DNA of 64,000 nucleotides from Halobaculum magnesiiphilum (GTDB lineage: Archaea; Halobacteriota; Halobacteria; Halobacteriales; Haloferacaceae): assembly GCF_019823105.1 (NCBI RefSeq), contig NZ_CP081958.1, positions 1,178,001-1,242,000 on the forward strand, written 5' to 3'. The notes below the pieces were generated by a model. The model saw only the letters and a program-made list of their open reading frames with translations, was not told where the DNA came from and made no database searches. Position numbers and translations under genes: made by a program. Position 1 is the stretch's first letter. Each line of letters opens with the position of its first letter. Shown in pieces: positions 1-64,000 of the stretch.

Positions 1-788
1 TCGCTTTGGGCGATCTCGTTCTCGTGGTGCGGGAACACCAGATCCCGGCCGCCCATGTGGATATCGAGAGTGTCCCCGAGGTGGGTCGTGGACATCGCCG
101 AGCACTCGATGTGCCAGCCGGGGCGACCCTCGCCCCACGGCGAGTCCCACGTCTGGCCCGTCGGGAGGTCGCCCTCGTGGTCGTGTTTGCGGTGCTCGCG
201 GACGGCGTCGGCGCCGACGCCGTCGGCCTTCCACAGCGCGAAGTCGGCGGGGTGGCGCTTCTCGGCGAGCAGGGCCTCGTCCTCGTCGGCCTCCAGCTCC
301 TCCGGGCGCTGGTTCGAGAGGTGGCCGTAGTCGCCGAAGCTGGTCACGTCGAAGTAGACGGAGCCGTTCGTCTCGTAGGCGTGGCCCGACTCGATCAGGC
401 GCTCGACGAGCGCGACGATCTCCGGGACGTGCTCGGAGACGCGGGGGTACACCGCCGCGCGCTTGAGGTTGAGCCCGCGCATGTCCTCGATGACCTCGCG
501 GGTGAAGTGGCGGGCCACGTCGGCCTCGGTGTCCCAGCCATCGCGCTCGCCGACGCGGGCGGCGATCTTCTCGTTCACGTCGGTGACGTTCTCGACGTGA
601 CGCACGTCGTAGCCGAGGTGGTCGAGCCACCGGTGGACCACGTCGGCGTGGAACCACAGCCGGGCGTGCCCGAGGTGCGCGTCGTCCGAGACCGTCAGCC
701 CACAGACGTACAGCAGGACCTCGTCGTCGCTGGCCGGCTCGAACGCCTCCCGTTCGCCCGTCAGGGTGTTGGTCACGGACAGACCCAT
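1..788 (-). CDS. cysS: Cysteinyl-tRNA synthetase, 5' part (C-terminus beyond window)
   Basis: Charges tRNA-Cys with cysteine in the cytoplasm. About 262 N-terminal residues are visible; the KMSKS loop and anticodon-binding part lie outside the window. The class I HIGH signature appears as HLGH (residues 38-41), preceded by the zinc-ligand cysteine C29. The family motifs GWHIECSAM and FPHHENE, which supply further zinc ligands, follow near the window edge. The ATG at 788 gives the typical N-terminus (MGLSVTNTLTG). A TATA-like element (around 816-822) lies about 28 bases upstream, consistent with a leaderless transcript. Identification is firm from the motifs. Confidence 0.95.
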   Translation of the reverse strand, partial: MGLSVTNTLTGEREAFEPASDDEVLLYVCGLTVSDDAHLGHARLWFHADVVHRWLDHLGYDVRHVENVTDVNEKIAARVGERDGWDTEADVARHFTREVIEDMRGLNLKRAAVYPRVSEHVPEIVALVERLIESGHAYETNGSVYFDVTSFGDYGHLSNQRPEELEADEDEALLAEKRHPADFALWKADGVGADAVREHRKHDHEGDLPTGQTWDSPWGEGRPGWHIECSAMSTTHLGDTLDIHMGGRDLVFPHHENEIAQS

Positions 789-936
789 ATCAGGCGCGGC
801 TACGCGGTCCTCCGTGTTAAACGGTCGAAGATCGAATCGAGTCGACGGCCGGGTCAGGTCGAACATCGAGTCGACGGGCGGCGACGCGAAGCGTCGGCGG
901 GAGACCGGCCGCCGTCGAGGCCGCGTGCCGGCGGCC

Positions 937-1455
937 TCAGCCGTCCAGCGCGGCCTCGACGGCACGCAACGCGTCGGCGCCGGCGCGGCCGCCCACCACC
1001 ACGGCCAGCCCGGTCGGCGTCACCCCGGCGGCGTCGACGGCGACGCCCGCGACGCGGAGTCGCCCGAGCACGCGTTCGAGCGCGCGCGGGTCGACGTCGC
1101 CGGCGGCGACGACCGCGGTCGCGTCGCCCGCGCCGGCGGCGTACGCGCTTGAGCCGACCGCGAGCACTGGCTCCGCGGTTTCGTCGTCGCCGGCGGCGTC
1201 GACGGGATCGACGGCGCCGACGCCGCGTTCCATCCGGACGCGTGCGCCGGCGTCGGCCGGGGCGTCGGCGTCCGAACCCGCGCGTTCGTCCAGTTCGTTC
1301 GCGAACCGACGCAGCGCCGTCGCCACCGCGTCGCGGTCGGCGTCGATGTCGAGCGTCGCCGCGGCGGCCGCGTAGTTCACGACGCCGGCGCGGAGGGCGT
1401 CGTACAGGAACGGTCGCTCGCGAACGGCGGCTCGGGTCTCCTCGGCGACGGTCAT
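937..1455 (-). CDS. DUF7523-type conserved haloarchaeal protein
   Basis: A 172-residue acidic cytoplasmic protein beginning MTVAEETRAAVRERPFL, a start I recognise from a conserved haloarchaeal family of unknown function. The N-terminal half resembles a small helical domain (FLYDALRAGVVNYAAAA). The C-terminal third (DPRALERVLGRLRVAGVAV... GLAVVVGGRAGADALRAVE) looks like an ACT-like alpha/beta regulatory fold. The open frame extends upstream to 1563, but the ATG at 1455 is preferred because it has a TATA-like element (about 1481-1487) 26-32 bases upstream. No enzymatic motif is visible. The DUF number is from memory. Confidence 0.75.
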   Translation of the reverse strand: MTVAEETRAAVRERPFLYDALRAGVVNYAAAAATLDIDADRDAVATALRRFANELDERAGSDADAPADAGARVRMERGVGAVDPVDAAGDDETAEPVLAVGSSAYAAGAGDATAVVAAGDVDPRALERVLGRLRVAGVAVDAAGVTPTGLAVVVGGRAGADALRAVEAALDG

Positions 1456-1605
1456 CGACGGAAGGGCGGCGCGGGCGGACATAATCGCGACGGTTCGGAC
1501 GCCCGAGGATCGGGCGGTCCCCACTGAAGGACGTTTCAGTAACACGCCGGACAGAAACATCATTCAGATTACTGTTTAGTGGGGCCGGGCCGATCGATCA
1601 CCCGC
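1456..1605. promoter_or_regulatory. Divergent promoter region with a perfect inverted repeat
   Basis: This 150-base region separates two divergent genes. A TATA-like element at 1573-1580 (tgtttagt) suits the plus-strand gene, and one at about 1481-1487 suits the minus-strand gene. Between them is a perfect 6+6 inverted repeat, ACTGAA (1523-1528), 6-base spacer, TTCAGT (1535-1540). It could be an operator, but no regulator can be assigned. Confidence 0.4.
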
Positions 1606-1860
1606 ATGAGACGGCCCACCCACGGCGGACGCGGTGTCCCCGAGACGGACGTATCGGTCGGCCCGACGGCGGCGGCCGCGGCGCTCGCGCTCGCCACGTT
1701 CCTCGCGTACGCGTTTCCCCCGGTCGCGACGGCGGCGGTCGGCGCGGCGGTCGCGCTCGCGGGGCGGCGGCTCGTGCGCGCGATTCGGGCACGGGCGGCC
1801 GGCGATCGCCGCCGGCGACGGCTCTGTCTGCCCGGCACCCGCGCCTGCGTCGAGGTCTGA
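1606..1860 (+). CDS. Small two-helix membrane protein
   Basis: An 84-residue protein with a short Arg/Gly-rich N-terminus and a hydrophobic Ala-rich stretch that can form two closely spaced membrane segments (about residues 22-52). A basic linker follows (RRLVRAIRAR, DRRRRRLCL). It ends with a small Cys-containing tail (CLPGTRACVEV) that I recall from other short haloarchaeal membrane proteins. The ATG at 1606 is preferred over an in-frame upstream start at 1579 because the TATA-like element at 1573-1580 then sits at -26 to -33. Function unknown. Confidence 0.55.
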   Translation: MRRPTHGGRGVPETDVSVGPTAAAAALALATFLAYAFPPVATAAVGAAVALAGRRLVRAIRARAAGDRRRRRLCLPGTRACVEV

Positions 1861-1997
1861 TCCGGTCCCGCTCCGGTTCCCGCTGACGCCCCTCCCCCGC
1901 ATTCGCTCCCGGTCCCCCTGACCCCCCTCCCGCGTTCGATCGCCGCGCTGCCTCCCCTGCCGAAGGCGTAAAGGTCGCTCCGGCCCTCGATTCGGCC

Positions 1998-2876
1998 ATG
2001 AGTCAGGCGCTGGTCATCGTCGCCCACGGGTCGCACCTGAACCCCGGGTCGAGCGCGCCAACCTACGACCACGCGGACACCATCCGCGCGGCCGGCGCGT
2101 TCGACGAGGTTCGCACCGGCTTCTGGAAGGAGGAACCGAGCCTCCGCGAGGTGCTTCGCACCTGCGAGGCCGACGAGGTGTACGTCGTCCCGATGTTCAT
2201 CTCGGAGGGATACTTCACCGAACAGGTGATCCCCCGCGAGCTCCGCCTGGACGGCTGGGACGTGGCCGACTGGGACTCCGACGGCCTCTCGGCGGACGTG
2301 GCGACCTATACCGCCGAGGACACCGGCCAGACGGTCCACTACTGTGGGCCGGTCGGCACCCACGAGTCGATGACGGACGTGCTCGTGCGCCGCGCCGAGA
2401 GCGTGACGAACGACCCCGACGTGGGCGAGGGGTTCGGCTTCGCCGTCGTCGGCCACGGCACCGAGCGCAACGAGAACTCCGCGAAGGCGATCGAGTACCA
2501 CGCCGAGCGCGTCCGCGACACGGGGCGCTTCGAGGAGGTCCAGGCGCTGTACATGGACGAGGAGCCGGAGGTCGACGATGTGACCGACTACTTCGAAAGC
2601 GAGGACGTGGTCGTCGTCCCGCTGTTCGTCTCCGACGGCTTCCACACGCAGGAGGACATCCCCGAGGACATGGGCCTCACCGACGACTACCGCGACGGCT
2701 ACGACGTGCCCGCCGCGGTCGACGGCCACCGGATCTGGTACGCCGGCGCCGTCGGCACGGAGTCGCTGATGGCCGACGTGGTGCTGGAGCGGGCGGCCGA
2801 CGCCGGCGCCGACGTGCGCGCCGCCATCGAGTCGGTCCGCGAGACGACCCGCGTCGCCCCGGGGGCGGACGACTGA
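1998..2876 (+). CDS. cbiX: Sirohydrochlorin cobaltochelatase (CbiX type)
   Basis: Inserts Co2+ into sirohydrochlorin in the early (anaerobic-type) cobalamin pathway, in the cytoplasm. The 292-residue protein contains two repeats of the CbiX/SirB fold. The first opens with VIVAHGSHLNPGS, whose His is the expected metal ligand. The second has VVGHGTERNENS near residue 150 and ends with a VVPLFVSDGFHTQEDIP segment. The length matches two-domain archaeal CbiX. Its TGA directly abuts the ATG of the next gene, so the two are translationally coupled. A TATA-like gtaaagg at about 1968-1975 precedes the start. Confidence 0.9.
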   Translation: MSQALVIVAHGSHLNPGSSAPTYDHADTIRAAGAFDEVRTGFWKEEPSLREVLRTCEADEVYVVPMFISEGYFTEQVIPRELRLDGWDVADWDSDGLSADVATYTAEDTGQTVHYCGPVGTHESMTDVLVRRAESVTNDPDVGEGFGFAVVGHGTERNENSAKAIEYHAERVRDTGRFEEVQALYMDEEPEVDDVTDYFESEDVVVVPLFVSDGFHTQEDIPEDMGLTDDYRDGYDVPAAVDGHRIWYAGAVGTESLMADVVLERAADAGADVRAAIESVRETTRVAPGADD

Positions 2877-4007
2877 ATGCTCGCGCGACAGTTCGACGCG
2901 CTGCTGGCAGCCGCCGACGCCGACGACGGGGTCGACTTCGACGACCTCCGCGTCGCCCGCGACGACGACGGCGGCTACACCTTCGCCACGCCCGAACACG
3001 AGGCGACGAACCTCTCGGAGTCGGAACTCCACGCGCACGCCGACGGAAGCCCGTACGTCACCGACTGGTACTTCTGGGAGCGCGAGGTGCAGCGCCACGA
3101 CTCCCCCCGTCGAGCGTTCCTCCGACACGCCGAGGCCACGGACGACCACGACGCGGCCGCGCGCTACGATGCGCTCGCCGACGGGATGGTCACCGAATGG
3201 GGGCAACTCCGCATCGAGGCGACCCTCGCCGACGCGGGCGACGGGGTCGGCAGCGCCGACGGCTCCCGTCGCTACGACGTGCGCCACGTCGACGACGCCG
3301 ACCGCGCGGTCGAGGAACTGGAGACATACGACGACCCCCTCGACGCCCGCGAGCTGGCGAAACACGACGACGACGGGATGTACCGCCCGTTGAAGACCGG
3401 GACGAACATGCCGACCGGCTGGGCGTTCCACGATCTGGACTGGCGTGACGCCGTCGAAACGGTCGAGACGCTGTACCCCGCGACGGTCGCGAACTGGTAC
3501 CGCGAGCGGCAGGGGCGGCTCGACATCGACCACTGGACGGACACGACCGACCGACAGACGGGCATCTACGGGGTCGTCTCCGAGTTGCCCCGCGAGGCCG
3601 TCGAGTGGGTCGCCGAGGCCGCCTGCGACGACTCCCAGTGCGTGAAGCGCCGCGAGTGGCAGTACGACGAGGGCGACGAACTCGCGGCCGACGGCGGGAC
3701 CGGCGCGTTCCCGTGCCGGGAGCCGTGCTCGCTGGTGATCGCCGCCGCGCGCAAGTGGACGAAGCTGGAGGAGGAGGAGCCGCGCGAGTACACCGTCCGC
3801 CTCACCCCCAGCGAGAAGGAACAGATCGAGGGGGTCATCGACGCCGTCGCCGACGGCCGCGTCGACGAGATCCGCGAGGCCGACGTGTACGAGGACGCCA
3901 ACCGCTACCGGACGCGATACCTGCGCGCGAAGCTGTTCGACGACCGCGGCAACCTCGGCGGCGTCGCGACCGAGCCCGAGGAGGGACACGGCGACCACGA
4001 GGACTAA
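2877..4007 (+). CDS. DR2241-family putative Fe-S protein
   Basis: A 376-residue protein of the DR2241 family, which has a 4Fe-4S-binding domain and a stabilising domain. The likely cluster ligands are two Cys pairs in the middle of the protein, in CDDSQC and CREPC, about 40 residues apart. The N-terminal half is acidic and has no catalytic motif I recognise; the C-terminus (LTPSEKEQIEGVIDAV) is helical. The start codon abuts the stop of cbiX, and this pairing is common in haloarchaea. Involvement in cobalamin or sirohaem metabolism is an inference from that neighbour. Confidence 0.8.
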   Translation: MLARQFDALLAAADADDGVDFDDLRVARDDDGGYTFATPEHEATNLSESELHAHADGSPYVTDWYFWEREVQRHDSPRRAFLRHAEATDDHDAAARYDALADGMVTEWGQLRIEATLADAGDGVGSADGSRRYDVRHVDDADRAVEELETYDDPLDARELAKHDDDGMYRPLKTGTNMPTGWAFHDLDWRDAVETVETLYPATVANWYRERQGRLDIDHWTDTTDRQTGIYGVVSELPREAVEWVAEAACDDSQCVKRREWQYDEGDELAADGGTGAFPCREPCSLVIAAARKWTKLEEEEPREYTVRLTPSEKEQIEGVIDAVADGRVDEIREADVYEDANRYRTRYLRAKLFDDRGNLGGVATEPEEGHGDHED

Positions 4008-4045
4008 CTCGGGCGACCCGACCACTCCCGCTTCTCGCGGACCGC

Positions 4046-4786
4046 CTACCCGAGCAGCAGGAACCCCGCGGCCAACACGGCGACGAACACCGCGACCACG
4101 CCGAGCGTGACCGCGAGCCCGTCGAGCGTCACGGCGACGATCCCCGCCCCGACGAGCGCCGCGGCCGCCAGCGCCGCGACCGCGAGCGTCCCGGGCTCCG
4201 GCGAGGGGACCCCCGCCTCGCCGTCGACCGCCGTGTCCGCGGCGTCGCGGGCGCGGTCGACCCACTCGTCGAGCCGCCGGCGAGCGGCCGCCGACGGTTC
4301 CGACCCGCCGTCGTTGTCCGGCTCCCCGGCCGGCGCTGACTCGGCGGCCGGCGGGTCGGCGTCGCTCGGCGCCGGCGCCTCCGAGGATTCCTCACTCGCG
4401 GGGTCGTCACCGGGTGCGGGTTCGTCGCCGGCGGCGGGGTCGTCGCCACTCGCGGTCGCCGACGGGGAGACCCGAACCGGCACGGTCGTCGCCTCGGCGC
4501 CGTGGCCGACGACGACCTCCAGGGTTCCCGTGACCGCCTCGTCCACGGGCGCGACCGTCACCCGAACCGTCCGGGTCGCCTCCTCGTCGACGTAGTGGTT
4601 GGGCGGCGCGACGGACGCGACCGCCGCCAGCGGCCCGTCGAAGCGCAGATGGACGTGGACCGGCTCCCCCTCGTTGCGTAGCGCGACGGCGAACTCCCCG
4701 TCGGCGGCGAACGACTCCGGCGCTGTCACCTCGTTGAGTCGATCGCGGTTCAGCGTCACCCCCAGGATTGCTGCCTCTGACGACAC
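4046..4786 (-). CDS. DUF7524-type membrane-anchored protein
   Basis: A 246-residue protein. An N-terminal beta-rich domain (about residues 1-115: ILGVTLNRDRLNEV, HVHLRFDGPL, TRTVRVTVAPV, VPVRVSP) is followed by a Pro/Asp/Glu/Ser-rich disordered linker. Two C-terminal hydrophobic helices (about 190-246) end in AAGFLLLG, so the beta domain is probably displayed at the membrane. The start is a GTG at 4786, chosen because no ATG lies in frame near the domain start and a Shine-Dalgarno-like gggagggga sits immediately upstream. Function unknown; the DUF assignment is from memory. Confidence 0.65.
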   Translation of the reverse strand: MSSEAAILGVTLNRDRLNEVTAPESFAADGEFAVALRNEGEPVHVHLRFDGPLAAVASVAPPNHYVDEEATRTVRVTVAPVDEAVTGTLEVVVGHGAEATTVPVRVSPSATASGDDPAAGDEPAPGDDPASEESSEAPAPSDADPPAAESAPAGEPDNDGGSEPSAAARRRLDEWVDRARDAADTAVDGEAGVPSPEPGTLAVAALAAAALVGAGIVAVTLDGLAVTLGVVAVFVAVLAAGFLLLG

Positions 4787-4830
4787 AGGTTCCCCTCCCG
4801 CGGAGACGGGAAAAAAGTTCGTCGCCGCGG

Positions 4831-4881
4831 CGGCGACGTGGCGGCGACGTGGCGGCGACGTGGCGGCGACGTGACAGCGAC
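4831..4881. repeat. 11-base tandem repeat, three perfect plus partial copies
   Basis: The unit gtggcggcgac occurs perfectly at 4838-4848, 4849-4859 and 4860-4870. A partial copy precedes it (4831-4837) and a diverged copy follows (4871-4881). It lies just upstream of the GTG start of the DUF7524 gene and downstream of the Trm112 stop. Confidence 0.85.
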
Positions 4882-4926
4882 GACACGATCTCGACGACGG
4901 GTGGTTCGTGGCTGCGCGTCCGAGTC

Positions 4927-5118
4927 CTACTCGCGCATGTCCGGCGGCAGCAGGTTCGGGATCCCGTCCTCGATGGGGTACGTCTCGCCGCAGTCCGTGC
5001 AGGTGAGCGTGCCCGCGATGATCTCGCCCTCCTCGCCCTCCTCGCGCTCGGTCACCTCGAGCTCGAGGTCGTGCTTGTCGAGCGGACAGCAGACGATGTC
5101 CAACAGGGACTCCTTCAT
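4927..5118 (-). CDS. Trm112-family methyltransferase activator
   Basis: A 63-residue zinc protein that stabilises and activates SAM-dependent methyltransferases acting on tRNA, rRNA or release factors. Typical signatures are the N-terminal MKESLLDIVCCPLDK, the central zinc-ribbon CTDCGETYPI and the C-terminal GIPNLLPPDM. The zinc ligands are probably C10/C11 with the CxxC pair. Length and spacing are normal for archaeal Trm112. It lies downstream of purA on the same strand, separated by about 190 bases. Confidence 0.9.
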   Translation of the reverse strand: MKESLLDIVCCPLDKHDLELEVTEREEGEEGEIIAGTLTCTDCGETYPIEDGIPNLLPPDMRE

Positions 5119-5305
5119 TGGCCGATTCGTGGCGCGGGGCGGTCAAAAGCGTGCGGGTTCCCCGCGAGGGGCGGCGCCGATCGCACGAGTGCGCGTCCCG
5201 GCGGACGACCGCGAGGCGGAGCTGTCGGCGGTCGAGGCGGCGAAGCCGGCGATCGTCGAGAGCGAGCCGCGCCGTGTGCGTCCGTGCGGTCGCCGGCGAC
5301 GACGC

Positions 5306-6640
5306 TTACTCCCAGGGGTTCGTCCGCACGACCGTCTGCTCGCGGTCGGGACCGACGCCGACGGCGTAGACGGGCGTGTCGAGTTGCACTTCCAGGTACT
5401 CCAGGTATTCGCGGGCCGCCCCCGGGAGCGCCTCGTATCCCGCCTCGGCGACGGCGTCGGCGTCGAACTCCGCCCACGTGTCGAACTCCCTGAGGACCGG
5501 CTCGCACTCGGCCCAGCGCTCGGTCGTCGCCGGCAGCGAGGGTCGCTCCTCCCCGTCGAGCTCGTAGGCGTGGCCGACGTACAGCTCGTCCAGCCCGGCG
5601 AGCACGTCGAGGTGGTTGACGGCGAGCCCGGTGTAGCCGTTGACGCGGGCGGCGTGGCGCAGCATCGGCACGTCGAGCCAGCCGATGCGGCGCGGGCGGC
5701 CGGTGACGGTGCCGAACTCGCCGCCCTTCTCGCGGATGTCGGCGGCCAGCGTCTCCTCGCGCTCGTCGCCGTCCAGTTCGGTCGGCATCGGCCCCGCGCC
5801 GACGCGAGAGAGGTACGCCTTCACGACGCCGACGACCTCGCCGCGGCCGGTGACGGTCGGCCCCATCCCGGTGCCGGTGGCGGCGCCGCCGGCGGTCGGG
5901 TTCGAGGAGGTGACGTACGGGTAGCTCCCGTGGTCGATGTCGATGAGGGTGCCCTGCGCGCCCTCGAACATGACGTTGTCGCCGCCCTCGTGGCGCTCGT
6001 ACAGGAAGTCCGAGCAGTTGACCGTCATTTCCTCCTCGCGGAGGCGGCGGCCGAAGTCGCTGTACTCCTCGTGGAGCGCGTCGATGTCGAGCTCCTCGCC
6101 CGCCTCGAGCCCGTACACGTCCTCGACGAGCGCGCGCTTGTGCGGGACGACGTACTCCAGGCGCTCGCGCAACACGTCGGGATCGAGCAGGTCGCCGACG
6201 CGGACACCGCGGCGACCCGCCTTGTCCTCGTAGGTGGGACCGATGCCGCGGCCGGTGGTGCCGACCTCGGCGCCGGAGTCCGAGTCGGCCTTCGCCTCCT
6301 CCTCGATGCCGTCGAGGCGCCGGTGGTACGGCATGATGACGTGCGCGCGCTCGGCGACGCGCACGTCGGGGTCGAGCCCGCGCTCGCGCAGCGTTTCGAT
6401 CTCCTCGAACAGCGTCCGTGGGTTCACGACGCAGCCGTTGCCGAGCACGCCGACCTTGTCGCGGACGGCGCCGGAGGGCACCAACGAGAGGGCGTACTCC
6501 TCGCCGCCCTCGACGACCGTGTGGCCGGCGTTGTCGCCGCCCTGATACCGCACGACGACGTCGGCGTCCCCGCCCCACAGGTCGACGAGGGCGCCCTTGC
6601 CCTCGTCCCCGAGCTGGGATCCGACGATGGTGACAGTCAT
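5306..6640 (-). CDS. purA: Adenylosuccinate synthetase
   Basis: Catalyses GTP-dependent condensation of IMP and aspartate to adenylosuccinate, the first committed step to AMP. The 444-residue protein starts MTVTIVGSQLGDEGKG, with the P-loop-like GDEGKG near residues 11-16. It carries RYQGGDNAGHT with the catalytic His, GTTGRGIGPTYEDK, and the C-terminal switch elements FEGAQGTLIDIDHG and VTGRPRRIGWLD. The frame is open to 6703, but the ATG at 6640 begins exactly at the conserved N-terminus. Other purine genes in the window are purE and purK, about 36 kb away. Confidence 0.95.
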   Translation of the reverse strand: MTVTIVGSQLGDEGKGALVDLWGGDADVVVRYQGGDNAGHTVVEGGEEYALSLVPSGAVRDKVGVLGNGCVVNPRTLFEEIETLRERGLDPDVRVAERAHVIMPYHRRLDGIEEEAKADSDSGAEVGTTGRGIGPTYEDKAGRRGVRVGDLLDPDVLRERLEYVVPHKRALVEDVYGLEAGEELDIDALHEEYSDFGRRLREEEMTVNCSDFLYERHEGGDNVMFEGAQGTLIDIDHGSYPYVTSSNPTAGGAATGTGMGPTVTGRGEVVGVVKAYLSRVGAGPMPTELDGDEREETLAADIREKGGEFGTVTGRPRRIGWLDVPMLRHAARVNGYTGLAVNHLDVLAGLDELYVGHAYELDGEERPSLPATTERWAECEPVLREFDTWAEFDADAVAEAGYEALPGAAREYLEYLEVQLDTPVYAVGVGPDREQTVVRTNPWE

Positions 6641-6866
6641 ACCGACCGCTGGTTCCGCGCGGCACGGTAAACCGATTACGGTCCGTTCGCGGAGACGATC
6701 CACGGGGATGCGTATCGGTTGTCCCTGTCACGCGGTACTATTCGTGTCTGCGCATTACCGCGACGCGGCGTCGGCGTAACCGTTAACCACACCCACATCG
6801 GAGATGAAGCCGAGAACCGCCGGACATCGTGACGGCCGGGCGACCCGATCCCGGCCGGGAGGAGAA

Positions 6867-6875
6867 CTTTTAAAG
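6867..6875 (+). promoter_or_regulatory. TATA box of the winged-helix gene
   Basis: The sequence cttttaaag lies 27-35 bases before the ATG at 6902, with purine-rich ggagaa directly upstream as a possible BRE. The spacing fits a leaderless or nearly leaderless transcript. Confidence 0.7.
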
Positions 6876-6901
6876 GGAGGACGGACGAGTTAACACGTGC
6901 C

Positions 6902-7207
6902 ATGATAGACAGACTGGAGAAGGAGGTCGATATGCTGGAGCGACACCTCCAAGTCCTCCGTATGGTCATCGAGAACGAGCCGATCGGGATCGTGAAGATG
7001 TCCAACGAGACGGGGTACCCCCACCACAAGGTCCGCTACTCGCTGCGCGTCCTCGAGGAGGAGAACCTCATCGAGCCGTCCAGCCAGGGCGCGATCACGA
7101 CCGAGCGGACCGCGGAGTTCGTCGAGGAACTCGACGGCAAGATCGACGAGATCGTCGACAAGATCGGCGGCATGCGGATCGAGGACGCGCCGGAGCTCGA
7201 GGGCTGA
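6902..7207 (+). CDS. Small winged-helix transcriptional regulator
   Basis: A 101-residue DNA-binding protein. An N-terminal coiled-coil-like helix (IDRLEKEVDMLERHLQVLRMV) is followed by a winged helix (residues about 28-65: MSNETGYPHHKVRYSLRVLEEENLIEP). A short acidic helical tail (FVEELDGKIDEIVDKIGG) probably mediates dimerisation. The family is conserved in haloarchaea; its targets are unknown. A strong TATA box sits 27 bases upstream. The gene is divergent from purA and could regulate it, but nothing in the sequence proves that. Confidence 0.8.
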   Translation: MIDRLEKEVDMLERHLQVLRMVIENEPIGIVKMSNETGYPHHKVRYSLRVLEEENLIEPSSQGAITTERTAEFVEELDGKIDEIVDKIGGMRIEDAPELEG

Positions 7208-7241
7208 CCGGACTTCGACGACGTTCTACTGATCCATCGCT

Positions 7242-7266
7242 GCGGCCGCGATAGCGCCGCGGCCGC
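7242..7266. terminator. GC-rich hairpin between convergent genes
   Basis: A perfect 9-base stem (gcggccgcg / cgcggccgc) with a 7-base loop is followed by a pyrimidine-rich tctccttcct stretch. It lies between the convergent regulator and DUF7527 genes. Its position suggests a transcription end, although haloarchaeal terminators are usually U-tracts rather than hairpins. Confidence 0.35.
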
Positions 7267-7365
7267 TCTCCTTCCTACCGGGTCGAGAACACACGTAGAA
7301 CGAGCGGACGGACAAACGGACGGAGGAACGACCCGTAGCGTCGGCAACGGCGTCGGACGGGCCGG

Positions 7366-9750
7366 CTACAGCTCGGGGACGTTCACGTGGAACTCGCCCT
7401 CGCGCGACTCGACCAGACAGAGGTGAAAGCCCTGCTTGCGCGAGAGCTTCACGAAGCTCTTGCGCTTGCCCCGCGAGAGCAGCCCGCCGCCGGTCGCGTC
7501 GGCTGCCGCCTCCAGCGCGCCGGGCTCGAAGAACGACGCGGTGACGTAGAAGCCGGCCGCGAGGTGGTCGTCGGCGTCCGCGACGGCGCCGGCGTCGCCG
7601 ACGAGCCCGTCGAGCATCGACTCGGTCGTCGCGTCGCGCCCCTCCGTCACGTCGGCCACCAACAGCGGGTTGCCCATGCGGTCGCGGAGCACGACGTCGA
7701 AAGTGTGCTCGGTCGCGCCGCCGTCGGCGTCGTCGACCGCGACGGTTCCGTCGAGCTCCGCGCGGTCGATCTCGGGGATGGCGTCGAACAGGTCCCGCAG
7801 CGCCGACTCGTTGCCGGTGCTTTGGATCTCGTACAGCAGCTCGCGGACCGCCCACTCGACGAAGCCGTACTCGATGGTGTCGGTGAGGAACTCCCGGAAC
7901 GGCCGTCCGTCGACGGCGGCGTCCGCCGCCTCGAAGTCGGTGTGCAGCTCCAGCCGGAGGTTGTCGTTCACGTCCGAGCGGCTCGCGCCGCCGGCGTGGG
8001 CCTTCTCCAGCGTCGCCCCGCCCTTCGAGTCGTAGCGGACGAACAGGTTCGTCCCGGCCAGCGCCCGGTCGGCCGGGACGGTCCGGGCGGGGGCGTCGCC
8101 GTCGTCCCCGTCGCCGACCGCCGCCCGCTCGCGGGCCGCCTCCACCTCCTCGCGGGCCTCGGCCAGCTCGGCCTCCAGCTCCTCGACGCGCTCGGAGAGT
8201 CGCTCGTTCTCCTCGCGGAGCCCGTCGAGTTCCTCCTCGGTCGACTCGAGCTGCTCGCGCGCCTCGCGGGCGCCCTCGATGGCGCGGTCGCGCTCGGCGC
8301 GCGCCGTCGCGAGCGCCTCCCGGGCGGCCGCGAGCTCCTCGCTCGCGTCGGCCGGTCCCTCGACTCGAGCTCCCGAGCCGTCGTCGCGGTCGGACGACCG
8401 CCGGCCGTCAGCGTCGCCGCCGGCGGCCTCGCGCCGACCGGCGTCTCCCGCCGCCGACTGGGTCTCCCCTGCCGACCGGTCCCGGCGGCGGCGACGCTCG
8501 GCGGCGGCAGCCGAGCCGTTCGTCCCCGCGTCCTCCGCCGCCGGCGTCGCCGTTCGCGACGGGTCGAGCGACGGGATCGACCGGGTCTCGCGCCACTGCT
8601 CCTCCGCCGAGAACGGGTCGCCCTCGCCGGCGGATCCGCTCCCCTCCGGCGTCCCACGCTCGGCCGCCTCGCGGTCGGCGCCGCCCGGGGGACGGTTCGC
8701 CGGCCGCGACGCCGCGGATCTGTCGGTTCCGGTCGACTTCCGTCGGGTCGCCGCGCCGTCTCCGCTGGACGGGTCGTCCGTCGACTCGGGCTCGTCCGGC
8801 GCCTCGGCGTCGGTCGTCTCGGGTGCGTCGGCCGTCGTGGTCGCGTCGGCCGCCGTCGACGCGTCGGGGGCGGGGTCGTCGTCCCCGGCCGTGGCGACGG
8901 TCGACGGCGACGCGTCGGCGTCGTCCGGCTTCCCGGGGTCGTCCGGCTTCCCGGGGTCGTCCGGTCCCCCGGCGTCGTTCGATCCGTCGGCGTCGCCCGA
9001 TCCGCCGGCGCCGCCGAAGGTGATGCTCGTCGACGAGTCGGCCTCGGACCGGCCGTCCCCGTCGGCGGGCGAGCCGTCCCCGACCGCGGGCGAGTCGCCG
9101 CTCGCGGCGGCGTCCGGGTCCGCGGCGGCGGCCGTCGCCGAGGCTGCCGCCGAGTCCGGAGCCGGGTCCGAGCCCGTGCCGGAGTCCGGCTCGGGCTCCG
9201 GTTCGTGATCCGGGATGTCGACCACGTCGACGTCGACGTCGACGACCTCGTAGATGCCGACCTCGTCGTCGGCGGCCTCGAACGCCTCGTCGCCGGTGAG
9301 CACCTGCTTCTGCTCGCCGGTGCCGACGAACGCGCACGCGAGGCGACGACCGCCGTAGTAGACCGCGTAGTAGTCCCCCGAGAGGACGTTCTCCGACAGC
9401 TCGATGTAGCCGGTGAACTTCCCCGAGGAGAGCTTCGCGTCGGCGGCCGACAGGGCCGTGTCGTTCGTGTAGTAGCGCGCCTTCGTCTCGCCGCCGCGTT
9501 CCCGCATCGCATACAGCAGCGGCAGCGACGGGTCGGGCGCGACGTACGCGGTGCCGTCGGCGTCCGCGAACGAGTCCAGCGACCCGTCGAACACGCCGAC
9601 CACGCGACCGTTCAACATGAACAGCCACGCGTGTCCCTCGGTGACCGCCCCGGTGAAGTCGCGGGACTGCAAGGTGCGGAGCCCGTCGATCCCCCCCGAG
9701 AGCGGCTCGGACTCCCATCCGGTCACCGTTTCGACTGTTTCGCCGTCCAT
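7366..9750 (-). CDS. Large mosaic coiled-coil protein, DUF7527 type
   Basis: A 794-residue protein of unknown function with four zones. Residues 1-178 form an alpha/beta domain (LTGDEAFEAADDEVGIYEV). Residues 178-465 are disordered, rich in Asp, Ser, Pro and Gly, with a repeated DDPGKP. A coiled coil (about 468-547) has heptads such as ESTEEELDGLREENERLSE. The C-terminal domain (about 555-794) includes FDVVLRDRMGNPLLVADV, a pattern reminiscent of the PD-(D/E)xK nuclease core but without a clear full active site. It ends LVESREGEFHVNVPEL. A TATA-like element (9776-9783) lies 26-33 bases upstream of the ATG at 9750. Probably cytoplasmic, as no signal or membrane segment is seen. Confidence 0.7.
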   Translation of the reverse strand: MDGETVETVTGWESEPLSGGIDGLRTLQSRDFTGAVTEGHAWLFMLNGRVVGVFDGSLDSFADADGTAYVAPDPSLPLLYAMRERGGETKARYYTNDTALSAADAKLSSGKFTGYIELSENVLSGDYYAVYYGGRRLACAFVGTGEQKQVLTGDEAFEAADDEVGIYEVVDVDVDVVDIPDHEPEPEPDSGTGSDPAPDSAAASATAAAADPDAAASGDSPAVGDGSPADGDGRSEADSSTSITFGGAGGSGDADGSNDAGGPDDPGKPDDPGKPDDADASPSTVATAGDDDPAPDASTAADATTTADAPETTDAEAPDEPESTDDPSSGDGAATRRKSTGTDRSAASRPANRPPGGADREAAERGTPEGSGSAGEGDPFSAEEQWRETRSIPSLDPSRTATPAAEDAGTNGSAAAAERRRRRDRSAGETQSAAGDAGRREAAGGDADGRRSSDRDDGSGARVEGPADASEELAAAREALATARAERDRAIEGAREAREQLESTEEELDGLREENERLSERVEELEAELAEAREEVEAARERAAVGDGDDGDAPARTVPADRALAGTNLFVRYDSKGGATLEKAHAGGASRSDVNDNLRLELHTDFEAADAAVDGRPFREFLTDTIEYGFVEWAVRELLYEIQSTGNESALRDLFDAIPEIDRAELDGTVAVDDADGGATEHTFDVVLRDRMGNPLLVADVTEGRDATTESMLDGLVGDAGAVADADDHLAAGFYVTASFFEPGALEAAADATGGGLLSRGKRKSFVKLSRKQGFHLCLVESREGEFHVNVPEL

Positions 9751-9860
9751 CGCCGGTACATCGCTGCGTCCGACGCAAATACCTTCCGCCTGGTCGGACG
9801 GGTGTCGGACAGTGATTCCCGCCGATTGACAGCTTCGGACTCGCGAGCCGATCGCGGCCG

Positions 9861-10262
9861 TCAGCCCGCGATCGCGTACAGGAACAGGAACCCGAAGTAC
9901 AGGACGACGAGCATCCCCAGCGACACGATCCGGAACCGACGGAGGTCGTCGGTCTCCTCGTCGCGGGCGACCTCGTAGGCGGTCCGCTCCTCGTCGTCGA
10001 GGTCGGCGTGGGCCTGCCCGAGGTGGAGGTCGCGGTGGCGCTCGCGGGCGAACGGCCGGCCGCACCGCGGACACGCGAACGCCGTCTCCCCCGGCGGCAC
10101 CTCGTAGCGGTCGGCGGCCGGATCGCGCGCCTCCGGGGTGTCCGTCGCGTCGCCGGCGTCCTCCACGTCGGGGACGGCGGCTCCGTCGCCGGTGGTCGTC
10201 CCGTCGCCGCGGCGGGCCCCGTCCGTGCCGGCGTCGTCGCCGGCGGCGTGATCGCGGCTCAT
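9861..10262 (-). CDS. Membrane-anchored C2H2 zinc-finger protein (DUF7410-like)
   Basis: A 133-residue protein. An acidic disordered N-terminus is followed by one C2H2 zinc finger (C64, C67, H80, H85; CPRCGRPFARERHRDLHLGQAH). An acidic linker and a single C-terminal membrane helix (about 111-131) complete it. The start overlaps the stop of the upstream membrane-protein gene in an ATGA arrangement, so the two are translationally coupled. The finger probably faces the cytoplasm. A role in assembly or regulation of a membrane (possibly oxidase-related) complex is only suggested by this coupling and the nearby coxC. Confidence 0.75.
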   Translation of the reverse strand: MSRDHAAGDDAGTDGARRGDGTTTGDGAAVPDVEDAGDATDTPEARDPAADRYEVPPGETAFACPRCGRPFARERHRDLHLGQAHADLDDEERTAYEVARDEETDDLRRFRIVSLGMLVVLYFGFLFLYAIAG

Positions 10263-11653
10263 ACGAACGGGGGCGCACCCCCGGGGCGCGAGACGATCCA
10301 CAGGCTCGCCATGGTGTAGGCCACCATCGCGACGGTGACGCCGTACTGGCTCCGGATCGCCTGGAGTCGGTCGGGGAACAGGTCGTACGCCGTCGCGTGG
10401 GCCACCCAGACGGCCAGCAGGTGCCCGCCCAGCACCGCGGCGACGCCGACGGCGCCGACCCATCCCGGCACGATCAGCACCGGGAGCGCCTCCGGGGGCG
10501 ACAGCGGCGACGTGAGCACCGCAGCGAGCGTCGGCGACAGCGACAGCGCCGTCGCGAGGTTGTGCGCGAGGTGGTAGCCGGCGGCGATCGCCAGCAGCGA
10601 CGGCGCGAACCGCCGGGCGAGCTCGCCGGGCGCGAGGAACGTGTCGGCCGTCCGGCGGGCCGCGCGCGCCGACGCGAGATACAGCCCGAGGAACAGTCCG
10701 TACCCGATCAGCATGGCGAGCAGATACACGAGCAGCGCGGGGACGCCGGCCTCCACGAACGGCCGGGCGATGTCGGTCCACAGTCCGGTGCCGACGAAGC
10801 CGTCGTAGGTCGTGACGAAGACGATGGCGACGACGAAACCGACGTCGTCGTGGCCGTCGATCCACGCGGCGTCGGTGAGGCCCATCCCGGGGACGCGAAG
10901 CCGCGGGCCGTCGTCCGTGCGCGTGATCGGGGCGGCCCGACCGTAGGCGTCGAGCAGCCGCGACACCGGGTCGGCGGTGTCGAACCAGTCGTCGGCGCCG
11001 AAGACGACGCTCCCCGTGACGGAGACGGCGAGGTAGCCGAGCACGAGGCCGGTGAGCAGCCGCGGGTCGTCCGCCATCGGCGTCACGACCTCCAGGTACA
11101 CGAGCGCGAGCAGGCCGGCGACCGCCGGCCACGATCCGAGCCGCTCGGGGTAGGGCCGATCGAGCGAGGGGAACACCCCGGCGATCGCCCGGAACGGGTC
11201 GACCGCCGGCCAGGCGTTGCCGAGGAGGTACGCCGAGAGGACGAACACGGCCCACCAGCCGACCCACACGACCAGGACGGCCGCGCTGTCGGCGGCCGTG
11301 CGGGGGCCGAACAGGCCGGCCGCGATCGTGACCGCGAGCGCGGCGAGCCCGACGGTCCTCGCGAGGACCCGGGCGACGCGACCGGCGTCGGGGAGCGCGC
11401 GCGTCCACCCGTCGATCCGGCGGATGTAGCTCCGGTCGGTGACCGCCGACGCGAGGAGGAAGGAGGCGCCGACGACGGCGCCGCCGGTGGCGAGAAACAG
11501 CCACGTCGGCACCGTCACCGTCTCGCGGGTCGCGGCGCGAACGCCGCCGGCGTGGGCGGCGACGCGCGACGCGCTCGCGAGCACCGCGAGCGCCGCGAGC
11601 GCGATCGGCGTCGCGCGTCGCGCGAGACGAGCGCTTCGTGAGTAGCGATCCAT
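10259..11653 (-). CDS. Polytopic membrane protein of unknown function
   Basis: A 464-residue protein with a leader-like N-terminus (LALAVLASASRVAAHAGG) followed by roughly ten to twelve hydrophobic segments. A conserved-looking His pair is seen in AAGYHLAHNLATALS. Relatives in actinobacteria are sometimes labelled fenitrothion hydrolase, a label that should not be taken as function. The His residues in a membrane segment near the C-terminus recall metal- or haem-related membrane proteins. The last base pairs overlap the zinc-finger gene (ATGA). The ATG at 11653 is chosen at the signal-like N-terminus; the open frame continues upstream without a plausible start. Confidence 0.7.
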   Translation of the reverse strand: MDRYSRSARLARRATPIALAALAVLASASRVAAHAGGVRAATRETVTVPTWLFLATGGAVVGASFLLASAVTDRSYIRRIDGWTRALPDAGRVARVLARTVGLAALAVTIAAGLFGPRTAADSAAVLVVWVGWWAVFVLSAYLLGNAWPAVDPFRAIAGVFPSLDRPYPERLGSWPAVAGLLALVYLEVVTPMADDPRLLTGLVLGYLAVSVTGSVVFGADDWFDTADPVSRLLDAYGRAAPITRTDDGPRLRVPGMGLTDAAWIDGHDDVGFVVAIVFVTTYDGFVGTGLWTDIARPFVEAGVPALLVYLLAMLIGYGLFLGLYLASARAARRTADTFLAPGELARRFAPSLLAIAAGYHLAHNLATALSLSPTLAAVLTSPLSPPEALPVLIVPGWVGAVGVAAVLGGHLLAVWVAHATAYDLFPDRLQAIRSQYGVTVAMVAYTMASLWIVSRPGGAPPFV

Positions 11654-11768
11654 CACCGACGGTTGGGAGAGGGCGGCCGAGTAGCTTGCGAAACCGCGAC
11701 GGGGGATGCGGGGAACCGTCCGCGACGGTCCCCGGCGGCGAACCGAACGCGACGCGGGCGCGCCACGA

Positions 11769-12248
11769 TCAGCAGATCCCGTCGACGCGGTCGGCGTCGT
11801 CGACACGGTCGGCGTCGTCTGGGCCCTCCGTCCGTTCGGCGAGCACCTCGCGGAGCACCGTCCGGTGGCTCCGCAGCTCGCCGGAGCGCTCGGGCCCCAC
11901 GAGCGCCAGGTCCGCGCCGTCGGCCAGGGCCGCACACAGCGAGTCGATCGCGGTACTGGCGTCGGGGTCCGACGCGAGGTGCTCGCGGTAGCGGTCGGCG
12001 AAGTCGACGCGGTCCCACGCCGCGTTGTGCGCGCCCGACTCACACAGCCCGTCGATACGGAACGACTCGGCGGCGTCCGCATGGTCGTCCAGGAGCGCCG
12101 GCGGCGGGGCCAGCGCCGGACGCGTCTCGTCGACGAGCGCGCGGAGGCGTCCCGGGGGCGACGCCGCGACGCCGATCAGGCGGGCCTCGGGCGGGAAGTC
12201 GCCGCCGTCGCGGTCGAGCTCGCCGACGTAGGTGTCGTACAGCGCCAC
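11769..12248 (-). CDS. DUF488-like uncharacterised protein
   Basis: A 159-residue soluble acidic protein. The arrangement FADRYREHL...IDSLCAALADGADLALVGPERSGELRSHRTVL resembles the C-terminal half of DUF488 proteins. The Cys that DUF488 members carry before the His is Glu/Ser here, so the assignment is tentative. The C-terminus has a small duplicated peptide (DDADRVDDADRVDG) from a short direct repeat in the DNA. The first ATG at 12248 is used. No operon partner is evident; a 115-base gap separates it from the upstream end of the neighbouring membrane-protein gene. Confidence 0.55.
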   Translation of the reverse strand: MALYDTYVGELDRDGGDFPPEARLIGVAASPPGRLRALVDETRPALAPPPALLDDHADAAESFRIDGLCESGAHNAAWDRVDFADRYREHLASDPDASTAIDSLCAALADGADLALVGPERSGELRSHRTVLREVLAERTEGPDDADRVDDADRVDGIC

Positions 12249-12323
12249 GGGTGGGGGATGACCTCGGCCGGCAAAAAGCGCACCGCCGAGGCCGGGACCG
12301 ACGACTCGGAGAGAGAAGGCGGG

Positions 12324-12479
12324 TCAGACGCGTTTCGACCGGGCCTCCCGCACGCTGGCCCCCTCGCGGACCATGTCTTCACAGGAAGGGCACACGCGGA
12401 CGTCGTTCATCCCTTCCGGAGCGAACACTCGAACGTATCGTTCGGTGACGAACGAACTACAGTTCCTGCACTCCGGCAT
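12324..12479 (-). CDS. 51-residue zinc-ribbon protein, DUF7563-like
   Basis: A short protein (MPECRNCSSFVTERYVRVF...) with two CxxC knuckles, C4/C7 and C30/C33, spaced as in a small zinc ribbon. It ends in a basic tail (EARSKRV). I recognise this as a frequent haloarchaeal micro-protein family of unknown role, possibly nucleic-acid or protein binding. It reads on the minus strand just upstream of the divergent coxC gene, and a taactatc-like AT-rich stretch is found within the preceding 30 bases. Confidence 0.8.
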   Translation of the reverse strand: MPECRNCSSFVTERYVRVFAPEGMNDVRVCPSCEDMVREGASVREARSKRV

Positions 12480-12635
12480 ACGTCAGATAGTTATCGGCTA
12501 CCGTAGTATGTGTATCGGCCGTCCACGCAAACTACCGCGAACCGAGCCGTCGGGCGCGGCGATGCCGCGCCGTCGTGCCGTCGGGCGCCGACGCAGGTGG
12601 GAGGATTTTTGTCTCCGCGTCGGCTACCGGCGCGC

Positions 12636-13502
12636 ATGGCTACAGAAACGGACAACGCCCACGACGACGGGCATCACCTGCCCGCGGTCGAGGACTGGCC
12701 GCGCGGCTTCGGGGAGGCCTCCTGGTGGCCGTTCGTCACGGCGCTCGGGGGCGCCGGCATCTACGTCGGCGCGGCGCTGTACCTCATGGCGATCGGCGAC
12801 CGGAACATCGTCGGTCCGATGGTCGGGCCCGGCGTGCTGGTCGGGAGCATCGGGCTGTTCCTGGTCGGTATCTACGGGTGGATGTACCACGCGTTCGTCA
12901 CGCACTTCTGGGAGCGCGGCGCCGACGAACACAGCGCGAGCAAGCTCAGGTGGGGGATGATCGCGTTCCTCGGCTCGGAGATCGGCACCTTCAGCGCCGG
13001 CTTCACGTACTTCTTCTTCATCCGCTCGCAGGACGCGTGGGCGGAGATCGCGGGCGACCTCCCGCACCTGCTCGGGTCGCTGGTCATCATCAACACGACG
13101 ATCCTGATCGTCTCGTCGGTGACGCTGCACTTCGCACACGGCGCCATCCGCCGGAATGACCGCGGGAAGTTCCTCGGGTGGCTCGCCGTCACGCTGCTGC
13201 TCGGGATCGTGTTCATCGGCGGCCAGGTGTACGAGTACTACGAGTTCATCGTCCACGAGGGCTTCACCCTCACCTCCGGGCTGTTCGGCTCGGCGTTCTA
13301 CGGCCTCACCGGGCTCCACGGACTGCACGTCTCGATGGGGGCGGTGTTGCTCGCCATCGTGTTCGTCCGCGCCCTGCAGGGACAGTACTCCGCCGACCGC
13401 CACGTCTCCGTGACGACCGCCTCGATGTACTGGCACTTCGTCGACGCCGTCTGGATCTTCCTCGTCGTCGCGCTGTACGCCGGCGCCGAGGTCGGCGCGT
13501 AA
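12636..13502 (+). CDS. coxC: Haem-copper cytochrome oxidase subunit III
   Basis: A membrane subunit of an aa3-type terminal oxidase, with 288 residues and seven predicted helices. Subunit III signatures include the FLGSEIGTFSAGFTYFFF segment with its membrane-embedded Glu, QVYEYYEF, and the final GLTGLHGLHVSMG...YWHFVDAVWIFLV region. The ATG at 12636 is preferred to an upstream in-frame ATG at 12510 because it begins the usual acidic N-terminus (MATETDNAHDDGHH). No subunit I or II gene lies in the window, so the rest of the oxidase is encoded elsewhere. Confidence 0.95.
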   Translation: MATETDNAHDDGHHLPAVEDWPRGFGEASWWPFVTALGGAGIYVGAALYLMAIGDRNIVGPMVGPGVLVGSIGLFLVGIYGWMYHAFVTHFWERGADEHSASKLRWGMIAFLGSEIGTFSAGFTYFFFIRSQDAWAEIAGDLPHLLGSLVIINTTILIVSSVTLHFAHGAIRRNDRGKFLGWLAVTLLLGIVFIGGQVYEYYEFIVHEGFTLTSGLFGSAFYGLTGLHGLHVSMGAVLLAIVFVRALQGQYSADRHVSVTTASMYWHFVDAVWIFLVVALYAGAEVGA

Positions 13503-13515
13503 TCGACCGCGACCG

Positions 13516-13773
13516 CTACGCCGATCCCGATTCGCTCGGGTCGTCCTCGTCCTCCGCCGCGAGTCGGATCTCCTCGACCACGCGCCGCTCGCCGTCGACG
13601 TACTTGTAGCGGACGCCCGGCTCCTCGTCCTCGGTCGCCCTGTGCGAGCCGTCACAGAACGGGAAGCCGTCGCTGAGCCCGCAGCGACACACCGCGATGT
13701 CCCCCTTCTCCTCGTCGATGTCGTCCTCGTCTACTCGGATCGGACCGGTCGCATCGAGCGTGACTTCGCGCAC
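13516..13773 (-). CDS. CDGSH iron-sulfur domain protein
   Basis: An 85-residue mitoNEET-like protein. The 2Fe-2S ligands of the CDGSH motif are C29, C31, C40 and H44 (CRCGLSDGFPFCDGSH). No membrane anchor is seen, unlike eukaryotic homologues, so it should be soluble. Likely roles are cluster or electron transfer or redox sensing. It converges on coxC with only 13 bases between the stop codons. Confidence 0.9.
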   Translation of the reverse strand: MREVTLDATGPIRVDEDDIDEEKGDIAVCRCGLSDGFPFCDGSHRATEDEEPGVRYKYVDGERRVVEEIRLAAEDEDDPSESGSA

Positions 13774-13908
13774 GGCCGGGCTTCGAGTCCGAGGCCCATC
13801 ACTTCACGGGGGCGGCGGCCGGCGGGACGGACGGGTACGCCCGCCGGGACACGGTCGACGTATCGACGCTTCCGTACCGGTTAACACGGTGCCGCCGCAG
13901 GGGGTGGT

Positions 13909-15543
13909 ATGGGAAAGTGGCGACGGCGGACGGCGGCGTACCTCGGTGCGCTCGTCGTCGTCATCCTGGTGTACACGGTCGCGTACCACGAGGCGATGGC
14001 GACGTTCGAGGGGCGCGAGCAGACGTACGCTCACTCGCTGCAGGTCGTCGTCGAGACGTTCACCACCACCGGGTTCGGCTCGGACGCCCCGTGGGAGACG
14101 ACCGAGATGAACCTCCTCGTGGTGGCGATGGACCTGACGGGCGTGCTCCTCATCTTCATGGCGCTGCCGGCGTTCGTGTTCCCGCTGTTCGAGGAGACGC
14201 TGTCGACGACGGCCCCCAGGACCGTCGACGACCGCTCCGACCACGTCGTCATCTGCGGACACACGCCCAGGGGGCGCGTGCTCCGCGACGAGCTCGTCGC
14301 CCGCGACGTGCCGTACCTGTTCGTCGTCGCCGACGAGGACGAGGCGACCGCCGTCTACGACGGCGGCGAGGAGCACGTGATCCACGGCAACCCCGAGGAG
14401 ATCGACGCGCTGCGGCGCGCGAACGTCGGGGCGGCGCGGGCGCTCGTCGCCGACGCCGACGACGAGACGAACGCGAGCGTCGTCCTCTCGGCGCGCGAGT
14501 GCGTCGACGACGGCGACCTGCGCGTCGTGAGCCTCATCGAGGACGAGGAGGTCGCCGACTACCACCGCTACGCCGGCGCCGACAGCGTCGTCTCCCCGCG
14601 GCGCCTGCTCGGGGAGAGCCTCGGGTCGAAGGCGACCGCGAGCGTCGCCGACGAGCTCGGTGACGGCGTCGAGATCGGCGAGGACTTCCAGATCGCGGAG
14701 CTGCTGGTTCACCACGGCAGCCCGCTCGTCGGGGAGACGGTCGCCGAGTCGCGGATCGGCGAACGCACCGGCGCGAACGTGCTCGGCGCCTGGGACGACG
14801 GCGAGTTCGAGTCGCCGCCCCGACCCGCCCGCGTCATCGACGAGCACACCGTCCTGCTCGTCGTCGGCACCGAACCGGAGTTGGAGTCGCTCAAGGAGCT
14901 TACCCTCTCGGAGACCCGCACCCGGCGCCGCGGCTCGGTCGTCGTCGCCGGGTACGGGATGGTCGGCCACAGCGCCGCCGCGGAGATCCGACCGACCGAC
15001 GAGGTGACCGTCGTCGACCTGGAGGACGCCCCCGGCGTCGACGTGGTGGGCGACGCGACCGACCGCGAGACGCTGGAGACCGCCGGCGTCGACGAGGCTC
15101 GGGCGGTCGTGATCGCGCTCGACTCCGACACGACGACCATCTTCGCGACGCTCGCGGTGAAGCAGGTCGCCCCGCAGGTGGAGGTGATCGCCCGCGCGAA
15201 CGACGTCGAGTCGGTGCCGAAGCTCTACCGCGCGGGCGCCGAGTACGTCCTCTCGCTGTCGACGGTGTCGGGACGCCTGCTCGCCTCCCAGTTGCTCGAC
15301 GAGGAGGTGCTCCGGCCCGAGACGCAGGTGGACCTCGTCCGGACCCGGGCGCCCCGGCTGGAGGGACGGACGCTCGCGGAGGCGGACGTGCGCGCCGAGA
15401 CCGGCGTCACCGTCGTCGCCGTCGAGCGCGACGGCGACCTGCTCACCGACATCGGTCCGGACACGAAGCTTATCGCCGGCGACAGGCTCGTCGTCGCGGG
15501 GACCGACGACGCCGTCAACCGCTTCAACGAACGGTTCTGCTGA
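13909..15543 (+). CDS. RCK-type potassium channel protein (ion channel plus two TrkA domains)
   Basis: A 544-residue membrane protein probably mediating gated K+ flux. Two helices flank a pore loop with TTTGFGSD (about residues 52-59). Two RCK/TrkA-N nucleotide-binding domains follow: the first begins DHVVICGHTPRGRV (about 111) and the second VVVAGYGMVGHS (about 343). Each is followed by a TrkA-C-like domain (LLVHHGSPLVGETV; APRLEGRTLAEADV). Duplicated RCK units are typical of archaeal and some bacterial channels. High cytoplasmic KCl in haloarchaea makes K+ control a natural role. It stands alone, with 135 bases upstream. Confidence 0.88.
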   Translation: MGKWRRRTAAYLGALVVVILVYTVAYHEAMATFEGREQTYAHSLQVVVETFTTTGFGSDAPWETTEMNLLVVAMDLTGVLLIFMALPAFVFPLFEETLSTTAPRTVDDRSDHVVICGHTPRGRVLRDELVARDVPYLFVVADEDEATAVYDGGEEHVIHGNPEEIDALRRANVGAARALVADADDETNASVVLSARECVDDGDLRVVSLIEDEEVADYHRYAGADSVVSPRRLLGESLGSKATASVADELGDGVEIGEDFQIAELLVHHGSPLVGETVAESRIGERTGANVLGAWDDGEFESPPRPARVIDEHTVLLVVGTEPELESLKELTLSETRTRRRGSVVVAGYGMVGHSAAAEIRPTDEVTVVDLEDAPGVDVVGDATDRETLETAGVDEARAVVIALDSDTTTIFATLAVKQVAPQVEVIARANDVESVPKLYRAGAEYVLSLSTVSGRLLASQLLDEEVLRPETQVDLVRTRAPRLEGRTLAEADVRAETGVTVVAVERDGDLLTDIGPDTKLIAGDRLVVAGTDDAVNRFNERFC

Positions 15544-15687
15544 ACGGTCACGCGTGGGACGGTCGAATCCGATCCTGCGTACCGACGCCCGTGGGCCGGA
15601 TACCACCGGTCGCGAGCGTCCCGCCCGCCGGCACCGACGCCTTCCGCCTCCCGAACGCTTTCCCCGCGGACGCACCCACCTCCGCCG

Positions 15688-16491
15688 ATGACCGAACTCG
15701 ACCTCCCGGCGCTGGGCCTCGGAACCTCCGCGAACGACGACTTCGAGGAGTGTGCCGAGACGGTGAAAGCGGCGCTGGAACTCGGCTACCGCCACGTCGA
15801 CACCGCGCAGATGTACGACAACGAGGCGGCGGTCGGCGAGGGGATCCGCCGCGCGGACGTGGCCCGCGAGGACGTGGTCGTCGCGACGAAGGTCCACCCC
15901 GACAACCTTGCGTACGACGACGCGAAGCGCACCGCCCGCGAGTCGCTGGAGCGGCTCGGCCTCGATTCGGTCGACCTGCTGTACGTCCACTGGCCCACCT
16001 CGGCGTACGACCCCGAGGGGACGCTGCGCGCGATGGACGAACTCCGCGAGGCGGGGCTGTGCGACCACGTCGGCCTCTCGAACTTCACGCCCGACCTGCT
16101 CGATGAGGCACGGGGGATCCTCGACTCGCCGGTCGTCGCCCACCAGGTCGAGTGCCACCCGCTGTTCCCGCAAGAGGAGTTGCGGGCGTACGCCGTCGAG
16201 CACGGTCACTCCCTCGTCGGCTACTCGCCGCTCGGGCGCGGCGAGGCGCTGGACGACCCGCTGCTGACCGAGATCGCCGAGAAGCACGAGACCAGCACCG
16301 CCGCGGTCTGTCTCGCGTGGGCGTTCGCCCAGGAGGCGCTCGTGCCCATCCCGAAGGCAACCGGCGACCACGTCCGCGCGAACTTCGATGCACAGGAGCT
16401 GGAACTGGACGAGGAGGACCTGGAGCGCATCGCCGAGTACGACGTTCGCGAACGCGTCATCGACCCCGACAGTGCGGCCTGGAACCGGTAG
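15688..16491 (+). CDS. Aldo/keto reductase (AKR5-like)
   Basis: A 267-residue NAD(P)H-dependent oxidoreductase of the single-domain TIM-barrel AKR superfamily. The catalytic tetrad is complete: D38, Y43, K68 and H101 (HVDTAQMYDN, ATKVH, YVHWP). The C-terminal cofactor motif is IPKATGDHVRANF. It is closest to 2,5-diketo-gluconate-reductase-like enzymes, but the substrate is unknown. It converges on mscS with a 15-base gap. A second, distinct AKR gene lies at 25797-26774. Confidence 0.9.
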   Translation: MTELDLPALGLGTSANDDFEECAETVKAALELGYRHVDTAQMYDNEAAVGEGIRRADVAREDVVVATKVHPDNLAYDDAKRTARESLERLGLDSVDLLYVHWPTSAYDPEGTLRAMDELREAGLCDHVGLSNFTPDLLDEARGILDSPVVAHQVECHPLFPQEELRAYAVEHGHSLVGYSPLGRGEALDDPLLTEIAEKHETSTAAVCLAWAFAQEALVPIPKATGDHVRANFDAQELELDEEDLERIAEYDVRERVIDPDSAAWNR

Positions 16492-16506
16492 TCGCGCCCG
16501 CGGGGG

Positions 16507-17688
16507 TCAACGATCGGATTCGCCGTCGGAGGCCGGATCGACGGTGCCGCCGGCTGGCGAATCGACGGCGCCGGCGGCGCCGTCGCCGACGCGGTCGTCC
16601 CCGCCGGCCGCGGTCGGCGGCGCGGGCGTGGCCGCCGCCGAGGCGGGTCCGGTGACGGACACGTCGCGCTTGGGGTACGGGATCTCGATCCCGGCCTCGG
16701 CGAATTCGTCGTGGATCGCGCGGTTGAGCCGGTGGACCGCCTTCGCCCGCCGCGTCGGCGACGACACCCAGCACAGCAGTTCGTACTCCAGCGCCGAGTC
16801 GCCGAAGCGCCGGAGGCGACACCGCGGCTTGGGTGAGTCCAACACCAGCTTCTCGGCGACCGCGATGTCGACCAGCAGCCCCTCCAGCGCGTCGAGGTCG
16901 GTGCCGTAGGCGACGCCGACGGGCACCCGGACGCGGCGGCGACGCGACGGCGCCGACTGGTTGATCACCTTCGTCGCGTTGAGCACGGAGTTGGGGACCG
17001 TGACGAGCACCTCGTCGCGCGTCAGGAGGGTGGTCGAGCGCACGCCGACCTTCACGACGGTGCCGGTCTCGCCGGAGTCCAACTCGACGAAGTCGCCGAC
17101 GCGGTAGGTGTCGTCGAAGTACAGCGCCACCCCGCCGAAGAAGTTGGCGACGGTGTCCTTGGCGGCGAAGCCTACGGCGATGCCGGCGATGCCCGCGCCC
17201 GCCAAAAGCGGCGTCACGTCGATCTCCCAGACGTACAGCACCGTGCCGACCGTGCCGACGGCGACGACGAGCGTCCACACGTTCGAGAGGACGGGCGCGA
17301 AGTCGTATCGGGCGCCCTGCTCCTGGAGGTAGTCGACGCCGCGGTTGACCGTCTCGTTGAGTCCCCACGCCCACAGGAGGACGACGATCGTGAGCGCGGG
17401 GTCGCCGAAGAACGCCTCCAGCGCCGCCGCCGAGACGGGGACCGCGGCGACGACGCCCTCGATCCGGGTGAGGACGAACACGCCCGCGAGCGCCAGCGAG
17501 GCGACCAGCGGGAGGCGAAGCTCCGCGAGCGCGATCTCGTCGAGGCCGGTCTCCGTCCGGGTGACGAGCCGACGGGCAGTCCGGATCACGACGAACTCGG
17601 CGACGAACGCGGCGCCCAGCGAGACGACGAGCACCGCCGCGGCCGCCTGCCACGGCGGGAGGGCGTCCAACGAGGCGAGGATATCCAT
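16507..17688 (-). CDS. mscS: MscS-family mechanosensitive channel
   Basis: A 393-residue membrane channel that releases osmolytes on hypo-osmotic shock. About four N-terminal helices precede the pore helix and beta domain, with signatures AGIAGIAVGFAAKDTVANFFGG and VGDFVELDSGETGTV...VPNSVL. The C-terminus carries a Ser/Pro/Asp-rich extension (about residues 345-393). The ATG at 17688 is favoured over an upstream in-frame start at 17775 because a TATA box lies 23-29 bases upstream of it. Confidence 0.92.
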   Translation of the reverse strand: MDILASLDALPPWQAAAAVLVVSLGAAFVAEFVVIRTARRLVTRTETGLDEIALAELRLPLVASLALAGVFVLTRIEGVVAAVPVSAAALEAFFGDPALTIVVLLWAWGLNETVNRGVDYLQEQGARYDFAPVLSNVWTLVVAVGTVGTVLYVWEIDVTPLLAGAGIAGIAVGFAAKDTVANFFGGVALYFDDTYRVGDFVELDSGETGTVVKVGVRSTTLLTRDEVLVTVPNSVLNATKVINQSAPSRRRRVRVPVGVAYGTDLDALEGLLVDIAVAEKLVLDSPKPRCRLRRFGDSALEYELLCWVSSPTRRAKAVHRLNRAIHDEFAEAGIEIPYPKRDVSVTGPASAAATPAPPTAAGGDDRVGDGAAGAVDSPAGGTVDPASDGESDR

Positions 17689-17710
17689 GCGGCCCGAGGG
17701 CGACGCCCCG

Positions 17711-17717
17711 ATATATA
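17711..17717 (-). promoter_or_regulatory. TATA box of mscS
   Basis: The sequence atatata lies 23-29 bases before the mscS ATG in the 79-base divergent gap shared with the membrane hydrolase gene. Its spacing predicts a leaderless mscS mRNA. Confidence 0.65.
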
Positions 17718-17767
17718 GCTTCGCTGCGGCCCGAACGTTTGTATCCGAGCGGGCGGGAGTGGGGTGC

Positions 17768-18268
17768 GTGTACAAACGCGGTCACCTCGGCGTGGCGATG
17801 CTGACGCTGGCGCCGATCACCTTCTGGCTGCTGGTCGGCGGCTACCCGGCGTTCGCCGTCCTCGTCGCCGGCACCGTCCTCTATCTCGCGATGCTGCCGG
17901 ATATGGACCACCGGGTCCCGGGGATCTCCCACCGCGGGCCGACCCACTCGCTGCTGTTCGCGGGCGTCGTGGGCGCGGTCTTCGCGGGCGCCGCCTCGCT
18001 CGTCGAGCCGGTGTTCTCGATCGCGGTGCCCGCGGGACTGTCGATGGTCGCGTTCGGCTTCCTGCTGGGGTTCGGCTCGGTCGTCGCGCACCTGCTCGGG
18101 GACGTGATCACCCCCGCCGGCGTCAACTTCCTGTGGCCGTACCCGAAGGAGTGGTCGCTGTACCTGACGAACGCCGACTCGACGCTGTGGAACTGGGGGC
18201 TGTTCGCCCTCGGCGTGTGCGCCATGGCCGGCGCGGTCGCGCTGGCGGTGCGTGGCGTCCCCGTGTAG
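17768..18268 (+). CDS. Membrane-bound metal-dependent hydrolase (YdjM type)
   Basis: A 166-residue integral membrane protein of the LexA-binding/YdjM metal-dependent hydrolase family. The hallmark motifs are LPDMDHRVPGISHRGPTHS and, later, HLLGDVITPAG, which supply Asp and His ligands at the membrane face. About four hydrophobic helices surround these. The start is GTG (17768), giving MYKRGHLGVA; another GTG at 17759 is possible. It is divergent from mscS. The substrate is unknown. Confidence 0.85.
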   Translation: MYKRGHLGVAMLTLAPITFWLLVGGYPAFAVLVAGTVLYLAMLPDMDHRVPGISHRGPTHSLLFAGVVGAVFAGAASLVEPVFSIAVPAGLSMVAFGFLLGFGSVVAHLLGDVITPAGVNFLWPYPKEWSLYLTNADSTLWNWGLFALGVCAMAGAVALAVRGVPV

Positions 18269-18305
18269 GCCCAACACTTTACCCCGGGTCGTCGAACCCT
18301 CCTCC

Positions 18306-18899
18306 ATGAGCGAGGAGTCACCCCGACCCGAGCTGCTCGACGACGCCCAGCGACGCTTCCCGGTCCCCGACTACGACGAGGTGCCCGAAGACATCCGCGA
18401 GCGCCTCGACGAGGAGACCGAGCGCGCGGGCTTCACGCCGAACGTCATGTCGGCGCTGGCGTACAAACCGAGTCACTTCCGGGCGTTCATGGCGTTCCAC
18501 GACGCCCTCGTCGACGACACGACCCTCGACCGCGAGGAGGTCGAGATGATCGTCGTCGCCGTCTCCGGGCGGAACAACTGCCTGTACTGCAACGTCGCCC
18601 ACGGCGCGCTCGTGCGCATCTACGCGGAGGACCCGCACCTCGCGGACCAGCTCGTGTCCAACCACCGCACCGCCGACGTGAGCGACGAGCGCATGGCGAT
18701 GCTGGAGGTGGCGGTGAAGCTGACCGAGGAGCCGGACGCCGTGACGACCGACGACCTGGACCTGCTGTACGAGGCCGGCTACACGCAGGAGGAGGTGTGG
18801 GACATCGGGATGGTCGCCGCCTTCTTCAACCTCTCCAACCGGATGGCGACGTTCGCCGACTGGCGGCCCAACGAGGAGTTCTACGGGATGGGGCGGTAG
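18306..18899 (+). CDS. Peroxidase-related protein, AhpD/CMD family
   Basis: A 197-residue protein with the carboxymuconolactone decarboxylase/AhpD fold. The redox-active CxxC with nearby His is C92-L-Y-C95 and H99 (NNCLYCNVAHG). Helical segments LEVAVKLTEEP and YTQEEVWDIGMVAAFFNLSNRMA match the peroxidase-related subgroup. It probably reduces peroxides with an unknown thiol partner. The ATG at 18306 is chosen 37 bases after the preceding stop; an earlier in-frame start (18252) would overlap that gene. Confidence 0.88.
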   Translation: MSEESPRPELLDDAQRRFPVPDYDEVPEDIRERLDEETERAGFTPNVMSALAYKPSHFRAFMAFHDALVDDTTLDREEVEMIVVAVSGRNNCLYCNVAHGALVRIYAEDPHLADQLVSNHRTADVSDERMAMLEVAVKLTEEPDAVTTDDLDLLYEAGYTQEEVWDIGMVAAFFNLSNRMATFADWRPNEEFYGMGR

Positions 18900-18949
18900 G
18901 GAGGCGGACGGCGAGCGGCGGGCGAACGCCCGTACCGACCGCGGCGGCG

Positions 18950-19150
18950 TTACGCGGTCGACTCGACCTCGTACTGGTCGGGGACGGCCGCGATCAGGTC
19001 CAGCGGGTCGGCGTCGCCCTCGACGACCGCCTCGTCGGCCTCGTGGTCCGCGGTCGCATCCTCGACGCCGTCGACGCCCGAAAGCGCCTCGATCACGTTC
19101 GCCTCGCAGCCGCCGCAGGTCATGCCGGTGATCCGCATCGTCGTCGTCAT
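18950..19150 (-). CDS. Heavy-metal-binding (HMA) copper chaperone
   Basis: A 66-residue HMA-domain protein with MTCGGC (C12, C15), the Cu(I)-binding loop of CopZ/Atx1 chaperones, and a beta-alpha-beta-beta-alpha-beta layout. It is divergent from the copper ATPase gene, 168 bases away. It probably delivers Cu(I) to the two HMA domains of that pump. Its surface is highly acidic, as expected in a halophile. Confidence 0.9.
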   Translation of the reverse strand: MTTTMRITGMTCGGCEANVIEALSGVDGVEDATADHEADEAVVEGDADPLDLIAAVPDQYEVESTA

Positions 19151-19318
19151 GGGCGGTCGTAGCGGACGGACCGTGATCCCTGTTTCGGTCGAGGAACGAG
19201 CGGGCCGGGTTCCGGAACGCGTGTCGGGTTTTGCTTTGGAATGGAAAGTTTTTGCCCCCTGATAGCGGCGGGTTGGAAGGCACAAACCGCATGAGTATGG
19301 CCCCCGTAGTACCACGTA

Positions 19319-21943
<2,625 letters not shown>

Positions 21944-21992
21944 GGCCGGTCGGGTCGGTCGTTCCCGCGCCGGCGCCCCCCGTCCCGCCGCG

Positions 21993-22967
21993 CTACAACA
22001 CCCCGAGCAGGAAGCCGAGCCCCAGCGTGACGAGCACTATCGCCGACACCGTCGGGAAGTGCTCGGCGTACCGCTCCATGCGGTCCTCGAAGCGTTCGTA
22101 CCCCGCGACCAGCGCGAGCGTCAGCGCCGTGATCACGACGACGACGGTGCCCGCGTACGCGAGCATCAGTTCGAGACAGTGGTCCGAGCCCGCGCAGATG
22201 GCGATGATCTCGAACTCCTCCTCGTGGGCGAACCCGAGCACGAACGCGGAGACGGCGATGCCGTACAGGCCGTCGTCGGCCGAGAGGTCGTGATCGTGGG
22301 CGTGGCCGTCGCCGTCGCCGTGGTCGGCGTCATGGGTCCGATCGCCGCCGGCTCCCCCGTCTCCGACGATCGGCAGGGCGGTACGGAGCCGGGCGAGAAC
22401 GCCACCCCCGTTGTCGTCGCCGGCGGCGTGATCGTGACCGACGCCGCGCCCCGTCGACGCGAGGTCGACCGCCGCGTGGAGCCGACCCGGGCCGTCGTCG
22501 ACGGCGGCGTGGTCGACCGCCGCGTGGCCGTCGTCCTCGCCGTGGTGACGGTGGTCGTGGTCGGCGGCGTGACCGTGATCGTCGGCGTGTGAGTGACCGT
22601 GTTCGGTCCCGTGCGAGTGGCCGTGCCCGCCGCCGCGGTACTCGCGGATCCCGAGCAGTATCAGGAGGACGCCGGCGACGACGCCGATGGGCGAGCCGAT
22701 CGCGACGCCGGCGACGGTCATCGGCTCGGAGAGCCCGTCGAGCGGGACCTGCGTCTTCACGAGAAAGAACACGCCGACGACCGCGAGACTGGAGATCAGG
22801 TGGCCGATACCGATGATCAGGCCGGCGGCGAGGCCCGCGAGCCACGCGTTCGCGCGGTCGAACGCGTACGCGGCGGCGATAGGCCAGCCGTGACCCGGCT
22901 CGGCCCCGTGGAGCGCCCCGAGCGCGAGCGATCCCACGAGCAGGCCGGGAGCGACATCGTGAAGCAC
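21993..22967 (-). CDS. Nickel/cobalt exporter, NicO/RcnA-like
   Basis: A 324-residue membrane protein with hydrophobic helices at both ends. A long cytoplasmic or external loop (about residues 112-230) is packed with His and Asp (GHGHSHGTEHGHSHADDHGH and similar). Characteristic segments are GALHGAEPGHGWP near the N-terminus and FVLGFAHEEEFEI after the loop, the conserved metal-path motifs of this family. It starts with GTG at 22967. It is divergent from a NikR-like regulator, which supports Ni/Co transport. Efflux rather than uptake is inferred from the RcnA-like His loop. Confidence 0.85.
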   Translation of the reverse strand: MLHDVAPGLLVGSLALGALHGAEPGHGWPIAAAYAFDRANAWLAGLAAGLIIGIGHLISSLAVVGVFFLVKTQVPLDGLSEPMTVAGVAIGSPIGVVAGVLLILLGIREYRGGGHGHSHGTEHGHSHADDHGHAADHDHRHHGEDDGHAAVDHAAVDDGPGRLHAAVDLASTGRGVGHDHAAGDDNGGGVLARLRTALPIVGDGGAGGDRTHDADHGDGDGHAHDHDLSADDGLYGIAVSAFVLGFAHEEEFEIIAICAGSDHCLELMLAYAGTVVVVITALTLALVAGYERFEDRMERYAEHFPTVSAIVLVTLGLGFLLGVL

Positions 22968-23068
22968 GACCGAGGGTCGGCGACGCCGACCGAAAACGCC
23001 TGTTATGACCCGATCGGGGCGGCCGTAATACCGAAACGCCGAACCGCCGGGGGCGACGAGGGACGGCC
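22968..23068. promoter_or_regulatory. Shared promoter/operator between Ni/Co exporter and nikR
   Basis: This 101-base divergent gap contains a perfect palindrome cccgatcggg inside a looser dyad with gttatgac on one side and gtaatac on the other (about 23001-23030). It also has a direct repeat ccgaaaacgcc / ccgaaacgcc. The AT-rich half-sites could act as TATA elements for the two genes. It is a good candidate for metal-dependent NikR binding, but the half-sites do not match the E. coli operator. Confidence 0.4.
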
Positions 23069-23464
23069 ATGCGAACGAGCCTGAACGTCCCCGACGACGC
23101 CCTCGCGGAGTTCGACGCCGTCGCCGAGGCCGAGGGGTTCGACTCCCGGTCGCGGGCGCTCCGCGAGGCGATGGCCGAGTACGTCGAGCGCCACACGCGG
23201 CTTGAGGACGCCGCCGGCGAGGTCGCCGCCGTCGTCGCGTTCGACTACGTCCACGACGAGGTGATCCGCGACCTCCACGGCGTCCAGCACGACTACCAGG
23301 ACGTGATCACGACCACCTCCCACGTCCATCAGGGCGAGTGGTGTCTGGAGACGGTGTTCTGCCGCGGCGACGCCGACCGCGTGCGCGAACTCGTCTACCG
23401 CCTCCGCGACTTCGACGCGGTCCGGCGGGTCCGGGTGCTCTCGCTGGTCGGCGGGGACCGGTAA
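23069..23464 (+). CDS. nikR: NikR-like nickel-responsive transcriptional regulator
   Basis: A 131-residue protein with an N-terminal ribbon-helix-helix DNA-binding domain (MRTSLNVPDDALAEFDAVAE) and a C-terminal ACT-like metal-sensing domain. The four residues of the NikR high-affinity nickel site are recognisable: H74, H85, H87 and C92 (in TTSHVHQGEWC). Ni(II) binding should tetramerise the protein on DNA. It is divergent from the Ni/Co exporter gene, so exporter control is the likely function. Confidence 0.88.
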   Translation: MRTSLNVPDDALAEFDAVAEAEGFDSRSRALREAMAEYVERHTRLEDAAGEVAAVVAFDYVHDEVIRDLHGVQHDYQDVITTTSHVHQGEWCLETVFCRGDADRVRELVYRLRDFDAVRRVRVLSLVGGDR

Positions 23465-23494
23465 GCCTCGGAACCGCCCGTCGGTCCGCCCGAC

Positions 23495-23659
23495 TCAGCG
23501 CTCGCGGGTGTCGCGGCGGGCTGCCCGCTCGGCCGACTCGCGGTCGGCGACCGTCTCGGCGTCGCGCTCGCGTTCGCGCCTGACCAGCAGGTACAGCACG
23601 AACGGCGCCGCGAGCGCGAGCAGCAGGAACGCCGCGAAGGCGATTCCGACGCCGGCCAT
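23495..23659 (-). CDS. 54-residue single-helix membrane protein
   Basis: A short protein with one N-terminal membrane helix (MAGVGIAFAAFLLLALAAPF...) and a highly charged tail (RRERERDAETVADRESAERAARRD). Its ATG follows immediately after the TAG of the upstream zinc-ribbon gene, which indicates co-transcription. The function is unknown; the length and codon pattern match its neighbours, so I consider it real. Confidence 0.6.
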   Translation of the reverse strand: MAGVGIAFAAFLLLALAAPFVLYLLVRRERERDAETVADRESAERAARRDTRER

Positions 23660-23884
23660 CTACCCGAGGAACACGTCCACGAGGTCGCTGCCGGCGGAGC
23701 CGGTGTCGCGGTACAGCTCCGAGTAGCCGCAGTTCGTGCAGGAGACCACCCGGAAGGAGTTCGTCTGGATGTCGAACATCTTGCTCAGGCCGCCGCCGGT
23801 GGTCGATATCGTTCCGACCTCGGCGTCGCCGTGGCCGCACTTGGGACAGCCGTCGTCGCTGTCGATGGAGGGCTCGGATGCCAT
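23660..23884 (-). CDS. Zinc-ribbon protein
   Basis: A 74-residue zinc-ribbon protein with knuckles C13/C16 and C49/C52 (CPKCGHG, CTNCGYSELY). It resembles the predicted nucleic-acid-binding zinc-ribbon family in which the final GYSELYR motif is conserved. A TATA-like element (aataagtc, 23909-23916, minus strand) stands 25-32 bases upstream of the ATG. It abuts the small membrane-protein gene downstream. Confidence 0.85.
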   Translation of the reverse strand: MASEPSIDSDDGCPKCGHGDAEVGTISTTGGGLSKMFDIQTNSFRVVSCTNCGYSELYRDTGSAGSDLVDVFLG

Positions 23885-23985
23885 GCGACGGCGTTCTCCG
23901 GGACGCAGAATAAGTCTTGGGCGGGCGGTTCTCGCCGGCGGGGACGGGCTGACCGGCCGTCACCCGTCCCGACGGCGTCGCCGCG

Positions 23986-25641
23986 TTACTCGCCGAACTT
24001 CTCCTTCTCGCGCTCGCGCAGCTCGATCCGGCGGGTCTTGCCCGAGGAGGTCTTGGGCAGCTCGTCGACGTACTCGACCCGGCGGGGGTACTTGTACGGC
24101 GCCGTCTCCTCCTTCATGTAGTCCTGCAGCTCGTCGGTCAGCTCGTCGCTCCCCTCGTAGCCGTCGGCGAGGACGACGTACGCCTTTACCACGTCGCCGC
24201 GCTCCTCGTGGGGGGAGCCGACCGCGGCCGCCTCCGCGACCGCCTCGTGGGAGACGAGCGCGTCCTCGACCTCGAACGGGCCGATGCGGTAGCCCGCCGA
24301 GAGGATGATGTCGTCGGCGCGGCCCTCGAAGAAGAAGTACCCGTCCTCGTCCTCGCGGGCCAGGTCGCCCGTGCGGTAGTACTCGCCCGAGAACGTCTTG
24401 TCGTCCAACTCGGGCTTCTCGTAGTACTGCTCGAAGATGCCCGAATTGCCCACGGGCACCGCGATCTCGCCGATCTCGCCGGGCTCGACTTCCTCCTCCT
24501 CCTGGGTGCCGATGATGGTGGTGCCGAGGCCGGGCGTCGGCTTGCCCATCGACCCCTCCTTCACGTCGATGCCGGGGTAGTTGGAGACGAGACACACCGT
24601 CTCGGTCTGCCCGTAGCCGTCGCGCGGGGTGATGCCGTAGGCGTCCTGCAGCGCCTCGATCGGCTCGCGGTTGAGCGGCTCGCCCGCCGACAGCGCCTCC
24701 GTCAGCGGCAGGTCGTACTGGCTCAGGTCGGTCTGCGTGAACATCCGGTACTGCGTCGGCACGGCACACAGGCGGGTGACGCCCTCGTCCTCCATCACCG
24801 AAAGGAACTCGTCGGCGTCGAACTCGCCCTCGTACAGCAGCTGGCTCGCGCCCGTGGTGATGCCGACGCCGACGGGCGACCAGAACCACTTCGCCCAGCC
24901 GGTGCCGGTCGTCGCCCACAGCAGCTCCTCGTCCAGGTCGAGGTCGTCGTCGACCACGCCCGGCGCCTCCGTCCCCTCGGCGGTGACGCCCCACCAGTAG
25001 GGGGCGTTCACGAGCTCGAACGCGCGCATCCAGCGGTGCTTGTGGAGGACGGGCTTGGGCTGGCCGGTGGTGCCGGAGGTGTAGTTGATGCTCATCGGGT
25101 CCTGTGCGCCCACGTCGGGGGCGTCGTGTTCCGTCTCCCGGCCCGCGAGCAGGTCGTCGAACGCGTGCCAGCCGTCGGGGCTCCCGTCCACCGCGATCAG
25201 GGTGTCGACGGGCGTCTCCTCGACGATCGGCTCGACCATGTCCACGAGCGACTCGTGGGCGACGACGGTCGTCGCCTCGCAGTCGTTCGCGCGGAACTGG
25301 AGGTCCTTCGGCTTGAGCATCTCCGAACAGGGGACGACCAGCGCGCCACGCTTGAGCACGCCCAGCTGGATCGCGAACACGTCCGGGTGCCGCGGGAGCA
25401 GGTGCATCACGCGGTCGCCCTCGCCGACGCCCAGCTCCTCGAGGGCGTTGGCGAAGCGGTTCATGTCGCCGTGGATGTCCGAGTACGTCCGCTCGGCCCT
25501 CGTTCCCTCGTCGTCGAGGAACGTGACGGCGACGCGGTCGCCGAACGCCTCCGCGTGGCCCTCGATCACCGACGGGAGGGTGTAGTCGTCGGGGATGTCC
25601 CACTCGAAGTCGTCGACGGCGGTGTCGTAGTCGACCGGCAT
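23986..25641 (-). CDS. AMP-forming acyl-CoA synthetase
   Basis: A 551-residue ANL-superfamily enzyme converting a carboxylic acid, ATP and CoA to acyl-CoA. Motifs appear in order: P-loop YTSGTTGQPK (about 187-196), GYGQTE (about 340), YRTGDLA and the C-terminal catalytic Lys in TSSGKTRR. The overall pattern and length are closest to medium-chain or acetoacetyl-like acyl-CoA synthetases of haloarchaea. The substrate is not predictable. A TATA-like gattatt (minus strand, 25664-25672) lies 23-31 bases upstream of the ATG. Confidence 0.88.
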   Translation of the reverse strand: MPVDYDTAVDDFEWDIPDDYTLPSVIEGHAEAFGDRVAVTFLDDEGTRAERTYSDIHGDMNRFANALEELGVGEGDRVMHLLPRHPDVFAIQLGVLKRGALVVPCSEMLKPKDLQFRANDCEATTVVAHESLVDMVEPIVEETPVDTLIAVDGSPDGWHAFDDLLAGRETEHDAPDVGAQDPMSINYTSGTTGQPKPVLHKHRWMRAFELVNAPYWWGVTAEGTEAPGVVDDDLDLDEELLWATTGTGWAKWFWSPVGVGITTGASQLLYEGEFDADEFLSVMEDEGVTRLCAVPTQYRMFTQTDLSQYDLPLTEALSAGEPLNREPIEALQDAYGITPRDGYGQTETVCLVSNYPGIDVKEGSMGKPTPGLGTTIIGTQEEEEVEPGEIGEIAVPVGNSGIFEQYYEKPELDDKTFSGEYYRTGDLAREDEDGYFFFEGRADDIILSAGYRIGPFEVEDALVSHEAVAEAAAVGSPHEERGDVVKAYVVLADGYEGSDELTDELQDYMKEETAPYKYPRRVEYVDELPKTSSGKTRRIELREREKEKFGE

Positions 25642-25796
25642 ACGCGGACCGTGGACAGTATAGGGAATAATCGTTTGGGTACCGTTGGCAGTCCCCGGCA
25701 TCGGCGTCCCGTCGGCAGGAACGACGGGAGGCCATCGACGGATCGCGACCCGCCTCGCCACCCGGGTTTTTGTCGCCGCCCGACGACCCGACGAGC

Positions 25797-26774
25797 ATGG
25801 AGTACACCACCCTCGGCGACACGGGGATGACCGTCTCGCGGATCTGTCTGGGCTGTATGAGCTTCGGCGACCCCGACTGGCGCGACTGGGTGCTCGACGA
25901 GGAGGCGGGAACCGAGCTCGTCGAGCGCGCGATCGAGCTGGGGGTGAACTTCTTCGACACCGCCAACATGTACTCCGACGGCGCCTCAGAGCGCGTGCTC
26001 GGCGACGCGCTCGCGGAGTACGACCGCGACGAGTTCGTCGTCGCGACGAAGGGCTACTTCCGAATGCGCGAGGACGACCCGAACTCCGGCGGCCTCTCCC
26101 GGAAGGCGATCCAACAGGAGCTGGACAACTCGCTGGACCGCCTCGGCATGGAGACGGTCGACCTGTACCAGACGCACCGATACGACGACGACACGCCGAT
26201 CGAGGCGACGGTGCGGGCGCTCGACGAGGCCGTCCGCGACCGCAAGGCGCGCTACGTCGGCGCCTCCTCGATGTGGGCCCACCAGTTCGCCGACGCCCTC
26301 CACACGGCCGACCGGCTCGGGCTGGAGCGGTACGCCACCATGCAGAACCACTACAACCTGCTGTACCGCGAGGAGGAGCGCGAGATGCTCCCGCTGTGTG
26401 AGCGCGAGGGGATCGGCGTGATCCCGTGGTCGCCGCTGGCGCGCGGGTGGCTCGCCCGCCCGGTCGACGAGCTCGACGCGACGACTCGCGGCGAAAGCGA
26501 GGAACACGCACGGCGGCACCCATACCTGGAGGGCGGCGGCGAGGAGATCAACGCCCGCGTCGAGAAGCTGGCCGACGAGAAGGGCGTGAAGATGGCCCAG
26601 ATCGCCCTCGCGTGGCTGTTCGAGCAGGACGCCGTCGACGCGCCCATCGTCGGGACGACGAGCGTCGAGCACCTGGAGGACGCCGTCGAGGCGCTCGACA
26701 TCTCGCTGTCCGCCTCGGACATGGCGTACCTGGAGGAGCCGTACGAACCCGTCCGCGTCTCCGGCCACGAGTAG
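25797..26774 (+). CDS. Aldo/keto reductase (AKR with Cys-containing N-terminus)
   Basis: A 325-residue oxidoreductase of the larger AKR subgroup (YajO/AKR11-like). The tetrad is D54, Y59, K85 and H127 (FFDTANMYSD, ATKGYF, YQTHRYD). Cofactor elements NHYNLLYREEER, PWSPLARGWLARP and IVGTTSVEHLEDAV are normal. The ATG at 25797 fits the conserved MEYTTLGDTGMTVSR start. It is divergent from the acyl-CoA synthetase gene. The substrate is unknown; sugar or aldehyde reduction is typical of the family. Confidence 0.9.
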   Translation: MEYTTLGDTGMTVSRICLGCMSFGDPDWRDWVLDEEAGTELVERAIELGVNFFDTANMYSDGASERVLGDALAEYDRDEFVVATKGYFRMREDDPNSGGLSRKAIQQELDNSLDRLGMETVDLYQTHRYDDDTPIEATVRALDEAVRDRKARYVGASSMWAHQFADALHTADRLGLERYATMQNHYNLLYREEEREMLPLCEREGIGVIPWSPLARGWLARPVDELDATTRGESEEHARRHPYLEGGGEEINARVEKLADEKGVKMAQIALAWLFEQDAVDAPIVGTTSVEHLEDAVEALDISLSASDMAYLEEPYEPVRVSGHE

Positions 26775-26859
26775 GACCCGGACGGAGAGACGGATTCGGA
26801 GGCGAAGACGGATCCGGGAGGGAAACCGATCACCGCGAACGGTCCGACGGGGGCCGACC

Positions 26860-26935
26860 GATATTTATTCACTTCGATATTCGATAAACATTCCGTTGGT
26901 TCATAATAGTTCACAAATACTTATTGTGTATTAAT
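26860..26935 (+). promoter_or_regulatory. AT-rich promoter island of the subtilase gene
   Basis: In a very GC-rich chromosome this 75-base stretch is strikingly AT-rich (gatatttattc, gatattcgataaac, cataatag, acaaatacttattgtg). It ends 15 bases before the protease start at 26950. It contains several possible TATA elements; taatcc/ttattgtg around 26917-26935 is best spaced. Its composition suggests a strong or regulated promoter. Confidence 0.55.
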
Positions 26936-26949
26936 CCAGGGTCCATGGT

Positions 26950-28287
26950 ATGCCACGACACGGACGGCGGACCTTCCTGAAGGTGAGCGGCGGCGTACTC
27001 GGCGGCCTCCTGGCGGGCTCGACGGTCACCGCGGCCGAGCGGACCGACCGGTACGTCGTGAAGACGAAGGGGAAGAAGACACCGACGGACCTGGAGGTCG
27101 TCCACGACCTCTCGGAGATCGGCTACGCGGTCGTCCGCGCCAGCGAGTCGGACGTGAAGCGGTCGAAGGCGGTGAAGTCGTTCGCGCCCGACGTGGAACT
27201 CGACGTGTCCGACCCGACGGTACGGACGCGGGCGTACGAGGGCGACGCCGAGGACGACGACCTGTACCCGTACCAGTGGGACAAGCAGGCGCTGGACGTG
27301 CCGACGGCCCACGAGACGACGAAGGGGGAGGGGACCCGCGTCGCGATCATCGACTCCGGCGTCGACGCGAGCCACCCGGACCTCGTCGTCAACGAGGAGC
27401 TGTCGCGCGATTTCACCGGCGACGGTCTCGGCGCGGGCGTCCCCGGCGGCGGCGACCACGGGACCCACGTCGCCGGGATCGCAGCCGCACAGACCGCCGG
27501 CACGACCGGCGTGGCGGGCACCGCGCCGGCGACGGACCTCGTCGACTACCGGGTGTTCTCCGAGTTCGGGGGCACCAACGGGTCGTTCGCGACCATCGTC
27601 GCTGCGGTCCTCCGGGCGGTCGAGGACGGCTGTGACGTGGCGAACCTCTCGCTGGGCGCGTATCCGATCCCGAGACAGGGGCTCGGGAGCTTCTACGGCG
27701 GCGTCCTCAACAAGGCGATGACGTACGCCAACAAGGAGGGAACGCTGCTGGTGGTCGCCGCCGGGAACGACTCGGCTGACCTCCAGCACGACAAGAACCT
27801 CATCAGCCTCCCGAACGAGGGTGCGCAGGCGCTGTCGGTCGCCGCGACCGGGCCGATCGGCTTCGCGGACGCCCTGGTCGCCGGGGAGGAGCTCGAATCG
27901 CCCCCCGAGAGCCCCGCGTTCTACACGAACTACGGGACCAACGCGGTCGATCTCGGCGCCCCCGGCGGCGACGCGGACACCTCGCTGACCGACCCGGTCG
28001 GCGGCGTCCCCGCGTACGCCTACGACCTGGTGTTCAACACGGTCACGACCGTGCTGACCGACGACGACGGCAACTACGCCGGCTCCGTTCCCGGGTACGG
28101 CTGGAAGGCCGGCACGTCGATGGCGGCGCCGAACGTCGCGGGCGCGGCCGCGCTCGTCAAGAGCGCGAACCCCGAATACGACGCCAACCAGGTCGAGAGC
28201 GCGCTCCGCCGGGCCGCCGCGGTCCCCGACGGCTACGACAAGACGTACTACGGGGCCGGCTTCTTGAACGTCGTCGACGCGCTGTGA
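26950..28287 (+). CDS. Tat-exported subtilisin-like serine protease
   Basis: A 445-residue extracellular protease of family S8. A twin-arginine signal (RHGRRTFLKVSGGVLGG, residues 3-19) ends near TVTAAE (about residue 30). An inhibitor-like propeptide (about 31-95: RYVVKTKGK, IGYAVVRASE) precedes the catalytic domain. The triad is D135 (IIDSGVD), H170 (HGTHVAGI) and S390 (GTSMAAP), and oxyanion Asn lies in AAGND. It resembles halolysins but lacks their C-terminal extension. Tat export of folded proteases is the rule in haloarchaea. It is preceded by an unusual AT-rich promoter. Confidence 0.93.
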   Translation: MPRHGRRTFLKVSGGVLGGLLAGSTVTAAERTDRYVVKTKGKKTPTDLEVVHDLSEIGYAVVRASESDVKRSKAVKSFAPDVELDVSDPTVRTRAYEGDAEDDDLYPYQWDKQALDVPTAHETTKGEGTRVAIIDSGVDASHPDLVVNEELSRDFTGDGLGAGVPGGGDHGTHVAGIAAAQTAGTTGVAGTAPATDLVDYRVFSEFGGTNGSFATIVAAVLRAVEDGCDVANLSLGAYPIPRQGLGSFYGGVLNKAMTYANKEGTLLVVAAGNDSADLQHDKNLISLPNEGAQALSVAATGPIGFADALVAGEELESPPESPAFYTNYGTNAVDLGAPGGDADTSLTDPVGGVPAYAYDLVFNTVTTVLTDDDGNYAGSVPGYGWKAGTSMAAPNVAGAAALVKSANPEYDANQVESALRRAAAVPDGYDKTYYGAGFLNVVDAL

Positions 28288-28385
28288 GCGTCGAGAGGGC
28301 GGGAGCGACGGGGCGATCCGAGAACTGACCGGCGCCGATGTTTCTCCGTTGCCGGGGGCATGCTTCGTGGCGATCTGCATCCCAT

Positions 28386-28434
28386 GGGCGACCGGCATAC
28401 CGCGGGCGACCGGCATACCGCGGGCGACCGGCAT
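28386..28434. repeat. 18-base tandem repeat, about 2.7 copies
   Basis: The unit gggcgaccggcataccgc is perfect at 28386-28403 and 28404-28421, and its first 13 bases recur at 28422-28434. It sits in the 259-base gap between the subtilase and a zinc-ribbon gene. No coding role is apparent. Confidence 0.85.
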
Positions 28435-28546
28435 CGAGTGGGAGATCCGCCGCACGGTCGACGGGTCAGCGGAACCGGTGCCACAGGCCGGAACGGGCCG
28501 GTTATGCGCCCTACAACTAACTGGTATCCACTGTGACACCATCGCC

Positions 28547-28726
28547 ATGGCGCTCGTGGAGACGGCGACGTTCGAGTGCGGCGGCTGCGGCACCTGCGCA
28601 CCGTCGACGCGGATCGACTACGACCGACTCGGGTATCCGATCTGCCCCGAGTGCGGTCGGGCCACCGGCCCGCTCGCCCGACACGTTCGGTCCCGGTCGC
28701 GTCGGCGTCGGCGTGTCACCCACTGA
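28547..28726 (+). CDS. 59-residue zinc-ribbon protein
   Basis: A small protein with Cys pairs C11/C14 (plus C17) and C33/C36 (FECGGCGTC, ICPECGRA) and a strongly basic tail (RSRSRRRRRVTH). The tail would be suited to nucleic-acid contact. The ATG at 28547 is chosen at the start of the zinc-ribbon; the frame is open further upstream but crosses the tandem repeat. Function unknown. Confidence 0.6.
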   Translation: MALVETATFECGGCGTCAPSTRIDYDRLGYPICPECGRATGPLARHVRSRSRRRRRVTH

Positions 28727-28848
28727 ACCGGGCCACGCAGCCGACGCCGAACCGGATCCGTCGCGTCGGCGTGAGCGAACGCGCCGGACACGCCCCGCCC
28801 CGAGGGTCGGCCGCTGCGTTGACGATGCGGGGTCCCCAAGACGGACCT

Positions 28849-29082
28849 ATGCCCTGGAGCGATGTCGAGACGCCCGAACGGTACGACGAGTGGGAGCGCG
28901 CGGACGGGTACGCGACGCTGCGCGTGCGCGAACACCCGGACGGCAGCTACGTCGTCCGGCTCGACCGGCTCGAACAGGCGCCGGACGGCCGCGGCTACCG
29001 GCGCGAACGTGTCGACGACCGCGAGCGCGCCGACGACCTCGTCGCCGAGTGGAAGGCGGCGTTCGACCTTCAGGAGGCGTGA
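28849..29082 (+). CDS. DUF7543-like conserved protein
   Basis: A 77-residue soluble protein with an alternating beta pattern (YATLRVREHPDGSYVVRLDRLEQAPDG) and a C-terminal helix (ADDLVAEWKAAFDLQ). I recall this arrangement, including the DGRGYRRE loop, from a small family conserved across haloarchaea with no known function. The chosen ATG at 28849 matches the family's MPW start. It converges on the CBS-ParB gene. Confidence 0.7.
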   Translation: MPWSDVETPERYDEWERADGYATLRVREHPDGSYVVRLDRLEQAPDGRGYRRERVDDRERADDLVAEWKAAFDLQEA

Positions 29083-29103
29083 GCGGCCCGGCCGGGGAGG
29101 CGG

Positions 29104-29940
29104 TCACTCCTCGTCGCTTTGGAACCGGCGCGTCGTCTCGACCAGCGGATGGCGCGCGTAGTCCATCACCTCGATGTCCGTGATCGACCGGAGCCCCTCC
29201 TTGCGGGCCGTCCGCTCCATGCCGAGCTCGACGTGGTCGGCGATCACGATGACGTACGCGTCCATCTCCTCGATCCCGAGGCGGTGGGCGGCCATCACGC
29301 GGTGGTGGCCGTCCGCGAGCACGAGCGTGCCGTCGTCCTCGAGTTCGCCGCTCGCGCTCGGGTTGTCGATGACGACCAGCGGCTCGGCGAGGCCGCGCTC
29401 CAGCTCGTAGCGCCGCCCCTCCAGCTCGTCGGCGTACACCCGCGCCTGCGTCGGGAGGAGCTCCGAAAGCGGGATCTCCCGACGCTCCTCGGTGGTGGAG
29501 ACCCCGTGGATCTCCTCGAGCGTGCGCATCAGCTTCCCAACCTTCTCGGGGGTCGCGCGCTCGATCTGCGAGCGGATCACGTCGGTGTTTGAGATGATGC
29601 CGACGAGGTTGCCCGCGTCGTCGACGACCGGCAGCTTCTGGATGCCCGACCGGAGGATGACCCGGGCGGCGTCGTTGATGTCCATCTCCGGGTGCGCGAC
29701 GATGATGTCGTCGCTCATCACGGTGAAGATCGGCGCGTCGCGGTCGGCCGAAAGCAGGTCGCGCGCGGAGATGAACCCCACCACGGTCCGCCCGTCGGTG
29801 ACGGGGAAGCCGTTGTGGTTGCTGTCGAGGATCCGCTCGACGGCCTCGCCGACCGTGTCGTCGGGCGACACCGTCGCCACGTCCCGGGTCATGTACCCCT
29901 TGACCGCGGGGGTCGACAGCTCGCTCGTGGCGTCGCTCAT
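29104..29940 (-). CDS. CBS-domain protein fused to a ParB-like domain
   Basis: A 278-residue cytoplasmic protein. Residues about 12-130 form a pair of CBS domains (GYMTRDVATVSPDDTVGEAV; VMSDDIIVAHPEMDINDAARV), which bind adenosyl nucleotides. Residues about 150-255 resemble the ParB/Srx-type nuclease fold, with PLSELLPTQARVYADELEG and the conserved LADGHHRVMAAHRLG. The latter matches the GxHR region used for nucleotide binding in ParB/sulfiredoxin. No helix-turn-helix of chromosomal ParB follows, so a nucleotide-sensing kinase- or hydrolase-like role is possible. It lies next to the DHH protein gene, same strand, 73 bases apart. Confidence 0.82.
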   Translation of the reverse strand: MSDATSELSTPAVKGYMTRDVATVSPDDTVGEAVERILDSNHNGFPVTDGRTVVGFISARDLLSADRDAPIFTVMSDDIIVAHPEMDINDAARVILRSGIQKLPVVDDAGNLVGIISNTDVIRSQIERATPEKVGKLMRTLEEIHGVSTTEERREIPLSELLPTQARVYADELEGRRYELERGLAEPLVVIDNPSASGELEDDGTLVLADGHHRVMAAHRLGIEEMDAYVIVIADHVELGMERTARKEGLRSITDIEVMDYARHPLVETTRRFQSDEE

Positions 29941-30013
29941 CGGTACGTCGTGCGGTTCGACCGGGCGCGGGGTAAGCGTTCGCGTTCCTCCCGCCGCGTG
30001 CGTCCCCGGCGCG

Positions 30014-31471
30014 TCAGTCCTCGTCGGGGAACGAGAGGACGCGGTCGGTCGCGTGCCGTGGCGCTTTCGGCGCGTCCTCGAGCGTCTCGAAGAACCGCTC
30101 GGCGACCATGTCGCGGACGATCTCGGTCAGCGACTCCGTCGAGTCGTCGCTCACGTCCGCGAGGATCCCGAGCGGGAGCTGCGCGCCCGCCATGTCGGCG
30201 TGGCCGCCGGCCGACCCCATCTGATCGAGGGCGTCGCGCAGCGTCTCGCCCAGGTCCAGGTCCGCGCCGCGGGTCCGCCCCGACGCGTAGACGACGCCGT
30301 CGCGGTAGCCGTACACGAGGGTGGTGTTGACGCCCTCCATGTCCAGCAAGCGTTCGGCCGCCTGCGCGAGCGCGTCGCGGTCGGCGATCTCCCCGACGCA
30401 GGAGGCGACGACCGACCCGCGCCGCTCGCGCGCCTCGATGGCGCGCGCGAGCACGTCCAACACCTCGGGCGTGATGCTCGGCGACTCCACCCGGTCGAGG
30501 ATCCCCGAGTCCGCGTGCGCCAGCAGCGACGCCGCGGCGTCGAAGTCCGCCTCGCTCACCTCGCGGGTGAAGTCCTTCGTGTCGATCCGAATGCCGTACA
30601 GCAGCGCGGTCGCCACCTGCGTGTCCGGCGTCACCCCGAACCGGTCGAGGTACTCGGCCATGAGCGTGGAGGTCGCGCCCACGTCGTCGCGCAGGTCGAC
30701 GAACGCGGCGTCGATCGGCTCGCGCGGCGGGTGGTGGTCGACGACGACGACGGGCTCGATCCCCGTCGGCAACGAGTCGTTGACGCCCGGGCGCGAGTGG
30801 TCGACGAGCGCGAACCCGGCGAACTCCTCGCGGGGGTCCACCTCGGGATCGAGTTGCCGCATGTCGATCTCGAGGAGGTTGACGAGCGCGCGGTTCTCCT
30901 GATGGGAGATGTCGCCGTAGTAGCACGCCTCGGCGTCGACGCCGGCGAAGCGCGCGATCCGCACCAGCGCGACCGCCGAGGCGATGGCGTCGGGGTCGGG
31001 GTTGTCGTGGGCGACGACCGCGAGCGTCCCGTCGACGGAACGGAGCGTGCGAACCAGCCCGCGGAGCCGGTCGGCGGTCGTCCCCGTCGCCACGTCGAGC
31101 ACGCGGTCGGCGACGACGCCGATCGGGTCGATGACGCGGTCGGCCAGCCCCCGCAACGCCTTGAGGTCCGCCTCCGTCGCGTCGTCGCCGGCGTACGCGA
31201 CGACGATCGCGTCGGGGAACCGCTCGCGTGCGTGGTCGGCGGCGGTGAGATTGGCCGTCGCGGACGCGCCGGCGACGACCACGAGGTCGGCGTGGTCCGG
31301 ATAGTTATCCGGGTCGCACGGGTCGGCCTCCAGCGCGGCGACGTGTTCGTCGCGCAACGCGGAGGCCCGCCCGCTGTCGTCGGTGATCACGTGGAGGTCG
31401 CCGGACCTGCCGGTCAACGAGTCGACGATATCGTTGCCGACGGTCCCGCAGCCGAGCACCAGCCGACGCAT
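30014..31471 (-). CDS. TrkA-N domain fused to DHH/DHHA1 phosphoesterase
   Basis: A 485-residue protein. A Rossmann domain with LVLGCGTVGNDIVDSL (residues 4-19) is followed by a DHH phosphoesterase domain. The metal-binding motifs are HDNPDPDA, DHS, DHH (VVVDHHPPREP) and, in the DHHA1 part, SAGGHADMAG. DHH-DHHA1 proteins hydrolyse nanoRNA, pAp or cyclic dinucleotides such as c-di-AMP. The Rossmann domain is likely to bind a nucleotide. The downstream CBS-ParB gene fits a nucleotide-signalling theme; this is inference. Confidence 0.87.
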   Translation of the reverse strand: MRRLVLGCGTVGNDIVDSLTGRSGDLHVITDDSGRASALRDEHVAALEADPCDPDNYPDHADLVVVAGASATANLTAADHARERFPDAIVVAYAGDDATEADLKALRGLADRVIDPIGVVADRVLDVATGTTADRLRGLVRTLRSVDGTLAVVAHDNPDPDAIASAVALVRIARFAGVDAEACYYGDISHQENRALVNLLEIDMRQLDPEVDPREEFAGFALVDHSRPGVNDSLPTGIEPVVVVDHHPPREPIDAAFVDLRDDVGATSTLMAEYLDRFGVTPDTQVATALLYGIRIDTKDFTREVSEADFDAAASLLAHADSGILDRVESPSITPEVLDVLARAIEARERRGSVVASCVGEIADRDALAQAAERLLDMEGVNTTLVYGYRDGVVYASGRTRGADLDLGETLRDALDQMGSAGGHADMAGAQLPLGILADVSDDSTESLTEIVRDMVAERFFETLEDAPKAPRHATDRVLSFPDED

Positions 31472-31687
31472 TACAGGGGACGGTCGGCCCGGACCGGCAA
31501 AACCCTGCCGTCCTCCGACTCCGCGACCCGTGGTCGTCCCCGTCGCCGGCCACAGTGAACCGTATTGTCGTCCTCGTCCCCGTCGCCGGCGGCGGCGACC
31601 GTCGGGACCGTCGACGGTGTGGCCGTCGCTCGACGGGACCCGAACTCGACCTATCGAAAAACCGATCCGACCTCGGCGGCCGGGCCG

Positions 31688-33196
31688 TTACGGGATAATC
31701 GTCGTCGCGACCGACTGGGCCGTCTCGATGACCGGCGCGAAGCCGGGCAGCAGCAGCAGTGTCGCGACGGCGGCGAACACGACCGCGGCGTACAGCGCCG
31801 TCGGCGTCGAGCCGAGCTCGAACTCGCCGACCGCGTCGTCGAGCCACAGCGCCTTCACGACGCGGCTGTAGTAGAACAGCGACAGCGCGCTGTTGACGGC
31901 CCCGACGGCCGCGAGCCACCAGAAGCCGGCGTCGATCGCGCCCATGAACAGGAAGTACTTCGAGAAGAACCCGCCGAACGGGGGCAGCCCCGCCAGCGAG
32001 AACATGAACACGGACATGGCGACCGACGCCATCGGCGCCCGGCTCGCCAGCCCCGCGTAGTCGTCGAATGTCCGGCCGATCTCCCAGTGTTCCGCGAGCG
32101 CGACGAACAGGAACGCGCCGGTGTTCATGAAGCCGTACACGAGCAGGTGCGCCATCGACGCGCCGATCACGTCGCCGCCGGCGCCGCCGGTGAAGGCGGC
32201 CAGGCCGATGAGCGCGTAGCCCGCGTGCCCGATCGAGGAGTACGCGAGCATGCGCTTGACCTCCTCCTGGGTCGCGGCGGCGAAGTTCCCGAGCGTCATC
32301 GTGACGACCGCGAGCACCTGGAACAGGAGCACCCAGTCGATGCCGGCGTCCAGCGGGAAGCCGACGACGAACACGCGGAACGCGAGCGCGAAACCGGCCG
32401 CCTTCGAGGCCGACGAGAGGAACGCCGAGACGGGCGCGGGCGCGCCCTCGTACGCCTCCGGCGCCCAGAAGTGGAACGGGACGGAGGCGGTCTTGAACGC
32501 GAACCCGCCGGCGACCATCAGGATGCCGACGGCCGCGACGCCGGTGAGCCCCTCGACGCCGCCCGCGAGCGCGTCGTACACGTCCGGCAGCAGGAGGCTC
32601 CCGGTCGCGGCGTACACCAGCGAGATGCCGAACGCGAACACCGACGACGACAGCGCGCCGATGAGGAAGTACTTCAGCCCCGCCTCGACGCTGCCGGCGT
32701 TCCGCTTGAGGAACGCCACCAGCGCGTAGGACGGCAGCGAGGCGAGTTCCAGCGCGATGAACGCCACGGCCAGGGAGTTGGCCGCCGCCATCAGCGCCAT
32801 CCCGGTCGCCGCGAACAGCACCAGCGAGTAGAACTCCGCCCGGTACGGGTGGTCGCTGAGGTAGTCGTAGCTCGCGACCACGACGAGCGCGGTCACGGAG
32901 GCGAACACGGCCTGGAAGAACAGCGCCATGCCGTCGACGACGAGCGCGTCGCCGAACAGCGCGATGGCGCCGCCGGTGCCCGCCTGCCCGGTTCCGGCCG
33001 AGAGGAACCAGCCGGCGAACCCGAGCGACGCGAGCGACCCGACGGTCGCGATGCCGGCCAACAGCGCCGGCCGGGAGTCGTCGGGGTCGATACTGTCGAC
33101 GGCGATCAGCACGAGGCCGGTCGCCGCGAGCGCCAGCGCCGGCGCGAGCGCGGTCCAGGAGGGGAGCTGGTCGGCCTGCAGGAGCACGGGATCCAT
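31688..33196 (-). CDS. nuoN: Complex I-like proton-pumping subunit N
   Basis: A 502-residue polytopic antiporter-like subunit of the NADH-quinone-oxidoreductase-type complex, with about fourteen helices. Family signatures are KYFLIGALSSSVFAFG, the proton-path helix with FKTASVPFHFWAPEAYEGAP and KRMLAYSSIGHAGYALIG. It is the last gene of the cluster; its ATG overlaps the stop of nuoM by one base (TGATG). Confidence 0.94.
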   Translation of the reverse strand: MDPVLLQADQLPSWTALAPALALAATGLVLIAVDSIDPDDSRPALLAGIATVGSLASLGFAGWFLSAGTGQAGTGGAIALFGDALVVDGMALFFQAVFASVTALVVVASYDYLSDHPYRAEFYSLVLFAATGMALMAAANSLAVAFIALELASLPSYALVAFLKRNAGSVEAGLKYFLIGALSSSVFAFGISLVYAATGSLLLPDVYDALAGGVEGLTGVAAVGILMVAGGFAFKTASVPFHFWAPEAYEGAPAPVSAFLSSASKAAGFALAFRVFVVGFPLDAGIDWVLLFQVLAVVTMTLGNFAAATQEEVKRMLAYSSIGHAGYALIGLAAFTGGAGGDVIGASMAHLLVYGFMNTGAFLFVALAEHWEIGRTFDDYAGLASRAPMASVAMSVFMFSLAGLPPFGGFFSKYFLFMGAIDAGFWWLAAVGAVNSALSLFYYSRVVKALWLDDAVGEFELGSTPTALYAAVVFAAVATLLLLPGFAPVIETAQSVATTIIP

Positions 33197-34737
33197 CAGG
33201 CACCACCCCCGACGACCGCGACCACCGGCTCGATCGCGTCAGTGATCATCTCGAAGAAGATGTTCGGCGCGACGCCGAGCGCGATGGTGCAAAGCAGCAG
33301 CACCGCCAGCGGCGCCACGTCGTGGAAGTGCGCGCGGCGCACCTCGTAGTCCGTCTCCAGGGAGAACTCCCCGAACAGCGTGCGCTGCATCGCGAACAGG
33401 AGGTAGCCGGCCACGATGACGATGCCGAACATCGACGCCGCCGTGAACAGCGGCGCCGACGGGATCACCGTCGAGGCGAACGCCCCCTGGAAGATGAAGT
33501 ACTCGGCCGCGAAGCCGGCCATGAGCGGCAGGCCCATGTAGCCGAACGCGCCGGCGACGAGGATGCCCACCGTCACGGGCATCCGGTCGGCCATCCCGGA
33601 CATGTCGCCCACCATGCGCGTGTGGGTGACGTTGTAGATGACGCCGACCGCCATGAACATCAGCCCGGAGATGAGCCCGTGGGCGACCATCTGGAACGTC
33701 GCGCCGCCGATCCCGAGGCCCGTGTACGCGATGAGCCCGAGGATGACGTACCCCATCGACGAGACGGAGGAGTACGCGACGATGCGCTTGAGATCCTGCT
33801 GTGCCAGCGCGAGCATCGCGCCGTAGATGACCGAGACGACGGCGACCGCGGCGATGACCGTTGCGACGAGCGGCCGCGTCGCCACGTCCGGCAGCATGGT
33901 GAAGTTGAACCGAAGCAGGGCGTACGTCCCCATCTTCAGGAGGACGCCCGCCAGCATCACCGACACCGGCGTCGGCGCCTCGACGTGGGCGTCAGGCAGC
34001 CAGGTGTGGAACGGGACGACGGGCACCTTCACCGCGAAGCCCGCGAACATGGCCGCGAAGGCGGCCAGCTTCAGCGTCGCCGGATCGAGCCCGACGAAGC
34101 TACTCAACTCCCCGGCCTGCAACGACTGCGTGATCTCCGGCAGCCCGAAGGAGCCGACGGGGAGGTTGAACACCAGCGCCATGAACGCGATGAACATCGC
34201 GAGGCTGGCGATGTTCGTGTAGACGAAGAACTTGATCGCGGCGTACTTCCGGCGCGGGCCGCCCCACACGCCGATGAGGAAGTACATCGGGACCAGCACG
34301 GCCTCCCAGAAGACGAACCACAGGAAGAAGTCGAGCGCGGTGAACACGCCCAGCAGGTTCGCCTCCATGAACAGCATCAGGCCGTAGAACTGCGACTGGC
34401 GCGTGTCGATGGGCGTCCACGCCGACACGATCGCCAGCGAGGACAGCACCGTCGAGAGGACGACCAGCGGGAGGCTGATACCGTCGACGCCGACGAACCA
34501 CTGGAGGTCGTAGCCGGCGACCGTCAGCCAGTCGAGCTGCGTTTCGTAGGCGATGCTCCCGGCCATGAGCGCGTTCCCGCCGGCGTCGAAGCCGGCCCAC
34601 ATGTACAGGCTCCCGACGACCGGCAGGAGGCTCAGCGCGAACGCGAGCTTCCCCGCGTACCTGTCGGGCGCCAGCATGACGACCAGCGCGGCGAGGAACG
34701 TGACTCCGATGAGTGCTTCGATTATCACAGTAACCAC
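33196..34737 (-). CDS. nuoM: Complex I-like proton-pumping subunit M
   Basis: A 513-residue membrane subunit. It contains the subunit M/ND4 core: FFLWFVFWEAVLVPMYFLIG with the membrane Glu, VKVPVVPFHTWLPDAHVEAP and the conserved Lys helix RIVAYSSVSSMGYVILG. About fourteen helices are predicted. Its start overlaps the end of nuoL by 13 bases, and its stop overlaps nuoN by one base, indicating tight translational coupling. Confidence 0.95.
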   Translation of the reverse strand: MVTVIIEALIGVTFLAALVVMLAPDRYAGKLAFALSLLPVVGSLYMWAGFDAGGNALMAGSIAYETQLDWLTVAGYDLQWFVGVDGISLPLVVLSTVLSSLAIVSAWTPIDTRQSQFYGLMLFMEANLLGVFTALDFFLWFVFWEAVLVPMYFLIGVWGGPRRKYAAIKFFVYTNIASLAMFIAFMALVFNLPVGSFGLPEITQSLQAGELSSFVGLDPATLKLAAFAAMFAGFAVKVPVVPFHTWLPDAHVEAPTPVSVMLAGVLLKMGTYALLRFNFTMLPDVATRPLVATVIAAVAVVSVIYGAMLALAQQDLKRIVAYSSVSSMGYVILGLIAYTGLGIGGATFQMVAHGLISGLMFMAVGVIYNVTHTRMVGDMSGMADRMPVTVGILVAGAFGYMGLPLMAGFAAEYFIFQGAFASTVIPSAPLFTAASMFGIVIVAGYLLFAMQRTLFGEFSLETDYEVRRAHFHDVAPLAVLLLCTIALGVAPNIFFEMITDAIEPVVAVVGGGA

Positions 34738-36770
34738 CCCCCGAGAACCCCGAAGACGACGAGCAGCGCCGTCAGCCCCAGCGTCACCAGCGCGGCGTAG
34801 TTACTCACGACGCCGGTCTGGATGCGCCGGATGCGCGAGCCGGAGAACAGGCTCACGCTGGAGACGGCGTTCACGGCGCCGTCGACGACGCCCTGGTCGA
34901 AGGTGTCCGCGGCGCGGGCGAGGGGGAGCACGACCCGGTTCGCGAGGTACACCTGATACTCGTCCTGGTAGTAGTTGTCGTACAGCAGGTCCTTCACGGA
35001 GCCGAGCTTGTCGGTGTGCTCGACGGGCTCGGGAACCGCGTACAGGCGGTAGGCGAGCCCCAGGCCCAGCAGCGCCAGCCCGAGCGACACCGCCGCGCCC
35101 AGCAGAACCGTCGTCACCTCGCTGCCCGCGAGATACACCGAGGAGTACGGGTCGATCTCGCCGTAGTGGTGGACCGTCAGGTCGGTAAAGCCGCCGTCGA
35201 GCCACGCATGTAGGAAGTCCACATGCGCGCCCGTGAGGGTGCGGACCGGCGCGAGGTTGACCGCGCCCGCGACCGTCGCGAGCACGCCGAGCACCGCGAG
35301 CGGCCCCTTCACGTTCCAGCGGACCGACTCGGGCGACTCCGCCTCCTCGGTGCGGGCGTCGCCGTGGAAGGTGAGGAACACCATCCGGAAGGTGTAGAAC
35401 GCGGTGACGGGTACCGCCAGCAGGCCGAAGACGTAGCCGAGCAGCAGGAGCGGCTGCCCGGCCAGCCCGTGGACCAGCGAGTAGTAGAGGACCTCGTCCT
35501 TCGACCAGAAGCCGGCGAACGGGAAGATTCCCGCCAGCGCCAGCGACCCGGCGAGGAACGAGTAGTACGTCACGGGCATCTCGTCCTTGAGCCCGCCCAT
35601 GTCCCACATGTTCTCGTTGTGGTGCATCGCGAGGATGACCGAGCCGGCGCCGAGGAACAGCAGCGCCTTGAAGAACGCGTGGGTGAGCAGGTGGAACGTC
35701 GCGGCCACGTAGCCGCCCGCGCCCAGCGCGAGCATCATGTAGCCGTACTGCGAGATAGTGGAGTACGCGAGCACCTGCTTCAGCTCGCGCTTCACGATGC
35801 CCATCGTCCCGGCGAACAGCGCCGTGAAGCCGCCGACGAGGGCGATGACGCCCAGCGCCGTCGGCGAGACGGCGTAGAAGCCGTACATCCGGGCGACGAG
35901 GTAGACGCCGGCGGCTACCATCGTCGCCGCGTGGATGAGCGCCGAGACCGGCGTCGGGCCCTCCATCGCGTCGGGGAGCCACGTGTGCAGCGGGAACTGC
36001 GCGGACTTGCCGATCACGCCGCCGAGCACGAGCAGGCCGACGACGGTGAACCACGCCTCGGTGCCGAGCCCGAGGAACGTGTTCGCCGCGAACTCGCCCG
36101 CGAGCGCCTGTTCGGCCAGCACCGGGAAGGCGTTCTCCCCGGCGAACTGCGCGGTGCCGAACGTCGCGAACACGGCGACGACGCCGATCAGGAAGAAGTA
36201 GTCGCCGAACCGGGTGACGAGGAACGCCTTCTTCGCGGCCGACGGTGGGCCGGGCTCGCGGAAGTGGAAGCCGATGAGGAGGTACGAACACAGCCCCACC
36301 AGCTCGAAGAACATGAACGCCATCAGGAGGTTGTCGGCCACGACGAACCCGAGCATGGACGCCGTGAACAGGCCGAGCCCGGCGTAGTAGCGCGGGAGGC
36401 CGGTCTGGCCGTCGTCGTTCATGTAGCCGAGCGAGAACACGTGCACCAGCAGGGCGATGAGCGTCACGATGACGAGCATCATCGACGACAGCGGGTCGAT
36501 GAGCAGGCCGAACGTCAGCTCGATCCCCTCCGTGCCCGGCACCGCGCCGGCGGCCCACGTGTAGATCGTTTCGTCGTACACCTCGCCCCCCGCCACGGCG
36601 GCGGCCATCGCGACCGACAGCACCAGCGACCCCGCGGTCGCCGCGATGCCGGGGATGGCGCCGCCCTTCGGGAGCAGGTCACGCCCCGAGAGGGCCGTCC
36701 CGAGCGCGATCAGGAACGAGAGGAACGGGAGCAGTACGATGGCCGGCCCGAAGTCGAAGATTCCTGCCAT
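34725..36770 (-). CDS. nuoL: Complex I-like proton-pumping subunit L
   Basis: A 681-residue membrane subunit, the largest antiporter-like component. Diagnostic segments are FFELVGLCSYLLIGFHF, the GKSAQFPLHTWLPDAMEGPTPVSALIHAATMVAAG core and KQVLAYSTISQYGYMMLALG. The C-terminal lateral helix and last membrane segment (about 600-681) are present, so the protein is full length. It follows nuoK with a 3-base gap and overlaps nuoM. Confidence 0.96.
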   Translation of the reverse strand: MAGIFDFGPAIVLLPFLSFLIALGTALSGRDLLPKGGAIPGIAATAGSLVLSVAMAAAVAGGEVYDETIYTWAAGAVPGTEGIELTFGLLIDPLSSMMLVIVTLIALLVHVFSLGYMNDDGQTGLPRYYAGLGLFTASMLGFVVADNLLMAFMFFELVGLCSYLLIGFHFREPGPPSAAKKAFLVTRFGDYFFLIGVVAVFATFGTAQFAGENAFPVLAEQALAGEFAANTFLGLGTEAWFTVVGLLVLGGVIGKSAQFPLHTWLPDAMEGPTPVSALIHAATMVAAGVYLVARMYGFYAVSPTALGVIALVGGFTALFAGTMGIVKRELKQVLAYSTISQYGYMMLALGAGGYVAATFHLLTHAFFKALLFLGAGSVILAMHHNENMWDMGGLKDEMPVTYYSFLAGSLALAGIFPFAGFWSKDEVLYYSLVHGLAGQPLLLLGYVFGLLAVPVTAFYTFRMVFLTFHGDARTEEAESPESVRWNVKGPLAVLGVLATVAGAVNLAPVRTLTGAHVDFLHAWLDGGFTDLTVHHYGEIDPYSSVYLAGSEVTTVLLGAAVSLGLALLGLGLAYRLYAVPEPVEHTDKLGSVKDLLYDNYYQDEYQVYLANRVVLPLARAADTFDQGVVDGAVNAVSSVSLFSGSRIRRIQTGVVSNYAALVTLGLTALLVVFGVLGGWLL

Positions 36771-36773
36771 ATG

Positions 36774-37076
36774 TTACCACCTCATCGTCGTCGCTTCGGT
36801 CACGTCGATCTCCTTGAAGTTGCGGTACAGCACGAGGATGATCCCGATACCGATGGCGACCTCGGCGGCCGCCAGCGCCATCGTGAACAGGCCGAACGTC
36901 TGGCCCGTCACGTTCCCCCAGTAGTAGGAGAACGCGACGAGGTTGATGTTGGCCGCGTTGAGCATCAGCTCGACCGACATCAGGAACAACAGCGCGTTCC
37001 GGCGCGTCAACAGCCCGAACACGCCGATACAGAAGACGGCGGCCGCCAGGAGCAGGTAGTACTGCGGCGGCACCAT
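36774..37076 (-). CDS. nuoK: Complex I-like subunit K
   Basis: A 100-residue, three-helix membrane subunit with the two conserved intramembrane Glu in SVELMLNAANINLV and ALAAAEVAIGIGIILVLY. It starts MVPPQYYLLLAAAVFCIG, typical of NuoK. The ATG shares one base with the stop of the preceding subunit J half (TGATG). Confidence 0.95.
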   Translation of the reverse strand: MVPPQYYLLLAAAVFCIGVFGLLTRRNALLFLMSVELMLNAANINLVAFSYYWGNVTGQTFGLFTMALAAAEVAIGIGIILVLYRNFKEIDVTEATTMRW

Positions 37077-37456
37077 CAGTCCTCACCCCCCCGGAGCTTG
37101 TCGCGGATCTCCCGTCCGCCGTCGGTGAGCACCCCCCCGATGCCGCCGTCCTCGTCGCGCTTCGCGAGGAACACCGCCCCGTCGATCGCGACGTCGAGCA
37201 CGATCGCGATGAGGACGAACGCCACGACGAAGCCCTCGCCCGAGACGACCGTCCCGGAGATGGCTCCCGTGTCGACGTTGAACATCGCGTAGCCGATGCT
37301 CGCGGTGATCGAGGCACCCTCGGGGAACCCGGCGGGCTCCCCGAAGGAGGCCTGCAGGAACACGACCGCGAGGACGGCGAACAGCGCGACGGCCGCCAGG
37401 CCGGGAAGCAGGTGCCCCCCGAGCTTCAGCCGCGGTCGCGAGCCGGCGTCGCTCAC
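37076..37456 (-). CDS. nuoJ2: Complex I-like subunit J, C-terminal half (split gene)
   Basis: A 126-residue membrane protein corresponding to the second half of NuoJ. Two hydrophobic helices (PGLAAVALFAVLAVVFLQ; VVSGEGFVVAFVLIAIVLDVAIDGAVFLAKRDEDG) flank a polar loop. Haloarchaea generally encode NuoJ as two ORFs, and the two halves here overlap by 4 bases. The acidic C-terminal tail is haloarchaea-specific. Confidence 0.88.
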   Translation of the reverse strand: MSDAGSRPRLKLGGHLLPGLAAVALFAVLAVVFLQASFGEPAGFPEGASITASIGYAMFNVDTGAISGTVVSGEGFVVAFVLIAIVLDVAIDGAVFLAKRDEDGGIGGVLTDGGREIRDKLRGGED

Positions 37457-37728
37457 GCGTCGCTCACCCCGAGTTGCTCCGGTTCAGCCTCCCTGCGCAC
37501 CAGCATCACGGCGAACGTGATGAGGATCAGGACCCCGCCCACGTAGACGAGGATCTGCATGGCGGCCAGCAGCTCCGCCTGCAACATCACGTAGTGCACC
37601 GCGACGCTGAGCAGCGCGGCCCCGAGGAGGAGTGCGGAGTGCCACACGTCCTCGACGAGCACCACGCCCAAACTGCTCCCCACGGTGACGAGGGCGAACA
37701 GCGCGAACGCGATAGTCTCTACAACCAT
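37453..37728 (-). CDS. nuoJ1: Complex I-like subunit J, N-terminal half (split gene)
   Basis: A 91-residue membrane protein matching the first three helices of NuoJ: FALFALVTVGSSLGVVLVEDVWHSALLL, the Glu/Gln helix YVMLQAELLAAMQILVYVGGVLILITFAVMLV. It overlaps the second half-gene by 4 bases. The gene is preceded by an unusual 360-base intergenic region, so it may head a secondary transcript. Confidence 0.9.
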   Translation of the reverse strand: MVVETIAFALFALVTVGSSLGVVLVEDVWHSALLLGAALLSVAVHYVMLQAELLAAMQILVYVGGVLILITFAVMLVRREAEPEQLGVSDA

Positions 37729-38088
37729 TACGGGACACTCCCGCCGGAGTCCGTTTGAAGGTTTCGAGAACGTTTGCGCGTGTGGGTGCGCGTGTGCGAG
37801 TTCCGTCGGGTCTCGGCCGGATCGCTTTTATATGCGATCACGGGCGGCACCGATCCCCGGATCCGTCCTGGGTGCCCTCGCCCGACGAGGAGTCCGCGCG
37901 CCCCGATCGGCTCTCGGATCGGTACACGCCGGACCGCCGAGGGGGCGGGATCCGGCCGCGCGCGCAACGTGGGAGTCGCGGCCGAGCGGAACGGGACGAG
38001 ACGAACGCCCCGGTCACACCGGCAGCTACCGAGTCAGCGAACGAACGGGTGGAGAACCCGAGAACGTCGAACCGCGGCGGTCCGACGG
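37729..38088. other. Non-coding gap inside the nuo cluster
   Basis: A 360-base region between nuoI and nuoJ1 in an otherwise overlapping operon. I see no ORF with plausible codon use. Its main content is the TATA-containing inverted repeat at 37820-37839, and a stretch with alternating gcgcg/cacac motifs nearer nuoJ1. It probably carries an internal promoter and a long 5' leader. Confidence 0.6.
37820..37839 (-). promoter_or_regulatory. TATA element enclosed by a perfect inverted repeat
   Basis: GATCGC and GCGATC flank the 8-base AT core ttttatat. Read on the minus strand the core is atataaaa, a strong archaeal TATA box about 98-105 bases before the nuoJ1 ATG. The symmetric flanks overlap where TBP/TFB would bind, which suggests an operator for a dimeric regulator. 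Confidence 0.55.
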
Positions 38089-38550
38089 TTACTGGTAGTC
38101 GATCTCGCCGTCGCCCTCGCCGATCCAGGCGCCCCGGTCGGGCTCGCGCGACGCGAGCGGGTCGATCCCCTTGTACCAGGGGACGTTCTTCAGCTGCTCC
38201 TTGTTGTAGACGAACTCGTCTTTCGTGTCGGCGGTGAACTCGAAGTTCTGCGTCAGCAGGATCGCGTCCACCGGACACACCTCCTCACACAGCCGGCAGT
38301 AGATGCACTGGCCGATGTGGAGGTTGTACTGTTCGCCGTTGCGCTGGTCGTCCTGCACGATCTGGATCGTGTCGTTCGGACAGACGTTCTCACACTGGCG
38401 GCACCAGATGCACCGCTCCTGGGAGAACTTGTGTACCCCGCGGAACCTGGGGCTCACTTCGGGCGCGACGTCCGGGTACTCGACCGTGAACGTCTTGCCG
38501 TCCAGCGCGTGCTTCATCGTCGTCGCCATTCCTTTGAGTAGTCCGATCAT
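38089..38550 (-). CDS. nuoI: Complex I-like ferredoxin-type subunit I
   Basis: A 153-residue peripheral-arm subunit carrying two 4Fe-4S clusters (N6a/N6b). The ligands are C47, C50, C53, C57 and C82, C85, C88, C92, each in CxxCxxCxxxC(P). The N-terminal amphipathic segment (MIGLLKGMATTMKHALDG) should lie on the membrane. It abuts nuoH with a 2-base gap. In the absence of nuoE/F/G it probably receives electrons directly from a reduced ferredoxin or a similar donor. Confidence 0.96.
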   Translation of the reverse strand: MIGLLKGMATTMKHALDGKTFTVEYPDVAPEVSPRFRGVHKFSQERCIWCRQCENVCPNDTIQIVQDDQRNGEQYNLHIGQCIYCRLCEEVCPVDAILLTQNFEFTADTKDEFVYNKEQLKNVPWYKGIDPLASREPDRGAWIGEGDGEIDYQ

Positions 38551-38552
38551 GG

Positions 38553-39629
38553 TTACGCGAGCACCCCCACGATGACCGCGGTGAGGACGAGGTTCGCAAA
38601 CGCGAGCACGAGCATACCCTTCCAGCCGATCTCGATGAACTGGTCCACACGAAGGCGCGGGACCGCCGAGCGCAGCCACTGGGTGAACAGGAAGAACGCC
38701 CAGATCTTCGCGGTGAACCAGACGATCCCCAGCGCCGCCGGGCCGGGCCCGGCCGGGCCGCCGAGGAACAGCGTCGCCGCGATGGCGCCGCCCAGGAAGA
38801 TGTGGATGAACTCGCCCAGGTAGATGAGCACGAAGTAGACGGAGGAGTACTCCGTCTGGTAGCCGGCGACGATCTCGGTTGGCGCCTCCGGGATGTCGAA
38901 CGGGTTCCGGCCGACCTCCGCGACGTTCGCGACCACGAACAGCACGAACGCGAACGGATTCACGAACGCGAACCACTGCGGGATCGCGATCCCGGCGACG
39001 CTGACGAACGTCGCCTGCTGGGCCTCGACGATCGCGCTCATCTGGAGCGTCCCCGTGAACAGCACGACGGAGACGCCGGTGACGATGAGCGGGATCTCGT
39101 AGGCGATATTCGAGGCGACGGCGCGCAGGCCGCCGAGCAGGCTGTACTTGTTGTTCGACGCGTAGCCCATCATGATCAGCCCGACCGAGGCGATCGACGA
39201 GGCGGCGAAGGCGAACGCCAGCCCCGTCTCGGGGTCGGCCAACTGCAGGCCGCTGCCCATCGGGATGACTGCGAAGCCGAGCAGCGCCGAGAACGGGATG
39301 AGGATCGGACCGAGGTCCCACGCGGGACGGTCGGCCCCCTCCGGGACGATCAGCTCCTTCGAGAGGAGCCGGACCGCGTCGGCGACGATGACGAACAGGC
39401 CGAACGGGCCGATCCGGTTGACCGCGATGCGGTCGGTGAACGCCGCCGTGATCTTCCGTTTCGCCCACGGGCCCGCGAAGGCCGTGTTGATGAGCAGGAA
39501 GTTGGCGATGAGGAACGCGCCCAGCAGCGCGGCGACGATGTCGCCGGCGACGCCGAACGCGTCCAGTCCCAGCAGGTTCGCGATCGTGTCGGGGAGCATC
39601 CCCTGCTGAAGCGGGACCGCCCCGGTCAT
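38553..39629 (-). CDS. nuoH: Complex I-like membrane subunit H
   Basis: A 358-residue, eight-helix subunit that helps form the quinone pocket. Signatures are RIGPFGLFVIVADAVRLLSKE, YEIPLIVTGVSV, NPFDIPEAPTEIVAGYQTEYSS and LRVDQFIEIGWKG, all with the conserved acidic residues. The ATG overlaps the last codon of nuoCD (4-base ATGA). Confidence 0.96.
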   Translation of the reverse strand: MTGAVPLQQGMLPDTIANLLGLDAFGVAGDIVAALLGAFLIANFLLINTAFAGPWAKRKITAAFTDRIAVNRIGPFGLFVIVADAVRLLSKELIVPEGADRPAWDLGPILIPFSALLGFAVIPMGSGLQLADPETGLAFAFAASSIASVGLIMMGYASNNKYSLLGGLRAVASNIAYEIPLIVTGVSVVLFTGTLQMSAIVEAQQATFVSVAGIAIPQWFAFVNPFAFVLFVVANVAEVGRNPFDIPEAPTEIVAGYQTEYSSVYFVLIYLGEFIHIFLGGAIAATLFLGGPAGPGPAALGIVWFTAKIWAFFLFTQWLRSAVPRLRVDQFIEIGWKGMLVLAFANLVLTAVIVGVLA

Positions 39630-41296
39630 CTGTCCACCTCGCCGAGGACGATGTCCAGGCTACCGAGCGCGGCGACGAGGTCGGGCACGTACTCGCCCTC
39701 GGCCATCTCCGGCAGCGTCTGGAGGTTCGAGAAGCACGGCGACCGGATCTTGAAGCGGGCCGGCTTGTCCGTGCCGTCCGAGCGCATGTAGATGCCGAGC
39801 TCGCCCTTGGCGCCCTCGACCGCGCGGTAGATCTCGGTGTCGTCGTCCGGCTTCAGCGTCCGCGGGACGTTGGCCTGGATGGTCCGGTCCTCCTCGGGCC
39901 AGTCCTCCAGCAGGTCGATGCACTGCTCGATGATCTTCGCGGACTCCTCGACCTCGCGCAGGCGCACGAGGAGGCGACTGTAGTTGTCGCAGCCGTCCTC
40001 GGTCACCACGTCCCAGTCGAGCTCGTCGTAGTAGCCGTACGGGTCGTCGCGGCGGAGGTCGTAGTCGACGCCGGAGCCGCGGGCGACGGGGCCCGTGGCG
40101 CCGTAGCTCTTCGCGACCTCCGGCGGCAGCACGCCGGTGTCGATGGTCCGCATCTGGAGGATCTCGTTGCCCGAGATGAGGTCGTGGTACTCCTCCAGCG
40201 CCTCCGGGAGGTCCTCGAGGAAGTCGCGGGTCTTCTCGAAGAACTCCTCGCGGGGCTCGGGCAGGTCCCAGACGACCCCGCCGAGGCGGAAGTAGTTGAA
40301 CATGAGCCGCTGGCCCGTCAGGTCCTCGAGGATGTTCTGGGCCTTCTCACGGTCCCGGATCGCGTACATGAAGATGGCGGTGAAGTCGCCGTACACGTCG
40401 AGCGCGAACGTGCCGACCGCGAGCATGTGCGCGGCGATGCGGCACAGCTCCGCGCCCATCGTCCGGATGACCTGCGCGTACTCCGGCACCTCGATGTCGG
40501 CCATGTCCTCGGCCGCGCGAGCGTACGCCCACTCGTTGAGCAGGCCCGCCGAGATGTAGTCCCAGCGGTCGGGGTACGGCATGATCTGGTGGCGGTAGGT
40601 GCCGTTCTGACAGATCTGCTCCTCGCAGCGGTGGAGGTAGCCGATGTCGCTTTCCACGTCGGCGACCTGCTCGCCGTCCAGCGTCGTCTTCAGGTGGAGG
40701 ACGCCGTGGGTCGCGGGGTGATGGGGACCGATGTTGAGGAACATCGTGTCCGTGTCGTCCTCCCCGCGGTGGTCCTCCTGCAGCGGGTTCGCGTTCTCGC
40801 GCAGCGGGACGATCTGCGGGCGGTCCTGATCGTAGTCCTTCGAGAGCGGGTGCCCCTGCCAGGACTCCGGCAGGAGGATGCGGCGGAGGTCGGGGTGGTC
40901 GTCATAGTCGATGCCGACCAGGTCGTACGCCTCGCGCTCGTGCCAGTCGGCCGTCCGGAATACCGGCTCGGCCGACTCGCTAACCGGGTTCTCGCGGTCG
41001 GCGGGGACGACGACGCTGACCTCCTGGGTCGGGTCGTCGAACTTCTTCAGGTGGTAGATCGACTCGTAGCGGTCCTCGTACTCCTGGGCGGTGACACACG
41101 ACAGGTGGTCGTAGCCCGCCTCCTCCTTGAGGGTGGAGAGCACGTCCTGGACCGCGTCCGGCCGGATCACGTAGCCGGGCGCGTTCAGGTGCTCCTCGCG
41201 GCCGATCACGTGATCGCCCAGCAGCTCGGCGAGCTCGTCGGGGGACTGTTCTGCGACCGGTGCCGGCACGTCCGGCTCGGGTTCTTCCAGGCTCAT
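39626..41296 (-). CDS. nuoCD: Complex I-like fused subunits C and D
   Basis: A 556-residue fusion of the 30-kDa subunit (about residues 1-170: SIYHLKKFDD, WHEREAYDLVGIDYDDHPDLRRIL) and the 49-kDa subunit (about 180-556: NIGPHHPATHGVLHLKTTLDGE, IGYLHRCEEQ, the C-terminal FKIRSPCFSNLQTLPEM and LGSLDIVLGEVDR). The 49-kDa half lacks the NiFe cysteines of hydrogenases, as in complex I. It lies between nuoB (2-base gap) and nuoH (4-base overlap). Confidence 0.95.
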   Translation of the reverse strand: MSLEEPEPDVPAPVAEQSPDELAELLGDHVIGREEHLNAPGYVIRPDAVQDVLSTLKEEAGYDHLSCVTAQEYEDRYESIYHLKKFDDPTQEVSVVVPADRENPVSESAEPVFRTADWHEREAYDLVGIDYDDHPDLRRILLPESWQGHPLSKDYDQDRPQIVPLRENANPLQEDHRGEDDTDTMFLNIGPHHPATHGVLHLKTTLDGEQVADVESDIGYLHRCEEQICQNGTYRHQIMPYPDRWDYISAGLLNEWAYARAAEDMADIEVPEYAQVIRTMGAELCRIAAHMLAVGTFALDVYGDFTAIFMYAIRDREKAQNILEDLTGQRLMFNYFRLGGVVWDLPEPREEFFEKTRDFLEDLPEALEEYHDLISGNEILQMRTIDTGVLPPEVAKSYGATGPVARGSGVDYDLRRDDPYGYYDELDWDVVTEDGCDNYSRLLVRLREVEESAKIIEQCIDLLEDWPEEDRTIQANVPRTLKPDDDTEIYRAVEGAKGELGIYMRSDGTDKPARFKIRSPCFSNLQTLPEMAEGEYVPDLVAALGSLDIVLGEVDR

Positions 41297-41298
41297 GG

Positions 41299-42000
41299 TT
41301 AGGGGGAGTCCGCCCAGTTATATCGCATGACGAGGTCCTCCTCGTCGATCTCCTGCGCGAGCTGGTCGACGATCTCGTCGCGGTCGAGGTCGCCGAACTG
41401 CTCCAGCTCGTAGGGCTTCACCGTCACCGGCGAGGACTCGCCGTTGGCGATGCGCTCCTGGAGCTTCGCGACGCCGTAGACCAGCGCCTCGGGGCGCGGC
41501 GGGCAGCCGGGGACGTGGATGTCGACCGGGATGACCTCCTCGGCGCCCTTGACCACGTTGTACCCCTCCTGGAACGGGCCGCCGGAGATGGTGCACGAGC
41601 CCATGCCGATGACGAACTTCGGCTCGGGCATCTGGTCGTACACGCGCTTCATCCGCGGCGCGAACTTCGAGACGATCGTCCCGGGGACGATGATCACGTC
41701 GGCCTGTCGCGGCGACGCGCGCGGCACACCCGCGCCGAAGCGGTCGAGGTCGTGTTTGACCGCGTAGGTGTGCATCATCTCGATGCTGCAGCAGGCGATG
41801 CCGAACTGCAGCATGAACATCGAGGAGCCCCGCACCCAGTTCATGAACTTGTCGAACTTGGTGAGGATGAACGGCGAGGAGCCGAACGCCTCGCGCAGCT
41901 TCGAGTTGAAGCGGTTGTCCTCGCCCGTCATCCGGGCGTCCCGGGTGTCGGTCAGTACCTGGCTGTCGTCCGTGACGAACGGTCTGTTGTCGCTACTCAT
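41299..42000 (-). CDS. nuoB: Complex I-like subunit B (cluster N2)
   Basis: A 233-residue subunit holding the terminal 4Fe-4S cluster N2. Its ligands are the tandem C70-C71 (FGIACCSIEM), C136 (GSCTISGG) and C166 (PGCPPRPEAL). The ATG at 42000 is chosen over an upstream in-frame start (42033), which would extend into nuoA. The N-terminal extension is typical of haloarchaea. It follows nuoA with one base between. Confidence 0.96.
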   Translation of the reverse strand: MSSDNRPFVTDDSQVLTDTRDARMTGEDNRFNSKLREAFGSSPFILTKFDKFMNWVRGSSMFMLQFGIACCSIEMMHTYAVKHDLDRFGAGVPRASPRQADVIIVPGTIVSKFAPRMKRVYDQMPEPKFVIGMGSCTISGGPFQEGYNVVKGAEEVIPVDIHVPGCPPRPEALVYGVAKLQERIANGESSPVTVKPYELEQFGDLDRDEIVDQLAQEIDEEDLVMRYNWADSP

Positions 42001-42001
42001 G

Positions 42002-42415
42002 TCAGGAACGCTCCGTCTTCTGTCTCGCCGCACGCGGGCTGGAGGCCCACTTCACGGCGCCCTGTCGCCACGCCCACACGAGTCCGACGACGAGCACCCC
42101 GATGAAGATCAGCATCGGGAGCAGCACCGTCGTCAGCCCGACGCCCGCCTCCAGCGCGGGCTGGTAGATGACGGCCCACGGGAAGATCAGAACGGTCTCG
42201 ATGTCGAACACGACGAACAGCAGCGCAACCATGTAGTACTGGATGTTGAACTGGATGCCCGTCGCCGACCCCGTCGGGATCTCACCGGACTCGTAGGTGG
42301 CGCTCTTGCCCTGTTCGGGCACGCTGGGGCGGAGGATCGCGGACACCGCCATCATCCCGAGCGGGATGCCCACGCCCATCACCGCCAACGCGCCGATCGC
42401 TATCCATGCATTCAT
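42002..42415 (-). CDS. nuoA: Complex I-like membrane subunit A
   Basis: A 137-residue, three-helix subunit with the conserved TYESGEIPTGSATGIQFNIQYYMVALLFVVFDIETVLIFPWA region. It is the first gene of the nuo cluster. The long C-terminal basic tail (SSPRAARQKTERS) is cytoplasmic. The upstream region has a TATA-like acttatc and a 14-base palindrome. Confidence 0.95.
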   Translation of the reverse strand: MNAWIAIGALAVMGVGIPLGMMAVSAILRPSVPEQGKSATYESGEIPTGSATGIQFNIQYYMVALLFVVFDIETVLIFPWAVIYQPALEAGVGLTTVLLPMLIFIGVLVVGLVWAWRQGAVKWASSPRAARQKTERS

Positions 42416-42460
42416 ACCGGGTTCTCCGTATCGTACGTCGGTTTGGAGGCCCCACAGATA

Positions 42461-42486
42461 AGTGCTTCACTTACGCGTGCACGCGT
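42461..42486 (-). promoter_or_regulatory. nuoA promoter with a 14-base perfect palindrome
   Basis: A TATA-like gcacttatctg (minus strand, 42460-42470) lies about 45-55 bases before the nuoA ATG. Just upstream of it is the perfect palindrome ACGCGTGCACGCGT (42473-42486). Its position at the BRE/upstream edge of the core promoter suits an activator or repressor site controlling the whole respiratory cluster. Confidence 0.45.
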
Positions 42487-42593
42487 GTACCGCCCGGTTC
42501 GGGGCGACACGCGCTCCCTCGCGGCGAGGGGTGGGTCCTGTCCCCGCGGAGGCGACACGCGGCGCCCGGTCGAGAGTACTCGAGACTTCGAGA

Positions 42594-43217
42594 CTACTGC
42601 TCTCGTCCGCGGGACTCCCGGAACCCCTCGACCCCGAGATCGTGGAGGTCCGCGGAGACGTCCGCGACGCCCGCCACGAGGTCCTCGTGATACTCGACGA
42701 GGCGCTCCTCGACCTCGTCGTGCTCGCGCCCCAACACCTGCGCCGCCGACAGCGCGGCGTTGAACGACTTGCCGGCGTCGACGGCGACGATGGGCGCGCC
42801 GGTCGGCATCCCGATCACCGAGTCGACGGACTTCTCCTGTACGGGCACGCCGACGACCGGGATCGGGTAGGCAATGCTCGCGGTCATGTTCGGCAGGTCG
42901 GCGGACTTCCCGCCCGCGCCGGCGACGATCACGTCGAGCCCGCGGTCCGCGGCGGTCTCGCCGTACGCGTACATGAGTTCCGGGGTGCGGTGGGCCGAGA
43001 CGACGTACGCCTCGTAAGTGAACCGCGCCGCCGGCGGGTCGTGAAAGTCCGTCTGCTCGGCGAACCCCAGCTCGTCGAGGGCGTCGAACGCGCCCTGCAT
43101 GGTGTCCAGATCCGAGTCCGATCCCATGATCACGCCCACGTCGGGCGTCGAGTCCGGGTCGGCGTCGCTGTTCGCCTCCGATTCGAGTCGGTCGATGAGG
43201 TCCTGAACGGTGGTCAT
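42594..43217 (-). CDS. purE: 5-(carboxyamino)imidazole ribonucleotide mutase
   Basis: Converts N5-CAIR to CAIR in purine synthesis, acting after PurK. The 207-residue protein carries the class I PurE motifs VGVIMGSDSDLDTM, VVSAHRTP, AGAGGKSADLPNM and PVVGVPVQ. Compared with usual PurE a 10-15-residue insertion (TDFHDPPAARFTYE) precedes the SAHRTP loop. It is the second gene of a purK-purE pair, 55 bases after purK. Confidence 0.94.
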   Translation of the reverse strand: MTTVQDLIDRLESEANSDADPDSTPDVGVIMGSDSDLDTMQGAFDALDELGFAEQTDFHDPPAARFTYEAYVVSAHRTPELMYAYGETAADRGLDVIVAGAGGKSADLPNMTASIAYPIPVVGVPVQEKSVDSVIGMPTGAPIVAVDAGKSFNAALSAAQVLGREHDEVEERLVEYHEDLVAGVADVSADLHDLGVEGFRESRGREQ

Positions 43218-43272
43218 GGGTGGGTGGTAGTCTGGGTGGGTGTGGGTGTTCGGTGAGGGTCGCGTGCGGCGG

Positions 43273-44508
43273 TTACTCGAAGGTCAGCCCGTCGCGCAGG
43301 TCGCGGGCGCGGGCGAGCAGGTCGTCGCGGGCGGCCGTGCCGTCTGCCGCGGCGTCGCCGTCGGCGTCGACGAGCGTGAGGTGGCCCATCTTGCGCAGCG
43401 GGCGCGCCTCGCGCTTGCCGTACCAGTGGAGGTTCGCGTTCGGCGCGGCGAGCACGTCGCCGACGCCCGACAGCGACGCCGGGCGCGGCTCGGGCACGTC
43501 GCCGAGGACGTTCGCCATCACGGTCGGCGCGCGCGCCTCCGCAGTGCCGAGCGGCCACCCGAGCGCCGCGCGGACGTGCTGTTCGAACTGCGAGGTGGTC
43601 GCGCCCTCGATGCTCCAGTGGCCGGAGTTGTGGGGGCGCGGGGCGACTTCGTTGACGAGGACCCCGCCGCCGCGGTCTCGCGGGTCGCTCCGCTCCCCGC
43701 TCGACGTCTCCGAGGCGCTACGCGCCTCGCTCACCTCGAACAACTCCATCGCGAAGACGCCGCGCCCGTCGAGCGTCTCCAGCGTGTCGAGGGCAACCTC
43801 GCGGGCACGCTCGGCGACCGCGTCCGAGCACCGGGCGGGCGCGACGGTCTCCCGGAGGATCTCCTCGCGATGGACGTTCTCGACGACGGGGAACGCGCGG
43901 CGCTCGTCGTCGCCGCGGACGGCGACCACGGAGAGTTCGCGCTCGAAGTCGATCAGCTCCTCGGCCATCGCGCCGCCCTCGCCGGCGCCGACGGCCGCCA
44001 GCTTCGCCTCGTAGTCGTCGCCGGGCTCGACGGGGAGGTTGCCGCGGCCGTCGTAGCCGCCGGTTCGGGCCTTCAGCATGCAGCCGCCGAAGCGGTCGAC
44101 AGCGTCCGCGAGGTCATCGGCGTCGTCGACGGCGACGAACTCGGGGACAGGGATACCGGCGTCGGCGAACGCCCGTTTCTGGACGAGCTTGTCCTGGATC
44201 GTCCGCAACGCGTCAGGCGAGGGGTTGACGGGCACGTCGTACTCCTCGCCGATCTCCTCCAGCACGTCGGGGTCTGCGAGCTCGATCTCCAGGGTCAGCG
44301 CGTCGGCCCGGTCGGCCAGCTCGCGGACGGCGTCGGGATCGTCGAACGCGCCCTCGATCTGCTCGGCGACCCGGGAGGCGGGACAGTTCGGCGTCGGGTC
44401 GAGCACGACCACGTCGACGCCGAGCGGCGAGGCGGCCTCCGCGAGCATGCGGCCGAGTTGGCCCCCGCCGACGACGCCCAGCGTCGGTCCGGGACAGGTC
44501 GGTGTCAC
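43273..44508 (-). CDS. purK: 5-(carboxyamino)imidazole ribonucleotide synthase
   Basis: ATP-grasp enzyme making N5-CAIR from AIR, bicarbonate and ATP. The 411-residue protein begins near LGVVGGGQLGRMLAEAA and has RTGGYDGRGN and VNEVAPRPHNSGHWSIEGA. An alternative ATG at 44595 would add 29 unlikely residues. The GTG at 44508 is preferred because a TATA element (aataaat, 44533-44539) lies 25-31 bases upstream. About 20 residues (SEARSASETSSGERSDPRDR) within the ATP-grasp domain come from a palindromic insertion. Confidence 0.92.
   Translation of the reverse strand: MTPTCPGPTLGVVGGGQLGRMLAEAASPLGVDVVVLDPTPNCPASRVAEQIEGAFDDPDAVRELADRADALTLEIELADPDVLEEIGEEYDVPVNPSPDALRTIQDKLVQKRAFADAGIPVPEFVAVDDADDLADAVDRFGGCMLKARTGGYDGRGNLPVEPGDDYEAKLAAVGAGEGGAMAEELIDFERELSVVAVRGDDERRAFPVVENVHREEILRETVAPARCSDAVAERAREVALDTLETLDGRGVFAMELFEVSEARSASETSSGERSDPRDRGGGVLVNEVAPRPHNSGHWSIEGATTSQFEQHVRAALGWPLGTAEARAPTVMANVLGDVPEPRPASLSGVGDVLAAPNANLHWYGKREARPLRKMGHLTLVDADGDAAADGTAARDDLLARARDLRDGLTFE
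43672..43731. repeat. In-frame palindromic insertion within purK
   Basis: This 60-base stretch contains a perfect 8-base stem with a 3-base loop (cgaggcgc tac gcgcctcg, 43711-43729) and a second short GC hairpin (gcggg...cccgc). It adds about 20 low-complexity residues between FELFEV and GVLVNE. Similar palindromes recur in and between haloarchaeal genes. Confidence 0.6.
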
Positions 44509-44532
44509 GGGCGCCGGTTCGGCAGGTCCGCG

Positions 44533-44539
44533 AATAAAT
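44533..44539 (-). promoter_or_regulatory. TATA box of purK
   Basis: aataaat on the plus strand (atttatt on the coding strand) lies 25-31 bases upstream of the GTG at 44508. Its position argues for the GTG rather than the upstream ATG as the real purK start, with a leaderless mRNA covering purK and purE. Confidence 0.7.
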
Positions 44540-44613
44540 CTTGCTTCACGACATGGTTTGTATGCACGAACGTGGATTGTGATTGCGGTCGTCACCGGAC
44601 CGGTCGACGCCCT

Positions 44614-46614
44614 TCACGCCGACCGCTCGTCGGCGCGGGCGTCGGCGAGCGCCTCCTCGTCGATGAACACGACGATCCGTTCGCTCCACAGCCGGAAGGC
44701 GTACTCGCGGGAGTCGTAGCTGTCGAGGCGCGACTCCAACTCCGCCGCGTCGTCCGGCTTCGCGATGACGACCGGCGGCATCTCCTCGGCCGGCGGGAGC
44801 TCGTCGTACCGGGCCTCCGGCGGCGTCGAGGTCACGTTCGCGTCGTGGAGTTCGAGGTACCACGGCGTCGGAAGCCGTGAGTGCCAGCTCGGTCCGCCGG
44901 GCGGCATCCGGTCGACGCTCGACTCGTCGGAGACGTACAGCCGCGTGCCCCGGCTCGTGCTCGTCCCGACCCACAGCACGTCGGCCCCGTCGTCGTTGTC
45001 GCGGGCGACGGCGCCGGCGTCCTGGAGCGCCTCCTTGTAGGCGTTCTCGGGCTGGGCCCACTGGAGCACCTGTTTGTCCTCCTCGGAGGCGGAGTTCCAG
45101 TAGTCGGCGTTCGGGACGGCGACGCCGCCGACGGCCGCGAGGACGATCAGGCCCGCCAGCGCCGCGGTGACCGTATCCTCGCTCGCCAAGCCGCCCCGCA
45201 GCGAGTCGGCCAGTTCGCCGAGCCCGACGGCCGCCGGGATCGCCAGCGGGAGGACGATATGGACGGCGGCCCACGGCGCCTCGATGTCGGTCGCGACGGG
45301 GTAGCCGACCAGCGACGCGGCGCCCCAGTAGGTCGCGTACGCGACGATCGACCGGGTGCCCCGGGCCTCGCCGTAGCCGTCCGCGAGGAAGCCGACGATC
45401 GCCAGCACGACGAGCACGCCGGAGCCGTATCCGAGCGTCTCGACGATGTCCCAGAGGTACGGGACGTACGGATGTCCGGAGTGGTTGCCGGAGGCCCACG
45501 TGCCCCAGAACTTCTCGCCGGCGCCCCACGTCGCCTCGTGTAGTACCGACCCGAGCGTCGGCGCCGCGGCGTCTGCGCCCGCGGTTCCGGCCGAGACCGA
45601 CGCGACGCCGAGCGCCTGCCACAGGTCCGGCCGCGGCGCGTAGAAGAACGCGACGACCCCGAGGAACGTCGCGGCGACGCCGACGGCGCCGACCGGGATC
45701 CATACCGCGAGGTGGCCCAGGAACCCGGCCTCTGGCGCCCAGTGGGCGTCCGGGTCGCGCTCGCGGACCCGGCGCTCGATCCACAGCCTGGTTCGCGATC
45801 CGGCGGTCCAGTCGTCGAGGAAGTGACCGAGCGCGACCGCCTCGCCGACCACGGCGTCGAGCGGCGAGCCCGTCCGCCGCGCGGTCCGCACCAGCCGGTG
45901 GTCGAGCAGGAGGAACCCGGCGCCGAGGAAGCACGCGAGGTACACGAGCGCGTTCTCCTTGGCGGAGAAGCCCAGCGCGAGCAGGGCGGCCGACCCGAAC
46001 AGCGGGAGCGTCCGGCGCGTGTCGATCGCGTACACGACGAGCGCGAACGCGGCGACGGCGAAGCCGCCGACGAGCACGTCGCCGCGCATGAACCGGCCGT
46101 AGTAGACGAGCAGCGGGTCGACCGACAGCAACAGCGCGAGCGCGACGACCTCGCGGTCGCGGAGGCGGTGGCGCAACAGCAGCGCGACCAGCGGGAGCAG
46201 CCCGCCGACGAGCGCGACGGGGAGCCGCGCGGCGAAGTCCGACGCGCCGATGAGGTCGAAGAGGACGTTGTTGACCACCGGGAGGAACGGGCCGTGGATG
46301 ATCGGGCGGTAGAAGAACTCGCCGGTGGCGTCGAACCGGAGGATCCAGTAGCCGACGCGGCCCTCGTCCCAGTGGAAGACCCGCTGCCCGAGTTGGACCG
46401 TCCGGAGCAGCAGCGAGCCGGCGACGATCAGCAGTACCGCGACGGTCGCCGGGTCGCCGACGCGGTCGCGGAGGGCGGCGAGCGGCGAGCCGTCACCGAC
46501 CGGGAGAACGTCGTCGCCGTCGGGGGCGACATCGTCGTCGGCCTCGGGGGCGTCGTCGTCGCGGTCGCCGGTCCCGTCGGGGGCTGACTCGTCCCCGCCG
46601 GCGGGATCACTCAT
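44614..46614 (-). CDS. agl23: Agl23-type flippase-associated membrane protein
   Basis: A 666-residue membrane protein of the GT-C/PMT-like superfamily matching the flippase activity-associated family Agl23 (TIGR03663-like). After an acidic disordered N-terminus (1-50) come about twelve helices. The first loop has RVFHWDEGRVGYWILRF, with the acidic residue expected of GT-C enzymes, and FSAKENALVYLAC. The C-terminal soluble domain ends near RIVVFIDEE. It is thought to act in dolichol-linked glycan export for N-glycosylation. The ATG at 46614 is used; an upstream frame extension is unlikely. Confidence 0.85.
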   Translation of the reverse strand: MSDPAGGDESAPDGTGDRDDDAPEADDDVAPDGDDVLPVGDGSPLAALRDRVGDPATVAVLLIVAGSLLLRTVQLGQRVFHWDEGRVGYWILRFDATGEFFYRPIIHGPFLPVVNNVLFDLIGASDFAARLPVALVGGLLPLVALLLRHRLRDREVVALALLLSVDPLLVYYGRFMRGDVLVGGFAVAAFALVVYAIDTRRTLPLFGSAALLALGFSAKENALVYLACFLGAGFLLLDHRLVRTARRTGSPLDAVVGEAVALGHFLDDWTAGSRTRLWIERRVRERDPDAHWAPEAGFLGHLAVWIPVGAVGVAATFLGVVAFFYAPRPDLWQALGVASVSAGTAGADAAAPTLGSVLHEATWGAGEKFWGTWASGNHSGHPYVPYLWDIVETLGYGSGVLVVLAIVGFLADGYGEARGTRSIVAYATYWGAASLVGYPVATDIEAPWAAVHIVLPLAIPAAVGLGELADSLRGGLASEDTVTAALAGLIVLAAVGGVAVPNADYWNSASEEDKQVLQWAQPENAYKEALQDAGAVARDNDDGADVLWVGTSTSRGTRLYVSDESSVDRMPPGGPSWHSRLPTPWYLELHDANVTSTPPEARYDELPPAEEMPPVVIAKPDDAAELESRLDSYDSREYAFRLWSERIVVFIDEEALADARADERSA

Positions 46615-46766
46615 TGCGCAGCGGTCGCACGCCGCCGGTAACAACTCTTGTGGAATGGATCGTCGGATCGCCGCTCAGGCCCCCGCCGAACGCGACCCCG
46701 CGGACGGAACGGACACATCCGCCCGGAGCGGTACGCATTTCAGCGGGCCCGCCGTCGACCCGTTCA

Positions 46767-47195
46767 ATGACCGAGACGACACTCGGCCTCGTGGTCGCGC
46801 GCTACTACGCGTCCATCGCCGAGGCCATGGAGGAGTCCGCCCGCGACGCGGTCGCCGAGCGCGGCGCCGCCGTCGCCGAGACCGTCGACGTCCCCGGCGC
46901 CTACGACGCGCCGCTGGCGGCCGACCGGCTCGCCCGCCGCGACGACATCGACGCCGTCGCCGTCGTCGGCACCATCGTCGCCGGCGACACCGACCACGAC
47001 CAGGTGATCGGCCAGGCCGTCGCGACGAAGCTCGTCGACGTGAGCCTCGACCGCGACACGCCCGTCACCTTCGGGGTGTCGGGGCCGGGCCAGTCCGGGG
47101 CTGAAGCTCGCGAGCGCGCCGACAAGGGCGCCGAGGCCGCCAGCGCCGCCGTGGATCTCGCGGAGGGGCTCCCCGCCGCGGAGGTGGCCGCATGA
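46767..47195 (+). CDS. ribH: 6,7-dimethyl-8-ribityllumazine synthase
   Basis: Makes the riboflavin precursor lumazine from a pyrimidine and dihydroxybutanone phosphate. The 142-residue protein has the family motifs VARYYASIAEAMEESA, VDVPGAYDAPLAADRL, VVGTIVAGDTDHDQVIG (phosphate-binding region with catalytic His) and TFGVSGPGQSGAEAR. The length is typical of archaeal RibH. The stop overlaps the next start by four bases (ATGA), coupling it to the aminotransferase. Confidence 0.93.
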   Translation: MTETTLGLVVARYYASIAEAMEESARDAVAERGAAVAETVDVPGAYDAPLAADRLARRDDIDAVAVVGTIVAGDTDHDQVIGQAVATKLVDVSLDRDTPVTFGVSGPGQSGAEARERADKGAEAASAAVDLAEGLPAAEVAA

Positions 47196-48376
47196 GCGAG
47201 CGGGAGGCCGGCGACGAGTTCGCCTACGACTTCGCCGAGCGCGTCGGTCGGGTGGAGCCGTCGGCGACGCTGGCGATCTCCAACGCCGCGAACGAGCTGG
47301 AGGAGGCCGGCCACGACGTGGTCGACCTGTCGGTCGGCGCGCCCGACTTCCCCACGCCCGAGAACGTCGTCGAGGCCGGCAAGGACGCGATGGACGCCGG
47401 CCACACGGGCTACACCTCCTCGAACGGCGTCCCCGAGCTGAAGGAGGCCATCGCCGAGAAGCTCCGCGCGGACGACGTCGACGCCAACGCCGACGACGTG
47501 ATCGTCACGCCCGGCGCGAAGCAGGCGCTGTACGAGACGGTCCAGACGCTCGTCGACGACGGGGACGAAGTGGTGCTGCTCGATCCCGCGTGGGTGTCCT
47601 ACGAGGCGATGGTGAAGCTCGCCGGCGGCGACCTCGCTCGGGTCGATCTCGCGCCCCACGACTTCTCGCTGGCGGACGGGATCGACGATCTCGCGGCGAC
47701 AGTGTCGGACGACACGGAACTCCTGATCGTCAACTCCCCGTCGAACCCGACCGGCGCCGTCTACTCCGATGAGGGCCTCGAAGGCGTGCGCGACCTCGCC
47801 GTCGAGCACGACTTCGCCGTGATCTCCGACGAGATCTACGACGAGATCGTCTACGGCGTCGAGCAGACCAGCCTCGCGAGCCTCGACGGGATGGCCGACC
47901 GCACGGTCACGATCAACGGCTTCTCGAAGGCGTACTCGATGACCGGGTGGCGCCTCGGCTACCTGCACGCGCAGGGCGACCTGATCTCGCAGGCGGGGAA
48001 GCTCCACAGCCACTCCGTCTCGTGTGCGACGAACTTCGTCCAGCGTGCTGGGATCGAGGCCCTGCGCAACACCGACGAGTCCGTCGAGGAGATGCGCGCG
48101 GCCTTCGAGTCCCGCCGCGACATGCTCGTCGAGTTGTTCGACGACCACGGTGTCGACGTGACGGTGCCCGACGGCGCGTTCTACATGATGCTGCCCGTCG
48201 ACGAGGACGACTCCGCGTGGGCCGAGGAGGCGATCCAGGAGGCCCACGTCGCCACGGTTCCCGGCTCCGCCTTCGGCGCGCCCGGCTACGCCCGGATCAG
48301 CTACGCCGCCAGCGAGGACCGCCTGAAGGAGGGCATGCAGCGCCTCTTCGACGCGGGCCTGCTCGGCGACGACTGA
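47192..48376 (+). CDS. Pyridoxal-phosphate aminotransferase (aspartate-type)
   Basis: A 394-residue class I/II aminotransferase. The PLP-binding Lys is K246 in SKAYSMTGWRLGY. Other markers are LSVGAPDFPTPE, GYTSSNGVPELKEA, VNSPSNPTGAVYSD, SDEIYDEIVY and the C-terminal RISYAAS with the substrate-carboxylate Arg. It resembles haloarchaeal AspC, but specificity (Asp, aromatic or alanine) cannot be fixed. It is translationally coupled to ribH. Confidence 0.9.
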   Translation: MSEREAGDEFAYDFAERVGRVEPSATLAISNAANELEEAGHDVVDLSVGAPDFPTPENVVEAGKDAMDAGHTGYTSSNGVPELKEAIAEKLRADDVDANADDVIVTPGAKQALYETVQTLVDDGDEVVLLDPAWVSYEAMVKLAGGDLARVDLAPHDFSLADGIDDLAATVSDDTELLIVNSPSNPTGAVYSDEGLEGVRDLAVEHDFAVISDEIYDEIVYGVEQTSLASLDGMADRTVTINGFSKAYSMTGWRLGYLHAQGDLISQAGKLHSHSVSCATNFVQRAGIEALRNTDESVEEMRAAFESRRDMLVELFDDHGVDVTVPDGAFYMMLPVDEDDSAWAEEAIQEAHVATVPGSAFGAPGYARISYAASEDRLKEGMQRLFDAGLLGDD

Positions 48377-48510
48377 GGAAGTGACCGGTCGACCGGCCGA
48401 CGACGAGACGAGACAAGAAGACACCGACTCCCCGCCGCGGCTTCTCGCGGGAGTCCGGGTTCGATACTGCCCGTCCGACCGCCGAGCGACGACGCCCGTC
48501 CAGGCCAGGG

Positions 48511-48630
48511 GTGGGACTGAAAGGGGCCGCGGCTGTGCGTGACGGCGCGGACCGACAAGCACCGCAAGGCGAGCGAAGCGAGCCGAGGAGCGCAGCGGCC
48601 GCACCGAGCGCACAGCCGCGGGGGCTTTCG
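48511..48630. repeat. Intergenic near-perfect inverted-repeat element
   Basis: The left arm (48519-48539) and right arm (48609-48629) are 21 bases each and match in 18 of 21 positions; the inner 13 bases are perfect (ccgcggctgtgcg / cgcacagccgcgg). The element opens gtgggactgaaaggggc and ends gggggctttcg, a form I recall from repeated intergenic elements in haloarchaea. The 69-base loop holds the purine-rich gcgagcgaagcgagcc motif. It lies in the 362-base gap downstream of the aminotransferase; the rest of that gap holds nothing coding that I can see. Confidence 0.7.
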
Positions 48631-48707
48631 CGGTCACGGTCGACGTGTTCGCGACGCCGGCCGACTCGGAACCCGGATCGACGATGAGCGTGCCATATCC
48701 TACCAAG

Positions 48708-48714
48708 ACTTTAC
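48708..48714 (+). promoter_or_regulatory. TATA-like element of the nitrile hydratase operon
   Basis: The sequence gacttta is 25-31 bases before the beta-subunit ATG at 48739, within an AT-richer patch (ccatatcctaccaagactttacc). The spacing is right for a leaderless transcript. Confidence 0.5.
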
Positions 48715-48738
48715 CAACAGCCACGCCAACGTCCGATC

Positions 48739-49422
48739 ATGGACGGGATCCACGACCTCGGCGGGATGGACTCCTACCGCGACCTCCCGCCGGACCAGCC
48801 CGACGACGCCAGCCCGTTTCACCACGAGTGGGAGGGTGTCGTCCAGTCGCTGTACATCACCGGCCTCGGCTCCGACACGTTCGAACTCGACCGCTTCCGG
48901 TACACGGTGGAGGGCGACGACCCCGAGCGCTACCTGACGGTCCCCTACTACGAGCGCTGGCTGGGCGCCATCGAGACGCTGTTCGTCGAGGCGGGCGTCG
49001 TCGACGCCGACGAACTCCGCGAGCGCGCGGAGGCGTTCGCGGCGGGCGAAGCCGAGGTGCCGGACGAGACCGACCCCGACCGCCTGCCCGCGCTGCTGGA
49101 GGGGACCCGCGAGAAGTACCTGAGCCGCCGCGGCGACGGCGACCCGGCGTTCGCCGTCGGCGACCGCGTCCACGTCCGCAAACGGCACCCCGCGGGACAC
49201 ACACGGTGTCCGCGCTACGTCCGCGGCGCCGAGGGCGAGGTCGTTGCCGACCGCGGCGCCCACGTCTATCCCGACGAGAACGCCCGCGAGGGGGGCGACG
49301 ACGAGCGCTCCGAACAGCTCTACAACGTCCGGTTCGACGCCGAGGAGCTGTGGGGCGAGGGCTGCACCGACGCCGACGGGCTGCACATCGAGCTGTGGGA
49401 ACCGTACCTGACCGAGGCCTGA
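48739..49422 (+). CDS. nthB: Nitrile hydratase beta subunit
   Basis: A 227-residue structural subunit of nitrile hydratase, which hydrates nitriles to amides with the alpha subunit. It starts MDGIHDLGGMDSY, the family hallmark. It has YYERWLGAIETLFVEAG and EGTREKYLSR in the middle and the SH3-like C-terminal domain VHVRKRHPAGHTRCPRYVRG...YNVRFDAEELWGEG...LHIELWEPYL. The length is normal. The alpha-subunit gene follows 72 bases downstream; the beta-alpha order is typical of cobalt-type enzymes. Confidence 0.93.
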   Translation: MDGIHDLGGMDSYRDLPPDQPDDASPFHHEWEGVVQSLYITGLGSDTFELDRFRYTVEGDDPERYLTVPYYERWLGAIETLFVEAGVVDADELRERAEAFAAGEAEVPDETDPDRLPALLEGTREKYLSRRGDGDPAFAVGDRVHVRKRHPAGHTRCPRYVRGAEGEVVADRGAHVYPDENAREGGDDERSEQLYNVRFDAEELWGEGCTDADGLHIELWEPYLTEA

Positions 49423-49494
49423 CCGGTCCGGTCCCGCCGGCCGCGGCCCGGTTCGAGGCGAACGCCTAAGCCCCTACACGCGTCACCACGTCAC

Positions 49495-50676
49495 ATGACC
49501 GACGACCGCGACGCGACCGATCCGGACCCGCCGTCCCACCCCGATCCCGAACTTCGAGACGGGATCGACCCACAGTCCAGGGCCCGCGCCCTCCAGTCGC
49601 TGCTGACGGAGCAGGGAATCTTGAGCACCGACGCCGTCGACGAGGTGATCGCGACATACGAGGGCGACGTGGGTCCGATGAACGGCGCCCGGGTCGTCGC
49701 CCGCGCGTGGACCGACCCCGAGTACCGCGAGTGGCTCTTGGAGGACGGCATCGAGGCAGTCGCCGACCTCGACATCTCCGTGAACGACGAGGTGATGGAG
49801 CTCCGAGTGATCGAGAACACCGCGGACACCCACAACGTCGTCGTCTGTACCCTCTGCTCGTGTTACCCGTGGGCCGTGCTGGGCCTGCCGCCGACGTGGT
49901 ACAAGTCGCCGGCGTACCGCTCGCGCGTCGTGGACGAGCCCCGCGCGCTGTTGCGCGAGGAGTTCGACACGGACCTGGACGACTCCGTGGACGTGGAGGT
50001 GTGGGACTCCAACTCCGAGGTGCGCTACATGGTCCTCCCGCAGCGTCCCGAGGGAACCGAGGACATGGACGAGGCCGATCTCGCGGAGCTCGTCTCCCGC
50101 AACGCGATGATCGGCGTCGAACGCCTCGGCGACGGCGGCGCCATCGCCTCCGACGGGGGCGCACGGGCGGCCGACGCCGGCGGCGCGAACGCGGGGCCGG
50201 AGGCGGCGGGCACGGACGCGACCGCCGAGGTCGACACCGCGGGGAAACCGGTCCCGCGCGCCGACGCCGACGGCCCGACGTTCGCGGAGCCGTGGATGGC
50301 GCGGTCGTTCGCGCTCGCGGTCGCGCTCACCGACGAGGACGACCCCGGCCGCACGTGGGACGACTTCCAGTCGGAGTTGGTCGCCGAGTTGGACGCGACC
50401 CCCGGCGTCGAGGACGGGAGCGACGCCGACTACTACGGCGCGTGGCTCGCCGCCCTCGAACGGTTCCTGACCGACCGCGACGTCGTCGACGCCGACGCGT
50501 TCGCGGCCCGCGCGAGCGCCTTCGCCGGCGGCGAGCGCAACGCCCACGAGTTCGTCGAGGGCGACCCGCACGCCCACGCCGACCGGCTTCCCGATGGACA
50601 CGCCGACGGCGCGCATCACCACCACGGGGACGGTGACGATCACGGCCATCAGCACGGGAACGAACACGGGCACTGA
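49495..50676 (+). CDS. nthA: Nitrile hydratase alpha subunit fused to activator domain and His-rich tail
   Basis: A 393-residue fusion. Residues 1-210 form the catalytic alpha subunit with the metal site VC118TLC121SC123; the Thr in CTLCSC marks the cobalt rather than iron type. LPPTWYKSPAYRSRVVDEPR and YMVLPQRPEGTE complete the family pattern. A Gly/Ala-rich linker (about 211-260) leads to a nitrile hydratase accessory (P14K-like) domain (263-348: FAEPWMARSFALAVALTDE, YYGAWLAALERFL). Residues 351-393 contain 13 His (for example HHHHGDGDDHGHQHG), a likely metal store or delivery site. In most organisms the activator is a separate gene. Confidence 0.93.
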   Translation: MTDDRDATDPDPPSHPDPELRDGIDPQSRARALQSLLTEQGILSTDAVDEVIATYEGDVGPMNGARVVARAWTDPEYREWLLEDGIEAVADLDISVNDEVMELRVIENTADTHNVVVCTLCSCYPWAVLGLPPTWYKSPAYRSRVVDEPRALLREEFDTDLDDSVDVEVWDSNSEVRYMVLPQRPEGTEDMDEADLAELVSRNAMIGVERLGDGGAIASDGGARAADAGGANAGPEAAGTDATAEVDTAGKPVPRADADGPTFAEPWMARSFALAVALTDEDDPGRTWDDFQSELVAELDATPGVEDGSDADYYGAWLAALERFLTDRDVVDADAFAARASAFAGGERNAHEFVEGDPHAHADRLPDGHADGAHHHHGDGDDHGHQHGNEHGH

Positions 50677-50732
50677 ACCGCTCGTCGTCGCCGGGGAGAC
50701 CTCCCCCGGATTTCGACCGTCCCGGACGGAGG

Positions 50733-50739
50733 TTTATAT
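50733..50739 (+). promoter_or_regulatory. TATA box of the Ski2/Hel308-like helicase gene
   Basis: tttatat lies 28-34 bases before the ATG at 50767, in the 90-base gap after the nitrile hydratase operon. It gives the helicase gene an independent, probably leaderless transcript. Confidence 0.7.
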
Positions 50740-50766
50740 CCGAGAGGGACCCAGCACCGGCATCGA

Positions 50767-52821
50767 ATGCGCGTCGCCGACCTCCCGCTGGCCCCCGAGT
50801 ACGTCGAACACTTCGAGCGGGAGGGGATCGCGGAGCTGTACCCGCCGCAGGTCGCGGCCGTGGAGGCCGGCGTCTGTGACGGCGACAACGTCGTCGCGGC
50901 GGTGCCGACCGCCTCCGGCAAGACGTTCGTCGCCGAGTTGGCCCTGCTGACGGCCGACGGACCGGGGCTGTACGTCTGCCCGCTGCGCGCACTCGCCCGC
51001 GAGAAGTACGAGGAGTTCGACGCGCTCCCGGGCGTCGACGCGGGCATCTCGACGGGCGATTACGACTCGGCCGCCGGCGACCTGGCCGAAAACGACGTGA
51101 TCGTCGCCACCAGTGAAAAGGTCGACTCTGCCATCCGCAACGGCGCCGAGTGGGTCGACGACCTCGCGTGCGTCGTCGTCGACGAGGTGCACCTGCTCGG
51201 CTCGCCCGGCCGCGGCCCGACGCTGGAGGTCACCCTGGCGACGCTCCGCAGGCGCGCGCCCGAGGTGCAGATCGTCGCGCTGTCGGCGACCGTCGACAAC
51301 CCGGAGGACATCGCGGCGTGGCTCGACGCCGAGCTGGTGGAGTCGACGTGGCGACCGGTGGACCTCCGGGTGGGCGTCCACGCCGACGGGACCGTCGAGT
51401 TCGACGACGGCAGTTCCCTGTCGGTGCCTGTCGACGCCGGCGACCCCGCGAGCGACGCTGACACCGAGGCGACCGCCGAACTCGTCCGCGGGGCCGTCGC
51501 CGACGGCGGGCAGGCGCTGGCGTTCGTCGCCTCCCGGCGGGAGGCCGAACGCCTGGCCGAGCGGCTGAGCGAGGAGCGCCTTCCGGCGGTCGCCGACGGC
51601 GTCGACCGCGGCGGCGACGGGGACGGTGGCGATGAGGGCGACGACGCTGTCGATAATCGCGAGACGACGGCCGCCGCGGTCGCCGACGAGCTTCGCGAGG
51701 CCGACGGCACCGAGACGGGCGAACGGCTCGCGGAGACGGCCGAACGCGGGGTCGCGTTCCACCACGCCGGGCTCTCCTCGGACCACCGCGCGCTCGTCGA
51801 GCGGTCGTTCCGCGATCGGAAGCTGTCGGTCATCTGCGCGACGCCGACGCTCGCCGCCGGGGTGAACGTCCCCGCCCGGCGGGTGATCGTGCGCGACCAG
51901 CGGCGCTACACCGGCGAGGGGACCGAGTGGCTGCCCGTGCTGGAGGTCCACCAGATGTGCGGCCGGGCGGGCCGACCGCACCTCGACCCGTACGGCGAGG
52001 CGGTGCTCGTCGCCGAGGACGGGGGCGAACGCGAGGGGCTGTGGGAGCGGTACGTCACCGCCGACCCCGAACGGGTCGAGTCGAAACTCCGGGACCCCGC
52101 GGCGCTGCGCACGCACACGCTCTCGCTCGTCGCCACGGGGATCGCCGGCTCGCAGACGGAGGTGCTCGACGCCCTCGGCGGAACCTTCTACGCGTCGCGC
52201 ACGTCGAACCCGAACCTCGGCGGGGTCGTCGGCGACGCGATCGCGAGCCTCATCGACGACGGCCTGCTGGCCCCGACGGCCGCGGACGGTGACGCCGGGA
52301 TCGAGGCGACGCCGCTGGGCGAGCAGGTGTCCAGACAGTACGTCACCCCCGACACCGGCGTGCGGATCGTCGAGGGGCTGGAGACGGTCGAGAGGATGGA
52401 CCCCGAAGCGGTGACGGAGCTGACGGCCTTCGAGATCGTCTGTGACACGCCCGACATGGTCGACACCTACCTCGGCAACGCCGAGCGCGCCGAGATCTAC
52501 CAGTTCGCCCGCACGCGCTCGGCGGAGCTGACGACCGGAATGATGGAGGCCGAGGACTTCGAGGGGTGGCTGGAGTCGGTGAAGACCGCCCGCGTCCTGA
52601 CCGAGTGGGTTGACGGCGCGAGCGTCGAGGAGCTGGTGGCGGCGTACCGCATCGGCCCCGGCGACCTTGAGTCGCGGATCGAGCGCGCCGAGTGGCTGCT
52701 GGGCGCGGCCGACGCCATCGCGGAGGTGGTCGGCGTCGACATGCCGGCGTTCGCGTCGGCGCGGAAGCGGCTCGTGTCGTCCGCGGAGAAGGAGGAAGCG
52801 GAAGAAGCGGAGGAGACCTAG
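50767..52821 (+). CDS. Superfamily 2 helicase, Ski2/Hel308-like
   Basis: A 684-residue ATP-dependent nucleic-acid helicase. Motif I is TASGKT (48-53), motif II DEVH (139-142), motif III SATV, and motif VI QMCGRAGRP (about 395-403). Winged-helix and ratchet-like domains follow (IEATPLGEQVSRQYVTPDTG; FARTRSAELT). The N-terminus (MRVADLPLAPEYVEHFEREGI) matches Hel308 proteins, which act at stalled replication forks. However, the C-terminus is short and ends in an acidic tail, so it may be a Hel308 paralogue rather than the canonical enzyme. The stop overlaps the convergent permease stop through a shared CTAG. Confidence 0.87.
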   Translation: MRVADLPLAPEYVEHFEREGIAELYPPQVAAVEAGVCDGDNVVAAVPTASGKTFVAELALLTADGPGLYVCPLRALAREKYEEFDALPGVDAGISTGDYDSAAGDLAENDVIVATSEKVDSAIRNGAEWVDDLACVVVDEVHLLGSPGRGPTLEVTLATLRRRAPEVQIVALSATVDNPEDIAAWLDAELVESTWRPVDLRVGVHADGTVEFDDGSSLSVPVDAGDPASDADTEATAELVRGAVADGGQALAFVASRREAERLAERLSEERLPAVADGVDRGGDGDGGDEGDDAVDNRETTAAAVADELREADGTETGERLAETAERGVAFHHAGLSSDHRALVERSFRDRKLSVICATPTLAAGVNVPARRVIVRDQRRYTGEGTEWLPVLEVHQMCGRAGRPHLDPYGEAVLVAEDGGEREGLWERYVTADPERVESKLRDPAALRTHTLSLVATGIAGSQTEVLDALGGTFYASRTSNPNLGGVVGDAIASLIDDGLLAPTAADGDAGIEATPLGEQVSRQYVTPDTGVRIVEGLETVERMDPEAVTELTAFEIVCDTPDMVDTYLGNAERAEIYQFARTRSAELTTGMMEAEDFEGWLESVKTARVLTEWVDGASVEELVAAYRIGPGDLESRIERAEWLLGAADAIAEVVGVDMPAFASARKRLVSSAEKEEAEEAEET

Positions 52822-53804
52822 TCGTCCTCGCGGACACGCGGGTCGAGCACCGCGTGGAGCACGTCCTGGGCCCACGACCCGGCGACCCCGACGAGCACGA
52901 TGACGAACGTGGTGCCGAGCACCAGCGGGACGTCCCGCGCCCGGATGGCGCCGTAGCTCAGCGCGCCGAACCCGGGAATGCCGAACGCGTACTCGACGAC
53001 GTAGACGGTGACGACGAGCGCGGCGAGGAGGTCGCCGTACAGCAGCGTGAGCAGCGGCACCGCGGCGGGACGGAGCAGATGCCTGGCCGTGTCGACCGGG
53101 CCCGCACCCGTGGCGATAACGTGCGCGACGTAGTCCTCGGTCCGGCGGGCGAGCGCGTTCGCCCGCGCGTGGCGGTGGGCGGCCGCGAGCGTCCCGGTGG
53201 CCGTCACGGCGGCCGGCAGGGCCATGCGGAGCCAGTACTTCGCCGGCCACGGTCCCGGTTCCCAGCCGGTGGCGTCCCAGCCGAACGCCGAGCCGACGAG
53301 GACGAGCAGCACCGCCGCGAGATAGAAGTTCGGGACGCCCGACAGCAGGTAGGTGGCCGTCGACGTGAGCCGGCCGACCGGTCGCCGGCCCGCGAGCGCG
53401 GACCCCACCCCGCTCGCGACGCCGAGGGCGGCCCCGACGAGGAAGCCCGGGACGAGGTACGCGAGCGTGTACGGCGTGGCCCGCGCGATGGCATCGGTGA
53501 CGCTCCCGGGGACGCTGCGCGCCTCGCCCCAGTTCAGCGTCGAGATGTCGACGAACCAGCGGAGGTACCGCTGGTGGAGCGGCTCGTCGATGTTGTTCGC
53601 GGCGCGGTACGCTTCCACCTGCGATTCGATCTGGGCGGCGCGCTGGGACTCGTTCCCGGTCGCCTCCATCGCGGCCGCCTGGCGGACCGACGCGGTGTTC
53701 GGGTCGCCGGGGACCGCCACCAGCAGGAACGAGACCGAACAGACGAGATAGACCGTGAGCACGGCGAAGGCGGTCCGACGGAGGACCCGGCGACGGAGGG
53801 ACAC
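52818..53804 (-). CDS. ABC transporter permease, DppB/OppB type
   Basis: A 328-residue inner-membrane permease for dipeptides, oligopeptides or similar solutes. It has an N-terminal helix (FAVLTVYLVCSVSFLLVAVPGDP), an external loop with NNIDEPLHQRYLRW, and the permease core with the EAA-like loop (AHVIATGAGPVDTARHLLRPAAVPLLT). The start is GTG at 53804, as no ATG lies in frame near the N-terminal helix. It is divergent from the second permease gene. No binding protein or ATPase gene is in the window. Confidence 0.85.
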   Translation of the reverse strand: MSLRRRVLRRTAFAVLTVYLVCSVSFLLVAVPGDPNTASVRQAAAMEATGNESQRAAQIESQVEAYRAANNIDEPLHQRYLRWFVDISTLNWGEARSVPGSVTDAIARATPYTLAYLVPGFLVGAALGVASGVGSALAGRRPVGRLTSTATYLLSGVPNFYLAAVLLVLVGSAFGWDATGWEPGPWPAKYWLRMALPAAVTATGTLAAAHRHARANALARRTEDYVAHVIATGAGPVDTARHLLRPAAVPLLTLLYGDLLAALVVTVYVVEYAFGIPGFGALSYGAIRARDVPLVLGTTFVIVLVGVAGSWAQDVLHAVLDPRVREDD

Positions 53805-53835
53805 GGGCGCCGACTCGACGGCCGGCCCCAAAAGC

Positions 53836-53861
53836 GATGCTGAAACCGCCTGTTCAGTATC
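53836..53861. promoter_or_regulatory. 26-base near-perfect inverted repeat between divergent permease genes
   Basis: GATGCTGAA and TTCAGTATC match in 8 of 9 positions after reverse complementing and are separated by 8 bases. The repeat is centred in the short divergent promoter region. It is a candidate operator for coordinated control of both permease genes. Confidence 0.45.
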
Positions 53862-53871
53862 GGGTACCGTT

Positions 53872-55013
53872 ATGTGGGGCGCAGGCAACGCACCGTCGAT
53901 GCGAGACACTGAGGGCGTCCGCCGTCGCGACACCGCGCTCGCGATCCTCGCCGGCGCGATCATCGCGGCCGCGGCGGCGGTCGACCTCGGCGGCGGCGGC
54001 CTCCCGGGCGAGCAGTCGCCGACCGACTGGCTGTTCCTGCTCGCGTCGGTGGGCGTCGTCCGACTCGTCGTCCTGCCGTTCGCGCGCGCGACCCGGCCCG
54101 ACGGGAGCGGTACCGCGCGGCGTTCGCCGAGCGAACCGGCGCCGGGGTCGCCGCCGCGTACCTCGCGGTGTTCGCCGCCGTGGGCGTCCTCGGTCCGGTC
54201 GTCGTCTCGGAGCCGCTCGGCGACGCGTCGCGCGCCTACCTCCCCCCGGTCGGGTTCACCGTCGACGCGTTCGTCGCCGCGGACTGTCTCGGGCCGGTCG
54301 TGGAGAACCGCTGCCACGGGACGCTCGCGCACCCGCTTGGCACCGACCCGTTCGGCCGCGACGTGCTCGTGTTGCTGGTCCGTGGCGCGCGCGTCAGCCT
54401 GGAGGTCGCCGTCGTCGCTGCCGCGCTCATCGTCCCGCTCGGAACCGCCGTCGGCGTCGCCGCGGGCTCCAGCCGCGGGTGGGTCGACGACGTGCTGATG
54501 CGGTACGTGGACGTGCAGGAGACCGTCCCGGCGTTCGTCGTCTACGTCCTGCTCGCGTACGTGTACGGCCGGCACCTGTGGCTGCTCGTGCTCGCGTTCG
54601 GGCTGTTGGGCTGGGGGAGCATCGCGCGGCTCGTGCGCAGCGAGACCATCCGCGTCACGGAGTCGTCGTTCGTCGAGGCGGGCCGGGTCGCCGGTGCCGG
54701 CCGCCCGGGACTGCTGCGGCGGTACGTGCTCCCGAACGTCGCCGACTCTGTCGTCGTCGCCGCGTTCGCCCGCGCGCCGGCGCTCATCCTCGTCGAGGCG
54801 GCGCTTGCGTACATGAAGCTCACCGACCTCGACCTGCTCTCGTGGGGGGCGATCGCCGCCCGGGGGGTCGACCAGTTCTTCCCGCTGACGTGGTGGATCT
54901 CCGCGGCCCCGGCGGTCGCGCTCGTCCTCACGACCGTCGCGGCGAGCGTCGCGGGCGACGCCGCGCGGGACGCGCTCGACCGTGGCTCCTCGACGCTCCG
55001 CGGGCCCGACTGA
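53872..55013 (+). pseudogene. ABC transporter permease, DppC/OppC type, frameshifted
   Basis: The N-terminal part is read in one frame from ATG 53872 or 53899 (MRDTEGVRRRDTALAILAG...LPFARATRPDG). Downstream sequence continues only in another frame (ERYRAAFAERTGAGVAAAYLAVFAAVG...). The switch occurs at about 54103-54105 in a GGG run, where one missing G would restore a continuous permease. The C-terminal part is a good DppC with HPLGTDPFGRDVL and the EAA loop VEAGRVAGAGRPGLLRRYVLPN. An internal GTG at 54168 could express this part. Either a real mutation or a sequencing error is possible. Confidence 0.8.
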
Positions 55014-55081
55014 AGGTGACCCGACCGAAGGCGAGCACGTCGCCACGGACGCCCGGCGTAACTGGTTGCTCGCGACCTGAC

Positions 55082-56506
55082 TCAGGCGTCCGCGTCGGTC
55101 CCGTCGCCGACACTCCCGCCGTCGACGCTCTCGCTGTCGATGGTCCCGCGGTCGATCTCCCCGCCGTCGGCACCGCCGGCACGCTCGTACTCGCCGTCGC
55201 GCCGGCGCTCGCCGACCCGCCGCAGCACGGCCGGCGTCCGGCACACCCCCGGCTCGCCGGTCGCCTGCGGGACGACGCAGTTGTTGCAGTCCTCGCAGGC
55301 GACCGCGACGCCGTCCGCCGCCGCGTCCTCGCGGAGCAGCCGCGCCGGCAACTCGGGCTCCGCGTAGAACGGGCGGGCCATACCGACCGCGTCGCAGGCA
55401 TCGCCGAGCAGGGCGTCGATCGTCTCCCGGCCTCTGATCCCGCCCTCACAGAGGACCGGCACGTCGACACGCTCGCGGACCCGGCGGCAGAGGTCGGCGT
55501 TCCACGCCGGTTCCCGCGAATAGACCAGCGACTCGGCCCAGTTGGCGGCGGCGACGAGTACCGCCCGCGGGCGCGACCCGAACGCGTCGACGTACCCCGC
55601 TCGGAAGCGCTCGTCGCGCCACGAGCGACCGGGGAACGCGCCCCGGATCACGCTCATATCCCAGAACACCGAGCCGTTGACGGGCACGAGCGCGTCGTAG
55701 CCGGCGTCGGCGAGCCGATCGCACAGGCGGACGCAGTCGTCGGCCGACAGCGTCCGGGCGATCCCCGGCGGCGCTCCGGTCTCGGCGGGCACCTTCGTCA
55801 TGACGGGCACGTCGCCGGCGCGGTCGCGGATCTCCGCGATCACCGTCTCGAAGAAGCGCGCGGGATCGCCGAACTCGTCGTCGCGACGGTTGTAAAAGGG
55901 CGAGGCGAACTGGTGGATGATGCCCATGTTCGCGCCCGCGAGGTGGATCAGGTCGTAGCCGGCGTCGACGGCGGCCGCGGCCGAGCGACCGAAGTCCGCG
56001 GCCAGTTCGTGGCATTCGTCGGTCGTGAGAACGCGCGCGTCGTAGTGGAGGAAGCCGAGGCGGTCGAGCAGGCGGAGGGGGCGTGGCGGGCGGGAGACGG
56101 CGAGCTGTTCGAGGTCCGGGTTGCGCTCGCGGAAGCCGTGGTGCCACGTCTCCATCGAGCGCAGGCCGCCGTGTTCGAGCTGGATCGCGATCCGGCCGCC
56201 GTGATCGTGGATCGCGTCGGTGAGGCGTTCGAGGTCGGCGACGAAGTCCGGGTCGTGGACGCGGGTCATCCCCGGCGCGGCACAGCCGCCCGCCGCGCGG
56301 ACGATGGTGGCGCCCTGGCAGACGAGCCCGGCCCCTGCCTCTGCGGCCGGTTCCAGGTCGTCGATCAGCGCCTCGACCGCGTCCGGCCCGTTGCCCGCGT
56401 GTTCGAGCAGCGGCGCGCGGTAGAGCCGGTTCGGGAGCGTAACGCCCCCGACATCGAGCGGTTCGGTGAGCGCCGGCACGGACGAATGCTGGCGCTCCTG
56501 GAGCAT
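55082..56506 (-). CDS. NADH:flavin oxidoreductase, Old Yellow Enzyme family
   Basis: A 474-residue flavoenzyme. The TIM-barrel FMN domain has LPNRLYRAPLLEHAGNG, IAIQLEHGG, DLIHLAGANMGIIHQFASPFYNRR and VPVLCEGGI..GMARPF. After the barrel is a Cys cluster CEDCNNCV...GVC (about 402-421), like the 4Fe-4S site of 2,4-dienoyl-CoA reductase and trimethylamine dehydrogenase. The C-terminal NAD(P)-binding domains of those enzymes are missing. A Glu/Asp-rich tail ends the protein. The substrate is unknown. Confidence 0.85.
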   Translation of the reverse strand: MLQERQHSSVPALTEPLDVGGVTLPNRLYRAPLLEHAGNGPDAVEALIDDLEPAAEAGAGLVCQGATIVRAAGGCAAPGMTRVHDPDFVADLERLTDAIHDHGGRIAIQLEHGGLRSMETWHHGFRERNPDLEQLAVSRPPRPLRLLDRLGFLHYDARVLTTDECHELAADFGRSAAAAVDAGYDLIHLAGANMGIIHQFASPFYNRRDDEFGDPARFFETVIAEIRDRAGDVPVMTKVPAETGAPPGIARTLSADDCVRLCDRLADAGYDALVPVNGSVFWDMSVIRGAFPGRSWRDERFRAGYVDAFGSRPRAVLVAAANWAESLVYSREPAWNADLCRRVRERVDVPVLCEGGIRGRETIDALLGDACDAVGMARPFYAEPELPARLLREDAAADGVAVACEDCNNCVVPQATGEPGVCRTPAVLRRVGERRRDGEYERAGGADGGEIDRGTIDSESVDGGSVGDGTDADA

Positions 56507-56613
56507 GAACGCTCGGTCGAACCGCCAGGAACGGGAACGTTCACGCGATCGGTCGTCGCGGCGACACCGTCGGACGACGACGCCACAGCGACGCCACCGC
56601 GCGGGCGACGGCG

Positions 56614-57117
56614 TCAGCCGTCGGCGCCGACCGCCTCGCGCACCGTCTCGACTTCCTCGTCCGAGTACGCGACGAACCGCACGTCCCGGAGCGACTCGGG
56701 GTCGAACGCGCGGATCTCCTCGGCGATGAGGCGGGCCCCCTCCCGGAGGTCGAACCCCGCGACGCCGCAGCCGAGCGCCGGGATCACCAGCGACTCGCAG
56801 CCGCGCTCGTCGGCGGCCGCGAGGGCGTTGCGGGTGGCGTCGCGGACGCTCTCGGCGGTCGCCTTCCCGTCGCCGTAATGTGGCATCGCGGCCGCGTGGA
56901 TCACGTAGTCGGCGTCGAGCGCGAACGCATCGGTGACGGCGACGGCGCCCAGGTCGACCGGTCCCTTCGCCATCGCGGCCCGGTTCAGCTCCTCGCCCCC
57001 CGTGCGGCGGAGCGCGCCGGCGACCCCGCTGCCCATCCGGAGGCTCGTGCCGGCGGCGTTCACCAGCGCGTCGGCGGACTGGTCGGCGATGTCGCCCTGA
57101 ATCACCTCGAAGTCCAT
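56614..57117 (-). CDS. Macro-domain protein (ADP-ribose hydrolase-like)
   Basis: A 167-residue macro domain, likely binding ADP-ribose and removing it from O-acetyl-ADP-ribose or proteins. Signatures are VIQGDIADQSADALVNAAGTSLRMGSGVAGAL, with the Asn-Ala-Ala and GSGVAG loops that hold ADP-ribose. YVIHAAAMPHYGDGKAT and IPALGCGVAGF follow. The ATG at 57117 gives the usual MDFEVIQGDI start. It follows the S9 peptidase on the same strand with a 53-base gap. Confidence 0.9.
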   Translation of the reverse strand: MDFEVIQGDIADQSADALVNAAGTSLRMGSGVAGALRRTGGEELNRAAMAKGPVDLGAVAVTDAFALDADYVIHAAAMPHYGDGKATAESVRDATRNALAAADERGCESLVIPALGCGVAGFDLREGARLIAEEIRAFDPESLRDVRFVAYSDEEVETVREAVGADG

Positions 57118-57170
57118 GTGCGTCCGATCCGCGTCGAACGGCAAAGAACTGTCCGACGGCGACGCCCCGA

Positions 57171-59360
57171 CTACTCCCCGTTCCCGCGACCGTGCGGGTC
57201 GTCCGCGTCGGGGTCGTCGACGGCGGGGTCGTGACGGGCGTACCACGCGGTCAGCTCCTCCAGCCGGTGGATCGCGCGGTCGGGCGTGCCGATGTCGTGG
57301 TGCTCGTCCTCGTAGAGGACCAGGCGCGCGTCGACGCCCTGCTTCCTCGCGGCGACGTACAGCTGTTCGCTCTGGCTCGGGGGACACCGCCAGTCCTCCT
57401 GCCCGGCGGTGACCAGGAGGGGGGTCTCGACGTTGCCGATGTCCGTGATCGACGACGACGCGTCGATGCCCTCCGGGTTCTCCCACGGGAGGCCGTACTC
57501 GTTCTCCATCCAGACGTGCGAGTCGTCGGTGCCGTACGCCGAGCGCAGGTCGTAGATACCGTGTTCGGGCGCGGCGGCGGTGAAGAGGTCCGGCTCCTGC
57601 GTGACCAGGAACCCCTGCGCGATGCCCCCGTAGGAGAAGCCGTAGCCGAACACGCGGTCCTCGTCGACCCAGCCGCGCTCAACTACGTCGGCGACGCCGT
57701 TGGCGATGTCGGTCACCTCGTGGGTGCCCCACTGGCCGCGCAGCGCCTCGGCGAACTCCCGGCCGTAGGAGGAGCCGCCGCGGTAGTTCGGCCGGAGGAC
57801 GACGTAGCCGCGGCTCGTCAGGGCGGCGTGGTCGAAGCTGAAGACGGGTTCGTCGTAGCTGATCGGGCCGCCGTGGATGGCGACGACGAGCGGGTGGTCG
57901 CCGTCCGAGAGGTCCACCTCGGGGTCGTGATACACGATCCCCGAGATGGCCTCGCCGTCGCTGTCCCACTCGATCCGCCTCGACTCGGGCATCGCGTACT
58001 CGTCGACGAGGTCGGCGTTGACCTCGGAGAGCCGCGTCAGCGACTCGGCTTCGTCCTCCTCGTCGGCGTCGAGGTCGGTCGAATCGAGGGCGTACACGTC
58101 CTGTCCGTCGCTCGGGTGCGAGAAGACGAGGCCGGCGCGCTCGCCGTCCGCCGAGAGGTCGAAGCCGGCCATCGCGCGGCCGTCGCCCTGCGCCTCGAAG
58201 ACGCGCTCGGCGGCGCGGCCGCCGTCGGCGTCGCCGCCGGCGCCGGCCGCTGCGTCACCGGCGACGGGATCGGCGTCGACGCGCATCAGCCGCGTTCGGG
58301 CCTCGTCACCGAACAGGCAGTAGAGCGTCCCCTCGTCGGCCCAGACCGGCGCGCCGCCCCGGGCGACCGTCCGGTCCAGATCCGCCGTCAGCGACGCGTA
58401 CTCGCCGTCCTCGTACAGGTACACCTGCGTCGGGATGCACCAGTTCACGGGGTCGCCGCCGAGGAACGCGAGACGGTCGCCGTCGGGCGACCAGACGGGC
58501 GCGTTCGCCGAGAGGTCCGAATCGGTCAGCTTCCGGAGCCCGGTGCCGTCGGGCGCGATCGTGAACACGTCGCGAACGAGCGTGTCGTCGGGTTCGTCCT
58601 CGCGACAGGAGGTGAACGCGATGCGGTCGGTCGCGCCCCAGTCGGGCTGGAGGCCCGACAGTTCCTGGTAGGCGCCGCCGCCGTGGGCGTCGTCGAGACG
58701 CTCGGCCTCGCCCGTCTCGGCGTCGACGACGTGGAGGTAGGTTCGGACGGTGTCGGTGTAGCCGACGCCGTCGAGCTTGTGCTGGAGGCGCTCGGTCTCG
58801 ATCGGCTCGCCCTCCTCGCGGCCGTCGAGGTAGGCCTTCTCGGCGTCCGTCGGGTCGCGTGCGGCGACGACGAGTCGCTCCCCGTCGGGCCCCCAGTCGA
58901 ACTCCTCGGCGCCCTCCTCGAAGTCGGTGATCTGGCTCGCGTCGCCGCCGAGCGCGAGGTCGAACGACCACACCTGCTGGGTCGGCTCCTCGTCGTCGTT
59001 GCCGCCGGCGGCCGAGGCGTCCTCACCGTTCTCGTCGTCGCCATTCTCGCCATCGTCCCCGTCCCCGTCGCCCCCGTCGTCGCGGCCGACCCGGCGCTCG
59101 GCGTCCTCGTCGCGGGCGGCGAGGAAGGCCAGCCGGTCGCCGTCGGGCGACCACGCGGGGGCGGAGGCGCCCGACACGCGGGTGAGGCGGTGGGGCGCGC
59201 GGCTCCCGTCGGCGGGCGCGACGAACAGCGATCCGACCGGCTCGTCGGCCTCGGCGTCGTACTCGATTGTCGTGAAGGCGACCCGGTCGCCCGTCGGCGA
59301 GACCGCGACCTCGCCGACCTGCGTCAGGTCGTAGAAGGCGGAAAGCGGGAGCTCCGTCAT
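57171..59360 (-). CDS. S9-family prolyl oligopeptidase/acylaminoacyl-peptidase
   Basis: A 729-residue serine peptidase. The N-terminal beta-propeller (about 1-450) has repeating WSPDGDRLAFL blades. It carries an acidic insert (about 95-120, DDGGDGDGDDGENGDDENG) of a halophilic type. The C-terminal alpha/beta hydrolase holds the triad S576 (GYGFSYGG), D656 (AGQEDWRCP) and H687 or H688 (DEHHDIGTP). A TATA-like element (59384-59392, minus strand) sits 24-32 bases upstream. It probably trims peptides in the cytoplasm. Confidence 0.92.
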   Translation of the reverse strand: MTELPLSAFYDLTQVGEVAVSPTGDRVAFTTIEYDAEADEPVGSLFVAPADGSRAPHRLTRVSGASAPAWSPDGDRLAFLAARDEDAERRVGRDDGGDGDGDDGENGDDENGEDASAAGGNDDEEPTQQVWSFDLALGGDASQITDFEEGAEEFDWGPDGERLVVAARDPTDAEKAYLDGREEGEPIETERLQHKLDGVGYTDTVRTYLHVVDAETGEAERLDDAHGGGAYQELSGLQPDWGATDRIAFTSCREDEPDDTLVRDVFTIAPDGTGLRKLTDSDLSANAPVWSPDGDRLAFLGGDPVNWCIPTQVYLYEDGEYASLTADLDRTVARGGAPVWADEGTLYCLFGDEARTRLMRVDADPVAGDAAAGAGGDADGGRAAERVFEAQGDGRAMAGFDLSADGERAGLVFSHPSDGQDVYALDSTDLDADEEDEAESLTRLSEVNADLVDEYAMPESRRIEWDSDGEAISGIVYHDPEVDLSDGDHPLVVAIHGGPISYDEPVFSFDHAALTSRGYVVLRPNYRGGSSYGREFAEALRGQWGTHEVTDIANGVADVVERGWVDEDRVFGYGFSYGGIAQGFLVTQEPDLFTAAAPEHGIYDLRSAYGTDDSHVWMENEYGLPWENPEGIDASSSITDIGNVETPLLVTAGQEDWRCPPSQSEQLYVAARKQGVDARLVLYEDEHHDIGTPDRAIHRLEELTAWYARHDPAVDDPDADDPHGRGNGE

Positions 59361-59470
59361 GCCCCGTCGTGACGTTGGGCGTCGGAAATAGCTTCGTCAA
59401 CCGGTCGTCGCGGCCGCATCCCTCCCCGGAAACCGAGGCGTTGAAACGCCGGAGCGACCCACTACCGGCA

Positions 59471-60370
59471 ATGACCGACGGGGACGACCGCTCCGAACGC
59501 CGCGGCGACCACGACGCCGCGGAGTTGCGGGACACGGCGGACGGCCGGGACGCGTCGGGCGCCTGGGACTGCGCCGGCGTGCCGACGCCGGAGGCGCTCG
59601 CCGAGACGGCGGAGGCGGCGGTGCGCGCGGCCGGCGACTACCTCGCCGAGCGCTTCCGCGACGGCGGCACCGTCGGCGAGTACCACACGGACGACGTGAA
59701 GGCCGAGGCCGACGAGGCCGCCGAGGAGCTGGTCTTCGAGCGGATCCGCGAGGACTTCCCGACGCACTCGCTTCACGGCGAGGAGTCCGGCCGCTCGGGC
59801 GACGGCCGGGTCGAGTGGGTCGTCGACCCGCTCGACGGGACGAACAACTACGCCATCGACTACCCGTCGATCGCGAGCGCCGTCGCGGCAAGAGCGGACG
59901 ACGAGACGCTCGTCGCTGCGATCTACGAGCCGCTGGTCGACGACTGCTACGTCGCCGTCCGCGGCGCGGGCGCGACCGTGAACGGGGAGGAGGTGACGGC
60001 GACGCCGCGTGACCGGCCGCTGGACCGATCGACCGTCTCGCTCGTCGTCGGGCTGCCGGCCCTCCGCGACGGGGATCTGCGCGCGGAGGCCGAGACCGTT
60101 CGACGGTCGCTGTCCGGGCAGTGCAAGCGGGTGCTGGAGACGTGGTCGCCGTGCGTCGACTGGGGACTGCTCGCGCGCGGGAGCATCGCCGGGATCGTCT
60201 GCGCGTATCCCGACCCGTTCGAACAGGAGGCGGGCGAGCTGCTCGCGAGCGAGGCGGGCGTCGTCTCGGCGTCGGTCGACGGCTACTACGTCGGCGCCGG
60301 CGACGAGGAGACGCTCGCGGCGCTGGTCGAGGCGCTGCCGGCGTCAGTCCGGGAATCGGTCCGCGAGTGA
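59471..60370 (+). CDS. Inositol-monophosphatase-family protein
   Basis: A 299-residue metal-dependent phosphatase-like protein. The first metal motif is conserved: WVVDPLDGTNNYAIDYPS and upstream LHGEESG. The second, usually WDxAAG, reads FEQEAG here, replacing the Trp-Asp pair. Activity may therefore be altered or adapted. An acidic N-terminal extension of about 35 residues precedes the domain. The start at 59471 is chosen; upstream is a GGCGTT/AACGCC inverted repeat. Confidence 0.8.
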   Translation: MTDGDDRSERRGDHDAAELRDTADGRDASGAWDCAGVPTPEALAETAEAAVRAAGDYLAERFRDGGTVGEYHTDDVKAEADEAAEELVFERIREDFPTHSLHGEESGRSGDGRVEWVVDPLDGTNNYAIDYPSIASAVAARADDETLVAAIYEPLVDDCYVAVRGAGATVNGEEVTATPRDRPLDRSTVSLVVGLPALRDGDLRAEAETVRRSLSGQCKRVLETWSPCVDWGLLARGSIAGIVCAYPDPFEQEAGELLASEAGVVSASVDGYYVGAGDEETLAALVEALPASVRESVRE

Positions 60371-60410
60371 GAACGACCCCGCGATCGGGTGGCTCCTCCG
60401 GTCGACGGCG

Positions 60411-61322
60411 TCAGTCGCCGAACCGGCCGCGCGCGCTCCGGTACCCGAGCGCGACCCCGACGACCGGCACCGCGAGCACGAGCAGGTACGGCAGCGCGTA
60501 CGCCGCGAGCACGACCGCGCCGCGCGCGAGGACGATCACGCCGTTGACGGACTCCAGGAACGCCTCGGTCAGCGGCGTCTCGTGCCACGCGGTTCGCTCC
60601 GGCGGCTCGTAGTCCGGCCGCGGCTCGTGGAGTTCGACGGTGATCGTCGAGTAGGCGACGCGCCGTTCGAGGCTCTGGAGTCGCGCCTGGGTGCGCTCGA
60701 TCTCCGTTTGCACGTCCGAGAGCTCGCGCTGGACCGCGAGCACGTCCTCGGTGTCGTTCGCCCGGTCGTACAGCTCGCGGAGGCGGTCGCGCTCCGCACG
60801 GAGACTCTCCAAGCGCGCCTCCAGGTCGACGATCTGTTCGGTCACGTCCCGCGTGGATTGCTCGACCGATCGGACCTCGCCGGTCCCGTTGATCGCCTCC
60901 ATCGCGGCCGAGTAGTTGTCCGAGGGGACGCGGAGCACGAGCTGCCCGGTCGTCCACGTCTCGTTGCCCTCGCCGCGGACCTGCGTCCGCGAGCTCCCGA
61001 CGTAGCCGCCGCGCTCGCGGGCCATCGCCGTCAGGTCCGCGCGGGCGGCGTCGTAGTCGTCCACCCGGAGCTGCACGGTCGCCTCGTAGATCAGTTGGCG
61101 CTCGGATACCTGCGCGTTCACGTTCGCGCCGGCGCCGTCGCCGCCGGCGGCATCGTCACCCTCCGGTCCCGGCGTCGCCTCGGGAGCGCCGGTCGCCTCC
61201 GCCTGCATCTCCGCGCCCGTCGCCCCGTCGCCGCCGGCGTCGGCGCCGCCGCCCGCGCCCGAACAGCCGGCGAGGACGACGAGGAGGACACAACAGACCG
61301 TCGCGAGTGAGCCACGTCGCAT
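60411..61322 (-). CDS. DUF4349-type lipoprotein with membrane anchor
   Basis: A 303-residue protein. A lipobox-type signal (VCCVLLVVLAGC, Cys at about residue 20) is followed by a disordered Gly/Ala/Glu-rich region. The DUF4349 domain has RQLIYEATVQLRVDDYDAARADL and a long coiled coil (VEQSTRDVTEQIVDLEARLESLRAERDRLRELYDRANDTEDVLAVQRELSDVQTEIERTQ). A C-terminal membrane helix (about 255-290) and a basic tail end it. It is anchored on the outer face of the cytoplasmic membrane; function unknown. Confidence 0.85.
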   Translation of the reverse strand: MRRGSLATVCCVLLVVLAGCSGAGGGADAGGDGATGAEMQAEATGAPEATPGPEGDDAAGGDGAGANVNAQVSERQLIYEATVQLRVDDYDAARADLTAMARERGGYVGSSRTQVRGEGNETWTTGQLVLRVPSDNYSAAMEAINGTGEVRSVEQSTRDVTEQIVDLEARLESLRAERDRLRELYDRANDTEDVLAVQRELSDVQTEIERTQARLQSLERRVAYSTITVELHEPRPDYEPPERTAWHETPLTEAFLESVNGVIVLARGAVVLAAYALPYLLVLAVPVVGVALGYRSARGRFGD

Positions 61323-61479
61323 GCGACACCCTACCGCGGCGGGACCCATACCCGTTCGGTACGCTCAAAGGGCCGTTTGACCCTTCCGTACGCGGGCCTT
61401 ACGGACGGGATGCAGCGACGCCCGCTGTCGATGCGGTGGTCGGCGCCCTGTTCGCCACTGGCGCGTCGGCCCGGTGACG

Positions 61480-61504
61480 GTGCAGGCACGGCTGGATCCT
61501 GCAC
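61480..61504. terminator. 7-base stem hairpin in an intergenic region
   Basis: GTGCAGG and CCTGCAC flank an 11-base loop in the 233-base gap between the DUF4349 gene and the VOC gene. No U-tract follows. It could be a structured RNA end or a regulatory dyad; I see no other feature in this gap. Confidence 0.25.
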
Positions 61505-61555
61505 AGCCCCCGATCGGACTCCCGACCGAAGACAGACGCGTCGCCGTCGGTGAAC

Positions 61556-61981
61556 TCACTCCGGCAGGTCGTGGAGGAACGTCTGGAACTCCACCGTGCG
61601 GCCGTCCGGATCGGCGGCGAAGAACTGGTAGATGTCGTAGCGCTCGTTCACGTGCGGCTCCTCTCGGGCGGCGTCGCCGACGCGGTCGTGCATCCGGTCG
61701 ACGCCGTCGCGGTCCGGATAGACGAACGTGAGGATGCTCTCGGTCTCCGTCGCGGCGTCCGCGTCGCCGCCTCCCGCGTCCCCGGCGTCAGCGCCGCCGT
61801 CACTCGCGTCGTCCCCGTCGCCGCCGGCGTCGCAGAACCCGAACCGGAAGTCGCCGCGTTCGAGGATCGTACAGCCCGGCTGTTCGAGCCACACCGCACA
61901 GCCGACCGTCTCGCGGTACCAGTCGACGACGCGCTCGCGGCTCGTGGTGCGGAAGAAGACGATGCCGTCGGGGGAACTCAT
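61556..61981 (-). CDS. VOC-superfamily (glyoxalase-like) protein
   Basis: A 141-residue protein with one full glyoxalase/bleomycin-resistance fold: FFRTTSRERVVDWYRETVGCAVW, ILERGDFRFGFCD and YDIYQFFAADPDGRTVEFQTF. The last resembles the metal-ligand Glu region. A Gly/Asp/Ala-rich insert (about 55-80) splits the two beta-alpha units. Function is unknown and could be dioxygenase, resistance or binding. It lies 41 bases downstream of the KDPG aldolase gene on the same strand, so it may be its operon partner. Confidence 0.78.
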   Translation of the reverse strand: MSSPDGIVFFRTTSRERVVDWYRETVGCAVWLEQPGCTILERGDFRFGFCDAGGDGDDASDGGADAGDAGGGDADAATETESILTFVYPDRDGVDRMHDRVGDAAREEPHVNERYDIYQFFAADPDGRTVEFQTFLHDLPE

Positions 61982-62022
61982 GGCCGCCCCGACGGCCGGC
62001 GGCGACGAATAGCCTTCGCCGT

Positions 62023-62667
62023 CTACTCGCGGGCGTCCTCGATCACCGCGCGGAACCGCTCGGCGCGCTCGGTGATGGCGTCGAAGTCGCCGGCGTCGAC
62101 GAGGTCGCGGTCGACGAGCGCGGAGCCGGCGCCGACGCAGACGGCGCCCGCCTCGATATACTCGCCGGCGTTGTCGGGGGAGACGCCGCCGGTGGGCATG
62201 ATCTCCAGCTGGCCGAGCGGCCCCTTCAGCGCGGCGACGTGGTCGGGGCCGACGGTCTTGGCGGGGAACACCTTCACCATCTCGGCGCCGGCCTCGGACG
62301 CCTCGACGGCCTCCGTCGGCGTCATCACGCCCGGCGCGCACAGCACGCCGTAGCGGTTGCACGTCTCCACGACGCCCTCGTCGAAGGAGGGGGAGACGAC
62401 GAACTCCGCGCCGGCGGCGACGGCCGCGCGGGCGGTCTCGCTGTCGAGGACGGTGCCCGCGCCGACGAGCGCGTCGTCGCCCAGTTCCGCCGAGAGCGTG
62501 GCGATCATGTCGGTCGCGCCGGCGGTGTCGGCGGTGACCTCCAGGGCGGTGACGCCGCCGGCGACGAGCGCCTCGGCGGTGTCGACGACGGTTTCCGGCT
62601 CCGCGCCGCGCAGCACCGCGACGACCCCCGACTCCCGCATCGTTGCGAACGCGTCCGTGGAACTCAT
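62023..62667 (-). CDS. eda: 2-keto-3-deoxy-phosphogluconate aldolase (Eda type)
   Basis: A 214-residue class I aldolase that splits KDPG to pyruvate and glyceraldehyde 3-phosphate in the semi-phosphorylative Entner-Doudoroff route of haloarchaea. The Schiff-base Lys is K132 in VKVFPAK, and the base E43 is in ALEVT. The phosphate-binding motif GGVSPDNAGEYI and GAGTVLD are also conserved. Length is normal. The bacterial-type Eda fold distinguishes it from the archaeal dihydrodipicolinate-synthase-like KDG aldolases. Confidence 0.9.
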   Translation of the reverse strand: MSSTDAFATMRESGVVAVLRGAEPETVVDTAEALVAGGVTALEVTADTAGATDMIATLSAELGDDALVGAGTVLDSETARAAVAAGAEFVVSPSFDEGVVETCNRYGVLCAPGVMTPTEAVEASEAGAEMVKVFPAKTVGPDHVAALKGPLGQLEIMPTGGVSPDNAGEYIEAGAVCVGAGSALVDRDLVDAGDFDAITERAERFRAVIEDARE

Positions 62668-62729
62668 ACGCGAGTGAACTTCGCGGCGGAGAATAAAGCC
62701 GGGGGTTGCGGGACCGATCCCCGAACGAG

Positions 62730-62825
62730 GTGACCGTCCGCCGCGAGGGCGAGGTCGGCGAGCGTGCCGTCGAGGTCGAACTGGCCGAGCGCCCGGGAAC
62801 CGAGAGAAGCGTGCCTGTCGGGTAG
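62730..62825 (+). pseudogene. Possible HtrA PDZ C-terminal remnant
   Basis: The plus-strand reading (VTVRREGEVGERAVEVELAERPG, then a stop after about 32 codons) closely resembles the final strand pair of PDZ domains in HtrA proteases (typically VTV.RDGE...VEV.L.ERP). No start or protease domain precedes it. It may be a degraded gene end in the 268-base gap; the similarity could be chance. Confidence 0.3.
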
Positions 62826-62906
62826 TCGGACGCGACCCATCGCCCTCGCCGAGTCGGTCGACCGGCCGTCGCCGGGTCGGATGCAGGTCCTGTCCTCACG
62901 ACAATT

Positions 62907-62914
62907 CCTTTATC
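62907..62914 (+). promoter_or_regulatory. TATA box of the zinc-ribbon winged-helix regulator
   Basis: ctttatcc (in acaattcctttatcc) lies 22-29 bases before the GTG start at 62936. This supports both the GTG start and a leaderless transcript. Confidence 0.6.
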
Positions 62915-62935
62915 CCTCGGGGAACTCGTCGGAGC

Positions 62936-63823
62936 GTGGGTCGAGACGAGCACCCGTCGCGCCGCACGTTCGAGCTGTTGTCCGACGAGATCAGGTTGCG
63001 TATCATCACGGCCCTCGGCGACGCCAGCGGCGAGGACGGGTACGCGTCGCTCGCGTTCACCGACCTGCGGGAGCGGACGGGCGTCGAGGACAGCGGGAAG
63101 TTCACCTACCACCTCAAGCAGTTGCTCGGCGAGTTCGTCGAGGAGACCAAAACCGGGTACAGCCTGACGCTCGCGGGGATCCGGGCGTATCAGGCCGTCA
63201 TCGCCCATCAATCGGAGGGAAGCGTCACGGTCGAGCCGTTCGACGTCCCGGGTGAGTGCCGGACCTGCGGCGGCGACCGCAGGGCGTGGTACGAGGAGGG
63301 CCGGGGGCACGTCGGCTGTGCGGACTGCGGCGAGATCCAGTTCCGCTACCCGGTCGACGCGCGACACGTCGACCCCGCGGATCCGGAGTCGCTGCTCGAC
63401 GCGATGCACGAGCGGGCCCTCCGCGACTACGGCTCCATGCTCCGTGGCATCTGCCCGTACTGCGGCGGGACCGCCGTATCCGACCTCCGGTTCGAGGCCG
63501 ACCACTGGGAGGGGACCGGGATGATCGACGACGACGCGCTCGTCCACGTCGTCTGCGAGGCGTGTTCGTGGTTCGTCTACGCGAACCTCGCGGCCGCGCT
63601 GCGCATCGAGGAGCCGGTGCAGGCGTTCTTCGCGGCCCGCGGGGTCGACATCTGGTCGGAGTACCTGTGGACCGACCGGATCGACTGGGCCGTCGACTCG
63701 GTCGACGCCGACCCGATCCGAGTCCGCGGCCACTTCGCGTACGACGGCGACCACCTCTCTATCGTGGTCGACGGCGACGCGCGGATCGTCGAGGCGCGGA
63801 CGGTGGAGTCGGCCGAATCATGA
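62936..63823 (+). CDS. Winged-helix regulator with zinc-ribbon domains
   Basis: A 295-residue haloarchaeal transcription regulator starting with GTG. Residues about 8-85 form an ArsR-like winged helix (FELLSDEIRLRIITAL, FTDLRERTGVEDSGKFTYHLKQLLGEFVEE). The middle has two zinc knuckles: CRTCGGD...CADCG and CPYCGG...CEACSW (about 105-215). The C-terminal part is alpha/beta (VRGHFAYDGDHLSIVVDGDARI), perhaps a ligand-binding domain. It resembles DUF7351/DUF7347 architectures, as I recall. Targets unknown. Confidence 0.85.
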   Translation: MGRDEHPSRRTFELLSDEIRLRIITALGDASGEDGYASLAFTDLRERTGVEDSGKFTYHLKQLLGEFVEETKTGYSLTLAGIRAYQAVIAHQSEGSVTVEPFDVPGECRTCGGDRRAWYEEGRGHVGCADCGEIQFRYPVDARHVDPADPESLLDAMHERALRDYGSMLRGICPYCGGTAVSDLRFEADHWEGTGMIDDDALVHVVCEACSWFVYANLAAALRIEEPVQAFFAARGVDIWSEYLWTDRIDWAVDSVDADPIRVRGHFAYDGDHLSIVVDGDARIVEARTVESAES

Positions 63824-63877
63824 CCGACGGACCCGGCGCCTCCCTGTAACCGGCTCCTCTGCCCGCCACGAACACGA

Positions 63878-64000
63878 CTACTCCCCGCGCGGCACCGCGA
63901 CCGCGCCGACGGCGAACGCGACGAGGGCCAGCGCGGCGAGGATCGCGAGGTTCGCCGTCGCCCCCAGTCCCGACAGTCCGGCGCCGTCGGGCACCGCGAA
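63878..64000 (-). CDS. C-terminal fragment of a membrane protein (continues beyond window)
   Basis: Forty residues are visible before the stop: a short linker (PDGAGLSGLGATAN) and a hydrophobic helix (LAILAALALVAFAVGAVAV) ending in PRGE. This is a C-terminal membrane anchor or last helix. The protein cannot be named from this part. Confidence 0.6.
   Translation of the reverse strand, partial: FAVPDGAGLSGLGATANLAILAALALVAFAVGAVAVPRGE

Follow-up and report, generated by a model that had tools for sequence, protein, structure and literature searches.

According to its sequence, an open reading frame (ORF) in the analysed window, a stretch of 64,000 nucleotides from Halobaculum magnesiiphilum (contig NZ_CP081958.1, positions 1,178,001 to 1,242,000), is a natural fusion of the alpha subunit of a cobalt-type nitrile hydratase (Co-NHase) with what appears to be its maturation chaperone, the activator. 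The two domains are joined by a flexible linker and followed by a histidine-rich tail. The chain probably matures in cis, with a tethered chaperone that is subsequently displaced by the beta subunit. Both domains and their roles are already known; what is new is their natural fusion, which the open-access literature had earlier reported only as an engineered construct.

Domain architecture and gene order

The ORF begins with ATG and continues uninterrupted for 393 codons (Table 1). Pfam assigns residues 27-208 to NHase_alpha (E 5e-80) and residues 256-346 to NHase_beta_N (E 2.8e-8). According to the NCBIfam models, the chain passes the equivalog for nitrile hydratase subunit alpha, TIGR01323 (269.5 bits, cut-off 249.85), and residues 263-335 of the same chain pass the accessory-protein model TIGR03889 (61.5 bits, cut-off 46). 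Thiocyanate hydrolase, considered as a better fit for the alpha domain, was ruled out by a TIGR03887 score of 171.2 bits against a cut-off of 291.45. Among solved structures, the alpha domain is nearest to Co-NHase alpha chains (E down to 7e-83), and the cobalt-type metal site CTLCSC is found at residues 118-123 as part of CTLCSCYPW (118-126), with both CTLCSC and YPW invariant across 19 of 19 fused homologues. Judging by the curated model, the metal motif, and the beta partner, this domain is a Co-type NHase alpha subunit. As for the activator domain, it keeps the F, P, W, F, W, YY, and W positions that are invariant or nearly invariant among 70 activators. The preliminary description had read the ORF as an alpha-activator fusion with CTLCSC, a linker, an accessory domain, and a terminal segment containing 13 histidines; the former is borne out by both curated models matching one chain, and the latter by direct count.

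Purifying selection acts on both folded parts and on the tail: in the Halobaculum group omega equals 0.14 for alpha, 0.25 for the activator domain, and 0.18 for the tail. The linker evolves fast (0.66, ten orthologues) and contains 0-2% histidine. A classic activator is a separate protein, with alpha exchanged between complexes; here the activator forms one chain with alpha, and the genome holds no second copy. The fused domain thus falls outside the classic activators, yet it may work like one.

The beta subunit gene, nthB, lies directly upstream of the alpha-activator gene. Its product scores 191.9 bits against TIGR03888 (cut-off 152.2), can be aligned end to end with solved beta chains, and retains the arginine motifs FR and HTRxPRYVRG; conserved beta arginines bind the oxidised cysteines of alpha (PMC7193024). 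Beta-alpha-activator is a common gene order of Co-NHases (PMC7193024), and the window follows it, except that the last two genes are joined. Since the locus is collinear with three relatives across several kilobases, it looks inherited and not recently acquired.

Table 1. Features of the nitrile hydratase locus (window coordinates).
Feature	Position	Strand	Basis
nthB: beta subunit of the NHase (227 aa), pairing with the fused alpha	48739..49422	+	TIGR03888 and alignment
Fused ORF: NHase alpha, linker, activator domain, and His-rich tail, 393 aa	49495..50676	+	
Alpha (catalytic) domain, residues 27-208	49573..50118	+	Pfam, NCBIfam, solved Co-NHase alpha chains, model match
Linker, residues about 212-258, Gly/Ala/Asp-rich, predicted disordered	50128..50268	+	pLDDT, omega, His content
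Putative activator (self-subunit-swapping chaperone-like) domain, residues about 257-346	50263..50532	+	TIGR03889, conserved residues, omega, fold
His-rich C-terminal arm, 13 His in last 44 residues	50542..50673	+	

Structure models

The model of the activator domain reaches a pLDDT of about 94 in its core. When it is compared with structures by VIA-align, the best 26 matches, at Z 6.3-7.7, all belong to NHase beta chains or to a thiocyanate hydrolase subunit (the next match scores 5.5), and Foldseek ranks the same family first, though only at E 0.14. These Z values are modest and would not stand alone, but the NHase beta-N-like fold to which they point agrees with the sequence models. A lack of structural likeness to accessory-type proteins had been named in the preliminary description as evidence against its reading, and an NHase-type fold was found. 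The model of the alpha domain matches NHase alpha chains with Z of 24-26.

The full-length model has a pTM of 0.76, with alpha and activator domains confident, linker and tail low, and about 110 low-confidence residues; pLDDT is under 50 for linker residues 219-241. Its residues 245-355 overlay the beta N-domain, including the N-terminal arm, with an rmsd of about 3.2 over about 103 residues. According to the pTM, which is estimated to be near 0.5 if alpha alone were placed, the two domains are probably placed against each other in the model, which may also echo memorised alpha-beta structures.

Distribution and origins of the fusion

In a survey of 391 haloarchaeal genomes, an activator is present in 32 and alpha in 31, with an activator in every genome that has alpha. 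The fused ORF is the sole activator match in the window genome, where a search for a separate activator found none. Within the window's own family, a profile of the fused proteins was searched over 170 genomes, and 18 of them have alpha: 10 with the Halobaculum-type fusion, 1 with another fusion type, and 7 with separate genes. The Halobaculum-type fusion, matched over both domains, occurs in all 8 Halobaculum genomes that have NHase and in 2 genomes of the sister genus g87. A second family (125 genomes) contributes 6 fused and 5 separate cases. Thus, the comparison of fused and separate genes across Halobacteria that had been proposed earlier reveals both forms. No alpha-activator fusion was found among the bacterial loci retrieved, and no plasmid record covers 80% of the fused query.

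Several loci are of separate interest. On three large Haladaptatus plasmids (NZ_CP085339.1, NZ_CP085329.1, and NZ_CP111041.1), NHase is accompanied by a separate gene annotated as accessory protein. A locus from another genus of the window's family (L029, G347:C60) has the second fusion type and groups with other families, which suggests horizontal transfer or a contaminating contig. Another one (L116, G389:C8), at which an activator remnant has an internal TAG and no alpha gene was found, is probably a decayed NHase locus.

Three switches between the fused and separate states are required on each of the trees (alpha, activator, and beta), and such counts alone cannot separate gain from loss of the fusion. 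A single clade for all fused alphas is rejected (AU p 5e-51), which rules out one origin for all fusions; a clade uniting the Halobaculum group with the singleton fusion L117 (G131:C1) is rejected as well (p 1.7e-7). The two solid fused families also differ in the linker (about 48 versus about 31 residues) and in the tail (present versus absent). Judging by these trees, the fusion has at least two separate origins in haloarchaea. L117 is counted as a doubtful third origin because it comes from a single genome and its adjoining beta gene seems to be split by a frameshift. Repeated gain is the simplest reading, since the fused groups branch from among separate-gene ones and every bacterial outgroup row has separate genes.

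Among the haloarchaeal operons with separate genes that were examined, most have an overlap of 4-8 nt between the end of alpha and the start of the activator; a small indel could thus join the two. As for the high-salt cytoplasm, which had been suggested as the cause of the fusion, the data give it no support: about half of the haloarchaeal tree rows are separate (17 versus 19 fused), and with the two forms similarly numerous, the fusion cannot be accounted for by high salt alone.

Proposed maturation in cis

Known Co-NHases mature by self-subunit swapping, in which an activator-alpha complex takes up cobalt and, after cysteine oxidation, passes the loaded alpha to the apoenzyme by exchange (PMC3511329, PMC7193024). 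Because alpha and activator form one covalent chain in the window, handover of free alpha is impossible, and the classic exchange is hard to reconcile with such a chain. We infer the following steps instead. The activator domain, which is homologous to the N-domain of beta, would fold in cis onto apo-alpha at the future beta surface. The His-rich arm would raise the local cobalt supply, and the activator domain would help cobalt to enter the CTLCSC site and its cysteines to become oxidised. Beta, with two arginines able to clamp the oxidised cysteines, would then displace the activator domain, which would swing off on the roughly 48-residue linker and stay tethered. On the whole, an apoprotein-specific chaperone would act within the chain and then be displaced as a domain, in place of free-alpha exchange.

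Cis loading with tethered displacement is in keeping with the flexible linker and the conserved activator signature. The earlier proposal that fusion in cis may replace exchange is partly supported: cis maturation is likely in view of the sole activator, the covalent link, and the activity of an engineered chain, whereas neither the salt rationale nor the idea that the tail arose with the fusion is upheld. The main doubts concern stoichiometry and possible cleavage of the linker. The fusion provides one activator per alpha, in contrast with the two activators per alpha in known complexes (alpha-e2, PMC3511329).

Alternative readings

Cleavage would make the protein a processed precursor, from which a His-tailed activator is freed for ordinary self-subunit swapping, and the fusion would then only fix 1:1 synthesis. 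The linker is indeed long, disordered, and fast evolving, and the nearest relatives have a separate His-tailed activator; however, the linker alignment contains no conserved cleavage-like motif, and the linkers of the two fused families (about 31 versus 48 residues) are unrelated, which makes a common cutting rule unlikely. We regard processing as unlikely, though it deserves consideration. A sequencing or assembly frameshift, which the preliminary description had itself raised, might also have falsely joined two overlapping genes: the separate genes of relatives overlap by 4-8 nt in different frames, one miscounted base could join them, and the singleton fusion L117 adjoins a split beta gene. 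Yet the same fusion is open in ten Halobaculum-group genomes and in genomes of the second family, in independent assemblies and with new linker sequence. For the window, this explanation is refuted, with a negligible probability left to it, and the fusion is genuine.

Two further readings were considered. Translation could start internally at an in-frame ATG, giving a separate activator in addition to the full chain. The corresponding methionine (residue 268, window 50296-50298) is part of PWM, where other activators mostly have PWQ or PWE and rarely another residue. This ATG is kept in 10 of 10 Halobaculum-type fusions (the window and L010, L014, L016, L023, and L031-L035) and is preceded by GGAG 6 nt upstream in 7 of them. 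In the other 3, however, GGAG is absent; a protein starting at this ATG would also be devoid of the conserved F and PW, though both stay conserved, and several second-family fusions have no in-frame start codon between alpha and activator. An internal start was judged weak on account of the lost GGAG and the missing start codons, and a dual product is very unlikely. It also seems quite improbable that the arm serves for metal storage in general or as a detoxification tag, with the activator domain mainly stabilising alpha in high salt and having no role in cobalt loading. Various His-rich ends do occur on NHases, some of which have an activator that lacks a tail of this kind, but the genome has no other activator, the signature is conserved under purifying selection, and other haloarchaea are served by separate genes. 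Maturation in cis by the tethered chaperone thus remains the preferred reading.

Comparison with known systems

The closest likeness is to an artificial protein. Xia et al. (2016) engineered NHase-(BAP14K) of Pseudomonas putida, a single beta-alpha-P14K chain that is active as a dimer and performs best with the activator at the alpha C-terminus, and for NHase-(BAP14K) and NHase-(BA)P14K fusions they proposed that an apoprotein-specific chaperone mechanism takes the place of self-subunit swapping (PMC4709657). As in the window, a covalent link attaches the activator to the alpha C-terminus; the activity is that of the engineered chain. In contrast, NHase-(BAP14K) has beta fused too and no described His arm, whereas the window fusion is natural, with beta separate and upstream. 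NhlE and NhhG of R. rhodochrous J1 and P14K of P. putida represent the same two protein families with a Co-type site, and R. rhodochrous J1 also has the beta-alpha-activator gene order (PMC3511329). Each of them, however, is a separate protein that leaves its alpha-e2 complex, while the window activator is one chain with alpha.

The natural NHase fusions described in open-access papers are eukaryotic and of the beta-alpha type (PMC2603476, PMC3323583). Those of Monosiga brevicollis and its kin also contain a His-rich stretch, with 17 His in M. brevicollis (PMC2603476, PMC3323583), but this stretch lies between the subunits and no activator is known, unlike the alpha-activator fusion of the window. 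CbiX-L cobaltochelatase resembles the fusion in a His-rich C-terminal extension proposed to serve cobalt storage and delivery; it is a different enzyme of a different pathway, and deletion of its extension leaves cobalt insertion unaffected (PMC7689651). Open-access papers yielded nothing on nitrile hydratase in haloarchaea or Halobaculum, and no natural alpha-activator fusion was found in this literature. The fused proteins appear to be a natural, repeatedly evolved counterpart of the engineered NHase-chaperone chain and offer a test case for the need of self-subunit swapping. They might also serve as starting points for a cobalt NHase that works without a co-expressed activator and may tolerate salt.

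The histidine-rich arm

Histidine makes up 24-33% of the tail in every one of the ten Halobaculum-group orthologues; with its steady His content and purifying selection, the tail is not a chance feature. The motif GDPHAHADxLPxGHADGxxHH is common to the fused protein and unfused relatives, and the nearest separate-gene relatives (L008, L013, L037, and L038) have activators in which this motif carries 8-17 His; the tail is therefore older than the fusion. Several actinobacterial separate activators are His-tailed as well, and the second fused haloarchaeal family has no tail but a His-rich alpha N-terminus in most members. Gain of the tail together with the fusion is thereby ruled out, and a statistical tie of fusion to tail was sought with no such pattern emerging.

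Of 84 loci, with alpha start codons guessed by a simple rule, 36 have a His arm on alpha alone, 32 on the activator alone, and 3 on both, while 13 have none (Fisher p 1.8e-9, with rows not independent). Phylogenetically independent pairs give about 2 opposite placements and 0 same, which is not significant. Since related rows are not independent and independent pairs are too few, the either-end pattern is only suggestive. Many alphas of proteobacteria and other bacteria begin with runs such as HDHDHDHT (L040-L054, L067, L072, L077, L083, L086, and L102). The corresponding activators have no His tail and terminate in TPHGxPVEL, and the reverse is seen in several actinobacteria and most haloarchaea.

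A tentative and rather doubtful generalisation is that Co-NHases tend to have one His-rich cobalt-collecting arm per alpha-activator complex. It would be placed at the alpha N-terminus, as in many proteobacterial rows and in the second fused family of haloarchaea, or at the activator C-terminus, as in Halobaculum, most other haloarchaea, and actinobacteria. Fusion, at least twice, would then make the complex permanent, giving an enzyme with its own maturase that could reload cobalt. Arms at either end would point to a general but unproven rule of cobalt delivery in this industrial enzyme family. As cited in PMC4709657 and PMC4761151, C-terminal flexibility of P14K reportedly matters for its function, which by analogy is consistent with a functional C-terminal arm, though not proof of one. 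According to PMC7193024 (citing Yang 2018), however, the (His)17 stretch of the M. brevicollis-type beta-alpha fusion is not needed for metal incorporation, which cautions against assuming that the arm is essential.

As for cobalt import, a search of the window genome for the CbiM cobalt transporter gave no match. A CbtA-type match and a weak NicO-type match (G000:C3:468361-469053 and G000:C2:243907-244290) may be cobalt importers; both lie at a great distance from the NHase locus.
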